Virus record (IMG/VR): IMGVR_UViG_3300024054_000027
Span: 1 to 42,588 of that record
Source: a virus
Reading direction: 5' to 3' (one strand)
DNA: 42,588 bases
The translations under genes and the position numbers were made by a program. The notes beneath the pieces were generated by a model. It did not search any database. It was not told where the DNA came from and was given only the letters and a program-made list of their open reading frames with translations. Shown one piece after another: positions 1-42,588 of the stretch (positions within the stretch are counted from its first letter, which is position 1; each line of letters opens with the position of its first letter).

Positions 1-126
1 GCTTTTTTGTTTGTTGTTCTAATCTTAGGACATTACTAAAGTAATCATAAAATCCTAACCAGTTAGCATCATGTTGCCCGTACCCGCTATCCCAGATGCT
101 ATTACCTATTCTATCGCTATAACTGA
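1..126. repeat. Terminal overlap, copy 1 (circular assembly)
   Basis: These 126 bases are identical to 42441-42566. Joining the copies restores one continuous minus-strand reading frame (the DUF6745-like gene), so the natural explanation is that the contig is a circle, or a circularly permuted phage genome, of about 42,440 bp cut inside this gene. A true direct terminal repeat of the virion DNA is less likely, because the cut falls within a coding repeat array. The match stops at base 127, where the two copies differ. Confidence 0.9.
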
Positions 127-679
127 CACTAGCACCAACACTAGCCCAGACGCTATCACCGACACTATCCCAGATGCTATCCCTGAGACTATCACTGATA
201 CCATCCCAGACACTATCACTGATACTACCACCGACACTATTACCTGCGATCTTAACAATGTTCTTAACAATGCTATCCCTGACACTAGCACCAACACTAG
301 CCCAGACTCTATCATTGATGCTATCCCTAACACTATCCCAGATGCTATCCCTAACACTATCCCTAACGCTATCACTGATACTAGCCCTAACGCTATCCCA
401 GACACTATCCCTGACGCTATCACTAACGCTAACCTTTTTCTTGTTTTTCAACAAATCAATAATCTTAAAAACGCAAAACCTTGTAATACCAGAAGATAAC
501 GGAGACAAACACCAAACAATATTCGGTCTTTTTAACCCAGCAACTTTATATGCCAGCTCAATTCCCTCTTCTGCCGCTTCCCTGTTTGCTGGTCTAGTAT
601 CCAATCCTATCGCCAACCATTTATCACGATAAACCAATAATAGATCTTCTTGTTCTTTTGTTAGTTTATCTATTTTCAT
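1..679 (-). CDS. DUF6745-like protein with DSV(R/W) tetrapeptide repeats, N-terminal part
   Basis: Start ATG at 679 follows an AGGAG ribosome site. The frame is open to base 1 and continues at 42440, giving about 397 residues in the closed circle (C-terminal part at 41926-42588). Residues 1-75 are a mixed alpha/beta head. About residues 76-180 are tetrapeptide repeats of the form (D/A)S(V/I)(R/W/G/S), encoded by a 12-bp period. After them comes YGQHDANWLGFYDYF, a signature I associate from memory with bacterial DUF6745 proteins. The biochemical role of that family is unknown to me. The repeats probably form a solenoid. The neighbouring gene at 731-1054 (GEVTGH motif) is a partner I recall beside DUF6745 genes in bacteria, which supports the assignment. 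The plus-strand ORFs over the repeats are shadows. Confidence 0.75.
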   Translation of the reverse strand, partial: MKIDKLTKEQEDLLLVYRDKWLAIGLDTRPANREAAEEGIELAYKVAGLKRPNIVWCLSPLSSGITRFCVFKIIDLLKNKKKVSVSDSVRDSVWDSVRASISDSVRDSVRDSIWDSVRDSINDRVWASVGASVRDSIVKNIVKIAGNSVGGSISDSVWDGISDSLRDSIWDSVGDSVWASVGASVSYSDRIGNSIWDSGYGQHDANWLGFYDYFSNVLRLEQQTKK

Positions 680-730
680 TTTTTCTCCTAAATAATTCCT
701 TGTTTTTTTAAGTCATTTAATCTTCTTGTT

Positions 731-1054
731 CTAATCAATTATTTCTCTTGTAATACGTTCAAAATGATCCCGCTCCCGAACTTTTCCTACCTCATATTTT
801 CCTGGCTCAATAATTATTATATGATGTTCATCATGTTTAAGGGGAGTTGGTATTTTGAGTTGCAAATAAACTTGTCCATTATCAGCCTTAATCATGGTTA
901 CAAAATTGTTAGCAACTATTTTGTGTTTATGTCCTGTAACTTCTCCTTCGGCTAAAATATACTCATTATTTTGCGAATCAATTTTTTCACCTTTTGGGAT
1001 ATTATTAACTCGATACAAAAGAACATCGCCTTGTTGAAATACCAATTTTCTCAT
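731..1054 (-). CDS. GEVTGH-motif conserved protein, DUF6745 neighbour
   Basis: 107 residues, small and probably all beta. Key features are QQGDVLLYRV near the N-terminus, EGEVTGHKHK at residues 36-45, PTPLKHDEHH at 69-78, and a PGKYEV strand. The two His-rich motifs could bind a metal, but that is inference. I recognise this as a widespread uncharacterised family found in phages and bacteria, often beside DUF6745 genes. Here it lies 51 bases upstream of that gene in the same operon. The start follows GAGGAAATAAA and overlaps the stop of the preceding 52-residue ORF. Function unknown. Confidence 0.7.
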   Translation of the reverse strand: MRKLVFQQGDVLLYRVNNIPKGEKIDSQNNEYILAEGEVTGHKHKIVANNFVTMIKADNGQVYLQLKIPTPLKHDEHHIIIIEPGKYEVGKVRERDHFERITREIID

Positions 1055-1209
1055 TTTATTTCCTCATTTTTATTTATCTTTTTTATCCTTTTTTCCAGCC
1101 ATTGTTTTTTCCAATTACTACCACGTTCATATCTTTTCAAAAAACTATCATCATCTTTTGTTGCTTTTGCCGGATATATTTCCTCAACATCAATTTTTAC
1201 GCAGTTCAT
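1051..1209 (-). CDS. Small basic hypothetical protein (52 aa)
   Basis: ATG at 1209 follows GAGGTGATAA. The ORF fills the gap between its neighbours and overlaps both of them by 4 bases, the pattern of translational coupling. The protein is charged, with SNWKKQWLEKRIKKINK near its end. No known family recognised. The W-rich basic tail resembles that of the small ORF at 1685-1834, so the two may be related. Confidence 0.6.
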   Translation of the reverse strand: MNCVKIDVEEIYPAKATKDDDSFLKRYERGSNWKKQWLEKRIKKINKNEEIK

Positions 1210-1688
1210 TTATCACCTCTTTTGAACAATTCATATTCAACCAACAACTCCTCAAGTTCTAACTTATCTGGTTCAATCTGTCGCTCTTTGCAGTAAGAAT
1301 ACAAAAAAGTCTTTATTTTTGGCAAATACTTTTCACGCATATCAACGTCTTTTTTCCCAGCTTCTTTATGCTTAGGGAGGTAGTTATTAACAATTTTATG
1401 CCAAGAAGCCGCCTTCCCATCAGGAATGGCGTCTAGCGTTTGATATTTGTCATAGAATTGCCGGCATAGGTATATTAGACGTTCTTTCTGGTTTAACGCC
1501 TCTGCGATGATTTTTATGTGGTTTGAGGGCATTCTAGACTCATTCTGAGCTATTAATTCACCAACCTTGTGATATGTTTCTATTAACCTCCATCTAGACA
1601 AAAACACCCCTTCAGTTATTTCACCCCTTAATTCCTCAATCACTTCTTGCAACACCGTTGCACTATTGTTTGTTATTGTTTTATTCAT
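1206..1688 (-). CDS. Hypothetical alpha-helical protein, weak DUF1016-N similarity
   Basis: 160 residues, predicted largely helical. The stretch GVFLSRWRLIETYHKVGELI (residues 28-47) resembles the N-terminal helical domain of DUF1016/YhcG-type proteins, but the nuclease domain of that family is absent. This is a weak, by-eye resemblance. The gene overlaps the ORFs on both sides by 4 bases and is part of the early operon of small proteins. A DNA-binding or structural role is possible; function not assigned. Confidence 0.6.
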   Translation of the reverse strand: MNKTITNNSATVLQEVIEELRGEITEGVFLSRWRLIETYHKVGELIAQNESRMPSNHIKIIAEALNQKERLIYLCRQFYDKYQTLDAIPDGKAASWHKIVNNYLPKHKEAGKKDVDMREKYLPKIKTFLYSYCKERQIEPDKLELEELLVEYELFKRGDK

Positions 1689-1834
1689 TTATCACCATTT
1701 AAAAATCTTAAAGCATTAATTTTTGACTGGCGATATTTATCTTTTTTGTTCTTTGCTATTTCATTATTTAACCAAACAATCCAATTGTTTTTTGTTTTGC
1801 ATATTTTTTCATTGGGTGGCCAGACTTTTGTCAT
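1685..1834 (-). CDS. Small hypothetical protein (49 aa)
   Basis: ATG at 1834 follows AAAGGAATGTG. The ORF ends in an ATG/TGA overlap with the start of the 160-residue gene. It has WPPNEKICKTKNNWIVWLNN then a basic Lys-rich tail. It fills an otherwise empty 170-base gap in a tightly packed operon, with a good ribosome site, so it is likely real. No family recognised. Confidence 0.55.
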   Translation of the reverse strand: MTKVWPPNEKICKTKNNWIVWLNNEIAKNKKDKYRQSKINALRFLNGDK

Positions 1835-1857
1835 TTTTTTTCACATTCCTTTAGTTG

Positions 1858-2061
1858 CTATATTTTATACTTCCATTCAACTTTTTTGGCTTCAGGATTG
1901 GCGTCTTCCCATCTTCTTTTATTTACATATGTTAAAAAATAATTAAGATATTGCACCCTATCAGAATATCTTTTATCGCAAATTTTCACATGTTGAGGCA
2001 ATTGGCCAAATTCAACTGCGTATTCATAAAGTTTTTTAAGCGACAATGCTCTACTCCTCAT
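1858..2061 (-). CDS. Small basic hypothetical protein (67 aa)
   Basis: Starts after AAGGAGGGTG and overlaps the stop of the upstream HTH gene by 4 bases. The protein is basic and aromatic-rich (LKKLYEYAVEF, QYLNYFLTYVNKRRW). The length and position suggest a small DNA-binding or accessory early protein. No family recognised. Confidence 0.55.
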   Translation of the reverse strand: MRSRALSLKKLYEYAVEFGQLPQHVKICDKRYSDRVQYLNYFLTYVNKRRWEDANPEAKKVEWKYKI

Positions 2062-2255
2062 TTTTTCACCCTCCTTCTTTTCCTAAACCCAAGTTTATGG
2101 CGCCATTTATAAACAGTTTGCAGGTGAACGCCTAATTTGTTAGCAAATAATTGGATGTCCCCCAAAACCTCTTCATTCTCCTGCAAAAGCATTTCAGGGT
2201 CTTTCCCAAATAATGCCCTAACGCGATCAACCGTTCTACCCTTAAGAATTGGCAA
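2058..2255 (-). CDS. Small helix-turn-helix protein
   Basis: 65 residues. The stretch LFANKLGVHLQTVYKWRHKLGF reads as a helix-turn-helix of the Rep/homeodomain-like type ("V-x-x-x-T-V-Y-K-W"), followed by a very basic tail (RKRRRVKK) suited to DNA backbone contacts. It is a candidate transcription regulator or origin-binding protein of the early operon. It lies directly downstream of the Imm5-like gene. No dimerisation or ligand domain is present. Confidence 0.65.
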   Translation of the reverse strand: MPILKGRTVDRVRALFGKDPEMLLQENEEVLGDIQLFANKLGVHLQTVYKWRHKLGFRKRRRVKK

Positions 2256-2256
2256 T

Positions 2257-2844
2257 TTAATTTAACTCCTCTTTTAATAAACTAATCCCATAATTCAATA
2301 CACTTAGTCTCATTTTATTCGCAGCATAAGCAGCATCATCAGCAGCAACATAAGCAGCAGCATAAGCAGAATGAGTAGCATGAGCAACAACATAAGTAGT
2401 AGCATCATCAGCAGCAGCGGCAGCATAAGTAGCATGAGCAGCAGCATGAGCAGCATAAGCAGCAGCATCAGCAACAGCATTAGCAGCGGCAGCAGCATCA
2501 GCAGCGGCATAAGCAACGGCATTAGTCGCGGCAGCAGCATCAGGATTTTTTATATAATTTAGTGCTGAATTAATTGCGTTTCTTGGTCTATTATCATTAG
2601 GGTTTCTTTTTTCAAAAATGCCTATAACCTGTTCAGCTGCAAATACAGCATATCTAATCTTGTCAATCTTTGGCAACCATCTTGATAACAACCAATTACA
2701 CCATTCAAGCTTGTTTTCATCAATAAGTTTTTTGGAAATCCTCACCACATTTTTCTCATTTTGATTAATAAACCATTCAATTACTCCTTTGCAAGCATTT
2801 TTCTCTGTCAACCATTTTTTGGTCAGCTTCATTTTTTTGACCAT
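2257..2844 (-). CDS. Imm5-like putative immunity protein with Ala-rich repeats
   Basis: 195 residues. The first 95 residues include LEWCNWLLSRWLP, KIRYAVFAAEQVIGIFEKR and NDNRPRNAINSALNYI, a pattern I recognise as the Imm5-like putative immunity family. About residues 98-175 are Ala-rich 4-residue repeats (AAYA, AADA, AAHA) expected to form packed helices, encoded by GCAGCATCA-like low-complexity DNA. The C-terminus ends in a normal helix. The start overlaps the upstream zinc-ribbon gene by 16 bases; a second ATG four codons in is possible. The family's actual activity in phages is not established; immunity is inferred from the family name. Confidence 0.7.
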   Translation of the reverse strand: MVKKMKLTKKWLTEKNACKGVIEWFINQNEKNVVRISKKLIDENKLEWCNWLLSRWLPKIDKIRYAVFAAEQVIGIFEKRNPNDNRPRNAINSALNYIKNPDAAAATNAVAYAAADAAAAANAVADAAAYAAHAAAHATYAAAAADDATTYVVAHATHSAYAAAYVAADDAAYAANKMRLSVLNYGISLLKEELN

Positions 2845-3149
2845 GATAAATTACCATTTCTAATCCAAGCGGCAGCGTTGCAATTATTATTGCGGCATTT
2901 ATAGTCTGGCGAACGTGGTGATAGCTTTTTAGTTGTGTTATTCCAAACTGCCCCACCGCAAAATTTACAGACGACATTTGAATTGCCGGGATTCCCGGGC
3001 ATTGGCGCACTTTGAGAATATTGTTTTTGGCTTGGTTGTGTTTGAATCAATGGCGAATCATCAGGTGCAACATAACTATCAACCAAAAGGCCAATAAAAA
3101 CATGCGCTCGGCAATGTGGACAACAAATAGCAATTTGTTCGTTTTTCAT
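2829..3149 (-). CDS. Double zinc-ribbon protein
   Basis: 106 residues with an N-terminal CPHC knuckle (C10, C13) and a C-terminal set C61-x2-C64 with C85-x4-C90, the latter in a context (VWNN, SPRSPDYKC) like topoisomerase-type zinc ribbons of phage proteins. A Gln/Ser/Pro-rich linker joins the parts. Likely a nucleic-acid-binding accessory protein of early replication or recombination; the exact role is unknown. The stop overlaps the next gene. Confidence 0.65.
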   Translation of the reverse strand: MKNEQIAICCPHCRAHVFIGLLVDSYVAPDDSPLIQTQPSQKQYSQSAPMPGNPGNSNVVCKFCGGAVWNNTTKKLSPRSPDYKCRNNNCNAAAWIRNGNLSWSKK

Positions 3150-3385
3150 TATTTCACCCCTTTATTATTTACATATATGCGTTTCCCCTCAACATCAAAC
3201 GATTCTGAATTTGTCATCCATGAATTTATCTTTTTATTCATAGAAACAACAAAATCTAAAATCATTTCGGCTGTTGGTTCAGTGTTTAGTCCCATGAATT
3301 TCTGCAATTCAGCAGAAGTGGAAAACCGGTGATTAGTCATGTGATTGCCAATTTTAAAAGAAAATTGCGTTTTCCAATCTTCCAT
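3149..3385 (-). CDS. Hypothetical protein (78 aa)
   Basis: Small mixed protein, overlapping its downstream neighbour by one base (TAATG). It contains FSTSAELQKFMGLNTEPTAE, and no known motif was recognised. Position in a chain of short overlapping early ORFs supports its being a gene. Confidence 0.55.
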   Translation of the reverse strand: MEDWKTQFSFKIGNHMTNHRFSTSAELQKFMGLNTEPTAEMILDFVVSMNKKINSWMTNSESFDVEGKRIYVNNKGVK

Positions 3386-3386
3386 G

Positions 3387-3644
3387 TTATTTCACCCCCA
3401 GGTATCTAATATATTTTATCTGGTCGCGACGCAAACATGAGTTTTCAATACCAGAACCAAACTTGCGATAAACATGTTCAAGCAAAAAAAACTTATTAAT
3501 CAAAGCATCGCGCTCTTTTTTTAATTCTGGGGAAAGATTTTTAACGAGGGACCGATCATTCTCTTCATATCTGTCAGACGGAGAAACAAGCCCTTCTTGA
3601 ATATCTAACCGATGCAAATCAATCATTGCCTTTCTATTATACAT
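3387..3644 (-). CDS. Hypothetical protein (85 aa)
   Basis: Charged helical protein with a C-terminal segment SCLRRDQIKYIRYLGVK. No family recognised. The start directly abuts the stop of the upstream gene. Near-consensus promoter hexamers overlap its start codon (see rejected items). Confidence 0.55.
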   Translation of the reverse strand: MYNRKAMIDLHRLDIQEGLVSPSDRYEENDRSLVKNLSPELKKERDALINKFFLLEHVYRKFGSGIENSCLRRDQIKYIRYLGVK

Positions 3645-3857
3645 CTAACTACCCCCTTGTGTCAAGTAATTTGTTTCCTCTTCTGCGGCAATAATATTAA
3701 TAAGTTTCTCATTGCCATATTTCCCCATCAATTTAGATAAAAGATTACGCCAATATTGCATTGAAAACAATTTTACTTCTTGGCCTGATAATTCCTGCCT
3801 AAGAGTTAATAGATCATCAGCATTATAAACTTTTCCTTCTTTTATTTTTTCTAGCAT
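3645..3857 (-). CDS. Hypothetical protein (70 aa)
   Basis: Short helical protein starting at ATG within the stop region of the preceding 40-residue ORF (ATGCTAG overlap). It contains MQYWRNLLSKLMGKYGNEKL. No recognised domain. Tight coupling to its neighbours supports expression. Confidence 0.55.
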   Translation of the reverse strand: MLEKIKEGKVYNADDLLTLRQELSGQEVKLFSMQYWRNLLSKLMGKYGNEKLINIIAAEEETNYLTQGGS

Positions 3858-3973
3858 GATTCACCTCTCATTATTTTTTCATATTCAGCGATTGTGCTTT
3901 CAAGCTCACTGCATTCCTCTGCGACCTGGATATCTTCAGCCTCTTCGATCATGGAAATTATTTGAGCGTTCAT
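3851..3973 (-). CDS. Small acidic hypothetical protein (40 aa)
   Basis: ATG at 3973 follows AAAGGAGG, and the ORF overlaps the genes on both sides. It is a Glu-rich helix (EEAEDIQVAEECSELES). Good ribosome site and packing make it probable. No function assigned. Confidence 0.5.
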   Translation of the reverse strand: MNAQIISMIEEAEDIQVAEECSELESTIAEYEKIMRGESC

Positions 3974-4116
3974 TGTTTTACCTCCTTTAATCTTTCAATC
4001 TCATCTTCAAGCCAATTTATTTTCTCATCACGAATCTTAATCTGGTCATTGAAATAATCAATTAAATTATCCAATTGCTCAACGATGCTTTCTTTTGCTG
4101 TTTCATTATCCAACAT
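3970..4116 (-). CDS. Small coiled-coil protein (48 aa)
   Basis: ATG at 4116 follows a strong AAGGAGGTGATAAG site and is the first ORF after the promoter at 4152-4180. The sequence is one amphipathic helix (DNLIDYFNDQIKIRDEKINW...). It is the first gene of the transcription unit, so it should be made early and abundantly. Function unknown. Confidence 0.6.
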   Translation of the reverse strand: MLDNETAKESIVEQLDNLIDYFNDQIKIRDEKINWLEDEIERLKEVKQ

Positions 4117-4151
4117 TTCTTATCACCTCCTTTCTTATCCCATCTACCACT

Positions 4152-4180
4152 ATTATATAGTTATATCTATACTTTGTCAA
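4152..4180 (-). promoter_or_regulatory. Consensus sigma-70 promoter for the early small-gene operon
   Basis: On the minus strand TTGACA (4180-4175), a 17-base spacer, then TATAAT (4157-4152). Both hexamers are perfect and the spacing is optimal. The first downstream ORF starts 36 bases after the -10 box. An ATG-overlap chain of genes follows. Confidence 0.85.
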
Positions 4181-4242
4181 GTGTTATTTTTGTCGTCCAT
4201 AAAAACTTTAGTCTTGCCAGTAAAGTGGGCTATTAAGCCAGA

Positions 4243-4581
4243 TCAGCAGGGTTTCTCTGCATCAATCGCGCCTTTTCTTTTAACTTCCCCTAAATGAAAT
4301 GTCTTTTTAATTTTTTCTTTATTAAAATAAATGTGATCAATTAAAAGCCTGCTCCATTCATTGTTGCCTACTGGAACACCAGACTTTTTCATTTTCCTAA
4401 ATGCTTTTTGTGTTTGTGTATAAAGATTATAAACCAAATTAACTTGTCCTTGTGTTACTTTTATCTTGTTATGTGGTTTTGGTCGCTCGTCTCTAACCTC
4501 CAAAGTAGCTACAATTAAATCCCGGCAATACTTGAGGTTTATTTTCTGTTCTTCATGGTCTGGTATTTTTTCTATTTCCAT
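4243..4581 (-). CDS. Hypothetical basic protein (112 aa)
   Basis: Lys-rich, probably helical. The segment KIKVTQGQVNLVYNLYTQTQKAFRKMKKSG and the basic C-terminus suggest nucleic-acid binding, but no family was recognised. The ribosome site is poor. It lies between the direct-repeat array and the promoter at 4152-4180, so a replication role is possible by position only. Confidence 0.5.
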   Translation of the reverse strand: MEIEKIPDHEEQKINLKYCRDLIVATLEVRDERPKPHNKIKVTQGQVNLVYNLYTQTQKAFRKMKKSGVPVGNNEWSRLLIDHIYFNKEKIKKTFHLGEVKRKGAIDAEKPC

Positions 4582-4607
4582 ATAGTCATTATGCTCGCTC
4601 GTTATGT

Positions 4608-4745
4608 TTATTCCTTGCCTATGTATTTTCTGATTATTTTCTTAGACTCTTCCGGAATTGAACGAAAAAACACATCTTCTTCTTTTATATCTTCTTCTTC
4701 CTTGGATATTATTACGTTGCTATTTGGCAACACCTTGTTTTCCAT
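4608..4745 (-). CDS. Short ORF, possible C-terminal remnant of a replication initiator
   Basis: 45 residues from ATG at 4745, whose ribosome site AAAGGTG is itself part of a direct repeat. Asn and acidic residues (SKEEEDIKEEDVFF) resemble the linker after the repetitive 'KGV(S/A)K' segment of phage replication-organiser proteins. An upstream GTG at 4808 in the same frame is an alternative start. The normal C-terminal domain of such proteins is missing, so this may be a remnant, not a functional gene. Confidence 0.35.
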   Translation of the reverse strand: MENKVLPNSNVIISKEEEDIKEEDVFFRSIPEESKKIIRKYIGKE

Positions 4746-4815
4746 TTGGAAACACCTTTGTGTTCTTTCAGCAACACCTTTGTCTTGGGTGTTGCTATTT
4801 GGAAACACCTTTGTC
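4721..4815. repeat. Iteron-like direct repeats (origin candidate)
   Basis: Four copies of AACACCTT(T)GT on the plus strand begin at 4729, 4751, 4773 and 4803, spaced 22, 22 and 30 bases, so the first three lie on the same face of the helix. Two copies share the longer form TTGCTATTTGG(C/A)AACACC, and inverted partners (GGTGTT...AACACC) are present. Such spacing is typical of iterons bound by a replication initiator or of an operator array. It lies between a structured noncoding region and an early promoter. Confidence 0.55.
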
Positions 4816-4929
4816 TTTTTGTATAATCAATTTTTCTTCTTTAATCCGACGCATAGCTTGAGGGAGAAGAGGGAGGTTAATATACTTAGTGGATCAAAGC
4901 TTTAATTAAGTTATCTATGATCTCCTTTT

Positions 4930-5178
4930 GGTAATTCCCTTATAGGCTGGGCAGTCCACTGACTGTTGTTCCCCCAGCTTAAGTGCGGTTCCCCAGGGCG
5001 GATATTTCACCCATCACCATAACCTTCATGGTAAGCCGTCGGTCGTGTCGGTCGGTTAGCTGCAAATCTTATTTATCGTTTAACCAGTTTCGACTTCTTT
5101 ATTTTAACTCGCCTGGTGGGCTTGCAACTGTCCCTTAGTCTACGAGTTTAGGTTTTCTACGGGTATCCAACTCCCCCT
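4930..5178 (-). ncRNA. Downstream domain of a structured leader or long noncoding RNA
   Basis: About 250 bases with no convincing ORF. The minus-strand RNA can form several hairpins: AACUCG (5148-5143) with CGAGUU (5111-5106); UACCAU with AUGGUG around 5015-5033; and a compound hairpin GCUGGG/CCCAGC (4978-4973 with 4951-4946) capped by CAGUC/GACUG with an AGUG loop. GGGGGAGUUGG just after the U-tract could compete for AACUC, giving an alternative fold. It does not match what I remember of tmRNA, RNase P RNA or group I introns. It could be a leader of the early operon or a separate RNA. Confidence 0.45.
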
Positions 5179-5205
5179 AAAACAAAACCAGGCATTGCTG
5201 CCTGG
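5179..5205 (-). terminator. Intrinsic terminator or attenuator with GNRA loop
   Basis: The minus-strand RNA CCAGGCA (5205-5199), loop GCAA, UGCCUGG (5194-5188), then UUUUGUUUU (5187-5179). This is a classic rho-independent layout only about 80 bases after the transcription start, so it would end a short RNA or attenuate the early operon. Confidence 0.7.
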
Positions 5206-5282
5206 CATGTTGCGCCGGGGTAATCTTTGCAAAAACCCCCGTCGATAAAAAGCTATTTTGATATTGTGCAAAGATTAACATG
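5179..5282 (-). ncRNA. Candidate small RNA: bulge-loop pseudoknot plus terminator
   Basis: Starts at the expected start point of the promoter at 5289-5317. CAUGUUAAUCUUUGCA (5282-5267) pairs with UGCAAAGAUU (5231-5222) and AACAUG (5211-5206), making 16 bp interrupted by a 10-base bulge. The bulge's CCCCGGCG (5220-5213) can pair with CGACGGGG (5244-5237) in the apical loop, 7 of 8 pairs, giving a pseudoknot. Directly after comes a 7-bp hairpin with a GCAA tetraloop and a U-rich tract. No ORF fits. It could be a free RNA of about 104 nt or a riboswitch- or antiterminator-like leader. I do not recognise the class. Confidence 0.6.
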
Positions 5283-5288
5283 ATTGAA

Positions 5289-5317
5289 ATTATACTAGAA
5301 TTATCAATTCTTGTCAA
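5289..5317 (-). promoter_or_regulatory. Consensus sigma-70 promoter of the noncoding RNA or early leader
   Basis: TTGACA (5317-5312), 17-base spacer, TATAAT (5294-5289) on the minus strand; both hexamers perfect. Predicted start near 5282. There is no coding sequence for several hundred bases downstream, so its first product is noncoding RNA. Confidence 0.85.
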
Positions 5318-5326
5318 GCACTATTT

Positions 5327-5545
5327 TTAATCTGTGTATTCCCATTGGTGTTCAAATGAGTTATATCTAATTTTTTGATTGGCTGGGGCATATTCCCATT
5401 GGTGCTCAAACTGGTTGTATCTAATTTCATCTTTTGAATCGCCATATTCCCATTTACTAGAAAATTGATTGTATCTGATAATCTCTTCAGCAGAACAAGC
5501 AGTAACTAAAACTAACGAGAAGAAAACAACTAGTTTTTTCACCAT
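5327..5545 (-). CDS. Repeat lipoprotein (moron-like)
   Basis: 72 residues with a Lys-start hydrophobic signal peptide and a lipobox VTAC (C17), so the mature protein is probably an envelope-anchored lipoprotein. The rest is three 18-residue repeats of the form IRYNxFxxxWEY at residues 23-34, 41-52 and 59-70. It has a strong ribosome site and its own consensus promoter just after the late terminator, the layout of a phage moron. Small phage lipoproteins often block superinfection, so exclusion is a reasonable guess, but no homologue is named here. The repeats suggest a small beta structure binding a surface polymer or protein. Confidence 0.75.
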   Translation of the reverse strand: MVKKLVVFFSLVLVTACSAEEIIRYNQFSSKWEYGDSKDEIRYNQFEHQWEYAPANQKIRYNSFEHQWEYTD

Positions 5546-5567
5546 ATGCGTTCCCCCCTTTTACAAT

Positions 5568-5596
5568 ATTGTATCATAATCAAAGAAAGATGTCAA
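5568..5596 (-). promoter_or_regulatory. Sigma-70 promoter of the lipoprotein gene
   Basis: TTGACA (5596-5591), 17-base spacer, TACAAT (5573-5568), then AAAGGGGGGAACGCAT before the ATG region. It begins only a few bases after the T-tract of the upstream terminator, so the gene is insulated from the late operon. Confidence 0.82.
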
Positions 5597-5603
5597 AACA
5601 AAT

Positions 5604-5684
5604 AAAAAGAGCCAGCAAGTTTAACAAAGCCCTAAAATTAATTAAAATTCTTCGTTATTTGGCGACTTGTGCCCTTGCTGGCTC
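5604..5684 (-). terminator. Long-loop intrinsic terminator ending the late operon
   Basis: GAGCCAGCAAG (5684-5674) pairs perfectly with CTTGCTGGCTC (5619-5609), an 11-bp stem, followed by TTTTT (5608-5604). The loop is unusually long (about 54 bases) and contains further complementary pieces such as an AATTTTAATTAATTTT palindrome, so it may be a small structured RNA as well as a terminator. Confidence 0.6.
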
Positions 5685-5700
5685 AATCCTACCTTTTTTC

Positions 5701-5755
5701 AATAAAAATGCAACCTGGATGATTCTAGGCCCCAATTAGGTCATTCTACGGTTGC
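5701..5755 (-). terminator. Terminator-like hairpin overlapping the end of the holin-like gene
   Basis: GCAACC (5755-5750) can pair with GGTTGC (5715-5710), followed by ATTTTTATT. The stem is only 6 bp and the loop long, so it is weaker than the next one; together they form a double stop at the end of the lysis genes. Confidence 0.4.
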
Positions 5756-5949
5756 GTTGGGTTCATTTTCTTCCTGATTATATTAATCAGCACTGAACAG
5801 ATCGCTGCCACAACTGGCCCCCATTCTCCCAATCCGCCAACCAAAGGGATTGCTTCTAAAAGATAAACGGCCAATGCCCCACCACCAGCTATCCCAGCTC
5901 CCTTTAAAACTTTACTTGAGTCATCTTTACTTAATCCAAGAAATTCCAT
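5746..5949 (-). CDS. Small membrane protein, holin-like
   Basis: Start chosen at ATG 5949, seven bases after AGGAGG; an upstream in-frame GTG is less well placed. The protein has a hydrophobic Gly/Ala segment (GAGIAGGGALAVYLLEAIPLVGG) and a second hydrophobic stretch (GPVVAAICSVLINII), then a basic tail (RKKMN). Two short membrane passes with a basic C-terminus beside an endopeptidase gene suggest a holin. Assignment is by topology and context, not by family. Confidence 0.6.
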   Translation of the reverse strand: MEFLGLSKDDSSKVLKGAGIAGGGALAVYLLEAIPLVGGLGEWGPVVAAICSVLINIIRKKMNPTQP

Positions 5950-5961
5950 GTTTTTCACCTC

Positions 5962-6156
5962 CTAATTAAGTTCTTTGCTATCTTCTTCCTTGTATTTTGT
6001 ATTGTTTTCGCAAAAATCACTAACACAAGACTCACATCTTTTTCCTAAAGAGTTGCAATATTCTATCTTTTTTATTTTGTCTTCATTGTGAAAATCATCT
6101 AATTCATGGGTTAAATAATCGAGATAACTATGACCTTTATAAATCGTATAACTCAC
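5962..6156 (-). CDS. Small Cys-rich acidic protein (64 aa)
   Basis: Starts with GTG after GGAGAAAGTTAG. Four cysteines lie in YCNSLGKRCESCVSDFCENN, which may bind zinc or form disulfides if exported; no signal peptide is seen. Located within the lysis cluster between the endopeptidase and a holin-like protein. No family recognised. Confidence 0.55.
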   Translation of the reverse strand: MSYTIYKGHSYLDYLTHELDDFHNEDKIKKIEYCNSLGKRCESCVSDFCENNTKYKEEDSKELN

Positions 6157-6591
6157 CTAACTTTCTCCAATGGCAAAAGCTGGATTAACCGGAACCCAAA
6201 CGCTTTTAACCAATTTGTTGCATTGAACATGTAAATGGGGATGCCCCTTAGCACTCCCGCTATCGCCGCTTAATCCAATGATTTCTGTTTTGTTTATCTT
6301 GTTACCCACTGTCTTTTTCGTAATAATTTGAGATAAATGAGCTAGAATTAAATGATAATAAGTTTTGCATAACATCCCAGTGGTAAATTTTATGATAATA
6401 TGCAAACCGAAGTCGCGAGTCTCGCTAATTTCGCTTATAATGCCATCCACGCTCGCTATGACAGGCGTTCCGATGCAAACAAGATAATCTGCCCCTTTGT
6501 GCTTGCCATCGCTTGTTAAATGCGCCAGATTTGCCGGATATGGTTCATTCCAACCAAAGTGCATCTTATACTTCTTATCAACTGGCCGCAC
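6157..6591 (-). CDS. M23 (LytM-type) zinc endopeptidase, endolysin candidate
   Basis: 144 residues, the size of a lone M23 domain. It has the zinc ligands H31 and D35 in HKGAD, an inner HLILAHLS (H80, H85) and the HxH motif in GHPHLHVQ (H119, H121), preceded by GLSGDSGSAKG. The family cleaves peptide bridges of peptidoglycan. No signal peptide or cell-wall-binding domain, so release would depend on the neighbouring holin-like proteins. Start is GTG after AGGAGGTG. A virion-associated role is also possible, but the position fits lysis. Confidence 0.82.
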   Translation of the reverse strand: MRPVDKKYKMHFGWNEPYPANLAHLTSDGKHKGADYLVCIGTPVIASVDGIISEISETRDFGLHIIIKFTTGMLCKTYYHLILAHLSQIITKKTVGNKINKTEIIGLSGDSGSAKGHPHLHVQCNKLVKSVWVPVNPAFAIGES

Positions 6592-6607
6592 AAAAACACA
6601 CCTCCTG

Positions 6608-6883
6608 TTACTTACCCAATAACTTTAACACCTCTCCTAACACATTAACTCCAGCTAAAAACGACAAAATAATTCCACCAGTTATGATCCAATTCATTTT
6701 TTGATCTAACACTCTAATAATTTCTTTAATTGAACTGTCCATGTTATTTGTACAATGTTCAAGATTTGAAATTCTTAAATCCTGCATTTTCCCCAAAGCA
6801 CAACCATTTTGCTCGATTGTAATAACCTTATCGGATATTGTTTTAAGAATATAACTTTTTGTTTCGTCTGCGCCCATCATCAT
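6608..6883 (-). CDS. Holin-like protein with coiled coil and one membrane segment
   Basis: 91 residues. A soluble, probably coiled-coil N-terminal part (to about residue 60) is followed by a single hydrophobic helix (WIITGGIILSFLAGVNVLGEVL) and a short basic end. This resembles phage holins of the haemolysin XhlA-like layout. It lies just upstream of the endopeptidase. Three ATG codons in a row at the start make the exact start ambiguous by one or two residues. Confidence 0.6.
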   Translation of the reverse strand: MMMGADETKSYILKTISDKVITIEQNGCALGKMQDLRISNLEHCTNNMDSSIKEIIRVLDQKMNWIITGGIILSFLAGVNVLGEVLKLLGK

Positions 6884-6904
6884 TCAAACGCCTTCCTTTT
6901 ATCG

Positions 6905-7201
6905 TTAAATTCGCACCTCAACATAATTAATAATTGGGTATCCTGTAACTACTCTATCTACGTCATGCGAGCATTCATGATAGAAGCGCAACCATTCAAT
7001 CCCTCCCCCAATTCGATACATAACTTTATTTGGTTGAAAACCTACGTTTGACAAACCTGCAATATAACTGCGAATGTCCCCATTTAAGTAGGCTATTCCC
7101 ATCTTGGCCTCTCCTTGAATCCCAGAAACAAATTGCCCACTATCTTCTCCCACATAAAACAAAACAGCTAAACAACTAATTATTAACAACCATTTCTTCA
7201 T
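6905..7201 (-). CDS. Exported hypothetical protein (98 aa)
   Basis: Signal peptide-like start MKKWLLIISCLAVLFYVG with no clear lipobox. The mature part contains WLRFYHECSHDVDRV, whose HECSHD looks metal-binding, though no protease family could be named. The start overlaps the stop of the 560-residue virion protein. Possible lysis accessory (spanin-like position) or periplasmic factor; not assigned. Confidence 0.55.
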   Translation of the reverse strand: MKKWLLIISCLAVLFYVGEDSGQFVSGIQGEAKMGIAYLNGDIRSYIAGLSNVGFQPNKVMYRIGGGIEWLRFYHECSHDVDRVVTGYPIINYVEVRI

Positions 7202-8880
7202 TGTTGGCTCATATTTTGTAAAATTGGAACTATTGCCTTACTTGTCGGAGGGATTCCTTTTAACAAAGAAGATAAGGCTGCTGTTCCTCTTAGTCCGGCA
7301 CCAACTAAAGCTGGTGAAGTTGTTGCTCCAAGCATTGCCAATGGAACACCCAAGGATGGACTTAATACTGTCCCTGCCCCAATCCCTACTCCGCCTAAAG
7401 TGCTAGGCACCCCGGCTCCTGGTCTAATAAATGGCTCAAACGCCTTAGCGGCTTCAGCTTGTTTTAATGTTTTACCAATTTGATATTTTTTGGGTAATAA
7501 CCGATCAAAAGCTCTTACAGCAGCCTGCAATTCTTCGCTTTTATTCTCTAAAGATTTTAATTTTTGTGGCAGAGACATAGACGTATCTTCAATTAACTTT
7601 TTAATTGGGGCTAGTTTTTCTTTATACAAGGAATAAATTTTGTTGGCTTTAACATAATTAGCTACTTCTGGGATTGTTTTTGCATCCCTACCTAGTTGAG
7701 TGTTAATTAGGTTTCTTATTCCTTTTAATAATTTTTCACCTTCAGTTGGAGCGGGGTTTAATCGATTAGATTGAGCAAAAGTTAAATTATCATCCAATAA
7801 TTTTTTCGCTTGGTGTAGTTTAGAGAATGTTATTTTATCGCCAAATCGTCCTTCTGGACTTTCCAGCATTTGATACAACTTATTTAATGTTTCTTTTTCT
7901 GATGCCGACATTCTATCAGCCCCAAGCCATTTCGCTTGTTTCTCTGCAACTGTTTGCAAGATATTGTCTTTTGTTTGTTGATAATTATAACTAACTTTAG
8001 ATAGTTTTGGCGCATTAGCAATTGAATCTTGAATTTCCAAACCTGCTCTTTTGCCAATAATTTCATTCCCTGTTTTTAGATTTTTGGCCAGTTTATCCCA
8101 TACCTGTTTGCCTCTTTGTTTGAAAACATTTGTTGTGTCAGAAATAGCAAGAAACACTTTATCTTCAGGTATCCCAGTTGTTTTGCTAAGTATTTTGGCG
8201 GTTACTTCACTTGCTTTAGGTGCAATCTTTTTTCCTAATTCTCCAGTTCCTTGAGCAACTGCTCCCACTGTCCCTTCAAAAAGAGCCTGTTTTACTCTTT
8301 CTTTGCCTGTTTCTGCTGGACGGGCAGCTCCAACAGCCGCCATTGGTAATGCTGCTTTAATAATATTAGCTAATGCCGGAGATTTTGCTGCTAGTTGAGC
8401 AATTTTAGGCATAGAAGCAATTGCCCCTACAGCCCCAGTTCCTGCCATATAAGGGGCAAATTGTCCGCCAAATTCTCCTACTTTGGACAAAGGAGTTTCT
8501 TTTTCTATTGGACTTACATATCCCAAAGAAGCTCCTTTCATCCCTCCCTGGACAAGTTCTTGCGCGGCCTTATTAAAAGGAAACAACATTTTAGAATATG
8601 CGGTTAATGCTTGCTCCACCGCACCTTTAATATCTTTTTTTTGGGCAGAAGAAATTGCTTGTTTAAGATTCTTTGTTCCAAGAGTTTCCGACACTTGAGA
8701 TACAATATCAGATGGCTGTTTATCTAATTGCTTTGATTTATCTGTTGGGAGATCTGTTATTTGTTCTTTGTATTGCGGATATTTAGTTATAATTTTATCA
8801 AACAAAATACTATCATCAATATTGTTATAATCAGGATACTTTGTTTTAATTTTTTTAATAAAATCTTGTTTAGTAACCAT
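7198..8880 (-). CDS. Large internal virion (ejection) protein
   Basis: 560 residues. A helical N-terminus begins IKKIKTKYPDYNN and repeats a similar unit (DKIITKYPQYKE). Then come Gly/Ala-rich hydrophobic segments (about residues 100-190), a long charged helical centre and another hydrophobic Gly/Ala-rich region near the C-terminus. No tape measure gene exists. Such proteins in podoviruses are packed in the capsid and injected to form a channel across the envelope. It is the last of a run of virion proteins and abuts the lysis genes. Function is inferred from composition and position. Confidence 0.6.
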   Translation of the reverse strand: MVTKQDFIKKIKTKYPDYNNIDDSILFDKIITKYPQYKEQITDLPTDKSKQLDKQPSDIVSQVSETLGTKNLKQAISSAQKKDIKGAVEQALTAYSKMLFPFNKAAQELVQGGMKGASLGYVSPIEKETPLSKVGEFGGQFAPYMAGTGAVGAIASMPKIAQLAAKSPALANIIKAALPMAAVGAARPAETGKERVKQALFEGTVGAVAQGTGELGKKIAPKASEVTAKILSKTTGIPEDKVFLAISDTTNVFKQRGKQVWDKLAKNLKTGNEIIGKRAGLEIQDSIANAPKLSKVSYNYQQTKDNILQTVAEKQAKWLGADRMSASEKETLNKLYQMLESPEGRFGDKITFSKLHQAKKLLDDNLTFAQSNRLNPAPTEGEKLLKGIRNLINTQLGRDAKTIPEVANYVKANKIYSLYKEKLAPIKKLIEDTSMSLPQKLKSLENKSEELQAAVRAFDRLLPKKYQIGKTLKQAEAAKAFEPFIRPGAGVPSTLGGVGIGAGTVLSPSLGVPLAMLGATTSPALVGAGLRGTAALSSLLKGIPPTSKAIVPILQNMSQQ

Positions 8881-9506
8881 TATAAAACTCCAAGAGGATC
8901 ATTTTGTATTGGCTGAGTTTTTTGTCTTGCTCCCATATAATTAATATATTCCTTGAAAAGCTGTAATTTTTTCATTCCGGTTTCATAGTTGTCTGTATCC
9001 GTTGGCAATAAATCCATTGCTGCTTTTTGTTCTTGCTCACTTAAATTCCCAACATCACCCAATCCTCTACTTAGCTTTGGTCTTATTCCAGTAATAAATT
9101 TTTTGTAAGCAGAAACATCTGGCGTTAATTGTAATGGCTCAAGCAAGCTTCTTCCAATCCCAACTGAACGCCCAACCGTTCCTGTTCCAGCATTTATCTT
9201 CTCCCATTGTTTACCGACAAAATCTATGGTTTTATTCAAATCCTCCATTTTTTGTTCTTTTAACCCTTTTTCTTTGGCCAATGCTTCACTAACAGATTTT
9301 CCTTCTTCCAGTTTTTTCTTAAAAAGTTCTTTTTTGGCAAATTGCCCAAATTCTTGTTCTTGTTCTTTTTGCGTAACTTTTTCTGGTTTAGTAAAAGCTA
9401 TTGGGCCTATTTTTGTTAAATAAGGGGTTGTAACTTTTATTGCTTGAGCAACATCCTCAGGAACATTCATTATTTGACCGGTTGTTTTATTTCTTATTGT
9501 TGCCAT
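8880..9506 (-). CDS. Virion-associated protein (208 aa)
   Basis: Lys/Gln-rich, mostly helical. It begins MATIRNKTTGQIMNVPEDVA, a small beta start typical of structural proteins, then a coiled-coil region (EQEQEFGQFAKKELFKKKLEEG). Overlaps both neighbours by one base within the ejection-protein cluster. No family recognised. Confidence 0.55.
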   Translation of the reverse strand: MATIRNKTTGQIMNVPEDVAQAIKVTTPYLTKIGPIAFTKPEKVTQKEQEQEFGQFAKKELFKKKLEEGKSVSEALAKEKGLKEQKMEDLNKTIDFVGKQWEKINAGTGTVGRSVGIGRSLLEPLQLTPDVSAYKKFITGIRPKLSRGLGDVGNLSEQEQKAAMDLLPTDTDNYETGMKKLQLFKEYINYMGARQKTQPIQNDPLGVL

Positions 9507-10018
9507 TATTCAACCACCTCCCAGTCATTAGAATTATTAATACCAAAAAGGCTTAACAATTCTGTCATTGGATTTTTTTGAAAAAGTCCTTTTGCATAAA
9601 TTTCAGGGTACAATTTAGCCGCAGCCTTTTGTTCTGGCGTCATAGATGTAGAAGATATAATTTCACTAAAAGCATTTTCTTTTGCTTCTTTTTTTTGTCG
9701 TTCAGCAACATCAGCAGCTTTTGTATAACCAGCAAGCCCTCCAGTTAATAAATCTTTTAATAAATCACCAGATTGAGTTTTAGGGGTTATGCCTCCTGAT
9801 AAAACTCCAATTACGCCTTGTTCTGATCCTAATTTACTCCAATCAACCCCTGTTGGCGTAATTCCTCCAGCCTGTATTCCCCCAGCTAATAATCCAGCCA
9901 ACATTCCAGGCAGATTAAGCCCTTCCTGCTGTTTTTGTTTTTCTAGGTCTTCTTGTTCTTTTCTTCTTTTATCCAAAATATTAACTAAATTTCCAATATC
10001 TCCTCTCCAATTCACCAT
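9506..10018 (-). CDS. Virion-associated protein (170 aa)
   Basis: N-terminal coiled coil (LVNILDKRRKEQEDLEKQKQ), then a Gly-rich hydrophobic middle (LAGLLAGGIQAGGITPTG) and a helical C-terminus. The composition matches internal virion or ejection proteins. It abuts its neighbours with one-base overlaps. Confidence 0.55.
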   Translation of the reverse strand: MVNWRGDIGNLVNILDKRRKEQEDLEKQKQQEGLNLPGMLAGLLAGGIQAGGITPTGVDWSKLGSEQGVIGVLSGGITPKTQSGDLLKDLLTGGLAGYTKAADVAERQKKEAKENAFSEIISSTSMTPEQKAAAKLYPEIYAKGLFQKNPMTELLSLFGINNSNDWEVVE

Positions 10019-10323
10019 TATATGTTCCCTCCTCTAACGCCTTGAGAAATAATTTGCCGTATTATTTCTGGCGTTTTATAACTTGCAGGCAATTGACTAA
10101 GAGACGGTTTTTGTCTCATCCCAGATAAAACGCTAGAAAGATTTTGTTTTTGCAGTTGGTTGCGTTGCTCTTCTTCTGCCTGCTGTTGATACCTTTTGTT
10201 TATTTCATTTTGAGCCAAAGAACCTAAAGCTGTTGTTGCTACTCCTGTTCCAATAGTTGTCCCAACGGTTGCGGCGGCTGGAGCTGCTAATAATCCTCCT
10301 AATGCGGCGGCTGCTGGTGGCAT
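10018..10323 (-). CDS. Small hydrophobic internal virion protein
   Basis: 101 residues. The first 40 residues are Ala/Gly/Thr-rich and hydrophobic, enough for a membrane-inserting segment; the rest is a Gln-rich coiled coil (INKRYQQQAEEEQRNQLQKQ). This layout resembles small ejection proteins of podoviruses. Assignment by composition and location. Confidence 0.55.
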   Translation of the reverse strand: MPPAAAALGGLLAAPAAATVGTTIGTGVATTALGSLAQNEINKRYQQQAEEEQRNQLQKQNLSSVLSGMRQKPSLSQLPASYKTPEIIRQIISQGVRGGNI

Positions 10324-10712
10324 TATATTCCCTCCTTTACGAAATAACTTATCTTTTCCTTATACCCTATTTTATTGGCAACAATCCTAAACAAATCAGG
10401 ATCAATAGAATAAAAACCAATAGAGGTTGCCCCTATGTTTTTTGCTTCTACCTCTATTGCCTTTAACATTTCTTCTCCTTTGTTTGGAGCATATATTTGC
10501 CAAATATTACAGGTTACTGTTTCTTTGTTATTTACTATTTCAAATACACCAAAATATTTGTCATCCATTAAAATTAAATGGAAATTTTGTGCCATTATCA
10601 TTGGATAAAATAACCAGTCATTGCAATTTACTCGCTCAACATATTGCCTAAAAAGACCATTTATTTTGTCTTTTCCTGTTTCTATCTCATCTTTTGATAA
10701 CAGTTTATACAT
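10323..10712 (-). CDS. GNAT-like acyltransferase-fold protein in the virion cluster
   Basis: 129 residues. The pattern of beta strands, the WQIYAPNKGEEMLKAIEVEAKNIGA segment and the final KIGYKEKISYFVKE resemble a shortened GNAT fold, as found in some phage proteins beside internal virion genes. The canonical acetyl-CoA loop (Q/R-x-x-G-x-G/A) is not clear (PNKGEE), so it may be inactive. Its place among ejection proteins is notable. Confidence 0.5.
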   Translation of the reverse strand: MYKLLSKDEIETGKDKINGLFRQYVERVNCNDWLFYPMIMAQNFHLILMDDKYFGVFEIVNNKETVTCNIWQIYAPNKGEEMLKAIEVEAKNIGATSIGFYSIDPDLFRIVANKIGYKEKISYFVKEGI

Positions 10713-10715
10713 AAC

Positions 10716-11843
10716 TTAGACTCTCGCCCTTCCTCCTACTTCAAAATCTGCAAACTTCAGGTCTGAGGGAATCGTCTTTGTAGTTGGCGCACCATATACT
10801 TCTTGTCCAGCAAGGATTCTTTTTAATCTGTCTGGATCATAAGCTCCAATTAATTCCATTTCTATTGGAGAGCTAAAACCATACTTTTGTGCTAGTTTGT
10901 ATTCTGGTGTTTGCTGTGTTAAGTCTTTTTCTGTTGTGTAACTATATCCTGGCATTGCTGTTCCGCTGGTTGGGCTTAAATACCCCTCCAAAATATATGG
11001 GAGCAATGCTTTAAGTTGTTCCTGTTGAGCTAACTTGTTTGCAAATGTTTCTTCCCTTCCATATTTACCAGTAATTCCAGCTTCTTGTAAGCCAAACAGT
11101 TTCTTAGCTAAGTCTCTTTGTGCTTCAGATGAGTTAATTTCTTCTTGCCAAAGTTTCGGCTGATATTCTTGCTGTAGTTTCTCTATTTCTAACAGAGCCT
11201 CTATTTGCCGAGCTTTTAAGGTTTCTTTATCATCATACTTTCCAGTTAAGTCTGCTTCTTGCAGTGCCTTATCCAATGCTAGTCGCTGAGTGTCCAAGTC
11301 TTGTTGGAATCGTTGATTAGCCAGATCAGCAGCCAATTTCTTAGCTGTCATTGTTTCTTGCCCCCCATATTGACCAGTTAATCCCGCCTCACTTAATGCC
11401 TTGTTTAACGCAAATTGTTGAGGATTAAGCTCTCTTTGTTGAGCTTCTGTTGCTAGTTGTGATTGCCATAATTGAGGTTGATATTGCATTTGCATTGCTG
11501 CTTGTTGTGCTGCAAGATCTTGCTGTCGCCCTGCCAACGTCTTTTGTCCTCCATAAGTTCCCATTAATGCTGCCTCTTGAAATGGTCTGTTCCAAGCTTG
11601 TTCTTGAGCTTTTTCAGATAACCCCAAGCCATATTGCCCGATCTGTCCTAGCCTAGCCGCTTCTATATTACTTGCACCATATTGAGCCGGACTTCCATAT
11701 AGCCCACCTGTCCCAGCTAACGATTGTGTTAGCCGTTTTCTTGCCTGTTGGTACTGCGGTTCCAACATCCCCGCATACTGCTCTGTCATTCTTGAAATAT
11801 CTTGCTGTGTTGCCGGATCAAATACTGAAACATTGCTTGCCAT
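10716..11843 (-). CDS. Gln-rich internal virion protein with YGG repeats
   Basis: 375 residues, Gln-rich and mainly helical. Four repeats of the form (E)Ax(L/I)TGxYGGxET followed by 30-40 coiled residues occur at about residues 90, 150, 195 and 255 (GTYGGQKT, GQYGGQET, GKYDDKET, GKYGREET). Similar repeat proteins occur beside ejection proteins in podovirus-like genomes. It may form a helical rod inside the capsid or the tail lumen. No enzyme motif. Confidence 0.6.
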   Translation of the reverse strand: MASNVSVFDPATQQDISRMTEQYAGMLEPQYQQARKRLTQSLAGTGGLYGSPAQYGASNIEAARLGQIGQYGLGLSEKAQEQAWNRPFQEAALMGTYGGQKTLAGRQQDLAAQQAAMQMQYQPQLWQSQLATEAQQRELNPQQFALNKALSEAGLTGQYGGQETMTAKKLAADLANQRFQQDLDTQRLALDKALQEADLTGKYDDKETLKARQIEALLEIEKLQQEYQPKLWQEEINSSEAQRDLAKKLFGLQEAGITGKYGREETFANKLAQQEQLKALLPYILEGYLSPTSGTAMPGYSYTTEKDLTQQTPEYKLAQKYGFSSPIEMELIGAYDPDRLKRILAGQEVYGAPTTKTIPSDLKFADFEVGGRARV

Positions 11844-11855
11844 TTCTTTTCCTCC

Positions 11856-12854
11856 TTATTTTGCGCCTTCTACTGTTTCGACCTCTAAAATTAACTTGTC
11901 GATAGAATAATTTGTTGTCCCACTATCAGTTAAAACCAACCGGACATAATCACCATAAGCAGTCGGCGTTTGAATCCTTTTCTTTTGCAAATTATCAACA
12001 ACGCTGTTATAAGCAATTGTTGTCGTATATGTCCCAGAGCTGGTATTAGTTGCCGGGTCTTTATATACGGTAACAGTAAAAGTCGCATTACAGTTTGAAG
12101 AAACGCCTTGCTCTGCATGAACCCATAATTCAACATTATGTATTTTAATTTGTTTCTTGGGGTCGCCAGAAGAAATCCACCCTAGGTCAATCGTGCCTGT
12201 TTTATTGGTGGCAGAATAATTAGTGTAAAATCGATAAGTATTGCCATTCGCATTTGAATTCCCAAATGCACCAATATAACTTTCATAACCAAATGAGGAG
12301 GTGGACGTTAAATAATTAACATCAGATGCAGTAGTAAAAATGTCTCTATCTATAAAATACGACAAACACTTGTTGACATTGCTGGAAGTGCCCGCATAGA
12401 AGAGGCGATAAGCATTGTTTAATTTGTCGTAAATTGCATGAGGAACGGTATTTGGATATGACCCATAGTAATCTTTTATCGACCTATTGTTTAGTATTTG
12501 ATTAGTAATTGGCTTTATTCTTTGACTAATAGAGACATCAGTGCTTCCATCAGTTTTTCTTATCTCCCCAATATCTGACAAATACCAAAGAACATTTTCT
12601 ATCTCTACAATAGTCCTTTTGAAATTACAACCATGATTAACTGTTTTTAGATAGTTAAGCGGGGTGTCTCCTATTTGATATTGATAAACTGTGTAACATT
12701 TCTCTTGGAAAGCAAAGAACAAATTTCCCAATGTTGCTAATCCAGTAATTCCACCAATGCCTGAATAAATGTCTAAATATCCTGCACCATCACCAGAGAA
12801 ATCTTCTAAATCTCCGGCTACTGTCCAATAAATTCGGCTATAATTAGCTGTCAT
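11856..12854 (-). CDS. Tail nozzle/stabilisation protein, C-terminal half
   Basis: 332 residues. It opens with NYSRIYWTVAGDLEDFSGDG and GYLDIYSGIGGITGLATLGN, motifs found in the middle of beta-propeller nozzle proteins of short-tailed phages (P22 gp10 or T7 gp12 type). Further on, GDTPLNYLKTVNHGC and VLWYLSDIGEIRK fit the same protein, and the C-terminus is a beta sandwich. The usual N-terminal half is found as a separate ORF at 14265-15095. The start overlaps the stop of the 81-residue ORF by 11 bases. Confidence 0.65.
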   Translation of the reverse strand: MTANYSRIYWTVAGDLEDFSGDGAGYLDIYSGIGGITGLATLGNLFFAFQEKCYTVYQYQIGDTPLNYLKTVNHGCNFKRTIVEIENVLWYLSDIGEIRKTDGSTDVSISQRIKPITNQILNNRSIKDYYGSYPNTVPHAIYDKLNNAYRLFYAGTSSNVNKCLSYFIDRDIFTTASDVNYLTSTSSFGYESYIGAFGNSNANGNTYRFYTNYSATNKTGTIDLGWISSGDPKKQIKIHNVELWVHAEQGVSSNCNATFTVTVYKDPATNTSSGTYTTTIAYNSVVDNLQKKRIQTPTAYGDYVRLVLTDSGTTNYSIDKLILEVETVEGAK

Positions 12855-13089
12855 TTCCTTTCACTTCCGTTGGTATTGATTGCCCAACTTTTAATTCCAT
12901 TTGCCGTTTTGTTTCAGTAAACCAATCTGCACCTAATTTAATTTCACAATTCTTCCAATCTTTTACCTCTTGCACTCCACCATTTTTTAGATAAACAATC
13001 ATTTTATTTTGAGACTCTTCGTATTTATGACCAATAGCTTCTAAAGTTACCCAAAAGAAATGACGACGATACTTAAACTTATAATTCAT
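12844..13089 (-). CDS. Small conserved phage protein next to the collar fibre
   Basis: 81 residues, beta then helix: YRRHFFWVTLEAIGHKY, MIVYLKNGGVQEVKDW, LGADWFTETKRQMELKVGQ. I recall similar small proteins directly after collar-domain tail fibres in environmental phages; they may be fibre chaperones or caps, but this is not established. It overlaps the fibre stop by one base. Confidence 0.55.
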   Translation of the reverse strand: MNYKFKYRRHFFWVTLEAIGHKYEESQNKMIVYLKNGGVQEVKDWKNCEIKLGADWFTETKRQMELKVGQSIPTEVKGNDS

Positions 13090-14252
13090 TAGCGCACCCT
13101 CATATAAAACACAGCATTAAAATATACAGGTAACGTTGCAATAGCCGTCCCAGTTGTTGTATTGTTTCCAACCGCACCAGACAGTGTTACAGTTGCAGTC
13201 GCAGATGGTACTCCAGTTGCCCCAGTTCCATCAGCTCCAGTTGCTCCAGTTCCTTCTGCCGCCGTTGACCCAGTAACCGCCCCAGTGCCCCCACTACCTG
13301 TTGCGCCTGGAGTAGTTGAGTCTGATGTTCCAGTGTGCGTATGACTTGGTCCTGTATGAGTGTGACTTGGGCCCGCATGAGTATGAGATGACTCACTTCC
13401 GGTGCTTCCTGCCCCATTTGATGTATAATATTGAACACTTCCTCCAGCAACAATTATATTACAAGCGTTACTAACTGTCTCTCCATACGTACTTCTTTGA
13501 AAAACATATTCAATTGTTCCACCGCTTAAATAAAATCCAACACGACCAGTGTCATTATCATAATAAGCCGTATAGAATTGCAAAGTTCCAGCACCATGAG
13601 AATGGCTAGACCCAGCTCCAGTGCTAGCAGTTCCGCTTGATCCTGTTGCGCCTGTACCACTTGCTCCTGTCGTAAAAGCATGAGTATGTGCAGCTGAAGT
13701 ATGCGTATGACTTGGCCCCGCTAATGTGCCTGCTGCGTGAGTATGGCTAGGACCAGTATGTGTGTGGCTAGGACCAGTATGCGTGTGTGTGGCTGATCCA
13801 AAGGAAGTCGTTCCTCCTAACGCAAAAGTATCTGCGTGGGTGTGAACAGGGAGGTTATTGGCTCCAATCGTTACTGTATCTGCCCCACCACTTGCTGCTC
13901 CACTTGTCCAAGCTACGCTATTTCCCCTAATAAACGCGCCAGCACTTATATTGGGCATTGTTGCAGAAATAGTGGGAGAAACAACACCCTGTGCGGCTGG
14001 AGTCGTTCCATCACATCGCGCAAATCCCTTTGCCACCAAATTAGCATGAGTATCTGCTCCAGCAATTCCTATTGCCATAGGAATATATGCCCCAACTGGC
14101 AAAAACCCTCCCAAAGTTGCACTAGCCATAAAATTTCCGACCGTAATCCGCATAGTTTCTGCCGTACCAGTAGGGTCATTAACTATTACTAAATAATCGT
14201 CTGATGTTGCCGCCGCTAAGTTATTTAACGCTGATATTTTTTGATCTGCCAA
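13089..14252 (-). CDS. Tail-collar type receptor-binding protein
   Basis: 387 residues. Starts at TTG after GGAGGAG. The N-terminus (ISALNNLAAATSDDYLVIVN) is a typical structural-protein attachment motif. The middle (FLPVGAYIPMAIG...GFARCDGTT) is the phage tail collar domain. Many THTGPSHTHTGPSHTHT stretches (about residues 155-195 and again 288-310) are His-rich and resemble the metal-binding needle of short tail fibres. The C-terminus is small-residue-rich and ends NAVFYMRVR. It is inserted between the two halves of the nozzle protein. Confidence 0.72.
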   Translation of the reverse strand: MADQKISALNNLAAATSDDYLVIVNDPTGTAETMRITVGNFMASATLGGFLPVGAYIPMAIGIAGADTHANLVAKGFARCDGTTPAAQGVVSPTISATMPNISAGAFIRGNSVAWTSGAASGGADTVTIGANNLPVHTHADTFALGGTTSFGSATHTHTGPSHTHTGPSHTHAAGTLAGPSHTHTSAAHTHAFTTGASGTGATGSSGTASTGAGSSHSHGAGTLQFYTAYYDNDTGRVGFYLSGGTIEYVFQRSTYGETVSNACNIIVAGGSVQYYTSNGAGSTGSESSHTHAGPSHTHTGPSHTHTGTSDSTTPGATGSGGTGAVTGSTAAEGTGATGADGTGATGVPSATATVTLSGAVGNNTTTGTAIATLPVYFNAVFYMRVR

Positions 14253-14264
14253 GTTATTCTCCTC

Positions 14265-15095
14265 CTATATTAAAATTCCGCCACCATCTTCCAGTAAAAT
14301 CTTGTCTCCATCTTCTTTTAGCAGATAGTAACCAGTTTCACCAGAAGAAAAAAATAGCCGATCGTTCCAAATCTTAAAAAATCGCCCCTTATTAAGAAAG
14401 TCCTGAGCCTCTTGAGATGTCCCTGCACCACCAGCGCCAGTCCCTTCTAAGAAAACAGTTGTAAGTTGCAACGCCGTATCACTGCTTACGCTATCAACTT
14501 CATACCAGGGCTCTGTTGAACTTCTTCTAATCCATGACCCAGCCGCTAACTCTGTGGTAAAAGAAGAGGCAGCGCCTGTTACGTTAGTGCTATCAGTAGT
14601 AAAAGTTAATGTCCCAGTAATTGCAACTGGCGTTCTTCCTTTGTCTTTTAGGTTTGTACTGGTTGTCCAGTTGGCTTTCCATTTTTGTCCATATTCAGCC
14701 CCATTGGTAAAATAAAGGGTATCTCTAGCTAAAAACGTTTCAAAATCAAATGGATTTTTTTGATTAAACCCACTTCTTATTGTTGTCCAAGCATCAAGCG
14801 TTGAATTATAATATCTTACTGTCCCATCAGAAAATGCCTGAATGTAACGATATAAACCACTGGAACTAAATAAAGCAGGCGCAAAAAGATATAATCCTCT
14901 GCTTATATTAGTTGAAACAGTTGTTCCAAACTGCAATCTATCTGGGAACTTAGTAAGCATCCCATGAAAAATAGATGTGGCATTAGAGTCTACTGTTGCA
15001 TCATAATTGTCGCATTGAATAACGCCACCAGTAGTTGCTCCATAGGCATTTGTTATTCCCTTAAAATTTGTAACATCATAAATTAAAGATGCCAT
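14265..15095 (-). CDS. Tail nozzle/stabilisation protein, N-terminal half
   Basis: 276 residues. Contains FPDRLQFGTTVSTNISRGLYLF, a propeller strand pattern, a bacterial Ig-like insertion (TGTLTFTTDSTNVTGAASSF) and FFKIWNDRLFFSSGETG, the sequence that normally leads into the RIYW segment found at the start of 11856-12854. Here it ends instead with YLLKEDGDKILLEDGGGILI, a short repeat tail seen in other phage proteins. So one ancestral gene appears divided in two. Confidence 0.6.
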   Translation of the reverse strand: MASLIYDVTNFKGITNAYGATTGGVIQCDNYDATVDSNATSIFHGMLTKFPDRLQFGTTVSTNISRGLYLFAPALFSSSGLYRYIQAFSDGTVRYYNSTLDAWTTIRSGFNQKNPFDFETFLARDTLYFTNGAEYGQKWKANWTTSTNLKDKGRTPVAITGTLTFTTDSTNVTGAASSFTTELAAGSWIRRSSTEPWYEVDSVSSDTALQLTTVFLEGTGAGGAGTSQEAQDFLNKGRFFKIWNDRLFFSSGETGYYLLKEDGDKILLEDGGGILI

Positions 15096-15103
15096 AATTA
15101 CCT

Positions 15104-15556
15104 CTAATTATTACTATTGCTTATTTGTAACCAAGCTCCGACCGTTGTCGAATAGATTAACTCCAGCGTATCCCCCGCACCCAATGTCTTGCTTGCTCCA
15201 CCGGATAATTGCAACGTTGATCCAGACAATGCGCTTTCGTCTTGGAATGTAACTGTATTTGCATCGCTTGTCCCTATTATTAAAATCCGCTCTCCCGCAT
15301 ATCCTTCTGTAATCGTGGGAGTAGCTGTTAAAGTGATTGCACCACCGTTTCCTACAACCTCCACAACACTAACCGTATGGTTCAACTTTGTTCCAGCGCT
15401 TAACTCTTGCAATGTTGACATGGGCGCAAATTGATCCTGAATGTTCTTAAAATTAAAATTGCTGTTATTAACAATGTTGGTGTTTATTTGTGTTACCAAT
15501 TCCGGCACTGCTTTGGCTGACACCGGACTAATTATATTGTTAATAATTTTAGGCAT
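15104..15556 (-). CDS. Structural protein with small beta domain (150 aa)
   Basis: The second half (VVGNGGAITLTATPTI, GERILIIGTSDANTVTFQDE, LGAGDTLELIYS) is a beta domain common in phage decoration and fibre proteins. The N-terminus is helical (ELVTQINTNIVNNSNF). It lies between the neck protein and the nozzle. Probably a virion surface or tail component. Confidence 0.6.
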   Translation of the reverse strand: MPKIINNIISPVSAKAVPELVTQINTNIVNNSNFNFKNIQDQFAPMSTLQELSAGTKLNHTVSVVEVVGNGGAITLTATPTITEGYAGERILIIGTSDANTVTFQDESALSGSTLQLSGGASKTLGAGDTLELIYSTTVGAWLQISNSNN

Positions 15557-16491
15557 TAAGTAAAATCTCCTGGGTATGAAATATCTTCATAACCAAATCT
15601 TAAATCATCGTCTTCTCCAACAAAACTCATATCCTTAATTTCTTGCGACAGTTTCTCGTTCTTAGCATCCCAAGTTAAATACTTCTGATCCCCTTGAATA
15701 AATAAAAGTTCTGATGTAACCGACGCCAAGAAATTTTCAATCATTTCGCTTGGCAGAGGCAACGCGTCTTCTGCATAACTTAAATTCCAGGGAACAACCT
15801 GTGCGGTATAAGGAATGGTATATGCAGCATCTGGTATTTTGTATAACAATATTTCCCAGTGTTCCTTTTGCTTTTCTCCTGGCAGTAAAGAAATATTTGT
15901 TACTACGCCAGCATTAGAAGTAGCGGTTATTGTCCCGTTAGTTGTGTCTTTGCTAATTGAAAGCAAAGATGAATAAGTGTTAGAAGTAACAACGGCAACC
16001 GCACCAGTTAAAAGTAATCTTTCAGTTAATAATGTTCCAGCCGCATTGTAGCCTTTTACCACGACATAATAGGTGGTAATATCAGCAACTGATGAAGAGA
16101 CAATCGAGATTGTAGAAGCAGCTGTCGGCTGAGTAGTAACTCTAACTTTTCTCATTGGCACATAAGTATCTGGCAACCCAGAATCATCAGTTACTGTAAT
16201 GTTAGGATGTTGTTTCTCAAAATCCTTTCTTGCCATGAAGTCTAATTTATTAGGTGACGTTGTTTCCCTAAAGTTGATTGAGCGCAATACTCTTGAATCC
16301 AACCTATATAATGATTGCCCAGAAACAGTGGTTAAAGAAAAATTCTCTCGTTCGCTTTCAAGATTTGTTGTTAAAAACAGTCGTTGAAGCTGATTATTAA
16401 CAGAAGATAACATCCTCGCAAGGTCAGTGCTATTAGAAACATCCAACGAACAGCGTCTTGCTAATTCAGTATAAACATCATTTAATATCAT
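15556..16491 (-). CDS. Tail tubular / head-tail adaptor-like protein
   Basis: 311 residues. It starts with helices (VYTELARRCSLDVSNSTDLARMLSSVNNQLQRLF) and ends with EMIENFLASVTSELLFIQGD and KNEKLSQEIKD, the layout of podovirus adaptor proteins that bind the portal. A beta domain about residues 100-200 looks inserted. The role is inferred from fold-like pattern and order (portal, capsid, fibres, adaptor, nozzle). Confidence 0.55.
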   Translation of the reverse strand: MILNDVYTELARRCSLDVSNSTDLARMLSSVNNQLQRLFLTTNLESERENFSLTTVSGQSLYRLDSRVLRSINFRETTSPNKLDFMARKDFEKQHPNITVTDDSGLPDTYVPMRKVRVTTQPTAASTISIVSSSVADITTYYVVVKGYNAAGTLLTERLLLTGAVAVVTSNTYSSLLSISKDTTNGTITATSNAGVVTNISLLPGEKQKEHWEILLYKIPDAAYTIPYTAQVVPWNLSYAEDALPLPSEMIENFLASVTSELLFIQGDQKYLTWDAKNEKLSQEIKDMSFVGEDDDLRFGYEDISYPGDFT

Positions 16492-17912
16492 TATCTTGCA
16501 CCACCAATAATATATGCGTTAACCTTATCGCTCCCATCATTTAACGCAATTGCAAATCCATCTGTCCCTTTTTCTGCTTTTTTTGCGACAGAAGATAAAC
16601 AGAGAATATCGCCTTTTTTTACTTCTCCCTCAACACAAATAACTGCTTTCCCTTCTTCACAAACTACGATGTCTGATTGGTCCATTCCTCCAATTGCAAC
16701 CACACCACCAAAAACCTTATTATCAATTAAGTTAGAGACTGTAACAGATTGACAATCCTCGTCATTGTAATCAACAACAACAACATCACCGATTTCCAAT
16801 TTGTCTCCAGCATTGTTTTTAACCGCCTTAAAAGCGCCTGTTCCTTTTTCTTTTATAAAAGTGTTTGCAACAATTAAGTCTTTGCCGGTTATTTTTGTTC
16901 CAACTATTTCTTTTGGGGTAGCCACACCTAGATCAACCGCATCAATTTCCCCACCAATAATTCTTGTAGAAGTTATTATGCCAGTATCAAGACAATTCGC
17001 ATCACCAGCTTCCCAATCACCAGCAATAAACTTATAACTTGAATAGACAAACCAATTAAAGCCATCGCAATAAAGATTAACTGCTTGTCCATTGGCACGT
17101 ATTTCTATTGAGCGTTTGCCGTCAATCCTATCAGCTCCTTCAGCTTCAATTACAATGCTGTTCCTGCTGGCTGATAATCCAGCATCTTTAACGACTAAAA
17201 TTCTTCCCTTTTCTAACTGGTTTGATAGTAATTTTATTTTGACTTTATTTGTAGCCGTATAAATAACATTCAAAATATAGTCATCATGTCTCAAATCGTA
17301 TTCGGCATTATTTACGTCAGTTATCTTTACAACTTGCTTGCCTTTTGACGATAGGTTAGTAAAGTTCCCAGGAGCGATATCGTTTTTCCCAATCTCGCCA
17401 TCTAAATCGCCAACAAATCTATTTTTGGCCACAACAATGGTTCCAACAATTGTAGCTGGTTTTCCATCTCCTATTGTCCCATTAAGATTCCCCTTAAATT
17501 CTGTCGCTGTTAAAATACCGGAATTTGGGTTAAATGATAATTTGTCCTTAGAAACAAAAGCCTGGGTATTGCCATCGCTATTATTTACCCACACAGGGAA
17601 AACATCTTTATCCAATGTAGGATCATTGGCGATGTTTACAGGAAGGGTTGCTTCTTTACTACCGTCAAATTCAACCCCATTTACCAAGACTGGTTTTTCT
17701 AGTTTTGAAGCAGTTGAAGCATTACCGATAAATTTTCCTGTTAATGTCCCTTCTAGGTTTCCCTTAAAGCCTTCTTTTGCTTCAATCTTTGTGCCAACAA
17801 TTGTGCTTGGGTTTTTGTTGCCTATGGGAGTGTTTTCTATCGCTTCTCCCTTGGTCAAGAAATTGCTTGTATCTATGTCGTCTTTTAATAAGACTACTTT
17901 ACGACTGGGCAT
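16491..17912 (-). CDS. Tail fibre protein (473 aa)
   Basis: Contains repeats of the form G(T)xIxAKxxFKGxLxGxLxGxxxGNAS (about residues 40-65), then EFKGNLNGTIGDG and RFVGDLDGEIG, typical of elongated phage fibre shafts. The C-terminal 150 residues are a compact beta domain (EIGDVVVVDY, GGVVAIGG, VEGEVKKGDILCLSS) like a fibre tip domain. No depolymerase motif seen. Likely receptor binding or virion surface. Confidence 0.6.
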   Translation of the reverse strand: MPSRKVVLLKDDIDTSNFLTKGEAIENTPIGNKNPSTIVGTKIEAKEGFKGNLEGTLTGKFIGNASTASKLEKPVLVNGVEFDGSKEATLPVNIANDPTLDKDVFPVWVNNSDGNTQAFVSKDKLSFNPNSGILTATEFKGNLNGTIGDGKPATIVGTIVVAKNRFVGDLDGEIGKNDIAPGNFTNLSSKGKQVVKITDVNNAEYDLRHDDYILNVIYTATNKVKIKLLSNQLEKGRILVVKDAGLSASRNSIVIEAEGADRIDGKRSIEIRANGQAVNLYCDGFNWFVYSSYKFIAGDWEAGDANCLDTGIITSTRIIGGEIDAVDLGVATPKEIVGTKITGKDLIVANTFIKEKGTGAFKAVKNNAGDKLEIGDVVVVDYNDEDCQSVTVSNLIDNKVFGGVVAIGGMDQSDIVVCEEGKAVICVEGEVKKGDILCLSSVAKKAEKGTDGFAIALNDGSDKVNAYIIGGAR

Positions 17913-17926
17913 TTAATTCCCCCCTT

Positions 17927-18181
17927 CTATAACACTTTCCAGTTTACGCCGACTTCTGCTTGTGTTCCGGAAACTGTATTTTTCACGCAGAGTAATTCTG
18001 CCCCAATTTCAACGGGCGTCCCTTCTGTTCCTCCAATTTTTCCTGCCTTTGAAATTAAGAACATATCTCCCATATTTGCTTCAGGATAATTAGGATTGCT
18101 TGAGCAATCAATAAAATCCTTATAGCCTGGAGATGGAGCAGGGACAAATCCGCCTAATCTTGATGATCTTGTTACTGCCAT
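17927..18181 (-). CDS. Short fibre-associated protein (84 aa)
   Basis: Begins MAVTRSSRLGGF, nearly the same as the start of the 611-residue fibre at 21501-23336, so the two share a virion attachment peptide. The rest (GDMFLISKAGKIGG, GAELLCVKNTVSG) is a small beta domain known from phage fibre tips. Probably a virion component. Confidence 0.55.
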   Translation of the reverse strand: MAVTRSSRLGGFVPAPSPGYKDFIDCSSNPNYPEANMGDMFLISKAGKIGGTEGTPVEIGAELLCVKNTVSGTQAEVGVNWKVL

Positions 18182-18195
18182 GTTTTACTCCTTTT

Positions 18196-18387
18196 TTAAG
18201 CTAACTTTTCTATCTCTGCTAAAAACGCTTGCTTTTCCTTAATATAATCTTGAAAATGTTTTATTATCTTTTGAGACTCTTCAATTTCTCTGTTCAAAAG
18301 ATTTATCATCATAATTTTCTCATCAGTATTAAAACATATTGTTTTAGGAACCCCATCAATTATGCACTCAATGTTGTGTAGCGCCAT
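18196..18387 (-). CDS. Small coiled-coil protein (63 aa)
   Basis: N-terminal strand pair then a long helix (MINLLNREIEESQKIIKHFQDYIKEKQAFLAEIE). Located among fibre genes; could be a chaperone or trimerisation factor. No family recognised. Confidence 0.5.
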   Translation of the reverse strand: MALHNIECIIDGVPKTICFNTDEKIMMINLLNREIEESQKIIKHFQDYIKEKQAFLAEIEKLA

Positions 18388-18399
18388 TATTATTCTCCT

Positions 18400-19329
18400 T
18401 TATGGAGCCGTTGCCCCATCCCATTCAAACACTAATGTTTTATAGGAAGCTGACGAGTTTTTGAAAAACGCATAATCACGACTATTCATTGTTCCTTTCC
18501 CTATACCTGTAATGCTCGATGCTCCAACCCAAACCCCAATTAACCTACCAAAGTAGCCATAGTTTGCCACATTATTACTTCCAACTTGAACAGGGGTTAA
18601 ACGAAATTCACTGGCATTATTGTCATACGAATAATCGTATTGGTGCATATCATAAGTTATATATAAGCCAACAGAAGCGAGAGCAATTTCAGTCGTGTCA
18701 TCACTTTTTGCAATTCGCCTATAATTATCAGCCCCCACGTCAAAAACATAATTTGGGTAAGTAGTTATTACCATAGGGTGAGTTTCTCCAGTATGAGTTG
18801 AACCAGAAGCAAGATTGCCGCAATACATCCATGCATAATTAGGGTGCTGCTCACAAATTATTTTGAAATGGTCTTCATCAGCAATCAAACTATAATTAGC
18901 CATCGAGGCAAAACAACTAATATCTTTATAAGCAATAATTGGATTATTCCAGTTCCCTGCGGCGGTCATGTCGGGGTCATCATTGCCCGTATCAAAACCA
19001 CTAAAGGGGGCTGCGATGACTCTAAAATATTGAGAACTTTGTAATTCTAAACCGACCTGAAACGTTCTCGCCCCATTATTGGCAAGAATAATATAGTCTC
19101 CTCCTACAAGAGTTCCTGTTCTCCATCCATTATCCGCGGCTAAACTATCCATATCCGTTGGGTCAGCAGGAATTTCATGTGGAGCTACTGCTGCGCTAGA
19201 ATACGTATCAACAATCGTCCAACCTGGGCCAGTATGTCCTGCTAAATCATCTATCAAAAACCTCGCCATATCTGGCAAATAAAGAGCCCCTGTCCCGTAA
19301 GCTTGAGCAACATAAAAACTTGAAGCCAT
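18400..19329 (-). CDS. Phage virion protein (309 aa)
   Basis: Begins SSFYVAQAYGTGALYLPDMARFLIDDL and GHTGPGWTIVDTYSS, and has GWRTGTLVGGDYIIL and ending strands, all beta-rich without enzyme motifs. Lies in the fibre/spike cluster. Probably a virion surface or tail protein; no family named. Confidence 0.55.
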   Translation of the reverse strand: MASSFYVAQAYGTGALYLPDMARFLIDDLAGHTGPGWTIVDTYSSAAVAPHEIPADPTDMDSLAADNGWRTGTLVGGDYIILANNGARTFQVGLELQSSQYFRVIAAPFSGFDTGNDDPDMTAAGNWNNPIIAYKDISCFASMANYSLIADEDHFKIICEQHPNYAWMYCGNLASGSTHTGETHPMVITTYPNYVFDVGADNYRRIAKSDDTTEIALASVGLYITYDMHQYDYSYDNNASEFRLTPVQVGSNNVANYGYFGRLIGVWVGASSITGIGKGTMNSRDYAFFKNSSASYKTLVFEWDGATAP

Positions 19330-19351
19330 TTTGTTTTCCTCCTTTTACTTT

Positions 19352-19501
19352 TTATGGGTCAACGGTTCCAACAACCGTATGTTCGCCTGCTTCGTCGAAA
19401 TTATCTTTATCATCGTCAATACCGCAAGCCGTATGTTCGCCTGCTTCTCCAAATGCCCTTATGTCACTTAACCCACCGGCGTTAGTCCAAGTTCCTGGCA
19501 T
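19352..19501 (-). CDS. Small repeat protein (49 aa)
   Basis: ATG at 19501 follows AAGGAGG. It contains a duplicated unit EAGEHTxxG (FGEAGEHTACG and FDEAGEHTVVG), also visible as a DNA repeat of about 21 bases. It lies between two large virion genes with close spacing, so it is probably translated. Function unknown. Confidence 0.5.
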   Translation of the reverse strand: MPGTWTNAGGLSDIRAFGEAGEHTACGIDDDKDNFDEAGEHTVVGTVDP

Positions 19502-19512
19502 TTTCCACCTCC

Positions 19513-21486
19513 TTATGAATCAAATGTCCAGGCTCCATCTAAGCTTGTAACAATCCATTGCGTACTATCAATAGCTGATATTTTTATAACATTGCCCACT
19601 GTCATACTTCTAAAATATCCGCCAGCTACAGACTCTTGTGCCAAATATCTTGCGGTATCGCCTGCTGCTAAATTCACCCTCAAATAAGAAGCATGAGTTA
19701 CAATAAAAGTGTATTCCAGCCCTGCCGCAGCATCAGGCAACGCAATCGTTGTTGCGGCTGAATTTATAATGATTGACTTAGTTTCTGGCTCTGTAAGAGT
19801 AACCGCGCCAGAAACGCTCCTGATGGTATCTATTTTCTTGCCATAAGTAAAACCAGTTGATTGGTCTATGACTAACCCACCAGCATCATTTATTTGAAAA
19901 GTTCCTGTCCCTAACAATCTAGTGCTGTTAAAATAGATAGTAGCATCGCCAAAGAGTCGTGCAATCATAGTGTTCCCTGTTCCGCTATCGAAAGGAATGT
20001 TTATTTTTGCCCCACCATAACCATAAACAGCCCAAGCGCAATTATTTATTCTGGTGGCATAATTGGCATTGCCTGCGCCTTTAATTGTCCCACCATTAAC
20101 GCCTTTTACCCCATAAGCACTCATTGCATTTATTAAGTTCCCATAGGAATACACATAATTGGTTGAATCGTTTTCTATCCCCGAAACTCCATTAACAAGT
20201 ACATTCCAGCGACACAATACTTGTTGACCATAAAGACAACTAACAGTTGCATTTGACCAGTTTCCGCTACAATAGCAGCCATCAACATTCATTTTCCCAC
20301 CTGGATAATTCATTACAGCTGCATATCCAACCGTATCATAAGCAAAACTACATCCTTGAATCCAAACTTGCCCCAAGTTATAAACGGAAAAATATTGACG
20401 AGTAAAATGAATATTTTGGACATGAGTATCTAATGATGCTGGAGTAAAATTGCTTAAACCAAAAGCAAAAAGTGTTCCATCTCCTCTAATGATAGTGGTA
20501 TTTTCAACAATTCTATAATGTGTTGCATTGCTAAAAGCCGAGCTAAGATAAGGTAGTTGTAATGTGTCATCAGTATTGCTGAATATTGGGTAATAATTTG
20601 ACCACCAGTAATAAGTTCCGAGGTCTAAGTAATTAGGACCAGCTAAAAGCTCAACAAATTTACCAGCATGGTTTTGGCCCGCAAAAGCTCCAACGTCGGT
20701 AATACTACCGTATGTCCCACTATCTGCTGTTTGTTCTGCCAATAACTGTGTTGTTTCTCCTCGAATAAACAAATAAGTTTGGAGTTCAGGAGAGGTTGAA
20801 GTTTTTTTCACTACAAGGTCTTCATTATATGTGCCAGACGCAACATTTATAATAATGTCGTATTCAATATGTTCTGGTAACTGGTCTATTGCGTGTTGGA
20901 TTGTTGCCCAGGGATTACCAGCGCTTCCGTCTCCAGTTACATCTGAACCAGTAGCACCATTAACATAAAATGTCAAAGTGCTATCTGATTTTCTTATCAT
21001 CGAGTTTTCTAATGTTGCACCAGTATATCTACTACCGACGATATGTAATGGAGTAACCTTTGTGCCAATGCCGTTTTGCAGGAATAGGATACCGCCTTTA
21101 TAATCGAACACCCAATCTACAGCATCGGTGGGGAATATTTCGTTTCCCAAACCTCCTGCTCCATTATCTTCATATACTCGGATATTAGCATAGCCATGTT
21201 GTGAGCCCAGCCAATTAGGAATAATTGCCGATGCAGGATTCCCAGGAACTGTACAAGCAAGCCATGTTCTACTACTTCCAACAGTAGGATCAGCGGTCAT
21301 AGTTTGATTAGCTACTGCCGTAACATTTCCTGTTATTGCAAAAGGCTCTCCCATAATTTCGCTTGTATGGAAATGAACATTAGAGTTTCTGCTTTCCTCA
21401 TAAATAGCTTTAGTGTTACTGGTATTTGCTTTGCCAGATAATCTTTTATAAGATAAGTTAAGTTTAGTTGTGTCGCTTAATGCCAT
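19513..21486 (-). CDS. Beta-helix tailspike or fibre protein (657 aa)
   Basis: N-terminus MALSDTTKLNLSYKRLSGKANTSNTKAIYEE is a conserved attachment region I recall from environmental phage tail proteins. From about residue 165 (GSDVTGDGSAGNPWATIQHAIDQLP) it follows the pectate-lyase-like right-handed beta-helix pattern, typical of tailspikes with polysaccharide-binding or -cleaving activity. Catalytic residues cannot be located by eye. The C-terminal 90 residues form a beta cap like other phage decoration domains. Confidence 0.65.
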   Translation of the reverse strand: MALSDTTKLNLSYKRLSGKANTSNTKAIYEESRNSNVHFHTSEIMGEPFAITGNVTAVANQTMTADPTVGSSRTWLACTVPGNPASAIIPNWLGSQHGYANIRVYEDNGAGGLGNEIFPTDAVDWVFDYKGGILFLQNGIGTKVTPLHIVGSRYTGATLENSMIRKSDSTLTFYVNGATGSDVTGDGSAGNPWATIQHAIDQLPEHIEYDIIINVASGTYNEDLVVKKTSTSPELQTYLFIRGETTQLLAEQTADSGTYGSITDVGAFAGQNHAGKFVELLAGPNYLDLGTYYWWSNYYPIFSNTDDTLQLPYLSSAFSNATHYRIVENTTIIRGDGTLFAFGLSNFTPASLDTHVQNIHFTRQYFSVYNLGQVWIQGCSFAYDTVGYAAVMNYPGGKMNVDGCYCSGNWSNATVSCLYGQQVLCRWNVLVNGVSGIENDSTNYVYSYGNLINAMSAYGVKGVNGGTIKGAGNANYATRINNCAWAVYGYGGAKINIPFDSGTGNTMIARLFGDATIYFNSTRLLGTGTFQINDAGGLVIDQSTGFTYGKKIDTIRSVSGAVTLTEPETKSIIINSAATTIALPDAAAGLEYTFIVTHASYLRVNLAAGDTARYLAQESVAGGYFRSMTVGNVIKISAIDSTQWIVTSLDGAWTFDS

Positions 21487-21500
21487 TCTTGTCCGCCTCC

Positions 21501-23336
21501 TTATGAATACACAAACGTATGTGTTACGCTCGTGAGTAATGGAACAGTATTGTTAAGTAAAGTAATGCGAACAATTACATAATGAACACCTGCTGTTGAT
21601 TCTGTTCCAGTTGAATAAGTAAAAGTATCGCCAGAAACAGAAACCCTACACCCGTTAGAATGTCCATAAGCCAACCCCAAATCCCACCAAGTTCCGGCTG
21701 GTGTTACTGTTGGAATTTTTAGCTCCACTTTTGCGGTAGGCGTACCACCTTCTGAAGCATCTAAAATAGTAGCCAAAACCCAACCCGCTAACTGAATTGT
21801 TCCAGAATTAGATGGATTCCCATTTGTTATCATTGATCGCACATAATATTGCGAACCAGCAAAGGCCGAGTAATTAGCAGTTTGGCCAGTTGATGGAAGA
21901 TAACCGGCCGTATAGTTTAGTCTGGGATAATAAAGACCATTGTTATAACACTGCGCTTCACCATTAGCAAGGGTTGTTGCGCTATTCCAGTTTCCAGTTG
22001 GTGCGCCTGGAACAACATCCCATTGATTAACGCCTGAAGCATTATTCCCTTGTACGTTAAAATGAGATAATCTATAACCTTCATCTAAAAATTCTTCCAT
22101 CGTTGAGGTTGCCACATTTCCATATGTACAGATTAAACGATTAGCAGAAGCAGATTGAACACCGGAACCTGATCCAATTGGGTCTCTACCGGTAGAGGTA
22201 ATTCTGCCATTTATAGTATATACGCTTCCTAGAGAAATCGGATATGCCGAATGAGTAAATGTAAATGGCTCTCCCACAACTGGAGGGCTTGAATGTCCTC
22301 CACTTCCTGCATCATTCCAAGCGATATTAGCGTTGGCAATCCCACAACTTGCCATAGTTAGGACAAGAGGGGAAGCATGATATGTATTATCAAATGCTGC
22401 CGAAAGAGAAGATGTCACATCAAAAGTATCAAGAGTTGAATAATATCTAACCCCTGAAAGCCGATATGAAGAAGTCAAGGTGTTTTCTACAATAGTTGGA
22501 ACACCGGATGTTGGGCGAGTAGCATTTGTATCATAGAAAATAATATGAGTCGTTGAGGCTTGATCCCCACCGGTTACTCCGGTATGTCTAACCTGGATTG
22601 AATTTTCTCCAGCCTGCAACATGGCTGGAATAACATTGATGGTAGCTTCTCCTCTTTGATACGGAGGCCAATTGTTATACCACCCAACACTTGTAATTGT
22701 AATCATTCCTGCCGGAGTCGTAAATGGTGTCCATAATTGACTTCCTGATCGTTGCCCTTCAACAAACGCTGCACCAAGGTCAAAAGAGTCTACCATCACA
22801 CCATTAATCCAAAGCTCAAGAACCCCATCATCAGCATAATTAAATCTAGTAACGCCTGGCGTTGTTGCCGTAAAAGTTGCGTCGGTAAATATAACAGTAG
22901 ATGCAGCGCCAGGAGAAAGCGTTACAAAAACGTTTGGTGCGCCAGCTGATAAATAACCAGAATAAAATGTTGTTCCCGCAAAAGTTAGATTTTGCGCAGC
23001 AAGCGTTTGGGGAGCAGCTGGGACTAAATAACTTAAACTTGATCCCAGGTAATTGATTGCAGAGACAACTGAGGCTGCATTACCCGTGAAAAATGAGTTT
23101 AATCCTGTCGTTCCTGCTTCTGACCAAGGCAATGCATTTGTTAAATTGCCATCTTTAATTGCCAGATTTGTTCCATCTGCTGAACGTGCATAAACAACAC
23201 TACCATTATCAAATTTAAACGATCGCGTATTTGAAACTAAAACATCCCTCGTAAGTGTTGGGGCAACATTTGTTCCATCATCTGTCCAATCATCGCTTCC
23301 ACCCCCACCAACTTGTGATGATCGTGTAACCGCCAT
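21501..23336 (-). CDS. Large tail fibre protein (611 aa)
   Basis: Shares the start MAVTRSSQVGGGG with the 84-residue protein at 17927. Then KFDNGSVVYARSADGTNLAIKDGNL and a series of beta sandwiches (GVLELWINGVMVDSFDLG, NSIQVRHTGVTGGDQ) that may be carbohydrate-binding. No catalytic motif seen. Probable receptor-binding fibre. Confidence 0.6.
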   Translation of the reverse strand: MAVTRSSQVGGGGSDDWTDDGTNVAPTLTRDVLVSNTRSFKFDNGSVVYARSADGTNLAIKDGNLTNALPWSEAGTTGLNSFFTGNAASVVSAINYLGSSLSYLVPAAPQTLAAQNLTFAGTTFYSGYLSAGAPNVFVTLSPGAASTVIFTDATFTATTPGVTRFNYADDGVLELWINGVMVDSFDLGAAFVEGQRSGSQLWTPFTTPAGMITITSVGWYNNWPPYQRGEATINVIPAMLQAGENSIQVRHTGVTGGDQASTTHIIFYDTNATRPTSGVPTIVENTLTSSYRLSGVRYYSTLDTFDVTSSLSAAFDNTYHASPLVLTMASCGIANANIAWNDAGSGGHSSPPVVGEPFTFTHSAYPISLGSVYTINGRITSTGRDPIGSGSGVQSASANRLICTYGNVATSTMEEFLDEGYRLSHFNVQGNNASGVNQWDVVPGAPTGNWNSATTLANGEAQCYNNGLYYPRLNYTAGYLPSTGQTANYSAFAGSQYYVRSMITNGNPSNSGTIQLAGWVLATILDASEGGTPTAKVELKIPTVTPAGTWWDLGLAYGHSNGCRVSVSGDTFTYSTGTESTAGVHYVIVRITLLNNTVPLLTSVTHTFVYS

Positions 23337-23349
23337 ATAAATCTCTCCT

Positions 23350-23718
23350 TTATCTGCTCCTAGTTAAGAACAGTTTTAAAGCATTAGTAGCGTTAGTTGT
23401 CAGTCGTTTAATCCTTACTCGTCTAAAGGCACATGGAGTGTCAATGATCCACATACCACTGGCAGTAGCATTTGCTGCACCAGTCAATGCAGTTGTCACA
23501 TCTGTCCAGGTCGCAGAAGCATCAAGAACAGTTGGGCCATCGTTGCTCGCCTCAATAGTCAAAGTTGTTGCCTGAATCGTAAAAGACAAGACAAAATACA
23601 AATAGTCTTCTGCTAGCATATTAAAATACGTATAGCTAGTATCAGCATTGCCCAAGTCACCATTAACAATCGTAAGAATTTGACCGTCTAATTTACCTGG
23701 CTTATCAATCATTCCCAT
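23350..23718 (-). CDS. Small beta-sandwich virion protein (122 aa)
   Basis: Contains LSFTIQATTLTIEASNDG and WIIDTPCAFRRVRIKRLTTNATNALKLFL, a pattern common in small phage structural or fibre-associated proteins. Placed between the fibres and the head genes. Family not named. Confidence 0.5.
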   Translation of the reverse strand: MGMIDKPGKLDGQILTIVNGDLGNADTSYTYFNMLAEDYLYFVLSFTIQATTLTIEASNDGPTVLDASATWTDVTTALTGAANATASGMWIIDTPCAFRRVRIKRLTTNATNALKLFLTRSR

Positions 23719-23730
23719 TTTATTTTCCTC

Positions 23731-23955
23731 CTATATCCTTTTAGCCTTTCTATTTTCAATCTTATTTACAGACACGCAATAGTTAATTACTTCTTTTCCT
23801 TTTTCTTCTTTATCATCATCTTCTCCGACAATCATCATTTGGCTTTTAGACACACTATCTACTTTCCCTTTAATTAATAAAACAACTTCATCACCAACTG
23901 TTGCTCCTTTAATTGAAGGAATATCAGACTCGGTAAACCTGATCTCTGGCTTCAT
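23731..23955 (-). CDS. Small hypothetical protein (74 aa)
   Basis: Beta-barrel-like pattern (GDEVVLLIKGKVDSVSKSQM) with an acidic loop (GEDDDKEEKG) and a basic end, as in small head-gene neighbours of many phages. It overlaps the upstream zinc protein by 4 bases. No firm function. Confidence 0.5.
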   Translation of the reverse strand: MKPEIRFTESDIPSIKGATVGDEVVLLIKGKVDSVSKSQMMIVGEDDDKEEKGKEVINYCVSVNKIENRKAKRI

Positions 23956-24140
23956 CGTACTCCTCCTTTGTTATCATCATGACCTTTATCATCCCAGCAA
24001 GTATCGCGATGAACTAAATAACCTCTCTGATAAACCATATCAACTCGTCGTCCAGTTCTTCCACATACGGCACATTCAATTTTGCGGCCCTTAAATCTTC
24101 CATCTTTTGTTGGCCAATATCCTTTTCCACTATCACTCAT
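23952..24140 (-). CDS. Small zinc-finger protein (62 aa)
   Basis: Contains CAVCGRTG (two Cys) and later HRDTC, which can form one zinc site, with a GKGYWPTKDGRFKGRK basic start. Overlaps genes on both sides by 4 bases. Likely nucleic acid or protein binding; role unknown. Confidence 0.55.
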   Translation of the reverse strand: MSDSGKGYWPTKDGRFKGRKIECAVCGRTGRRVDMVYQRGYLVHRDTCWDDKGHDDNKGGVR

Positions 24141-24343
24141 AATGAGGTTGCCTTCATTTTGCTTTCAGCCTCTTGAGACTTTGCTTTATTAATATTAGGC
24201 AAATCCCCCATAATTACAGGAGGACTAAAAACTCGATTAACAATCTTTTTGCAAACAGGGCAAGCCTCAGTATGCACTTCATTTATCCCTTGATACGTTT
24301 CAAACTTACCATGCTCTTGACAGTTAAACAAATAAAATGGCAT
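24137..24343 (-). CDS. FmdB-like zinc-ribbon protein
   Basis: 68 residues. MPFYLFNCQEHGKFE, ACPVCKKIVNRVFSPP matches the FmdB-type zinc ribbon family, which has a Cys-x-x-Cys ribbon with a conserved F-S/T-P-P end. One of the usual first pair is C8 with H11 in place of a second Cys. Phages commonly carry this near head genes; its role is not known. Confidence 0.65.
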   Translation of the reverse strand: MPFYLFNCQEHGKFETYQGINEVHTEACPVCKKIVNRVFSPPVIMGDLPNINKAKSQEAESKMKATSL

Positions 24344-24401
24344 TTTATGTGGAGGGGATTTGTAGGTTGATAAACAACCCGCTCATCCCCTCCGTTACTC
24401 C

Positions 24402-24794
24402 TTAAGTTTTATCCCAAATTCCGGTTATATCTCCTACGTTCCAGTAATCAGTTCCTGCTACATTGTAAATAGTTACTTTGTCCCCACATTTGTGCGTTGT
24501 CTTGGTGTTTTTTATACCAGTATTATCAGTAGAATCTTCTTTATACATAATTCCATCAGCAGCATCTGGCATAACAATTAAAGAAGCCATTGCATCATCT
24601 GCTGTATTTACAAATGTAAACGATTGACCAGATTGAATCCCTGGTAATGTAAAAGTTATTTCATCGGTATTTGCATGAAAAACTTTACCGGAATCAGTCC
24701 CGTAAACAACCGTATAATTAGCTTTTTTTTCTACTTCGGCATTGCACTCTACTACAAAGCCTTTAACCCCATTAGGGTATGATGTTAATGTCAT
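24402..24794 (-). CDS. Decoration-type beta protein, paralogue B
   Basis: 130 residues. Alignable end to end with 24806-25195: (M/T)LTS(L/Y)PxGxK, YTVVxxTDxGKxF, VTFTLPxIxSGQxxTF, ADGIMYKxDSTD, HKxGDxVxIxNVAGTDYW. So it is a tandem duplication. The sequence type is a small capsid or tail decoration domain. Located directly after the major capsid gene and its structured leader. Confidence 0.65.
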   Translation of the reverse strand: MTLTSYPNGVKGFVVECNAEVEKKANYTVVYGTDSGKVFHANTDEITFTLPGIQSGQSFTFVNTADDAMASLIVMPDAADGIMYKEDSTDNTGIKNTKTTHKCGDKVTIYNVAGTDYWNVGDITGIWDKT

Positions 24795-24805
24795 ATAGCA
24801 CCTCT

Positions 24806-25195
24806 TTATGCTTCTTTATTCCACACGCCAGTTGCTTTTATGACACTCCAATAATCAGTCCCAGCAACATTAGCGATTACGACCGTATCGCCCTTTTTAT
24901 GCGTAGCTGCTGTGTTAATTAAATCCTTATCATCTGTTGAATCGCCTTTATACATAATCCCATCGGCCGCATTTGGACTGATAGTTAATGCCGTTAAACC
25001 ATCTTCCGCTTCATTAATAAATGTATAAACTTGTCCACTGGCAATAGCGGGAAGTGTAAAGGTTACAGCCTCTGAAACAGAAAAAGTTTTCCCACAATCA
25101 GTATTTGCAACTACAGTATAAGCTGCTGTTTTTACGGTAAGATCATTCGGGGCAACATAAGTCTTGATGCCATACGGTAAACTTGTTAAAACCAT
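24806..25195 (-). CDS. Decoration-type beta protein, paralogue A
   Basis: 129 residues, paralogue of 24402-24794. First gene after the major capsid protein with a long (about 150-base) structured leader, so it may be made in large amounts. It could decorate the capsid surface, or be a head fibre. Assigned by duplication, beta composition and position. Confidence 0.65.
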   Translation of the reverse strand: MVLTSLPYGIKTYVAPNDLTVKTAAYTVVANTDCGKTFSVSEAVTFTLPAIASGQVYTFINEAEDGLTALTISPNAADGIMYKGDSTDDKDLINTAATHKKGDTVVIANVAGTDYWSVIKATGVWNKEA

Positions 25196-25342
25196 TTTAT
25201 TTATCTCCTTTTTTGGAACACCGTCGAATTTACGACGCTGCCAGCCCGACTACTCGCTATTACGAGATTTACGGACTCTTACCCATTTATTTCTCGGTTC
25301 TAGGTTGTAATGGCCAGAACCGAAAAGATGCCACATAGAAAC
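25196..25342 (-). promoter_or_regulatory. Structured leader between capsid and decoration genes
   Basis: 147 bases without an ORF. On the transcript there are three hairpins: TCGGTTCT/AGAACCGA (25323-25316 with 25301-25294, 14-base loop), CTCG/CGAG near 25253-25266 and CGTCG/CGACG (25237-25222). None is followed by a T-tract, so they are more likely mRNA processing or stability elements, or a small RNA, than a terminator. No sigma-70 hexamers were seen. Confidence 0.45.
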
Positions 25343-26242
25343 TTACGCTCCTGGGGTTCCAACTACGCCAGTTGCAATTTCCCACATTGTGCTTGCACGA
25401 GATGTTAATTTAACCTTGGCATCGCCAGTGTCAAAATCATCATCCGCTTCAAGCTTGGGAGCTTGTCTTTCCCAGAAAATCAAACTATGGGAATCTGACA
25501 ATACAAACCACGCATCACTATCAGTTAAGAAATGATCTACCATAAAACTCAAATCTAAATCGAGTAATGCGTTCTTGTCATTATTCGCCACGCCTGGTTT
25601 AAGGGCTGACTCCAAAAGAACGCTTGCTGTCCAGCGACCAGCTGGAGCAACGAGTAACGTCTTAGGAATCAGTTGGATATTAATGCTGTTAGCTTCTTGA
25701 GTTCCCTCAAGTAGCGTTAGCATATCTTCCATCGAAGTAGAAGACAAATCAGCAGCCACTGCTAACGCGTTGCTGTAAGTCCCACCGCTTCTGAATGGAT
25801 GGACGGTAGAAAACAAGGCTACGCCATCTGGACCAGCCGTTGCCCCAGCCGTAAACCCATTATTGAAGACATTAGCAGCCAGGACTTCCATTCTTTGCCT
25901 CACTGATCGGGCAAGATAAGTCCCTAGCTTCTCTTTGAAAACCGAATAAAGATCATCATCATACGCTTCCCTGGTAACACGTGCGCCTTGCGCATATGTT
26001 TTATGGGTTGCGGTTGCTTTGTAACCTTGGGTCAGGTTAGCAAAATTGACTGATGCTCCTTCGTTTTTCTGGGGAGCTGCTGCGATACCTTCAACCACTT
26101 GGCTCTGTTCATATTGCCGAGTGGACTTTTTAACATTGAATATCTTGCTGTATTCTTCTGGCCACAGTTTGTATTTGTCTTTAATGACATCAAACAAACC
26201 AGGAGCCATCAAATCTGCAAATCCACCACTTAACATTGTCAT
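25343..26242 (-). CDS. Major capsid protein (HK97 fold)
   Basis: 299 residues, the usual length for an HK97-type capsid. Features: an N-arm (FADLMAPGLFDVIKDKY), the strand GASVNFANLTQGYKATATHKTY, an acidic-tipped EAYDDDLYSVFKEKLGTYLARSVRQRMEVLAANVFNNGF helix, DGVALFSTVHPF and a C-terminal STMWEIATGVVGTP strand. It resembles gpT-like capsid proteins in order of motifs. Strong ribosome site AAAGGAGG. Context (scaffold-like and head protein upstream) fits. Confidence 0.85.
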   Translation of the reverse strand: MTMLSGGFADLMAPGLFDVIKDKYKLWPEEYSKIFNVKKSTRQYEQSQVVEGIAAAPQKNEGASVNFANLTQGYKATATHKTYAQGARVTREAYDDDLYSVFKEKLGTYLARSVRQRMEVLAANVFNNGFTAGATAGPDGVALFSTVHPFRSGGTYSNALAVAADLSSTSMEDMLTLLEGTQEANSINIQLIPKTLLVAPAGRWTASVLLESALKPGVANNDKNALLDLDLSFMVDHFLTDSDAWFVLSDSHSLIFWERQAPKLEADDDFDTGDAKVKLTSRASTMWEIATGVVGTPGA

Positions 26243-26260
26243 TTTTTATTCCCTCCTTTA

Positions 26261-26755
26261 TTATGCGATTGTTCCAAAAATATGGACACCTGAGTTGAAA
26301 ATCCAGTGCTTCATTTGGTTTGATCCTACAGCCGAATCTTCACCGGTTACTGGGTCTTTTGCCAATCCAACACATTTGAAAACATTTTGCGTGCTGGCTG
26401 CGGCGTTAACATAAAAAGCACCAGTTGTTCCAGCTAAATCAAACGCTGCGGCTGCTGACCTGGTTGTATACGCATCGGTCAGCGCCCCAGTTGAAACCAT
26501 TGCTTCAAACTGTTGGTTTGGATCGTCCCACACATAAATTGTGCTACCTACCGCTGCGCTCGCTGACGCACTTGCTGCTACTCCCAAAAAGATTGTTGAA
26601 GAGTTCGCAACAGCAATAATAACTCGTCCCGCTGTATCCATAGAAACAGGGTCTCCAACTGCAATTGTTTGAGAGGCCGCAACTGGCCACGCTGACGGAG
26701 CTTTATAATTCTCATCTTTTATTGGCCTAAAACCATAAACTACTGCATTTGCCAT
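26261..26755 (-). CDS. Head stabilisation or decoration protein
   Basis: 164 residues, rich in Ala/Val/Thr; NAVVYGFRPIKDENYKAPSAWPVAAS with AVGDPVSMDTAGRVIIA, and a trimer-like beta core (TIFLGVAASAS, STIYVWDDPNQQFEA), which I recognise as a phage head protein commonly found before the capsid gene. Role in stabilising the capsid is inferred. Confidence 0.65.
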   Translation of the reverse strand: MANAVVYGFRPIKDENYKAPSAWPVAASQTIAVGDPVSMDTAGRVIIAVANSSTIFLGVAASASASAAVGSTIYVWDDPNQQFEAMVSTGALTDAYTTRSAAAAFDLAGTTGAFYVNAAASTQNVFKCVGLAKDPVTGEDSAVGSNQMKHWIFNSGVHIFGTIA

Positions 26756-26769
26756 TTTTCTTTCCTCCT

Positions 26770-27303
26770 TTAATTGGCTATAACGCTATCTTGCTTTTCA
26801 ATCTCTCTTTCAAGAGTATTGATATTTTGCTTAACCGTATCCTTATTTACTTTTATGAGGGTTTCTTCTTCCGCTTTATATTCGTCATCCCTGCGCTTAA
26901 TTTTATCTAAGTTGGCTTTTCTTTTTTGAGCAGCAGTTTCTTTTCGGCAACAACAAAGTATTAAGTCGTTTAACCGAAAGAAGTTTTCCGTGGGGCTATG
27001 GTCAACCGCTACTCGCAACCCTGCAAAATCAGGATGATTGCGCAAAACGGTATGCCAAATCCCTTTTCTGCCATTGCCCATCAAGTCCTTATTGCACCAA
27101 CGATAATCATATGCGGGATTAGCATTAAATATTTCAAGCTTCTGTGTCTCCCCTCGATATTCTTCTATCTCAAGAAAAGGTTTACTAATGGGATTTTCCT
27201 GTTGGGGTGGTGTTGCTTCAGTTTCCTCTACAGGCACATCTACCTTAACAAGAGGTTCGACTTCATTAACAGGTGGAACAATTTTCCTAGGTCGCGGACT
27301 CAT
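26770..27303 (-). CDS. Head assembly protein (177 aa)
   Basis: Proline-rich acidic N-terminus (about 45 residues), a small domain (AYDYRWCNKDLMGNGRKGIWHTVLRN, DFAGLRVAVDHS) and a charged C-terminal coiled coil (KRRDDEYKAEEETLIKVNK). A similar protein often sits between scaffold and capsid genes in podovirus-like phages. Overlaps the scaffold gene by 4 bases. Confidence 0.55.
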   Translation of the reverse strand: MSPRPRKIVPPVNEVEPLVKVDVPVEETEATPPQQENPISKPFLEIEEYRGETQKLEIFNANPAYDYRWCNKDLMGNGRKGIWHTVLRNHPDFAGLRVAVDHSPTENFFRLNDLILCCCRKETAAQKRKANLDKIKRRDDEYKAEEETLIKVNKDTVKQNINTLEREIEKQDSVIAN

Positions 27304-28271
27304 AAATAATACCCTCCTTCTTTTTTGGCCTGCTTAACCAGATTAGCAATTCGCTTTCTTCCGGTCTCGTCATAGCCTTCTTTTTTAAGACGATTGACTT
27401 GTGTGTCAGTCAATGCGTCTTTCAGATCATCAGCTTGCGTGGTCGTTCCAGCAGTTGTTGCTGTTCCTAAACTAGAAGCAACGACTTTAGATTTTTCAAG
27501 GGTTTGTTGTCTGATCTTATTTTCTAAATCAGGCAAACCTTTCTTAATTAACCTATTTTCGGCTTCCAATGCCGCAACTCTTACGTCTCTGGGATTTTCT
27601 ACTCGTAAATAAGGTCGTTGATTAAAAATCGCCAACACTTCCTTATATAACGGGCTTTCTTCATCAGGTTTCCCATCTTTATATAAATCAGGGAAATCTT
27701 TTTTAATCCCTTCTATTTCCTGCTTAAAAGACTCGCTATTGCGAAGCTCTTTCATAACCTCATCCTTAGCTTCGTTTTTCGCTTGTTCTTTAGCAATCCA
27801 TAATAGAGTTTGAGTTGCCTGCGCATCTCCAGCCTGACTTGCTTCTACAAGTTCAGCAATTCTTCTCTGCTGGTCTTCCTGGGATTGAACTGGTGTTTGC
27901 TTTTTAGGTCCAATAGGGTTCCCCCATTCGTCAAAATCAACGTAGGGAGACACCTTTTTAACCAATTCTTTAGCATACTGTTCAATCTTATCCCGCTCTG
28001 CTTGGTATCTTCGGAGGTCATCTTGAGTCTTATCAACCTTTGGTTCCACAGGAATCGTTTCTCCATTTTTTGCGGAAGCTTCTCCCTCTGTTTTTTGGAC
28101 AGACGAATCAGCTTGTGGGTTTGTCGAATTATCTCCAGCAGACCTCACTTGTTCTGTTTGTTGACCAGTTTCAACTGTTTCTCCAGTGTTTGATTGTCCA
28201 TCTGCTTGGGAAGCAGACGAAGCATCAACTGCGACTGGAGCAGTTTCTTCGGTCATTTCAAGCACAACCAT
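27300..28271 (-). CDS. Scaffolding-like protein
   Basis: 323 residues. Disordered Ser/Gln/Thr-rich N-terminus (about 80 residues), then long helices (DDLRRYQAERDKIEQYAKELVKKVSPY, QQRRIAELVEASQ) and a basic C-terminus (GRKRIANLVKQAKKEGGYYL), the usual layout of phage scaffold proteins that bind capsid protein by the basic C-terminal end. No protease domain. Preceded by portal-side small genes and followed by capsid genes. Confidence 0.68.
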   Translation of the reverse strand: MVVLEMTEETAPVAVDASSASQADGQSNTGETVETGQQTEQVRSAGDNSTNPQADSSVQKTEGEASAKNGETIPVEPKVDKTQDDLRRYQAERDKIEQYAKELVKKVSPYVDFDEWGNPIGPKKQTPVQSQEDQQRRIAELVEASQAGDAQATQTLLWIAKEQAKNEAKDEVMKELRNSESFKQEIEGIKKDFPDLYKDGKPDEESPLYKEVLAIFNQRPYLRVENPRDVRVAALEAENRLIKKGLPDLENKIRQQTLEKSKVVASSLGTATTAGTTTQADDLKDALTDTQVNRLKKEGYDETGRKRIANLVKQAKKEGGYYL

Positions 28272-28287
28272 TTTTCACCTCTCCTTG

Positions 28288-28431
28288 TTATTTTTTTCTT
28301 GTAACATGCCACTCGTTTGAACCTTTCTTTCTAGCATTGATAGTGGCATAAAATACGCTTTTGCCTTTTGCTTTTCCGTATTTCTTTATCATCTCTGCTA
28401 GCACTTTTTCTCCGGTTTTAGTTAAAGGCAT
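28288..28431 (-). CDS. Small conserved phage protein (47 aa)
   Basis: ATG at 28431. MPLTKTGEKVLAEMIKKYG, then KGKSVFYATINARKKGS. This fits a short conserved phage family found near portal genes (KGKKVFYASxNKG pattern). Role unknown; possibly virion or DNA-binding. Confidence 0.6.
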   Translation of the reverse strand: MPLTKTGEKVLAEMIKKYGKAKGKSVFYATINARKKGSNEWHVTRKK

Positions 28432-28435
28432 ATAT

Positions 28436-28552
28436 TTATCTGGCTTTACTCCCCATAACTAAACCCTTCATCTTTTTCGCCTTCCCCACAATCGACTTCC
28501 CATTCTTCTTTACAGTCTTAACACTTGATGGAAGCGACATTGACTTAGCCAA
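28436..28552 (-). CDS. Very small basic protein (38 aa)
   Basis: TTG start at 28552 with GAGGAGGTGAG ten bases upstream; an internal ATG at 28540 is the alternative. Highly basic (KTVKKNGKSIVGKAKKMKG). It fills a 120-base gap between two head genes. The strong ribosome site supports expression; possible DNA-condensing or packaging-associated peptide. Confidence 0.5.
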   Translation of the reverse strand: MAKSMSLPSSVKTVKKNGKSIVGKAKKMKGLVMGSKAR

Positions 28553-28554
28553 AA

Positions 28555-28785
28555 TTAACTCACCTCCTCTAATGCTTCCTCTTTCATTTTGTCAATAATG
28601 CGATTTAAACTATCATATACTTCAATCCTAGATTGATATTTAATAGCTATTGCTAACGAATTACTATCGGTTAGATTGAGCGAAATTAAATCGTTAATCG
28701 CTTCTTCTTTTTCCAAATCTATGCGCTCTTTAACGTCTTTCCAGAACTGGCTGCTTAAAACATCAAAAAGCTCATTCTTGTCCAT
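28555..28785 (-). CDS. Small helical protein (76 aa)
   Basis: Acidic helical protein (LEKEEAINDLISLNLTDSN, YDSLNRIIDKMKEEALEEV) directly after the portal gene, one-base overlap. Similar small proteins follow portal genes in many phages. Function not known. Confidence 0.55.
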   Translation of the reverse strand: MDKNELFDVLSSQFWKDVKERIDLEKEEAINDLISLNLTDSNSLAIAIKYQSRIEVYDSLNRIIDKMKEEALEEVS

Positions 28786-30830
28786 TACATTGCTCCTCCA
28801 ACTGCACCCTTTATCATGTCAGCTGGCACAGGTGGCATGGCACCAGCATTTATATTTGGCGCACCAGGCACACCTGATCCTGCATTAGGCGTCGGCACGC
28901 TTCCTGGAATTGCCGGTTGGGGTGGCGGTGGTGCGGGTCTCCAATAATCTTCTGGGTCTTCAAAGTCCATTGTATACAAAACGCTATTCATGCCTTTGTA
29001 AGCATTAAAGATCACTGGCTGACCTTTATCATTAATGACTGGCCCTGGGACAAATTTCATTGCCAAATCCATCGCCTGCATAATGTTATGCCGCAACACT
29101 ATTTCATCTTGCATATGAGACGAACCAAGCATCTCAATATCAATACCATCTGTGTAAATATCAACCGGACTGATATTCTCGTATTCCATTTCTTTTTTCA
29201 TTTCAGATTGGCCAGTTATAGGGTTTATCACTGGGACCTGCTTATTCATTGCTATTGACCATTGTTTTTCTCTGTTGAGAACCATCATCGTATACGCTCG
29301 GGTAAAATATTCCTGGAAGATATTGCGATCAATTCTGTTAAGAATTAACTTAACTGACTTGATTGCTTCTTTAGCAATAACAGTAGCTTCTGTGGCTGTT
29401 GGGTTAGGCGACATCTTCTCGCCAGCAATATTGCCTTTTAACCGGCTGGTCTTTACCATTTCAGCTTGTAAGTTCTGACACATTTGAGTAGCAACTTGAA
29501 CGTATTCAACAGGTGGCCGAATAAAGTCTATAGCATCCCTAACGCCTGAACCAGCTGGTAAATCCTTTAACTCAACAACCCCATTAGCCCTGATCTTTAG
29601 TTGTTCTTTCTTTTTGATATAACGTGAATTAGCTACCACCATGCAGTACAAACCAAGGGTATTAGCATCAAGGCTTTGGTTCTTCCTGGTATTAAATTCG
29701 GTAACTAACAAGTCTAATAACTGAGGGACACCAATACCAAGAATTGAGCCTGGTTGCTTCCAAAACTGGGTTATGATATACGGGGGTTGCTTATAAGGCG
29801 TTGGTTGTATCCTTATGACTTCTCGCTGGTTAGCAATCGTAACAATACAAAGTATCTTTTTGCCTTTGAGTTCATCAGGAACATTATCTTCTTCTTTGAA
29901 CGTGATAGGAATATTGTGCGCTTCATATAGCATTACATCGCCATCTAGCTTTTGGATGTTGCCTGCGGCTTCAGGGCTGTTTGGCACTTTATTGCCTTGC
30001 TTAAGCTCATTATCTGAATCATCACTGGATGGATAAGCAGAGTTTCTGGCCGCTTCGAGGTTCCCATACATGTTGTTGTTCTTTGCCTGCTTTTCTATGT
30101 TGCTCCAGTTGTCCAGTATTTCCTCAATTATCCAATCAACTTTTGGCTTATCGTAACGAAAGTATAAATTACGAATATTGATAAACTTTAAGTATGGCCG
30201 ATCTTCTGAAACAATCTCTTGCGCCATATATTTATCAGGGATTGGCAAAGGAATATTAACCCCACCGATGTTTAATGTTTTCGGTTTAACTTTTAAGGTT
30301 AAACGAGTATCCTCATCAAACTGGTATGGTGTTTTGGCTGAGAATGTTCCTAATTTGATCCCTTCTCTAATTATCATTTCGGATTCTTCTTCAAGCTTTG
30401 TTTCTTTAGCATTATTCATTAAAACATTAACAATCTTGTCCTTTAACGCATCAGGAATTTTAGTTGTTTTACCTTTAACTGCTAAAGGAGGATTAACGCC
30501 AAAGACCGCATCCATAACATAAGCTGTCCAATCTTCTACGGCGTTCCACACATCTACACTGCCTATATTGGCTAAGGTGTCTTTATTCTTTTCTACTGTA
30601 CCGACTTTCCACATCTGTTCCCATTTATCGCATTGCGTAGTAAAGTCGTCATGTTGAGGTTTAACTGCCCAAAACCTGTTCATAACCGCAAGATAAGCCC
30701 GCTGCCGCAAGTCGGCATCCTCTAAAGGTAAAGTCCCATAAGTAATCTTCTCTTCCATTACCTGTTCACTCTCAAGATTATCTTGCGCCTGAATATCCTT
30801 GTTTACGTTTGTTGTTTCTAGGGTTTCCAT
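28785..30830 (-). CDS. Portal (head-to-tail connector) protein
   Basis: 681 residues, the large type typical of podoviruses. It follows the large terminase gene, and includes segments DFTTQCDKWEQMWKVG, LGIGVPQLLDLLVTEFNTRKNQSLDAN and KGNIAGEKMSPNPTATEATVIAKEAIKSVKLILNR, which fit the wing and stem-helix regions. The C-terminal 50 residues are Pro-rich and probably disordered. ATG follows AGGAGT. It forms the DNA channel at one capsid vertex. Confidence 0.8.
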   Translation of the reverse strand: METLETTNVNKDIQAQDNLESEQVMEEKITYGTLPLEDADLRQRAYLAVMNRFWAVKPQHDDFTTQCDKWEQMWKVGTVEKNKDTLANIGSVDVWNAVEDWTAYVMDAVFGVNPPLAVKGKTTKIPDALKDKIVNVLMNNAKETKLEEESEMIIREGIKLGTFSAKTPYQFDEDTRLTLKVKPKTLNIGGVNIPLPIPDKYMAQEIVSEDRPYLKFINIRNLYFRYDKPKVDWIIEEILDNWSNIEKQAKNNNMYGNLEAARNSAYPSSDDSDNELKQGNKVPNSPEAAGNIQKLDGDVMLYEAHNIPITFKEEDNVPDELKGKKILCIVTIANQREVIRIQPTPYKQPPYIITQFWKQPGSILGIGVPQLLDLLVTEFNTRKNQSLDANTLGLYCMVVANSRYIKKKEQLKIRANGVVELKDLPAGSGVRDAIDFIRPPVEYVQVATQMCQNLQAEMVKTSRLKGNIAGEKMSPNPTATEATVIAKEAIKSVKLILNRIDRNIFQEYFTRAYTMMVLNREKQWSIAMNKQVPVINPITGQSEMKKEMEYENISPVDIYTDGIDIEMLGSSHMQDEIVLRHNIMQAMDLAMKFVPGPVINDKGQPVIFNAYKGMNSVLYTMDFEDPEDYWRPAPPPPQPAIPGSVPTPNAGSGVPGAPNINAGAMPPVPADMIKGAVGGAM

Positions 30831-30839
30831 TTATTACTC

Positions 30840-32288
30840 CTATACAAAAACTTCTTTGCTGACTGGGACATACCCAGTTGCGTTATTTGGTTTGAATGAT
30901 TGCTCAAAATCAATAGACTCTTCTTCCTCTTTTTCCTGGTTGTTATACTCACTATCTACTGACTTCCAAAGAGCCATCACTACGGAATCAGCAACGTCGG
31001 GACTTGGTAAACCACGTTTCTTCATATCATCTTTGCTTTCAAGCATCATTTTACCTTTAGGGGTAAATTTGTATTTTCTGCTTGATAATTGGCTAAAAAG
31101 CTCTTGGTTCTCTATTACTTGCACTTGTCCTTTGTCTATCAGATCACATACCCAGAAGTAGGCATCAGTTCCAAGGTTCGCAAACTGGTCATCGTACGGA
31201 CGGGAACCAAAGTTAAAAGGCACTAATTCACAACTTATCCCCAACTGCCTGTTGATAACTGGTAATTCTAGGTTTAAGTGGTCATAAATACCCGAACCCA
31301 TAGCTCCCTCATCAATCACCACGTATTGGGGTCTGGCGCTCTTTATAAGCGATATTACACGTCCTTCGACGTCCGGGGTGGCTAAACCCTGAAACTCATC
31401 AATACGCTCAATTTTACCCCCATTCACGAGACTTATAGCAGTGCTATCATCTCCGAAGCGTGCTGGGTCAACCCCGATGACTTTATAGCCGTTTGCTGGT
31501 TTAGCTGTTAAGGCTTTTTCCAGTTTAGAAATTGAGATAAGGGAGTTTATTGATTGCTTAGGGAAGTCCCCTAGGACTCTAGCTTGAAACATAGGGGAGT
31601 CTTTCCCCCAGCGTCGCTCCTTATCTTCTACCCATTTACGCCCAACCATACCGGGGACAACCTCTTTGCCTTCTTTGTAATTAGGGGAGTCATAGCAGGA
31701 AAAGCTAAACTTCTTAAAGGTAGGATCAAAGAAGGAGCGGTAGAAATACCCTTCGTTTACCAGAGGGTTACCAGCTAGGTATAACTTTGAGTTGTCACTG
31801 GTCATAATACCTTCAATCTGGTCAAAAATTGAATCTTCGACTGCCTGAGCTTCGGTTACAACAACTAACACATTTTGGCCTTTGAAGCCTTGGAATTTAC
31901 CAATTGAGTTAGTGTCTTTAGTGGTAAAGCCTATGGCGTACCAGTTATCAGCTATTTGTATTTCTTGAGTGTTTAGTTTACCTAAGAGGGGAACGGCTGA
32001 GTTATTATGATATTTGCTTATCTCTCCCCAGACGATTTTAGAGACTTGGCGTTCGGTTGGAGCAGTTGTAATAACGATTGAATTAGGGAAACAGTAAAGA
32101 AACCATAGGGAAACAATGCCTGAGATAAAGTCTTTGCCTAGGGAGTGTCCTGATTTTACAGTTATACGATCGTTAGTGACAAAGGAATTAAGGACATCAA
32201 TATGCCCTTGCCAAGTTAGGGTTTTAACTCCTAATATTTCCCTGCACCAGTCAACAGGATTTTGTTGTGCTTTCTTTAGCGGGTTCAT
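30840..32288 (-). CDS. terL: Terminase large subunit
   Basis: 482 residues from ATG 32288 (GGAGTAAGG ribosome site; the frame extends upstream to 32315 but with a worse site). ATPase: Walker A variant SGHSLGKD (about residues 46-53), Walker B VLVVVTEAQ (140-148), and LAGNP. Nuclease: IGVDPARFGDDST, YVVIDEGAMGSGIYDHL and DVADSVVMALW supply the acidic cluster. It pumps DNA into the capsid and cuts it. It overlaps the small subunit gene, and the portal gene follows. Confidence 0.88.
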   Translation of the reverse strand: MNPLKKAQQNPVDWCREILGVKTLTWQGHIDVLNSFVTNDRITVKSGHSLGKDFISGIVSLWFLYCFPNSIVITTAPTERQVSKIVWGEISKYHNNSAVPLLGKLNTQEIQIADNWYAIGFTTKDTNSIGKFQGFKGQNVLVVVTEAQAVEDSIFDQIEGIMTSDNSKLYLAGNPLVNEGYFYRSFFDPTFKKFSFSCYDSPNYKEGKEVVPGMVGRKWVEDKERRWGKDSPMFQARVLGDFPKQSINSLISISKLEKALTAKPANGYKVIGVDPARFGDDSTAISLVNGGKIERIDEFQGLATPDVEGRVISLIKSARPQYVVIDEGAMGSGIYDHLNLELPVINRQLGISCELVPFNFGSRPYDDQFANLGTDAYFWVCDLIDKGQVQVIENQELFSQLSSRKYKFTPKGKMMLESKDDMKKRGLPSPDVADSVVMALWKSVDSEYNNQEKEEEESIDFEQSFKPNNATGYVPVSKEVFV

Positions 32289-32619
32289 CCTTACTCCATT
32301 TTTTAACAACATCAAGCCAACCGGAAATTTCCATTTTACCGTTAAACTCTTGTTTGAGCGAGAACTCGTCTTTATATTTGCGTTCTAGCCACCAAGCTGC
32401 GGCTTGCCAAGTGTTTACTGCTTCTTTTTGGATAATGCCTATACACCGACGTTTGCATTCCATCTCTGCTCTTTTTATCGTTTCAGAAAACTCCGGTTTT
32501 TGCATCCAAACAGTAAAAGTTTCATAGGAGATACCAACAAGGTCGCAGGTATCAGTGCGGTTCATGCCCAATTTAAGGTTATCGACAATTTCCTGGGTCA
32601 TTTCAGGACAATATTTCAT
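32251..32619 (-). CDS. terS: Terminase small subunit
   Basis: 122 residues. N-terminal helix-turn-helix (MTQEIVDNLKLGMNRTDTCDLVGISYETFTVWMQK), then an oligomerisation helix (FSETIKRAEMECKRRCIGIIQKEAVNTWQAAAWWLERKYKDEF). Matches TerS proteins by layout and position before terL. It recognises the packaging site, probably in the adjacent noncoding region. Starts after AGGATACTTCT. Confidence 0.8.
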   Translation of the reverse strand: MKYCPEMTQEIVDNLKLGMNRTDTCDLVGISYETFTVWMQKPEFSETIKRAEMECKRRCIGIIQKEAVNTWQAAAWWLERKYKDEFSLKQEFNGKMEISGWLDVVKKWSKDEPAKESTTKSC

Positions 32620-32640
32620 AGAAGTATCCTAGTAATACAA

Positions 32641-32942
32641 AGAAACGAGGAAGAAATAAGTTAAAATGTCCCCCCAAATCACGAACAAAAAAGGAAGGAA
32701 AAAGATAAAATGTCACCCTTTGTCAAAGGTAAGTCACTAAGATGAATTCATCAATGCTAAAGTAAATTCATCAACTTCTAATATTTGTGAATAAAATAAC
32801 AAAAAAGTGATGAGTCACAAGTGATAGGATGAATTCATCGATGCTAAACTGAATAGATGGGTATCTGATGGAATTTTATGGCGTTTCCGTAGGAATATAA
32901 CCGTTTTAGTGTAGGCCTAAGTAGACATACCGTAATTATTAT
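32641..32942. promoter_or_regulatory. Noncoding control or packaging region before terminase
   Basis: About 300 bases with no ORF. It holds two perfect 12-bp palindromes GATGAATTCATC (32741-32752 and 32828-32839), each followed by (A/G)ATGCTAAA, a related half-site (AATTCATCAAC, 32764-32774), GTGATGAGTCAC at 32807-32818, and two copies of TAAAATGTC(A/C)CCC at about 32663 and 32706. This looks like a regulatory operator set or a pac/cos site for the neighbouring small terminase. No good sigma-70 promoter was found, so a phage-encoded factor may be used. Confidence 0.55.
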
Positions 32943-33212
32943 TTACTCTTCTGCTATTTCACGGAAGATAATAGTTCTACGTTTTTTAAGATAGTCCATC
33001 ATTGCCCAAGAAGAACGGGTAATTAAGTAAGAGATGTTATAATGGGTTTTCTTAGTGCTTTTTAAGCGGTGAAGGGCAATAACGGCTTCTGGGAGTAATT
33101 CTTCTATTTCTATTTCTTTTTGCAGGCGGAATTTAATAAGGAGCCTACAAGAAACAGCCCTTAATTTCGGTTCTAGCTTAGGCCATAGGTTTTTTATTCT
33201 ATCAGCTCTCAT
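32943..33212 (-). CDS. Sigma factor region 2-like protein
   Basis: 89 residues. The stretch EIEIEELLPEAVIALHRLKS and NISYLITRSSWAMMDYLKKRR mirrors sigma-70 region 2 (acidic D/E-L-x-Q/P-E-A..., then F/Y-x-T/L-x-x-W-A-x-x-D-x-x-R). Regions 3 and 4 are absent, so it may be a minimal phage sigma, a coactivator, or a regulator. It sits just before the late control region, so a role in late transcription is plausible. Family assignment is by eye. Confidence 0.55.
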   Translation of the reverse strand: MRADRIKNLWPKLEPKLRAVSCRLLIKFRLQKEIEIEELLPEAVIALHRLKSTKKTHYNISYLITRSSWAMMDYLKKRRTIIFREIAEE

Positions 33213-33480
33213 TTATTTTCCCTATTATATCCTTTTTGTTTATCACTAAAAGCTCCGATCCGTTTAGTTCTCTTGCTCCCCAACGGAGAAAAACAACTGT
33301 TTCGTTTACTGTAAAGTCTTGCTGGTCGTCAGGGTGAACCTGCAACACCGTTGCAATATTGGGATATATTTGACGGAGTAATTGGGATTGACCATCCTGG
33401 AAGCCTAGAATTATGCCACTGTCTGTTTTCTGTTCAAGTTTAATTGGTTTTATTATTAGGTTATTTTTTAATGGTTTCAT
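33202..33480 (-). CDS. GroES (Cpn10)-like protein
   Basis: 92 residues. MKPLKNNLIIKPIKLEQKTDSGIIL is the GroES opening, and VLQVHPDDQQDFTVNETVVFLRWGARELNGSELLVINKKDIIG matches the barrel and the end strands. Phage GroES analogues replace host GroES on GroEL for capsid folding (as gp31 does in T4). The mobile loop is short. Overlaps the next gene by 11 bases. Confidence 0.7.
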   Translation of the reverse strand: MKPLKNNLIIKPIKLEQKTDSGIILGFQDGQSQLLRQIYPNIATVLQVHPDDQQDFTVNETVVFLRWGARELNGSELLVINKKDIIGKINES

Positions 33481-34801
33481 TTAACACTCTTTCAAACAAT
33501 TGCACCCATTCTTGTGCAATTTTATCCCAAGTTAGCTTAGTTATCCACTTATAAGCGTTATTAACGATGTGTTTCACATGAATGCTTTTCTTGTTATGGA
33601 AAATATATTCTACTTTTTGCGCTAAATCACAGGTATTAACAATTGGGCGTAAGCGGTAAAAATCCTCTGGGATTACGACTTTGGCAACTGGATCGACAAA
33701 GAAAGTCCGGTTATTTTCTCCTATCTCAATTAAGGAAGAGTGAGCAGGGATTAAAGTTGGTACTTTACAAGCCATTGCCTCTGTTACTGTTAGCCCCCAA
33801 CCTTCGCCTAATGTTGTTGTTACATACAAATCAGCACAGTTATATATTTTATTTAAGACTTCTTCTGAGATCCCTTTAATAAAATCAAAGTTTGCCGGCA
33901 TAATAACATTTGGCGGGGAACTAAATGCTTCCAGCACTTTAGAGAGGTTTCCTCCTATATCTTCGTTTTTGCAATGAAGATATAAGCGCAACTCATTTAT
34001 TTTACTGCGGGCATAAGAATATGCCTCAATAGTTCGAAAGAGAGACTTGCGGTGTTGGTTTCTGTTTATGTTTATTATTAAGAAGTCGTTTGGTTCTATG
34101 TTAAAGTATTGCTTCCTAAAATCTAATAACTGTTTTCTTGGAACGGGATAAAATGTTTCAGTGTCTATCCCATGATAAATATATGTTATTTTTCTTTTTA
34201 ATTCGTTTAATAGGAATTGCTGGAGCTTCTGATCGTTTGTTTTAGTTGCAACTTCTTTTTGCGCAACTCGCATTACTTCACCATAACCATACCGGGTGTA
34301 TACAACAACAAAATCGGCCTGTTTAATGGGGTTTAACTCAAAGTCTTTAAGTTGGCCATCAATAGGAGTGTAAATAATCCATTTAGTATTTACTTTATGC
34401 TGTTTCTTGGAAAAGTCTATTGCATTGCGAATGGTTTGGTTAAAACCTAATCGTTGGAAATCCAAGTTTGGGAGGTCTTGTAATGTTAGGATTAAATCAA
34501 ACGGTTCGTGAGCAATGAGCTGTAATAACTTCCGACGTCCAAACATATCGTTATCTTTATTGTTCCCAGCTGAAATTATGCGATAAGGAAGTGATTCTTT
34601 AATATATAAATCTATTTCGGGATCATCAAAATATTGTATCCCTAAAACAGTAATATCAAATTGGCCGGTTTTATTAAGTTGCTTTAATAAATTACGGCTA
34701 ACACAACCAAACCCAGTATTAGCAGTGGGAGAGTCACCATAAAACAATAGTCTGATCTTCTTTTTATTTGGGCTATGGATATTAGGCACTTGCTTTTTCA
34801 T
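33461..34801 (-). CDS. GT4-family glycosyltransferase
   Basis: 446 residues, two Rossmann-like halves. N-terminal half starts KKIRLLFYGDSPTANTGFG; C-terminal half contains YHGIDTETFYP, LIININRNQHRKS and the donor-binding EGWGLTVTEAMACKVPTLIP (E-x7-E region). Family 4 uses nucleotide-sugars and retains configuration. Its partners in the cassette suggest attachment of an amino sugar or of further hexoses. Overlaps the next gene by 20 bases. Confidence 0.78.
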   Translation of the reverse strand: MKKQVPNIHSPNKKKIRLLFYGDSPTANTGFGCVSRNLLKQLNKTGQFDITVLGIQYFDDPEIDLYIKESLPYRIISAGNNKDNDMFGRRKLLQLIAHEPFDLILTLQDLPNLDFQRLGFNQTIRNAIDFSKKQHKVNTKWIIYTPIDGQLKDFELNPIKQADFVVVYTRYGYGEVMRVAQKEVATKTNDQKLQQFLLNELKRKITYIYHGIDTETFYPVPRKQLLDFRKQYFNIEPNDFLIININRNQHRKSLFRTIEAYSYARSKINELRLYLHCKNEDIGGNLSKVLEAFSSPPNVIMPANFDFIKGISEEVLNKIYNCADLYVTTTLGEGWGLTVTEAMACKVPTLIPAHSSLIEIGENNRTFFVDPVAKVVIPEDFYRLRPIVNTCDLAQKVEYIFHNKKSIHVKHIVNNAYKWITKLTWDKIAQEWVQLFERVLNETIKK

Positions 34802-35573
34802 AAGTCCAATCCTCCTTGATTCTTAAAGGGATAAATGCAGTGTTGCGCCAGCGATCGTTCCAATGCCACCAGGCCTCATCATTTATTTCGGCCGTCTTAG
34901 GGAACTCTTGGACATATTCTTTAGTGGCATAAGTCCCACCGCTTAGATGATCGAAACTGACGGGAACAATTAAATTATAAAAACCACCCTTTATTGAAGA
35001 GAGAGAAATGTCATAATCATAAACATAGTGATAGGAACCATAATCAAAAAAGCCGCCAACATAATTTAACATTTGCATATTACAAATCAAAACCGCTCCT
35101 TCAACAATCACACAAGGAAACGGGGTGGTTCTTCGCTTGCCATGCCCTTCGGCATTGGCTTTGAGGTTAGAAGCAAAACCCATTCGACAACCACCTCGAT
35201 CAATTCCAACCGCTCCAGCAAAACCAACAACTCCAATAGGATGATTGCTTTTTTTTATCGCTTTTTCTATCTTTTCGTCCCATTTTTCCTCATAAATTAT
35301 TATGTCGTTGTGTAGGAAAGCCAGCCAATCACCAGTACATTTCTGCCAGAGTTGGTTGTAAGACTTTATTAAACCAACATTTGTTTCGTTTTCCAGGATT
35401 ATTGTGTTGTATTTGCCTAAATATGGCATAATAATCTTTTCAAAGTCCTTGTCTTTACCGTTGTTTAATAAAATAAGCTCGTGAATGTTTAAGTTGCAAT
35501 TGTCAAGGTTTTTCAATATTCTTTCCAGGTGCTTTAATTGATGATAATTAGCGATTCCTATTGATAGTTTCAT
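34782..35573 (-). CDS. Family 2 glycosyltransferase A
   Basis: 263 residues, single GT-A domain. MKLSIGIANYHQLKHLERILKNL, LLNNGKDKDF, GLIKSYNQLW and DWLAFLHNDIII (the HND stands in place of the usual DxD metal site) mark the family. The C-terminus has YHYVYDYDISLSS. It is coupled by overlaps on both sides. Sugar specificity unknown. Confidence 0.75.
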   Translation of the reverse strand: MKLSIGIANYHQLKHLERILKNLDNCNLNIHELILLNNGKDKDFEKIIMPYLGKYNTIILENETNVGLIKSYNQLWQKCTGDWLAFLHNDIIIYEEKWDEKIEKAIKKSNHPIGVVGFAGAVGIDRGGCRMGFASNLKANAEGHGKRRTTPFPCVIVEGAVLICNMQMLNYVGGFFDYGSYHYVYDYDISLSSIKGGFYNLIVPVSFDHLSGGTYATKEYVQEFPKTAEINDEAWWHWNDRWRNTAFIPLRIKEDWTYEKASA

Positions 35574-36043
35574 GCCACCAGTTCCTCCAAGTTTTTTGAA
35601 TAAATATAGACTGTCTGACCATTGACGGTCTTTTCCGAAGAAAGAGTGAACCCGTTATTAGTGCAAACTTTAATCGATGGGATATTAGTTGTTTTTATTT
35701 CACAAATTAATCCTTTTGCGTTGTGGTTTGTCGCCATTAGCTTACAAAATTCTCCCAGCAATTTTGTTGCACATCCTTTACCACGGAACTGCTTTTTTAT
35801 CTTGTACCCACATTCGTAAACATCAGGTTCGCTATATTTTTTAGCGTTGAAATAACCGATACAATAATTATCATACATTGCCAAATAGATTAATTCGTTG
35901 CCGGGTAGAACTTGAGTGTGATAGAACTGTTTTGCGTCAGCTAATGTTATCTTTCTGTCATCCAACAGATCGGCACAACATTCATTTCTGGTTATCATCA
36001 GCTCTTTAACTTTTTGTTTTGTTAAGGTGTCAAACCACAGCAT
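35570..36043 (-). CDS. GNAT N-acetyltransferase
   Basis: Start chosen at ATG 36043; an upstream in-frame ATG at 36076 would lengthen the overlap with the previous gene. About 157 residues. VYECGYKIKKQFRGKGCATKLLGEFCKLMATN includes the acetyl-CoA loop Q-x-R-G-x-G. Beside an aminotransferase, it probably acylates the amino sugar made by that enzyme, but other substrates are possible. Confidence 0.75.
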   Translation of the reverse strand: MLWFDTLTKQKVKELMITRNECCADLLDDRKITLADAKQFYHTQVLPGNELIYLAMYDNYCIGYFNAKKYSEPDVYECGYKIKKQFRGKGCATKLLGEFCKLMATNHNAKGLICEIKTTNIPSIKVCTNNGFTLSSEKTVNGQTVYIYSKNLEELVA

Positions 36044-37205
36044 TGTATTTTCTTCCAAAATCCTTAATCTGAGCAATTATATAGGCTTGCTCAAGTTCGG
36101 TTAATGACGGGTAACAAGGTAAAGATAATAGTTTTAACCATTCTCTTTCCGTAACCGGACAACACTCTCGGCATTTATTTTGGATATTGCCAGAGAAATA
36201 CTTAAACTCATACATTGGTTTGTAGTGAACACCAGTCGCAACGCCTTTTTCTTTTAAGAAAACATTTAGTTCGTTGCGGTATTCTGTGCGGATATGATAA
36301 ATATGCTGGGCGGAAACAACATGATCGCTGATTACTGGGGTAGCAAGCCATTCCTGGTCAGCTAATTCTGCGTTGTAAATTGCGGCAATATTTCTCCGGC
36401 GCGCATTACTGCTTTCCAGTTTCTTTAATTGTTCAATGCCGAGTGTTGCAATCAGATCGTTCATATGCATTTTATAGCCGAGTTGTTCTATTTCATATTC
36501 CCAACCGTATGACATTTTAAGGTTTTCATCTTTTGCCCGATCAAAGGTCGATTTGTTAATACCAAACCAACGGGAAGAGATTAACTTTTTATATAATTCC
36601 TCATCGTTAGTTGTTATCATCCCACCATCGCCACAGGCAATATTTTTAACAGCGTGGAAAGAAAAGCAACCCATTGTTCCTAAACTTCCAGCCATTTTGT
36701 CATCTTCAAAACCAGTAATACACGATCCAGCCGCATGAGCACAATCTTCAATTACCGGATAAGTCGAACAATTAAGAATATCCGGCATCATGTTGCCGTA
36801 TAAATGCACAGGAATAATTGCCGTTCTTGTTGCGTCTAACCCCCAATCTTCAATGGCTTTCCAAATGGTTTCATTGTTTATCATTAAGTTTGCTGGATCA
36901 ACATCGGCAAAAACAACCTTATATCCTTCATAAATTGGCGCAAAGGCAGTTGAAATAAAAGAGATTGAAGGAACAATATAGGTAAAATCTTTTGGCAAGT
37001 CTAAAGAACGAACAGCTAATTGAAGAGCAGAAGTACAGGAATTAACCCCAACCGCATACTTAACTCCAATATAGTCAGCAAACATCGTTTCAAATTCCTT
37101 GGTCTTTGGTCCCAAACCCCACCACTTGCTTTTAATTGTTTTCGCCAGACTCTTTGCTTCCTTCTCATCAAACATTGGCCTAAACAGTTCTATTTCAATG
37201 GACAT
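36030..37205 (-). CDS. DegT/DnrJ-type sugar aminotransferase
   Basis: 391 residues, full length. Features: GVNSCTSALQLAVRSL (phosphate-binding loop), VIEDCAHAAG with D154, and FSFHAVKNIACGDGGMITT with the PLP lysine K187. This family transaminates keto-sugars on nucleotide carriers with glutamate as donor, producing amino sugars for polysaccharides or antigens. Here it precedes the GNAT and three glycosyltransferases in one overlapping block. Confidence 0.85.
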   Translation of the reverse strand: MSIEIELFRPMFDEKEAKSLAKTIKSKWWGLGPKTKEFETMFADYIGVKYAVGVNSCTSALQLAVRSLDLPKDFTYIVPSISFISTAFAPIYEGYKVVFADVDPANLMINNETIWKAIEDWGLDATRTAIIPVHLYGNMMPDILNCSTYPVIEDCAHAAGSCITGFEDDKMAGSLGTMGCFSFHAVKNIACGDGGMITTNDEELYKKLISSRWFGINKSTFDRAKDENLKMSYGWEYEIEQLGYKMHMNDLIATLGIEQLKKLESSNARRRNIAAIYNAELADQEWLATPVISDHVVSAQHIYHIRTEYRNELNVFLKEKGVATGVHYKPMYEFKYFSGNIQNKCRECCPVTEREWLKLLSLPCYPSLTELEQAYIIAQIKDFGRKYNAVV

Positions 37206-38025
37206 AAGTCAACTCCTTTTCTATTAATTTTGTGTTTATTTTCAGCAATCGTGGTTGCCAAATCTCCAACGCTTCGTTGGTTAAGATGTTCATAGTGTCG
37301 ATAAAAGAGTCTTTAATCCCAAAATACTTAAAAGCATATGCCTGATCCTTGGCTGATTTTTGGCCTATTTGATGTTTTACTGATAGATTGGTTTTAAGGG
37401 TAGCACTACCCCGATGGAGAATAATTGCGGGAGCAAAAGTTACCCCCGTTAAACCTCTTCGGTTTATTTCTTCCGCATGAATGTTGTCGCCATAATAATC
37501 AACAAGTGGATTAAGTAGCCCGGCTTTTTCCATCGCCTCGCTGTCCCACACAAAGATCGTATAACAACCGCCATAAGTAAAATATGGTTTTGTTATGTTA
37601 TAGTTAAAAACATATTGCTTGGCTTCTTCCAATGATTTGCGGTCATCTTCTCTCACATCCACACCGGAAATTTTAACTATTCTGTCATCCTCACGATTGT
37701 CCCACGCCCAAACTAACGAATCAATGGTCTCTCGTCGACAGATAACATCATTATTAGAATAAATAACATGAGAATATAGATCACGATTTTTTGCCTCCAT
37801 CATTAAAGCGTTAAATGCCTGGGAAATACCAAGATTATGACTGCATTTGATTATTGTGGAGTGGGGGATTTCATCTTCCAGCCACTCCGATGATCCATCA
37901 GTTGATCCATTATCAAAAAAGATAAAATCCAGGTCATAATGACTAGACTTCACTGAGTGGACAAAATCCTTTGTAAATTCCAAACAATTAAACACTGGAC
38001 AACAAATAACTACTCTTTTAGACAT
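37195..38025 (-). CDS. Family 2 glycosyltransferase B
   Basis: 276 residues. VICCPVFNCLEFTKDFVHSV, FIFFDNGSTDGSSEWL and VIYSNNDVICRRE (NND at the metal position) identify a GT-A fold of family 2. It is related to, but not a close duplicate of, 34782-35573. The first 8 bases overlap the preceding gene's stop. Confidence 0.77.
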   Translation of the reverse strand: MSKRVVICCPVFNCLEFTKDFVHSVKSSHYDLDFIFFDNGSTDGSSEWLEDEIPHSTIIKCSHNLGISQAFNALMMEAKNRDLYSHVIYSNNDVICRRETIDSLVWAWDNREDDRIVKISGVDVREDDRKSLEEAKQYVFNYNITKPYFTYGGCYTIFVWDSEAMEKAGLLNPLVDYYGDNIHAEEINRRGLTGVTFAPAIILHRGSATLKTNLSVKHQIGQKSAKDQAYAFKYFGIKDSFIDTMNILTNEALEIWQPRLLKINTKLIEKELTYVH

Positions 38026-39187
38026 AACAATACCACACCTGCCTTGTTGGGACTCTATCCATTCGACAAAACCACGGACTTAAATCTTTTATATTTGTTC
38101 TAAAAGAATCACCAATTAACTCAACTTTCTTGAAATTGTTTTTTAAGGCCTGATATACTTGTTCACGATTATCTTCGTTATAAGTTAACTCACCAATAAA
38201 GACTTCTTTAGTCACGCTTTTTATTTTAGCAAACACTTCTTCAATTGAATATCGCTGATAAAAGACATACTCAACCGCCAAGGCAAGAACAAAGTCGTAT
38301 TGAGTCTCAAAATTATAGGTCATAAAATCGGCGTTGATAAAAGTAATAGGACGTTTCCTAAACTTTTGGAGGAAGACTGCCGCGTCATAAAACTCCTTGT
38401 TTAATTCTATGCCGGTAACTATTCCATTGTTAGCTGCCAAATAACTAATCTCTCCAATATTACAACCAATATCCAACAGAGTTTTTCCCCACAAATTAAA
38501 ATTATTCATCAACAAAACTTGCAGCCATTTATAAGGTGGGTCAGACATCCCCTCATTTTTAATTCCATTTCCGTAATCAAAACTCTGGTATTGAAACACC
38601 TGATAATCTGGCGCAATATTATGGCTAGTTTTATATTCCAAGAATTCTTTTTTTCTTGCCTGCAAAGTGCTTTCAATATTAAGAGAAAGAAAGTCAAGAA
38701 CAAAATCCAGCGCGGTCACTATTGAATCAAAAGTTTTTGTTTCTACTTTGCGGGAACATACTAGCTCATAAGCAACCGTTGCCCCTTCATAATAGTTCTT
38801 ATTTTTCAAACATCTTTCAATAAACTCGCCATAATTTACATTTCCAATAATAAGGTTTTCTTCTTTATATTTATGCGCTTTTTTAACATTTGCCTTCCAG
38901 TCAGCATAATTTAATTTTAGATGAATATTAAGAACAGCATAGGACGGATCAGTTAGGTCAAAAATAAATGGGGGTTGAGTTTCAATAATCAAAATTGAGA
39001 CGCCTGTTTTTTCAAAACATTCTTTTATTCTACTTTTAAGTTTTTCTTCACTTGTTAAATCCCAGCAAAAAACATCTAAAACATCTATTATGTGTTCCTT
39101 GCTTGTTTTTTTTATTAGTTGTTGTGCAAAATATGTTTTTCCGGTGTTAGATAGGCCGGTTATCATAATGCACAATTTTTGTTGCAT
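38018..39187 (-). CDS. P-loop kinase-like and SAM methyltransferase fusion
   Basis: 389 residues. N-terminal domain (about 1-165) has a Walker A GLSNTGKT (11-18) like small-molecule kinases such as adenylylsulfate kinase. The C-terminal domain has the SAM motif LLDIGCNIGE (237-246) with an acidic residue at VTGIELNKEF, a class I methyltransferase. The linkage of a kinase to a methyltransferase next to glycosyltransferases suggests modification (phosphorylation then methylation) of a sugar chain end, as known for O-antigen chain terminators. That parallel is inference. Confidence 0.72.
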   Translation of the reverse strand: MQQKLCIMITGLSNTGKTYFAQQLIKKTSKEHIIDVLDVFCWDLTSEEKLKSRIKECFEKTGVSILIIETQPPFIFDLTDPSYAVLNIHLKLNYADWKANVKKAHKYKEENLIIGNVNYGEFIERCLKNKNYYEGATVAYELVCSRKVETKTFDSIVTALDFVLDFLSLNIESTLQARKKEFLEYKTSHNIAPDYQVFQYQSFDYGNGIKNEGMSDPPYKWLQVLLMNNFNLWGKTLLDIGCNIGEISYLAANNGIVTGIELNKEFYDAAVFLQKFRKRPITFINADFMTYNFETQYDFVLALAVEYVFYQRYSIEEVFAKIKSVTKEVFIGELTYNEDNREQVYQALKNNFKKVELIGDSFRTNIKDLSPWFCRMDRVPTRQVWYCYV

Positions 39188-39217
39188 TTAATGTTTTCTC
39201 TCTTTCGCCATATATTT

Positions 39218-39589
39218 TTACTTTAAAAGACAGTTTCTTAACAGTTCCATCATTGGTTTATGTTGTGCTTCAGCCATTAAATATTGCCGCACCTTTATCG
39301 CAGACAACAACATGACTTGAGGAAATCTTTCTTGCACAACCGTAATAATCAAAGGGGAAGATGATTCCCCGGAATTTAACAGTTTAAACATAACTAAAGG
39401 GGTGGTGTTGCCACAAATGTCTTGTCCTTCTTTGCTGTCAACCAGATAATTAATTACCACCTCATAGATAACTTTTGCCTTTTCATCTTGAATCTCCTTT
39501 TGATTAATTCCCTCTAACGTTTTCCGCATATTTTTACGCATAAGCTTTGGCCATTGTTGAGTTGTTACTTTTCTGTCAATGATGGTCAT
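39218..39589 (-). CDS. Hypothetical protein (123 aa)
   Basis: Mixed helical protein beginning MTIIDRKVTTQQWPKLMRKNMRKTLEG. Contains INQKEIQDEKAKVIYEVVINYL and a C-terminal basic helix. It lies between the methyltransferase region and the sugar cassette. No family recognised. Confidence 0.5.
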   Translation of the reverse strand: MTIIDRKVTTQQWPKLMRKNMRKTLEGINQKEIQDEKAKVIYEVVINYLVDSKEGQDICGNTTPLVMFKLLNSGESSSPLIITVVQERFPQVMLLSAIKVRQYLMAEAQHKPMMELLRNCLLK

Positions 39590-39608
39590 TTTATTTCCTC
39601 CTTATTAT

Positions 39609-39833
39609 TTATCCAAAAAAGCAATTTGCGATTAAAATTTCATCCACGTTTTTCATACATTGCAATGATAAATTCCCCTTAAATTTAACCCCGATAATCA
39701 TTGGTTGCCTGATAATTACTTTATAAACAAGCCATATTTTGAAATTATCAATTTTTATTCGTATCCATCTAAAAACACCTTTGATTATTCCCTTATCACA
39801 ATATTTCCAGTGCCACCTTTTAATTGTTTCCAT
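39609..39833 (-). CDS. Hypothetical protein (74 aa)
   Basis: Basic and aromatic (RWHWKYCDKGIIKGVFRWIRIKIDNFKIWLVYKV). No family recognised. Upstream ORF (39840-39980) ends a few bases before its start. Confidence 0.5.
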   Translation of the reverse strand: METIKRWHWKYCDKGIIKGVFRWIRIKIDNFKIWLVYKVIIRQPMIIGVKFKGNLSLQCMKNVDEILIANCFFG

Positions 39834-39839
39834 TTTTAA

Positions 39840-39980
39840 TCACATCCCCCTTGTTAAAACGCTATTAGCGGAAGGTTTTGGGGGTTCCTTATGTTTTTTA
39901 TTCAAAATGAATGGTTTGGGGTCAATCGATAAAATAACGTTGCTCAAATCTAATTTTTCTATTTTTACAGGCGTATCCAT
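39840..39980 (-). CDS. Small hypothetical protein (46 aa)
   Basis: ATG at 39980 overlaps the TAA of the methyltransferase gene (TAATG) with GGGGGGTGAAAA as ribosome site. Sequence includes VKIEKLDLSNVILSIDPKPFIL, then Lys/Pro-rich residues. Such small ORFs after methyltransferases are common, function unknown. Confidence 0.5.
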   Translation of the reverse strand: MDTPVKIEKLDLSNVILSIDPKPFILNKKHKEPPKPSANSVLTRGM

Positions 39981-41230
39981 TATTTTTCACCCCCCAATCT
40001 TAATTCCGACCATTTAACACCGTCTTCTCTTATTGGCTCTTGTCCTGTATAGTCTGCCCAGCGTTGCAAAATTACGTCGATATAGATTGGGTCAATTTCC
40101 ATCATGTAACATTTGCGGTTTAGCTTTTCGCAGGCGATAAGAGTGCTTCCACTACCACCGAATAGATCAAGGATGATATTATTTTTTTCGCTTGAATTTA
40201 TTATTGGTTTTTCTATGATAGCTATGGGCTTCATTGTTGGATGCAAATCACTTTTCTGCGGTTTATTAACCATCCATACGCTTGTTTCATTATGCCCACC
40301 AAACCATCGATGGACTTCTTTTTCTTTCCACCCATAAAAAATTGGTTCATGCTGATAATGATAATCCATTCTGCTTAGTACATGATTATTCTTAACCCAA
40401 ATCATCATATGTTTTAAGTTCCAGCCAGATTTTAATATCATCATCATCATCATCAAATCTCCACCTTGCATCGCATTTATATAATAGCAAGAATTTTCTT
40501 TTGTAAATTTATAAGCATTGGTAAACGCTCCTCTCCATAATTCCCCCATTTCTTCTTTGCTTTTATGGTCATTTTTAATTGGGTATTGAATGCGATTGGC
40601 AAGGGAAATCGCATTCAATGCCTTATTTTTATCCGCATAACATACGCCATAAGGTGGATCAGTTATAAATAAATCCGCCTTTTTATTATTCATCAATCTT
40701 TCCACATCTTCTTTTTTTGTACTATCCCCACAAAGTAACCTATGATGATTTCGAAATGTCCACAAATCACCAATCTTACTTTTAGCATCTTTAGGCATAT
40801 CTGGGACATTATCGTCTTGGTCATTATCTGGTGCGTAATTAGAAAGCAACTTATCAAGGTCTGTTGTTTTTCCAAGGTCAATGTTGAAATCTTCCAACTC
40901 AATATCTTCTCTAAATGGATAAACCAATTCAGCAAGTGCGTCTTCTTCATAAAAACCATAGCGCTGGTTATCAATAAGGTTGTATTCGATAATCTCTTTT
41001 TCGGAAGTTGTTTTAACCTCTGATACCCAAATATCATCAATCCCTAGTTCTTGGTAAGCACGGTATCTCATATTACCACCGAGAATAATTCCATCCTGAT
41101 TTATAACTATTGGCTTAAATTGACCATATTTTTTTATGTGTTTCTTAAGTAATTCAAATTGTTTTTTATTTATCCCCCTTGGATTTTTCTCGTATAACTT
41201 GAGTGTTTCTCTTTTCCTAAAATCTTTCAT
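39980..41230 (-). CDS. ParB-like domain fused to a DNA methyltransferase
   Basis: 416 residues. Residues 1-120 form a ParB/sulfiredoxin-like domain (IVINQDGIILGGNMRYRAYQELG, IEYNLIDNQR). Residues 165-400 are an amino-methyltransferase with DPPY (191-194) before FGGSGST (357-363), the beta-type motif order. It methylates adenine N6 or cytosine N4 in phage or host DNA, likely to evade restriction. Such fusions are common in phages. No restriction partner is seen nearby. Confidence 0.82.
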   Translation of the reverse strand: MKDFRKRETLKLYEKNPRGINKKQFELLKKHIKKYGQFKPIVINQDGIILGGNMRYRAYQELGIDDIWVSEVKTTSEKEIIEYNLIDNQRYGFYEEDALAELVYPFREDIELEDFNIDLGKTTDLDKLLSNYAPDNDQDDNVPDMPKDAKSKIGDLWTFRNHHRLLCGDSTKKEDVERLMNNKKADLFITDPPYGVCYADKNKALNAISLANRIQYPIKNDHKSKEEMGELWRGAFTNAYKFTKENSCYYINAMQGGDLMMMMMILKSGWNLKHMMIWVKNNHVLSRMDYHYQHEPIFYGWKEKEVHRWFGGHNETSVWMVNKPQKSDLHPTMKPIAIIEKPIINSSEKNNIILDLFGGSGSTLIACEKLNRKCYMMEIDPIYIDVILQRWADYTGQEPIREDGVKWSELRLGGEK

Positions 41231-41367
41231 GATTTACTCCCTATTTTCCCAATCATTTCCTTTAATTCTTCTGGCATTTTAGCCGATGGTTCTGGATTTT
41301 CCTGTAATTGCCTTTCGGGTGGAATAGTTTCTCGATATTCTTTCATCTGTTTCTGTTTACTAAACAT
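41227..41367 (-). CDS. Small hypothetical protein (46 aa)
   Basis: ATG at 41367 with an AGGAG site some 15 bases upstream. Ends TCATGA overlapping the start of the methyltransferase. Charged (KQKQMKEYRETIPPERQLQ, then PEELKEMIGKIG). Fills a gap in the operon. Function unknown. Confidence 0.45.
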   Translation of the reverse strand: MFSKQKQMKEYRETIPPERQLQENPEPSAKMPEELKEMIGKIGSKS

Positions 41368-41542
41368 ATCTTGCAATTGAATACTCCTCGCCTAATGCAC
41401 CTTTTTCAAACAATTGGTCAGAAACATTTTGCAAATGCTGCTTGTTTTCCAGCTCTTTTTGTTTATGACATTTATAACAAAAAACATAATCACGGTATGT
41501 TTGTTCTCCACACTCACAATAAATAATAACTTTTCTTGACAT
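41360..41542 (-). CDS. Small zinc-ribbon protein (60 aa)
   Basis: Start chosen at ATG 41542 (just after the RusA stop) to give MSRKVIIYCECGEQTY; the frame extends to 41569. Two pairs, CEC and CYKC, can hold one zinc. The rest is helical. Perhaps a nucleic-acid-binding accessory. Overlaps the next ORF slightly. Confidence 0.5.
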   Translation of the reverse strand: MSRKVIIYCECGEQTYRDYVFCYKCHKQKELENKQHLQNVSDQLFEKGALGEEYSIARYV

Positions 41543-41543
41543 A

Positions 41544-41918
41544 CTATCTTTCATTACATTCTTCAACACAAATAATAACTTTATCTTGTTTACACCCTGT
41601 TTCTACTATTATCTGCAAAAGTTTAACAACATCAGAATTATCATCAGGTATTACGCCTGCTTTGACTAAACCATCTTGGAACAATTTTATTTCCATATTA
41701 CATGGGTCATGGCGTCGTTTATCTTTGAATTGGCAAACATAAGTTATAAAACAGGTGTTAAACTTTGTCCGTTCTTTTTGGCGTATAACACAACAAAAAA
41801 CCAAGTCGTGAATCTCATTCGCCATTCTGCTACGGACAGACCAATGTTTGCCTGAGTAAAGAATATTACGACTGGGGCATTTAATCGGTATTTCAATTAT
41901 TAATTTTGATGCTTTCAT
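41544..41918 (-). CDS. rusA: RusA-like Holliday junction resolvase
   Basis: 124 residues, the usual length. The family core is KDKRRHDPCNMEIKLFQDGL, then VKAGVIPDDN. In RusA the catalytic residues are the two Asp in D-x-D-N plus the later Asp. Here the first Asp (D71) and the later D92/D93 are present, but the second position is Cys (C73). It resolves branched DNA before packaging. The Cys could mean altered activity or a variant subfamily. Confidence 0.72.
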   Translation of the reverse strand: MKASKLIIEIPIKCPSRNILYSGKHWSVRSRMANEIHDLVFCCVIRQKERTKFNTCFITYVCQFKDKRRHDPCNMEIKLFQDGLVKAGVIPDDNSDVVKLLQIIVETGCKQDKVIICVEECNER

Positions 41919-41925
41919 TTTTATC

Positions 41926-42588
41926 TCATGTTAAAATTAATGGTTTATCTTCTGATTGATTTCTCCAATTAAGTGCCTGTTTAACAGTTTTGCAATCTTC
42001 ATGTATTCCTTCCACATGATAAATCCCTTTTAAGCTCGGATTTTCCATCACTAAATACGGTGCATAAAAACCAGTTCTAAATATTGGGCCAAAATCAACT
42101 AATTCATAACCATTGCTTTTCTCAATTGATGTTGCATGATTAAGTAATTGATCTAACCCAATTTTACGGACAAATTCCCTTCTTATTTCAGCATTATCAA
42201 TATCTTTTATCTGTTCAGGTTTCAAATCTTCTTTTTTAGTATCAACTAACCATTGAGGAACTCTTACCCCATTTAATGCAAAGACAGAAAATCCATCGGG
42301 ATATGCAATCGCAGGGCCAGTTTCAGAGTGTATTCTTCCATCTTTTAGTTTGCAGATATTATGACGTTCAGAAATCCAACAAATATTCTCATGAGGTAAA
42401 AACCAACCAGCATTTTTTGCAATAATCCATAGTCCTTTAAGCTTTTTTGTTTGTTGTTCTAATCTTAGGACATTACTAAAGTAATCATAAAATCCTAACC
42501 AGTTAGCATCATGTTGCCCGTACCCGCTATCCCAGATGCTATTACCTATTCTATCGCTATAACTGAAATTAGCCTGGATACTATTCCA
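41926..42588 (-). CDS. DUF6745-like protein, C-terminal part (continues at 679-1)
   Basis: The C-terminal part of the gene that starts at 679. It runs through 42440-41926 to TGA and contains AKNAGWFLPHENICWISERH, GRIHSETGPAIAYPDGFSVFALNGVRVP, the signature of the DUF6745 family I recall, and a helical end. The bases 42441-42588 overlap the left end; the last 22 bases (42567-42588) differ from 127-148 but stay in frame (W-N-S-I-Q-A-N-F in place of the left-end repeats). So the window shows two versions of the repeat array. The function of this family is unknown. Confidence 0.75.
   Translation of the reverse strand, partial: WNSIQANFSYSDRIGNSIWDSGYGQHDANWLGFYDYFSNVLRLEQQTKKLKGLWIIAKNAGWFLPHENICWISERHNICKLKDGRIHSETGPAIAYPDGFSVFALNGVRVPQWLVDTKKEDLKPEQIKDIDNAEIRREFVRKIGLDQLLNHATSIEKSNGYELVDFGPIFRTGFYAPYLVMENPSLKGIYHVEGIHEDCKTVKQALNWRNQSEDKPLILT
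42441..42566. repeat. Terminal overlap, copy 2
   Basis: Exact copy of 1-126. Supports circular closure at about 42,440 bp. Both copies lie within the DUF6745-like gene. The 22 bases past it differ from the left copy. Confidence 0.9.

Follow-up and report, generated by a model that had tools for sequence, protein, structure and literature searches.

Introduction

H-type pseudoknot riboswitches, including the fluoride, preQ1, and SAM-II classes, have a hairpin loop that pairs 3′ of its own stem, with a terminator nearby. Among phage RNAs, the late-leader 6S RNA of lambda is Q-dependent. This 6S RNA is also counted as an Hfq-dependent phage sRNA, and intergenic sRNAs encoded by phages include lambda OOP, P22 sar, lambda PreS, and VP882 VpdS (PMC12197685). 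Other sRNAs are started by an internal promoter within an mRNA locus and ended at the terminator of that mRNA (PMC9438474). The put RNA of phage HK022 is a structured RNA of approximately 70 nt that lies directly after an early promoter and consists of two stem-loops with a minor-groove triplex (PMC9378689). Here, a candidate sRNA locus of an uncultivated bacterial virus is described and compared with these systems.

Genomic Context of the Candidate Locus

The virus is represented by the record IMGVR_UViG_3300024054_000027, of which positions 1-42,588 were analyzed (42,588 nucleotides; hereafter, the window). Positions 1-126 of the window are identical to positions 42441-42566, forming a 126-bp terminal repeat, and the final 22 bases are divergent. 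Joining the ends at this repeat keeps a 397-codon frame intact without a shift; the protein was assigned to DUF6745 by family match and carries SVxDS-type repeats. Given the terminal repeat and the unbroken DUF6745 frame across the join, the viral genome is probably circular and complete, with a length of approximately 42.4 kb (~42.44 kb). All gene calls, including the longest ORFs, are on the minus strand, making the genome one-directional, and no tRNA or tmRNA was found. A region at 33202-39187 contains a Cpn10-like ORF together with a cassette of glycosyltransferases, a DegT aminotransferase, a GNAT acetyltransferase, and a methyltransferase, which suggests surface-sugar modification. At 39980-41230, a ParB-N domain is fused to an N6/N4 DNA methyltransferase.

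The candidate locus is placed between the lysis genes and a downstream region that is called early from its position. Upstream of it are genes for an M23 peptidase (family match), a protein that reads as holin-like, and a predicted small lipoprotein in which RYNxFxxxWEY occurs three times (a 54-bp repeat in the DNA), and the lipoprotein gene stops just upstream of the -35 element of the sRNA promoter. The neighboring features are as follows:

5596-5568, minus strand: promoter of the lipoprotein gene
5327-5545, minus strand: small predicted lipoprotein gene (72 aa), upstream of the sRNA
4925-5180, minus strand: GC-rich noncoding island (~45-51% GC), directly downstream of the sRNA terminator

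The island contains strong local hairpins, and its surroundings have ~33% GC. It was considered as a larger structured RNA, which was not supported: its fold was no better than those of shuffles (z = -0.27) and had no Rfam match. No homologue of the island was found, including by a pattern scan. Farther downstream, 22-bp tandem repeats (AACACCTTTGT..TTTGGAAACACC) occupy 4722-4780, with similar units up to ~4810, beside short ORFs that resemble broken gene pieces. These repeats are possibly origin iterons.

Promoter and Terminator of the Candidate RNA

An earlier note on this DNA had described a perfect TTGACA-17-TATAAT promoter, a noncoding segment, and a GCAA-capped hairpin with a U-tract placed directly after a long helix, and all three were found again. 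Every element of the segment 5179-5282 is on the minus strand, which the note had left unstated. The elements of the transcription unit are as follows:

5289-5317, minus strand: sigma-70 consensus promoter (-35 TTGACA at 5317-5312, 17-nt spacer, -10 TATAAT at 5294-5289; 12/12 match)
5179-5282, minus strand: predicted small RNA (putative start 7 nt past the -10 element, putative 3′ end in the T-tract)
5179-5206, minus strand: intrinsic terminator (7-8 bp stem, GCAA loop, U-tract UUUUGUUUU; terminator hairpin at 5206-5187)

Promoter activity is predicted from the sequence; transcription would start near 5282 and yield a transcript of ~95-104 nt. The terminator hairpin reads CCAGGCA GCAA UGCCUGG followed by UUUUGUUUU, with the tract TTTTGTTTT in DNA letters, and stands flush on the outer helix of the RNA; it may be common to the sRNA and the upstream mRNA. 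The ORFs overlapping the segment are short, have non-ATG starts only, and include none with a plausible start, and none is convincing as a gene.

Four promoters in the window match at 11/12 positions or better; all lie on the minus strand and cluster at the early region, from 5.6 to 3.6 kb. They include two further strong promoters at 4180 and 3665. The spacer of the sRNA promoter is filled by a perfect palindrome, AGAATTGATAATTCT (5311-5297), which has no other exact copy in the window and is a possible operator. When terminators of the scanned kind were considered, a single pair of a promoter (at least 11/12) and a terminator within 200 nt was identified in the window, at 5317, and no such pair appeared on either strand in 200 mononucleotide shuffles of the window. 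This result is independent of the RNA fold. As expected of a stand-alone sRNA gene, the locus has its own predicted promoter and a Rho-independent terminator 50-300 nt downstream of it. Given this unique pair and a fold motif that is absent from shuffles (see below), the sequence makes it very likely that an RNA gene is present at the locus.

Predicted Structure of the RNA

From 5′ to 3′, the RNA consists of CAUGUU, AAUCUUUGCA, a 35-nt loop, UGCAAAGAUU, ACCCCGGCGC, and AACAUG, followed by the terminator. Its elements are as follows:

5277-5282, minus strand: outer helix A, 5′ strand CAUGUU, pairing with 5206-5211
5267-5276, minus strand: stem S1, 5′ strand AAUCUUUGCA
5245-5266, minus strand: loop L1, A/U-rich, 22 nt, the main presumably unpaired segment of the proposed fold
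5237-5244, minus strand: pseudoknot S2, loop strand CGACGGGG, with the core CGGGG at 5241-5237
5222-5231, minus strand: stem S1, 3′ strand UGCAAAGAUU
5212-5221, minus strand: bulge ACCCCGGCGC, with the S2 strand CCCCGGCG at 5220-5213
5206-5211, minus strand: outer helix A, 3′ strand AACAUG

The 16-bp helix with a 10-base bulge that had been reported for this segment corresponds to a 10-bp stem with a flush 6-bp outer helix; in DNA letters, CATGTT AATCTTTGCA faces TGCAAAGATT ACCCCGGCGC AACATG, giving 6 + 10 bp and a one-sided bulge of 10 nt. The reported complementarity between bulge and apical loop also holds, with 7 of 8 positions of CGACGGGG and CCCCGGCG pairing, five of them as contiguous G-C pairs, and an S2 duplex energy of -12.2 kcal/mol. 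Dinucleotide shuffling of the 77-nt body, repeated 30,000 times, produced a perfect stem of at least 10 bp in 84 cases, none of them with the outer helix flush against it. The composite motif was found at one locus in the window, against an average of 0.00 loci in dinucleotide-shuffled genomes, or 0.05 when the stem was relaxed to 8 bp. The loop-bulge pairing by itself had p ~0.003-0.009. Because the motif was defined after being seen, all of these values overstate its significance.

The plain fold energy of the segment is unremarkable (z = -1.85), and the nested minimum-energy fold differs from the structure in the earlier note. For the first 77 nt, the nested optimum of -13.2 kcal/mol retains S2 and helix A and loses S1. 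The component energies are -7.7 kcal/mol for S1, -3.8 kcal/mol for helix A, and -8 to -11 kcal/mol for S2, and their sum, after subtraction of a pseudoknot penalty that was estimated rather than computed at several kcal/mol, is approximately equal to the nested optimum. In the proposed geometry, S2 would be stacked below S1, whose deep groove would be crossed by a U-rich linker; helix A would be compatible with the five-pair G-C core of S2 and strained by the full eight pairs. A loop-bulge pseudoknot is plausible, but the nested alternative is about as stable, and no homologue was found for a covariation test.

Searches for Related RNAs

The class of the RNA had not been recognized in the earlier note, and the covariance models of Rfam (release 15) agreed in giving no match at the gathering score. 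The best sub-threshold matches were at chance level, such as Hrs12 with 19.9 bits against a cutoff of 70, a score owed mainly to the terminator hairpin. Neither Rfam nor IMG/VR, INPHARED, or PLSDB yielded a homologue. The blastn search of INPHARED gave no real match, and PLSDB gave a 37-nt match on Borrelia plasmids (E = 0.3) that was taken as chance. Pattern scans of IMG/VR returned one match inside a terminase gene and 51 others without the stem, and a search of genome contigs returned only a distant M23 peptidase. A single-sequence covariance model, applied to a total of 742 kb from relatives and other loci, had a best non-self E value of 0.25, and the other matches in a motif scan of all fetched loci lacked the architecture and lay mostly in GC-rich sequence.

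Searches with terminase, capsid, or peptidase led to two closest viruses, IMGVR_UViG_3300031707_000142 (terminase 66%, capsid 72%) and IMGVR_UViG_3300025152_000090 (terminase 59%, M23 peptidase 56%). The former record ends within the homologue of 7198-8880, and the latter, apparently trimmed, ends at the stop codon of a lysis-region gene. Since both records stop just before the locus, the absence of the RNA from them is no evidence.

Possible Functions of the Candidate RNA

The best explanation, at even odds (probability about 0.5), is a free and stable phage sRNA that acts in trans, either through its A/U-rich loop of 22 nt or by serving as a protein ligand. An RNA of ~95-104 nt would be transcribed on the minus strand from a consensus host-type promoter located past the last gene of the lysis region and ahead of the early region. 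It would end at the intrinsic terminator, possibly in common with the upstream mRNA. The broken 16-bp helix would close the extreme 5′ end of the RNA, and the G-C pairing of bulge and loop could lock it into a pseudoknot, leaving L1 and the U-tail as exposed parts. Such an RNA would most likely accumulate as a stable species and act in trans, either by base pairing of L1 to an mRNA of the phage or host or through protein binding. Pairing of the loop to the gene starts of this phage was in no case above that of shuffled loops, and a host target is therefore as likely.

The earlier note had considered a designed RNA, namely a riboswitch, an antitermination element, or a free regulatory RNA. Of this proposal, an independent small RNA that has its own promoter and terminator is supported, and a terminator-type riboswitch or attenuator is disfavored: the best competitor for the terminator arm had -7.6 kcal/mol, which 55% of shuffles reached, and Rfam was silent.

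A rather unlikely alternative to the free sRNA is a cis-acting leader of the early region, in which transcription would continue beyond the terminator at 5187 into the early genes, either because the nascent structured RNA modifies RNA polymerase, in the manner of put, or because a phage factor allows read-through, as Q does at the lambda late leader. The RNA begins at a promoter that heads the early region, the downstream genes all run in the same direction round the circle, and put is likewise a structured RNA of ~70 nt directly past an early promoter (PMC9378689). However, the fold is unlike the two published stem-loops of put, the promoters at 4180 and 3665 could serve the early genes alone, and the terminator immediately follows the element with no competing antiterminator.

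The RNA could also be a decoy or sponge whose pseudoknot body titrates a host or phage protein, such as an RNA-binding regulator or a defense component. We consider this unlikely; the compact closed fold, the strong promoter, and the lack of a detected base-pairing target in the phage are consistent with it, but no known RNA matches in sequence or structure, and no particular protein is indicated. Similarly doubtful is the proposal of a new phage RNA class, in which the loop-bulge pseudoknot would modify transcription or sequester a host factor at the onset of the early program of an uncultivated phage lineage.

It is improbable that the segment is the ordinary 3′ end of a late or lysis mRNA, with a terminator after a chance inverted repeat and a weak or unused promoter-like sequence. 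The lipoprotein gene, which stops just upstream of the -35 element, does need a terminator, and promoter-like sites are common in AT-rich DNA (15 found at low stringency compared with 8.1 expected), but shuffles contained neither a 12/12 promoter at most 200 nt from a terminator nor the flush helix pair. An element acting as DNA, such as a replication or recombination site or an operator in the noncoding gap, is highly improbable: the adjoining GC-rich island and 22-bp repeats and the palindrome in the promoter spacer would suit it, but neither a one-sided bulge with complementarity to the loop nor an exact placement from start site to terminator has an obvious rationale at the DNA level.

Phage small RNAs beyond a few model phages have barely been charted. 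Being well delimited and located at the only transcription hub of an uncultivated phage, this candidate would offer a concrete test of expression and of regulation of the phage program by RNA; one sequence without relatives cannot alone establish a class or be generalized.

Comparison With Known Systems

The candidate resembles OOP, sar, PreS, and VpdS in being a small RNA of a phage with a proposed role in regulating phage or host genes, and OOP also has its own promoter and ends at an intrinsic terminator, as the candidate RNA does. In contrast to these four RNAs, the candidate has no annotated antisense gene, no target was found for it, and no sequence relation was detected. Their folds are not known to resemble its proposed pseudoknot. 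Like the H-type riboswitches, the candidate has a loop that pairs 3′ of its stem with a terminator nearby; it differs from them in having no Rfam match, no competing antiterminator, and a distant next gene.

The candidate shares with put the position of a structured phage RNA right after an early promoter and ahead of terminators. However, instead of the two adjacent stem-loops within ~70 nt described for put, its predicted fold has one long stem with a loop-bulge pseudoknot and a terminator; their sequences were compared through the Rfam scan only. The lambda 6S RNA is likewise a short leader RNA with an intrinsic terminator near the start of a phage operon, but the candidate lies after, not before, the late genes, and no Q-like factor was identified. 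Like the sRNAs of mRNA loci (PMC9438474), the candidate is situated where an upstream gene ends, has its own predicted promoter, and would stop at a terminator that this gene could use too; the known examples are mostly chromosomal, and in the candidate the promoter lies after the stop codon. Overall, the locus reads as a credible orphan sRNA gene, and phage sRNAs of this kind are already known.
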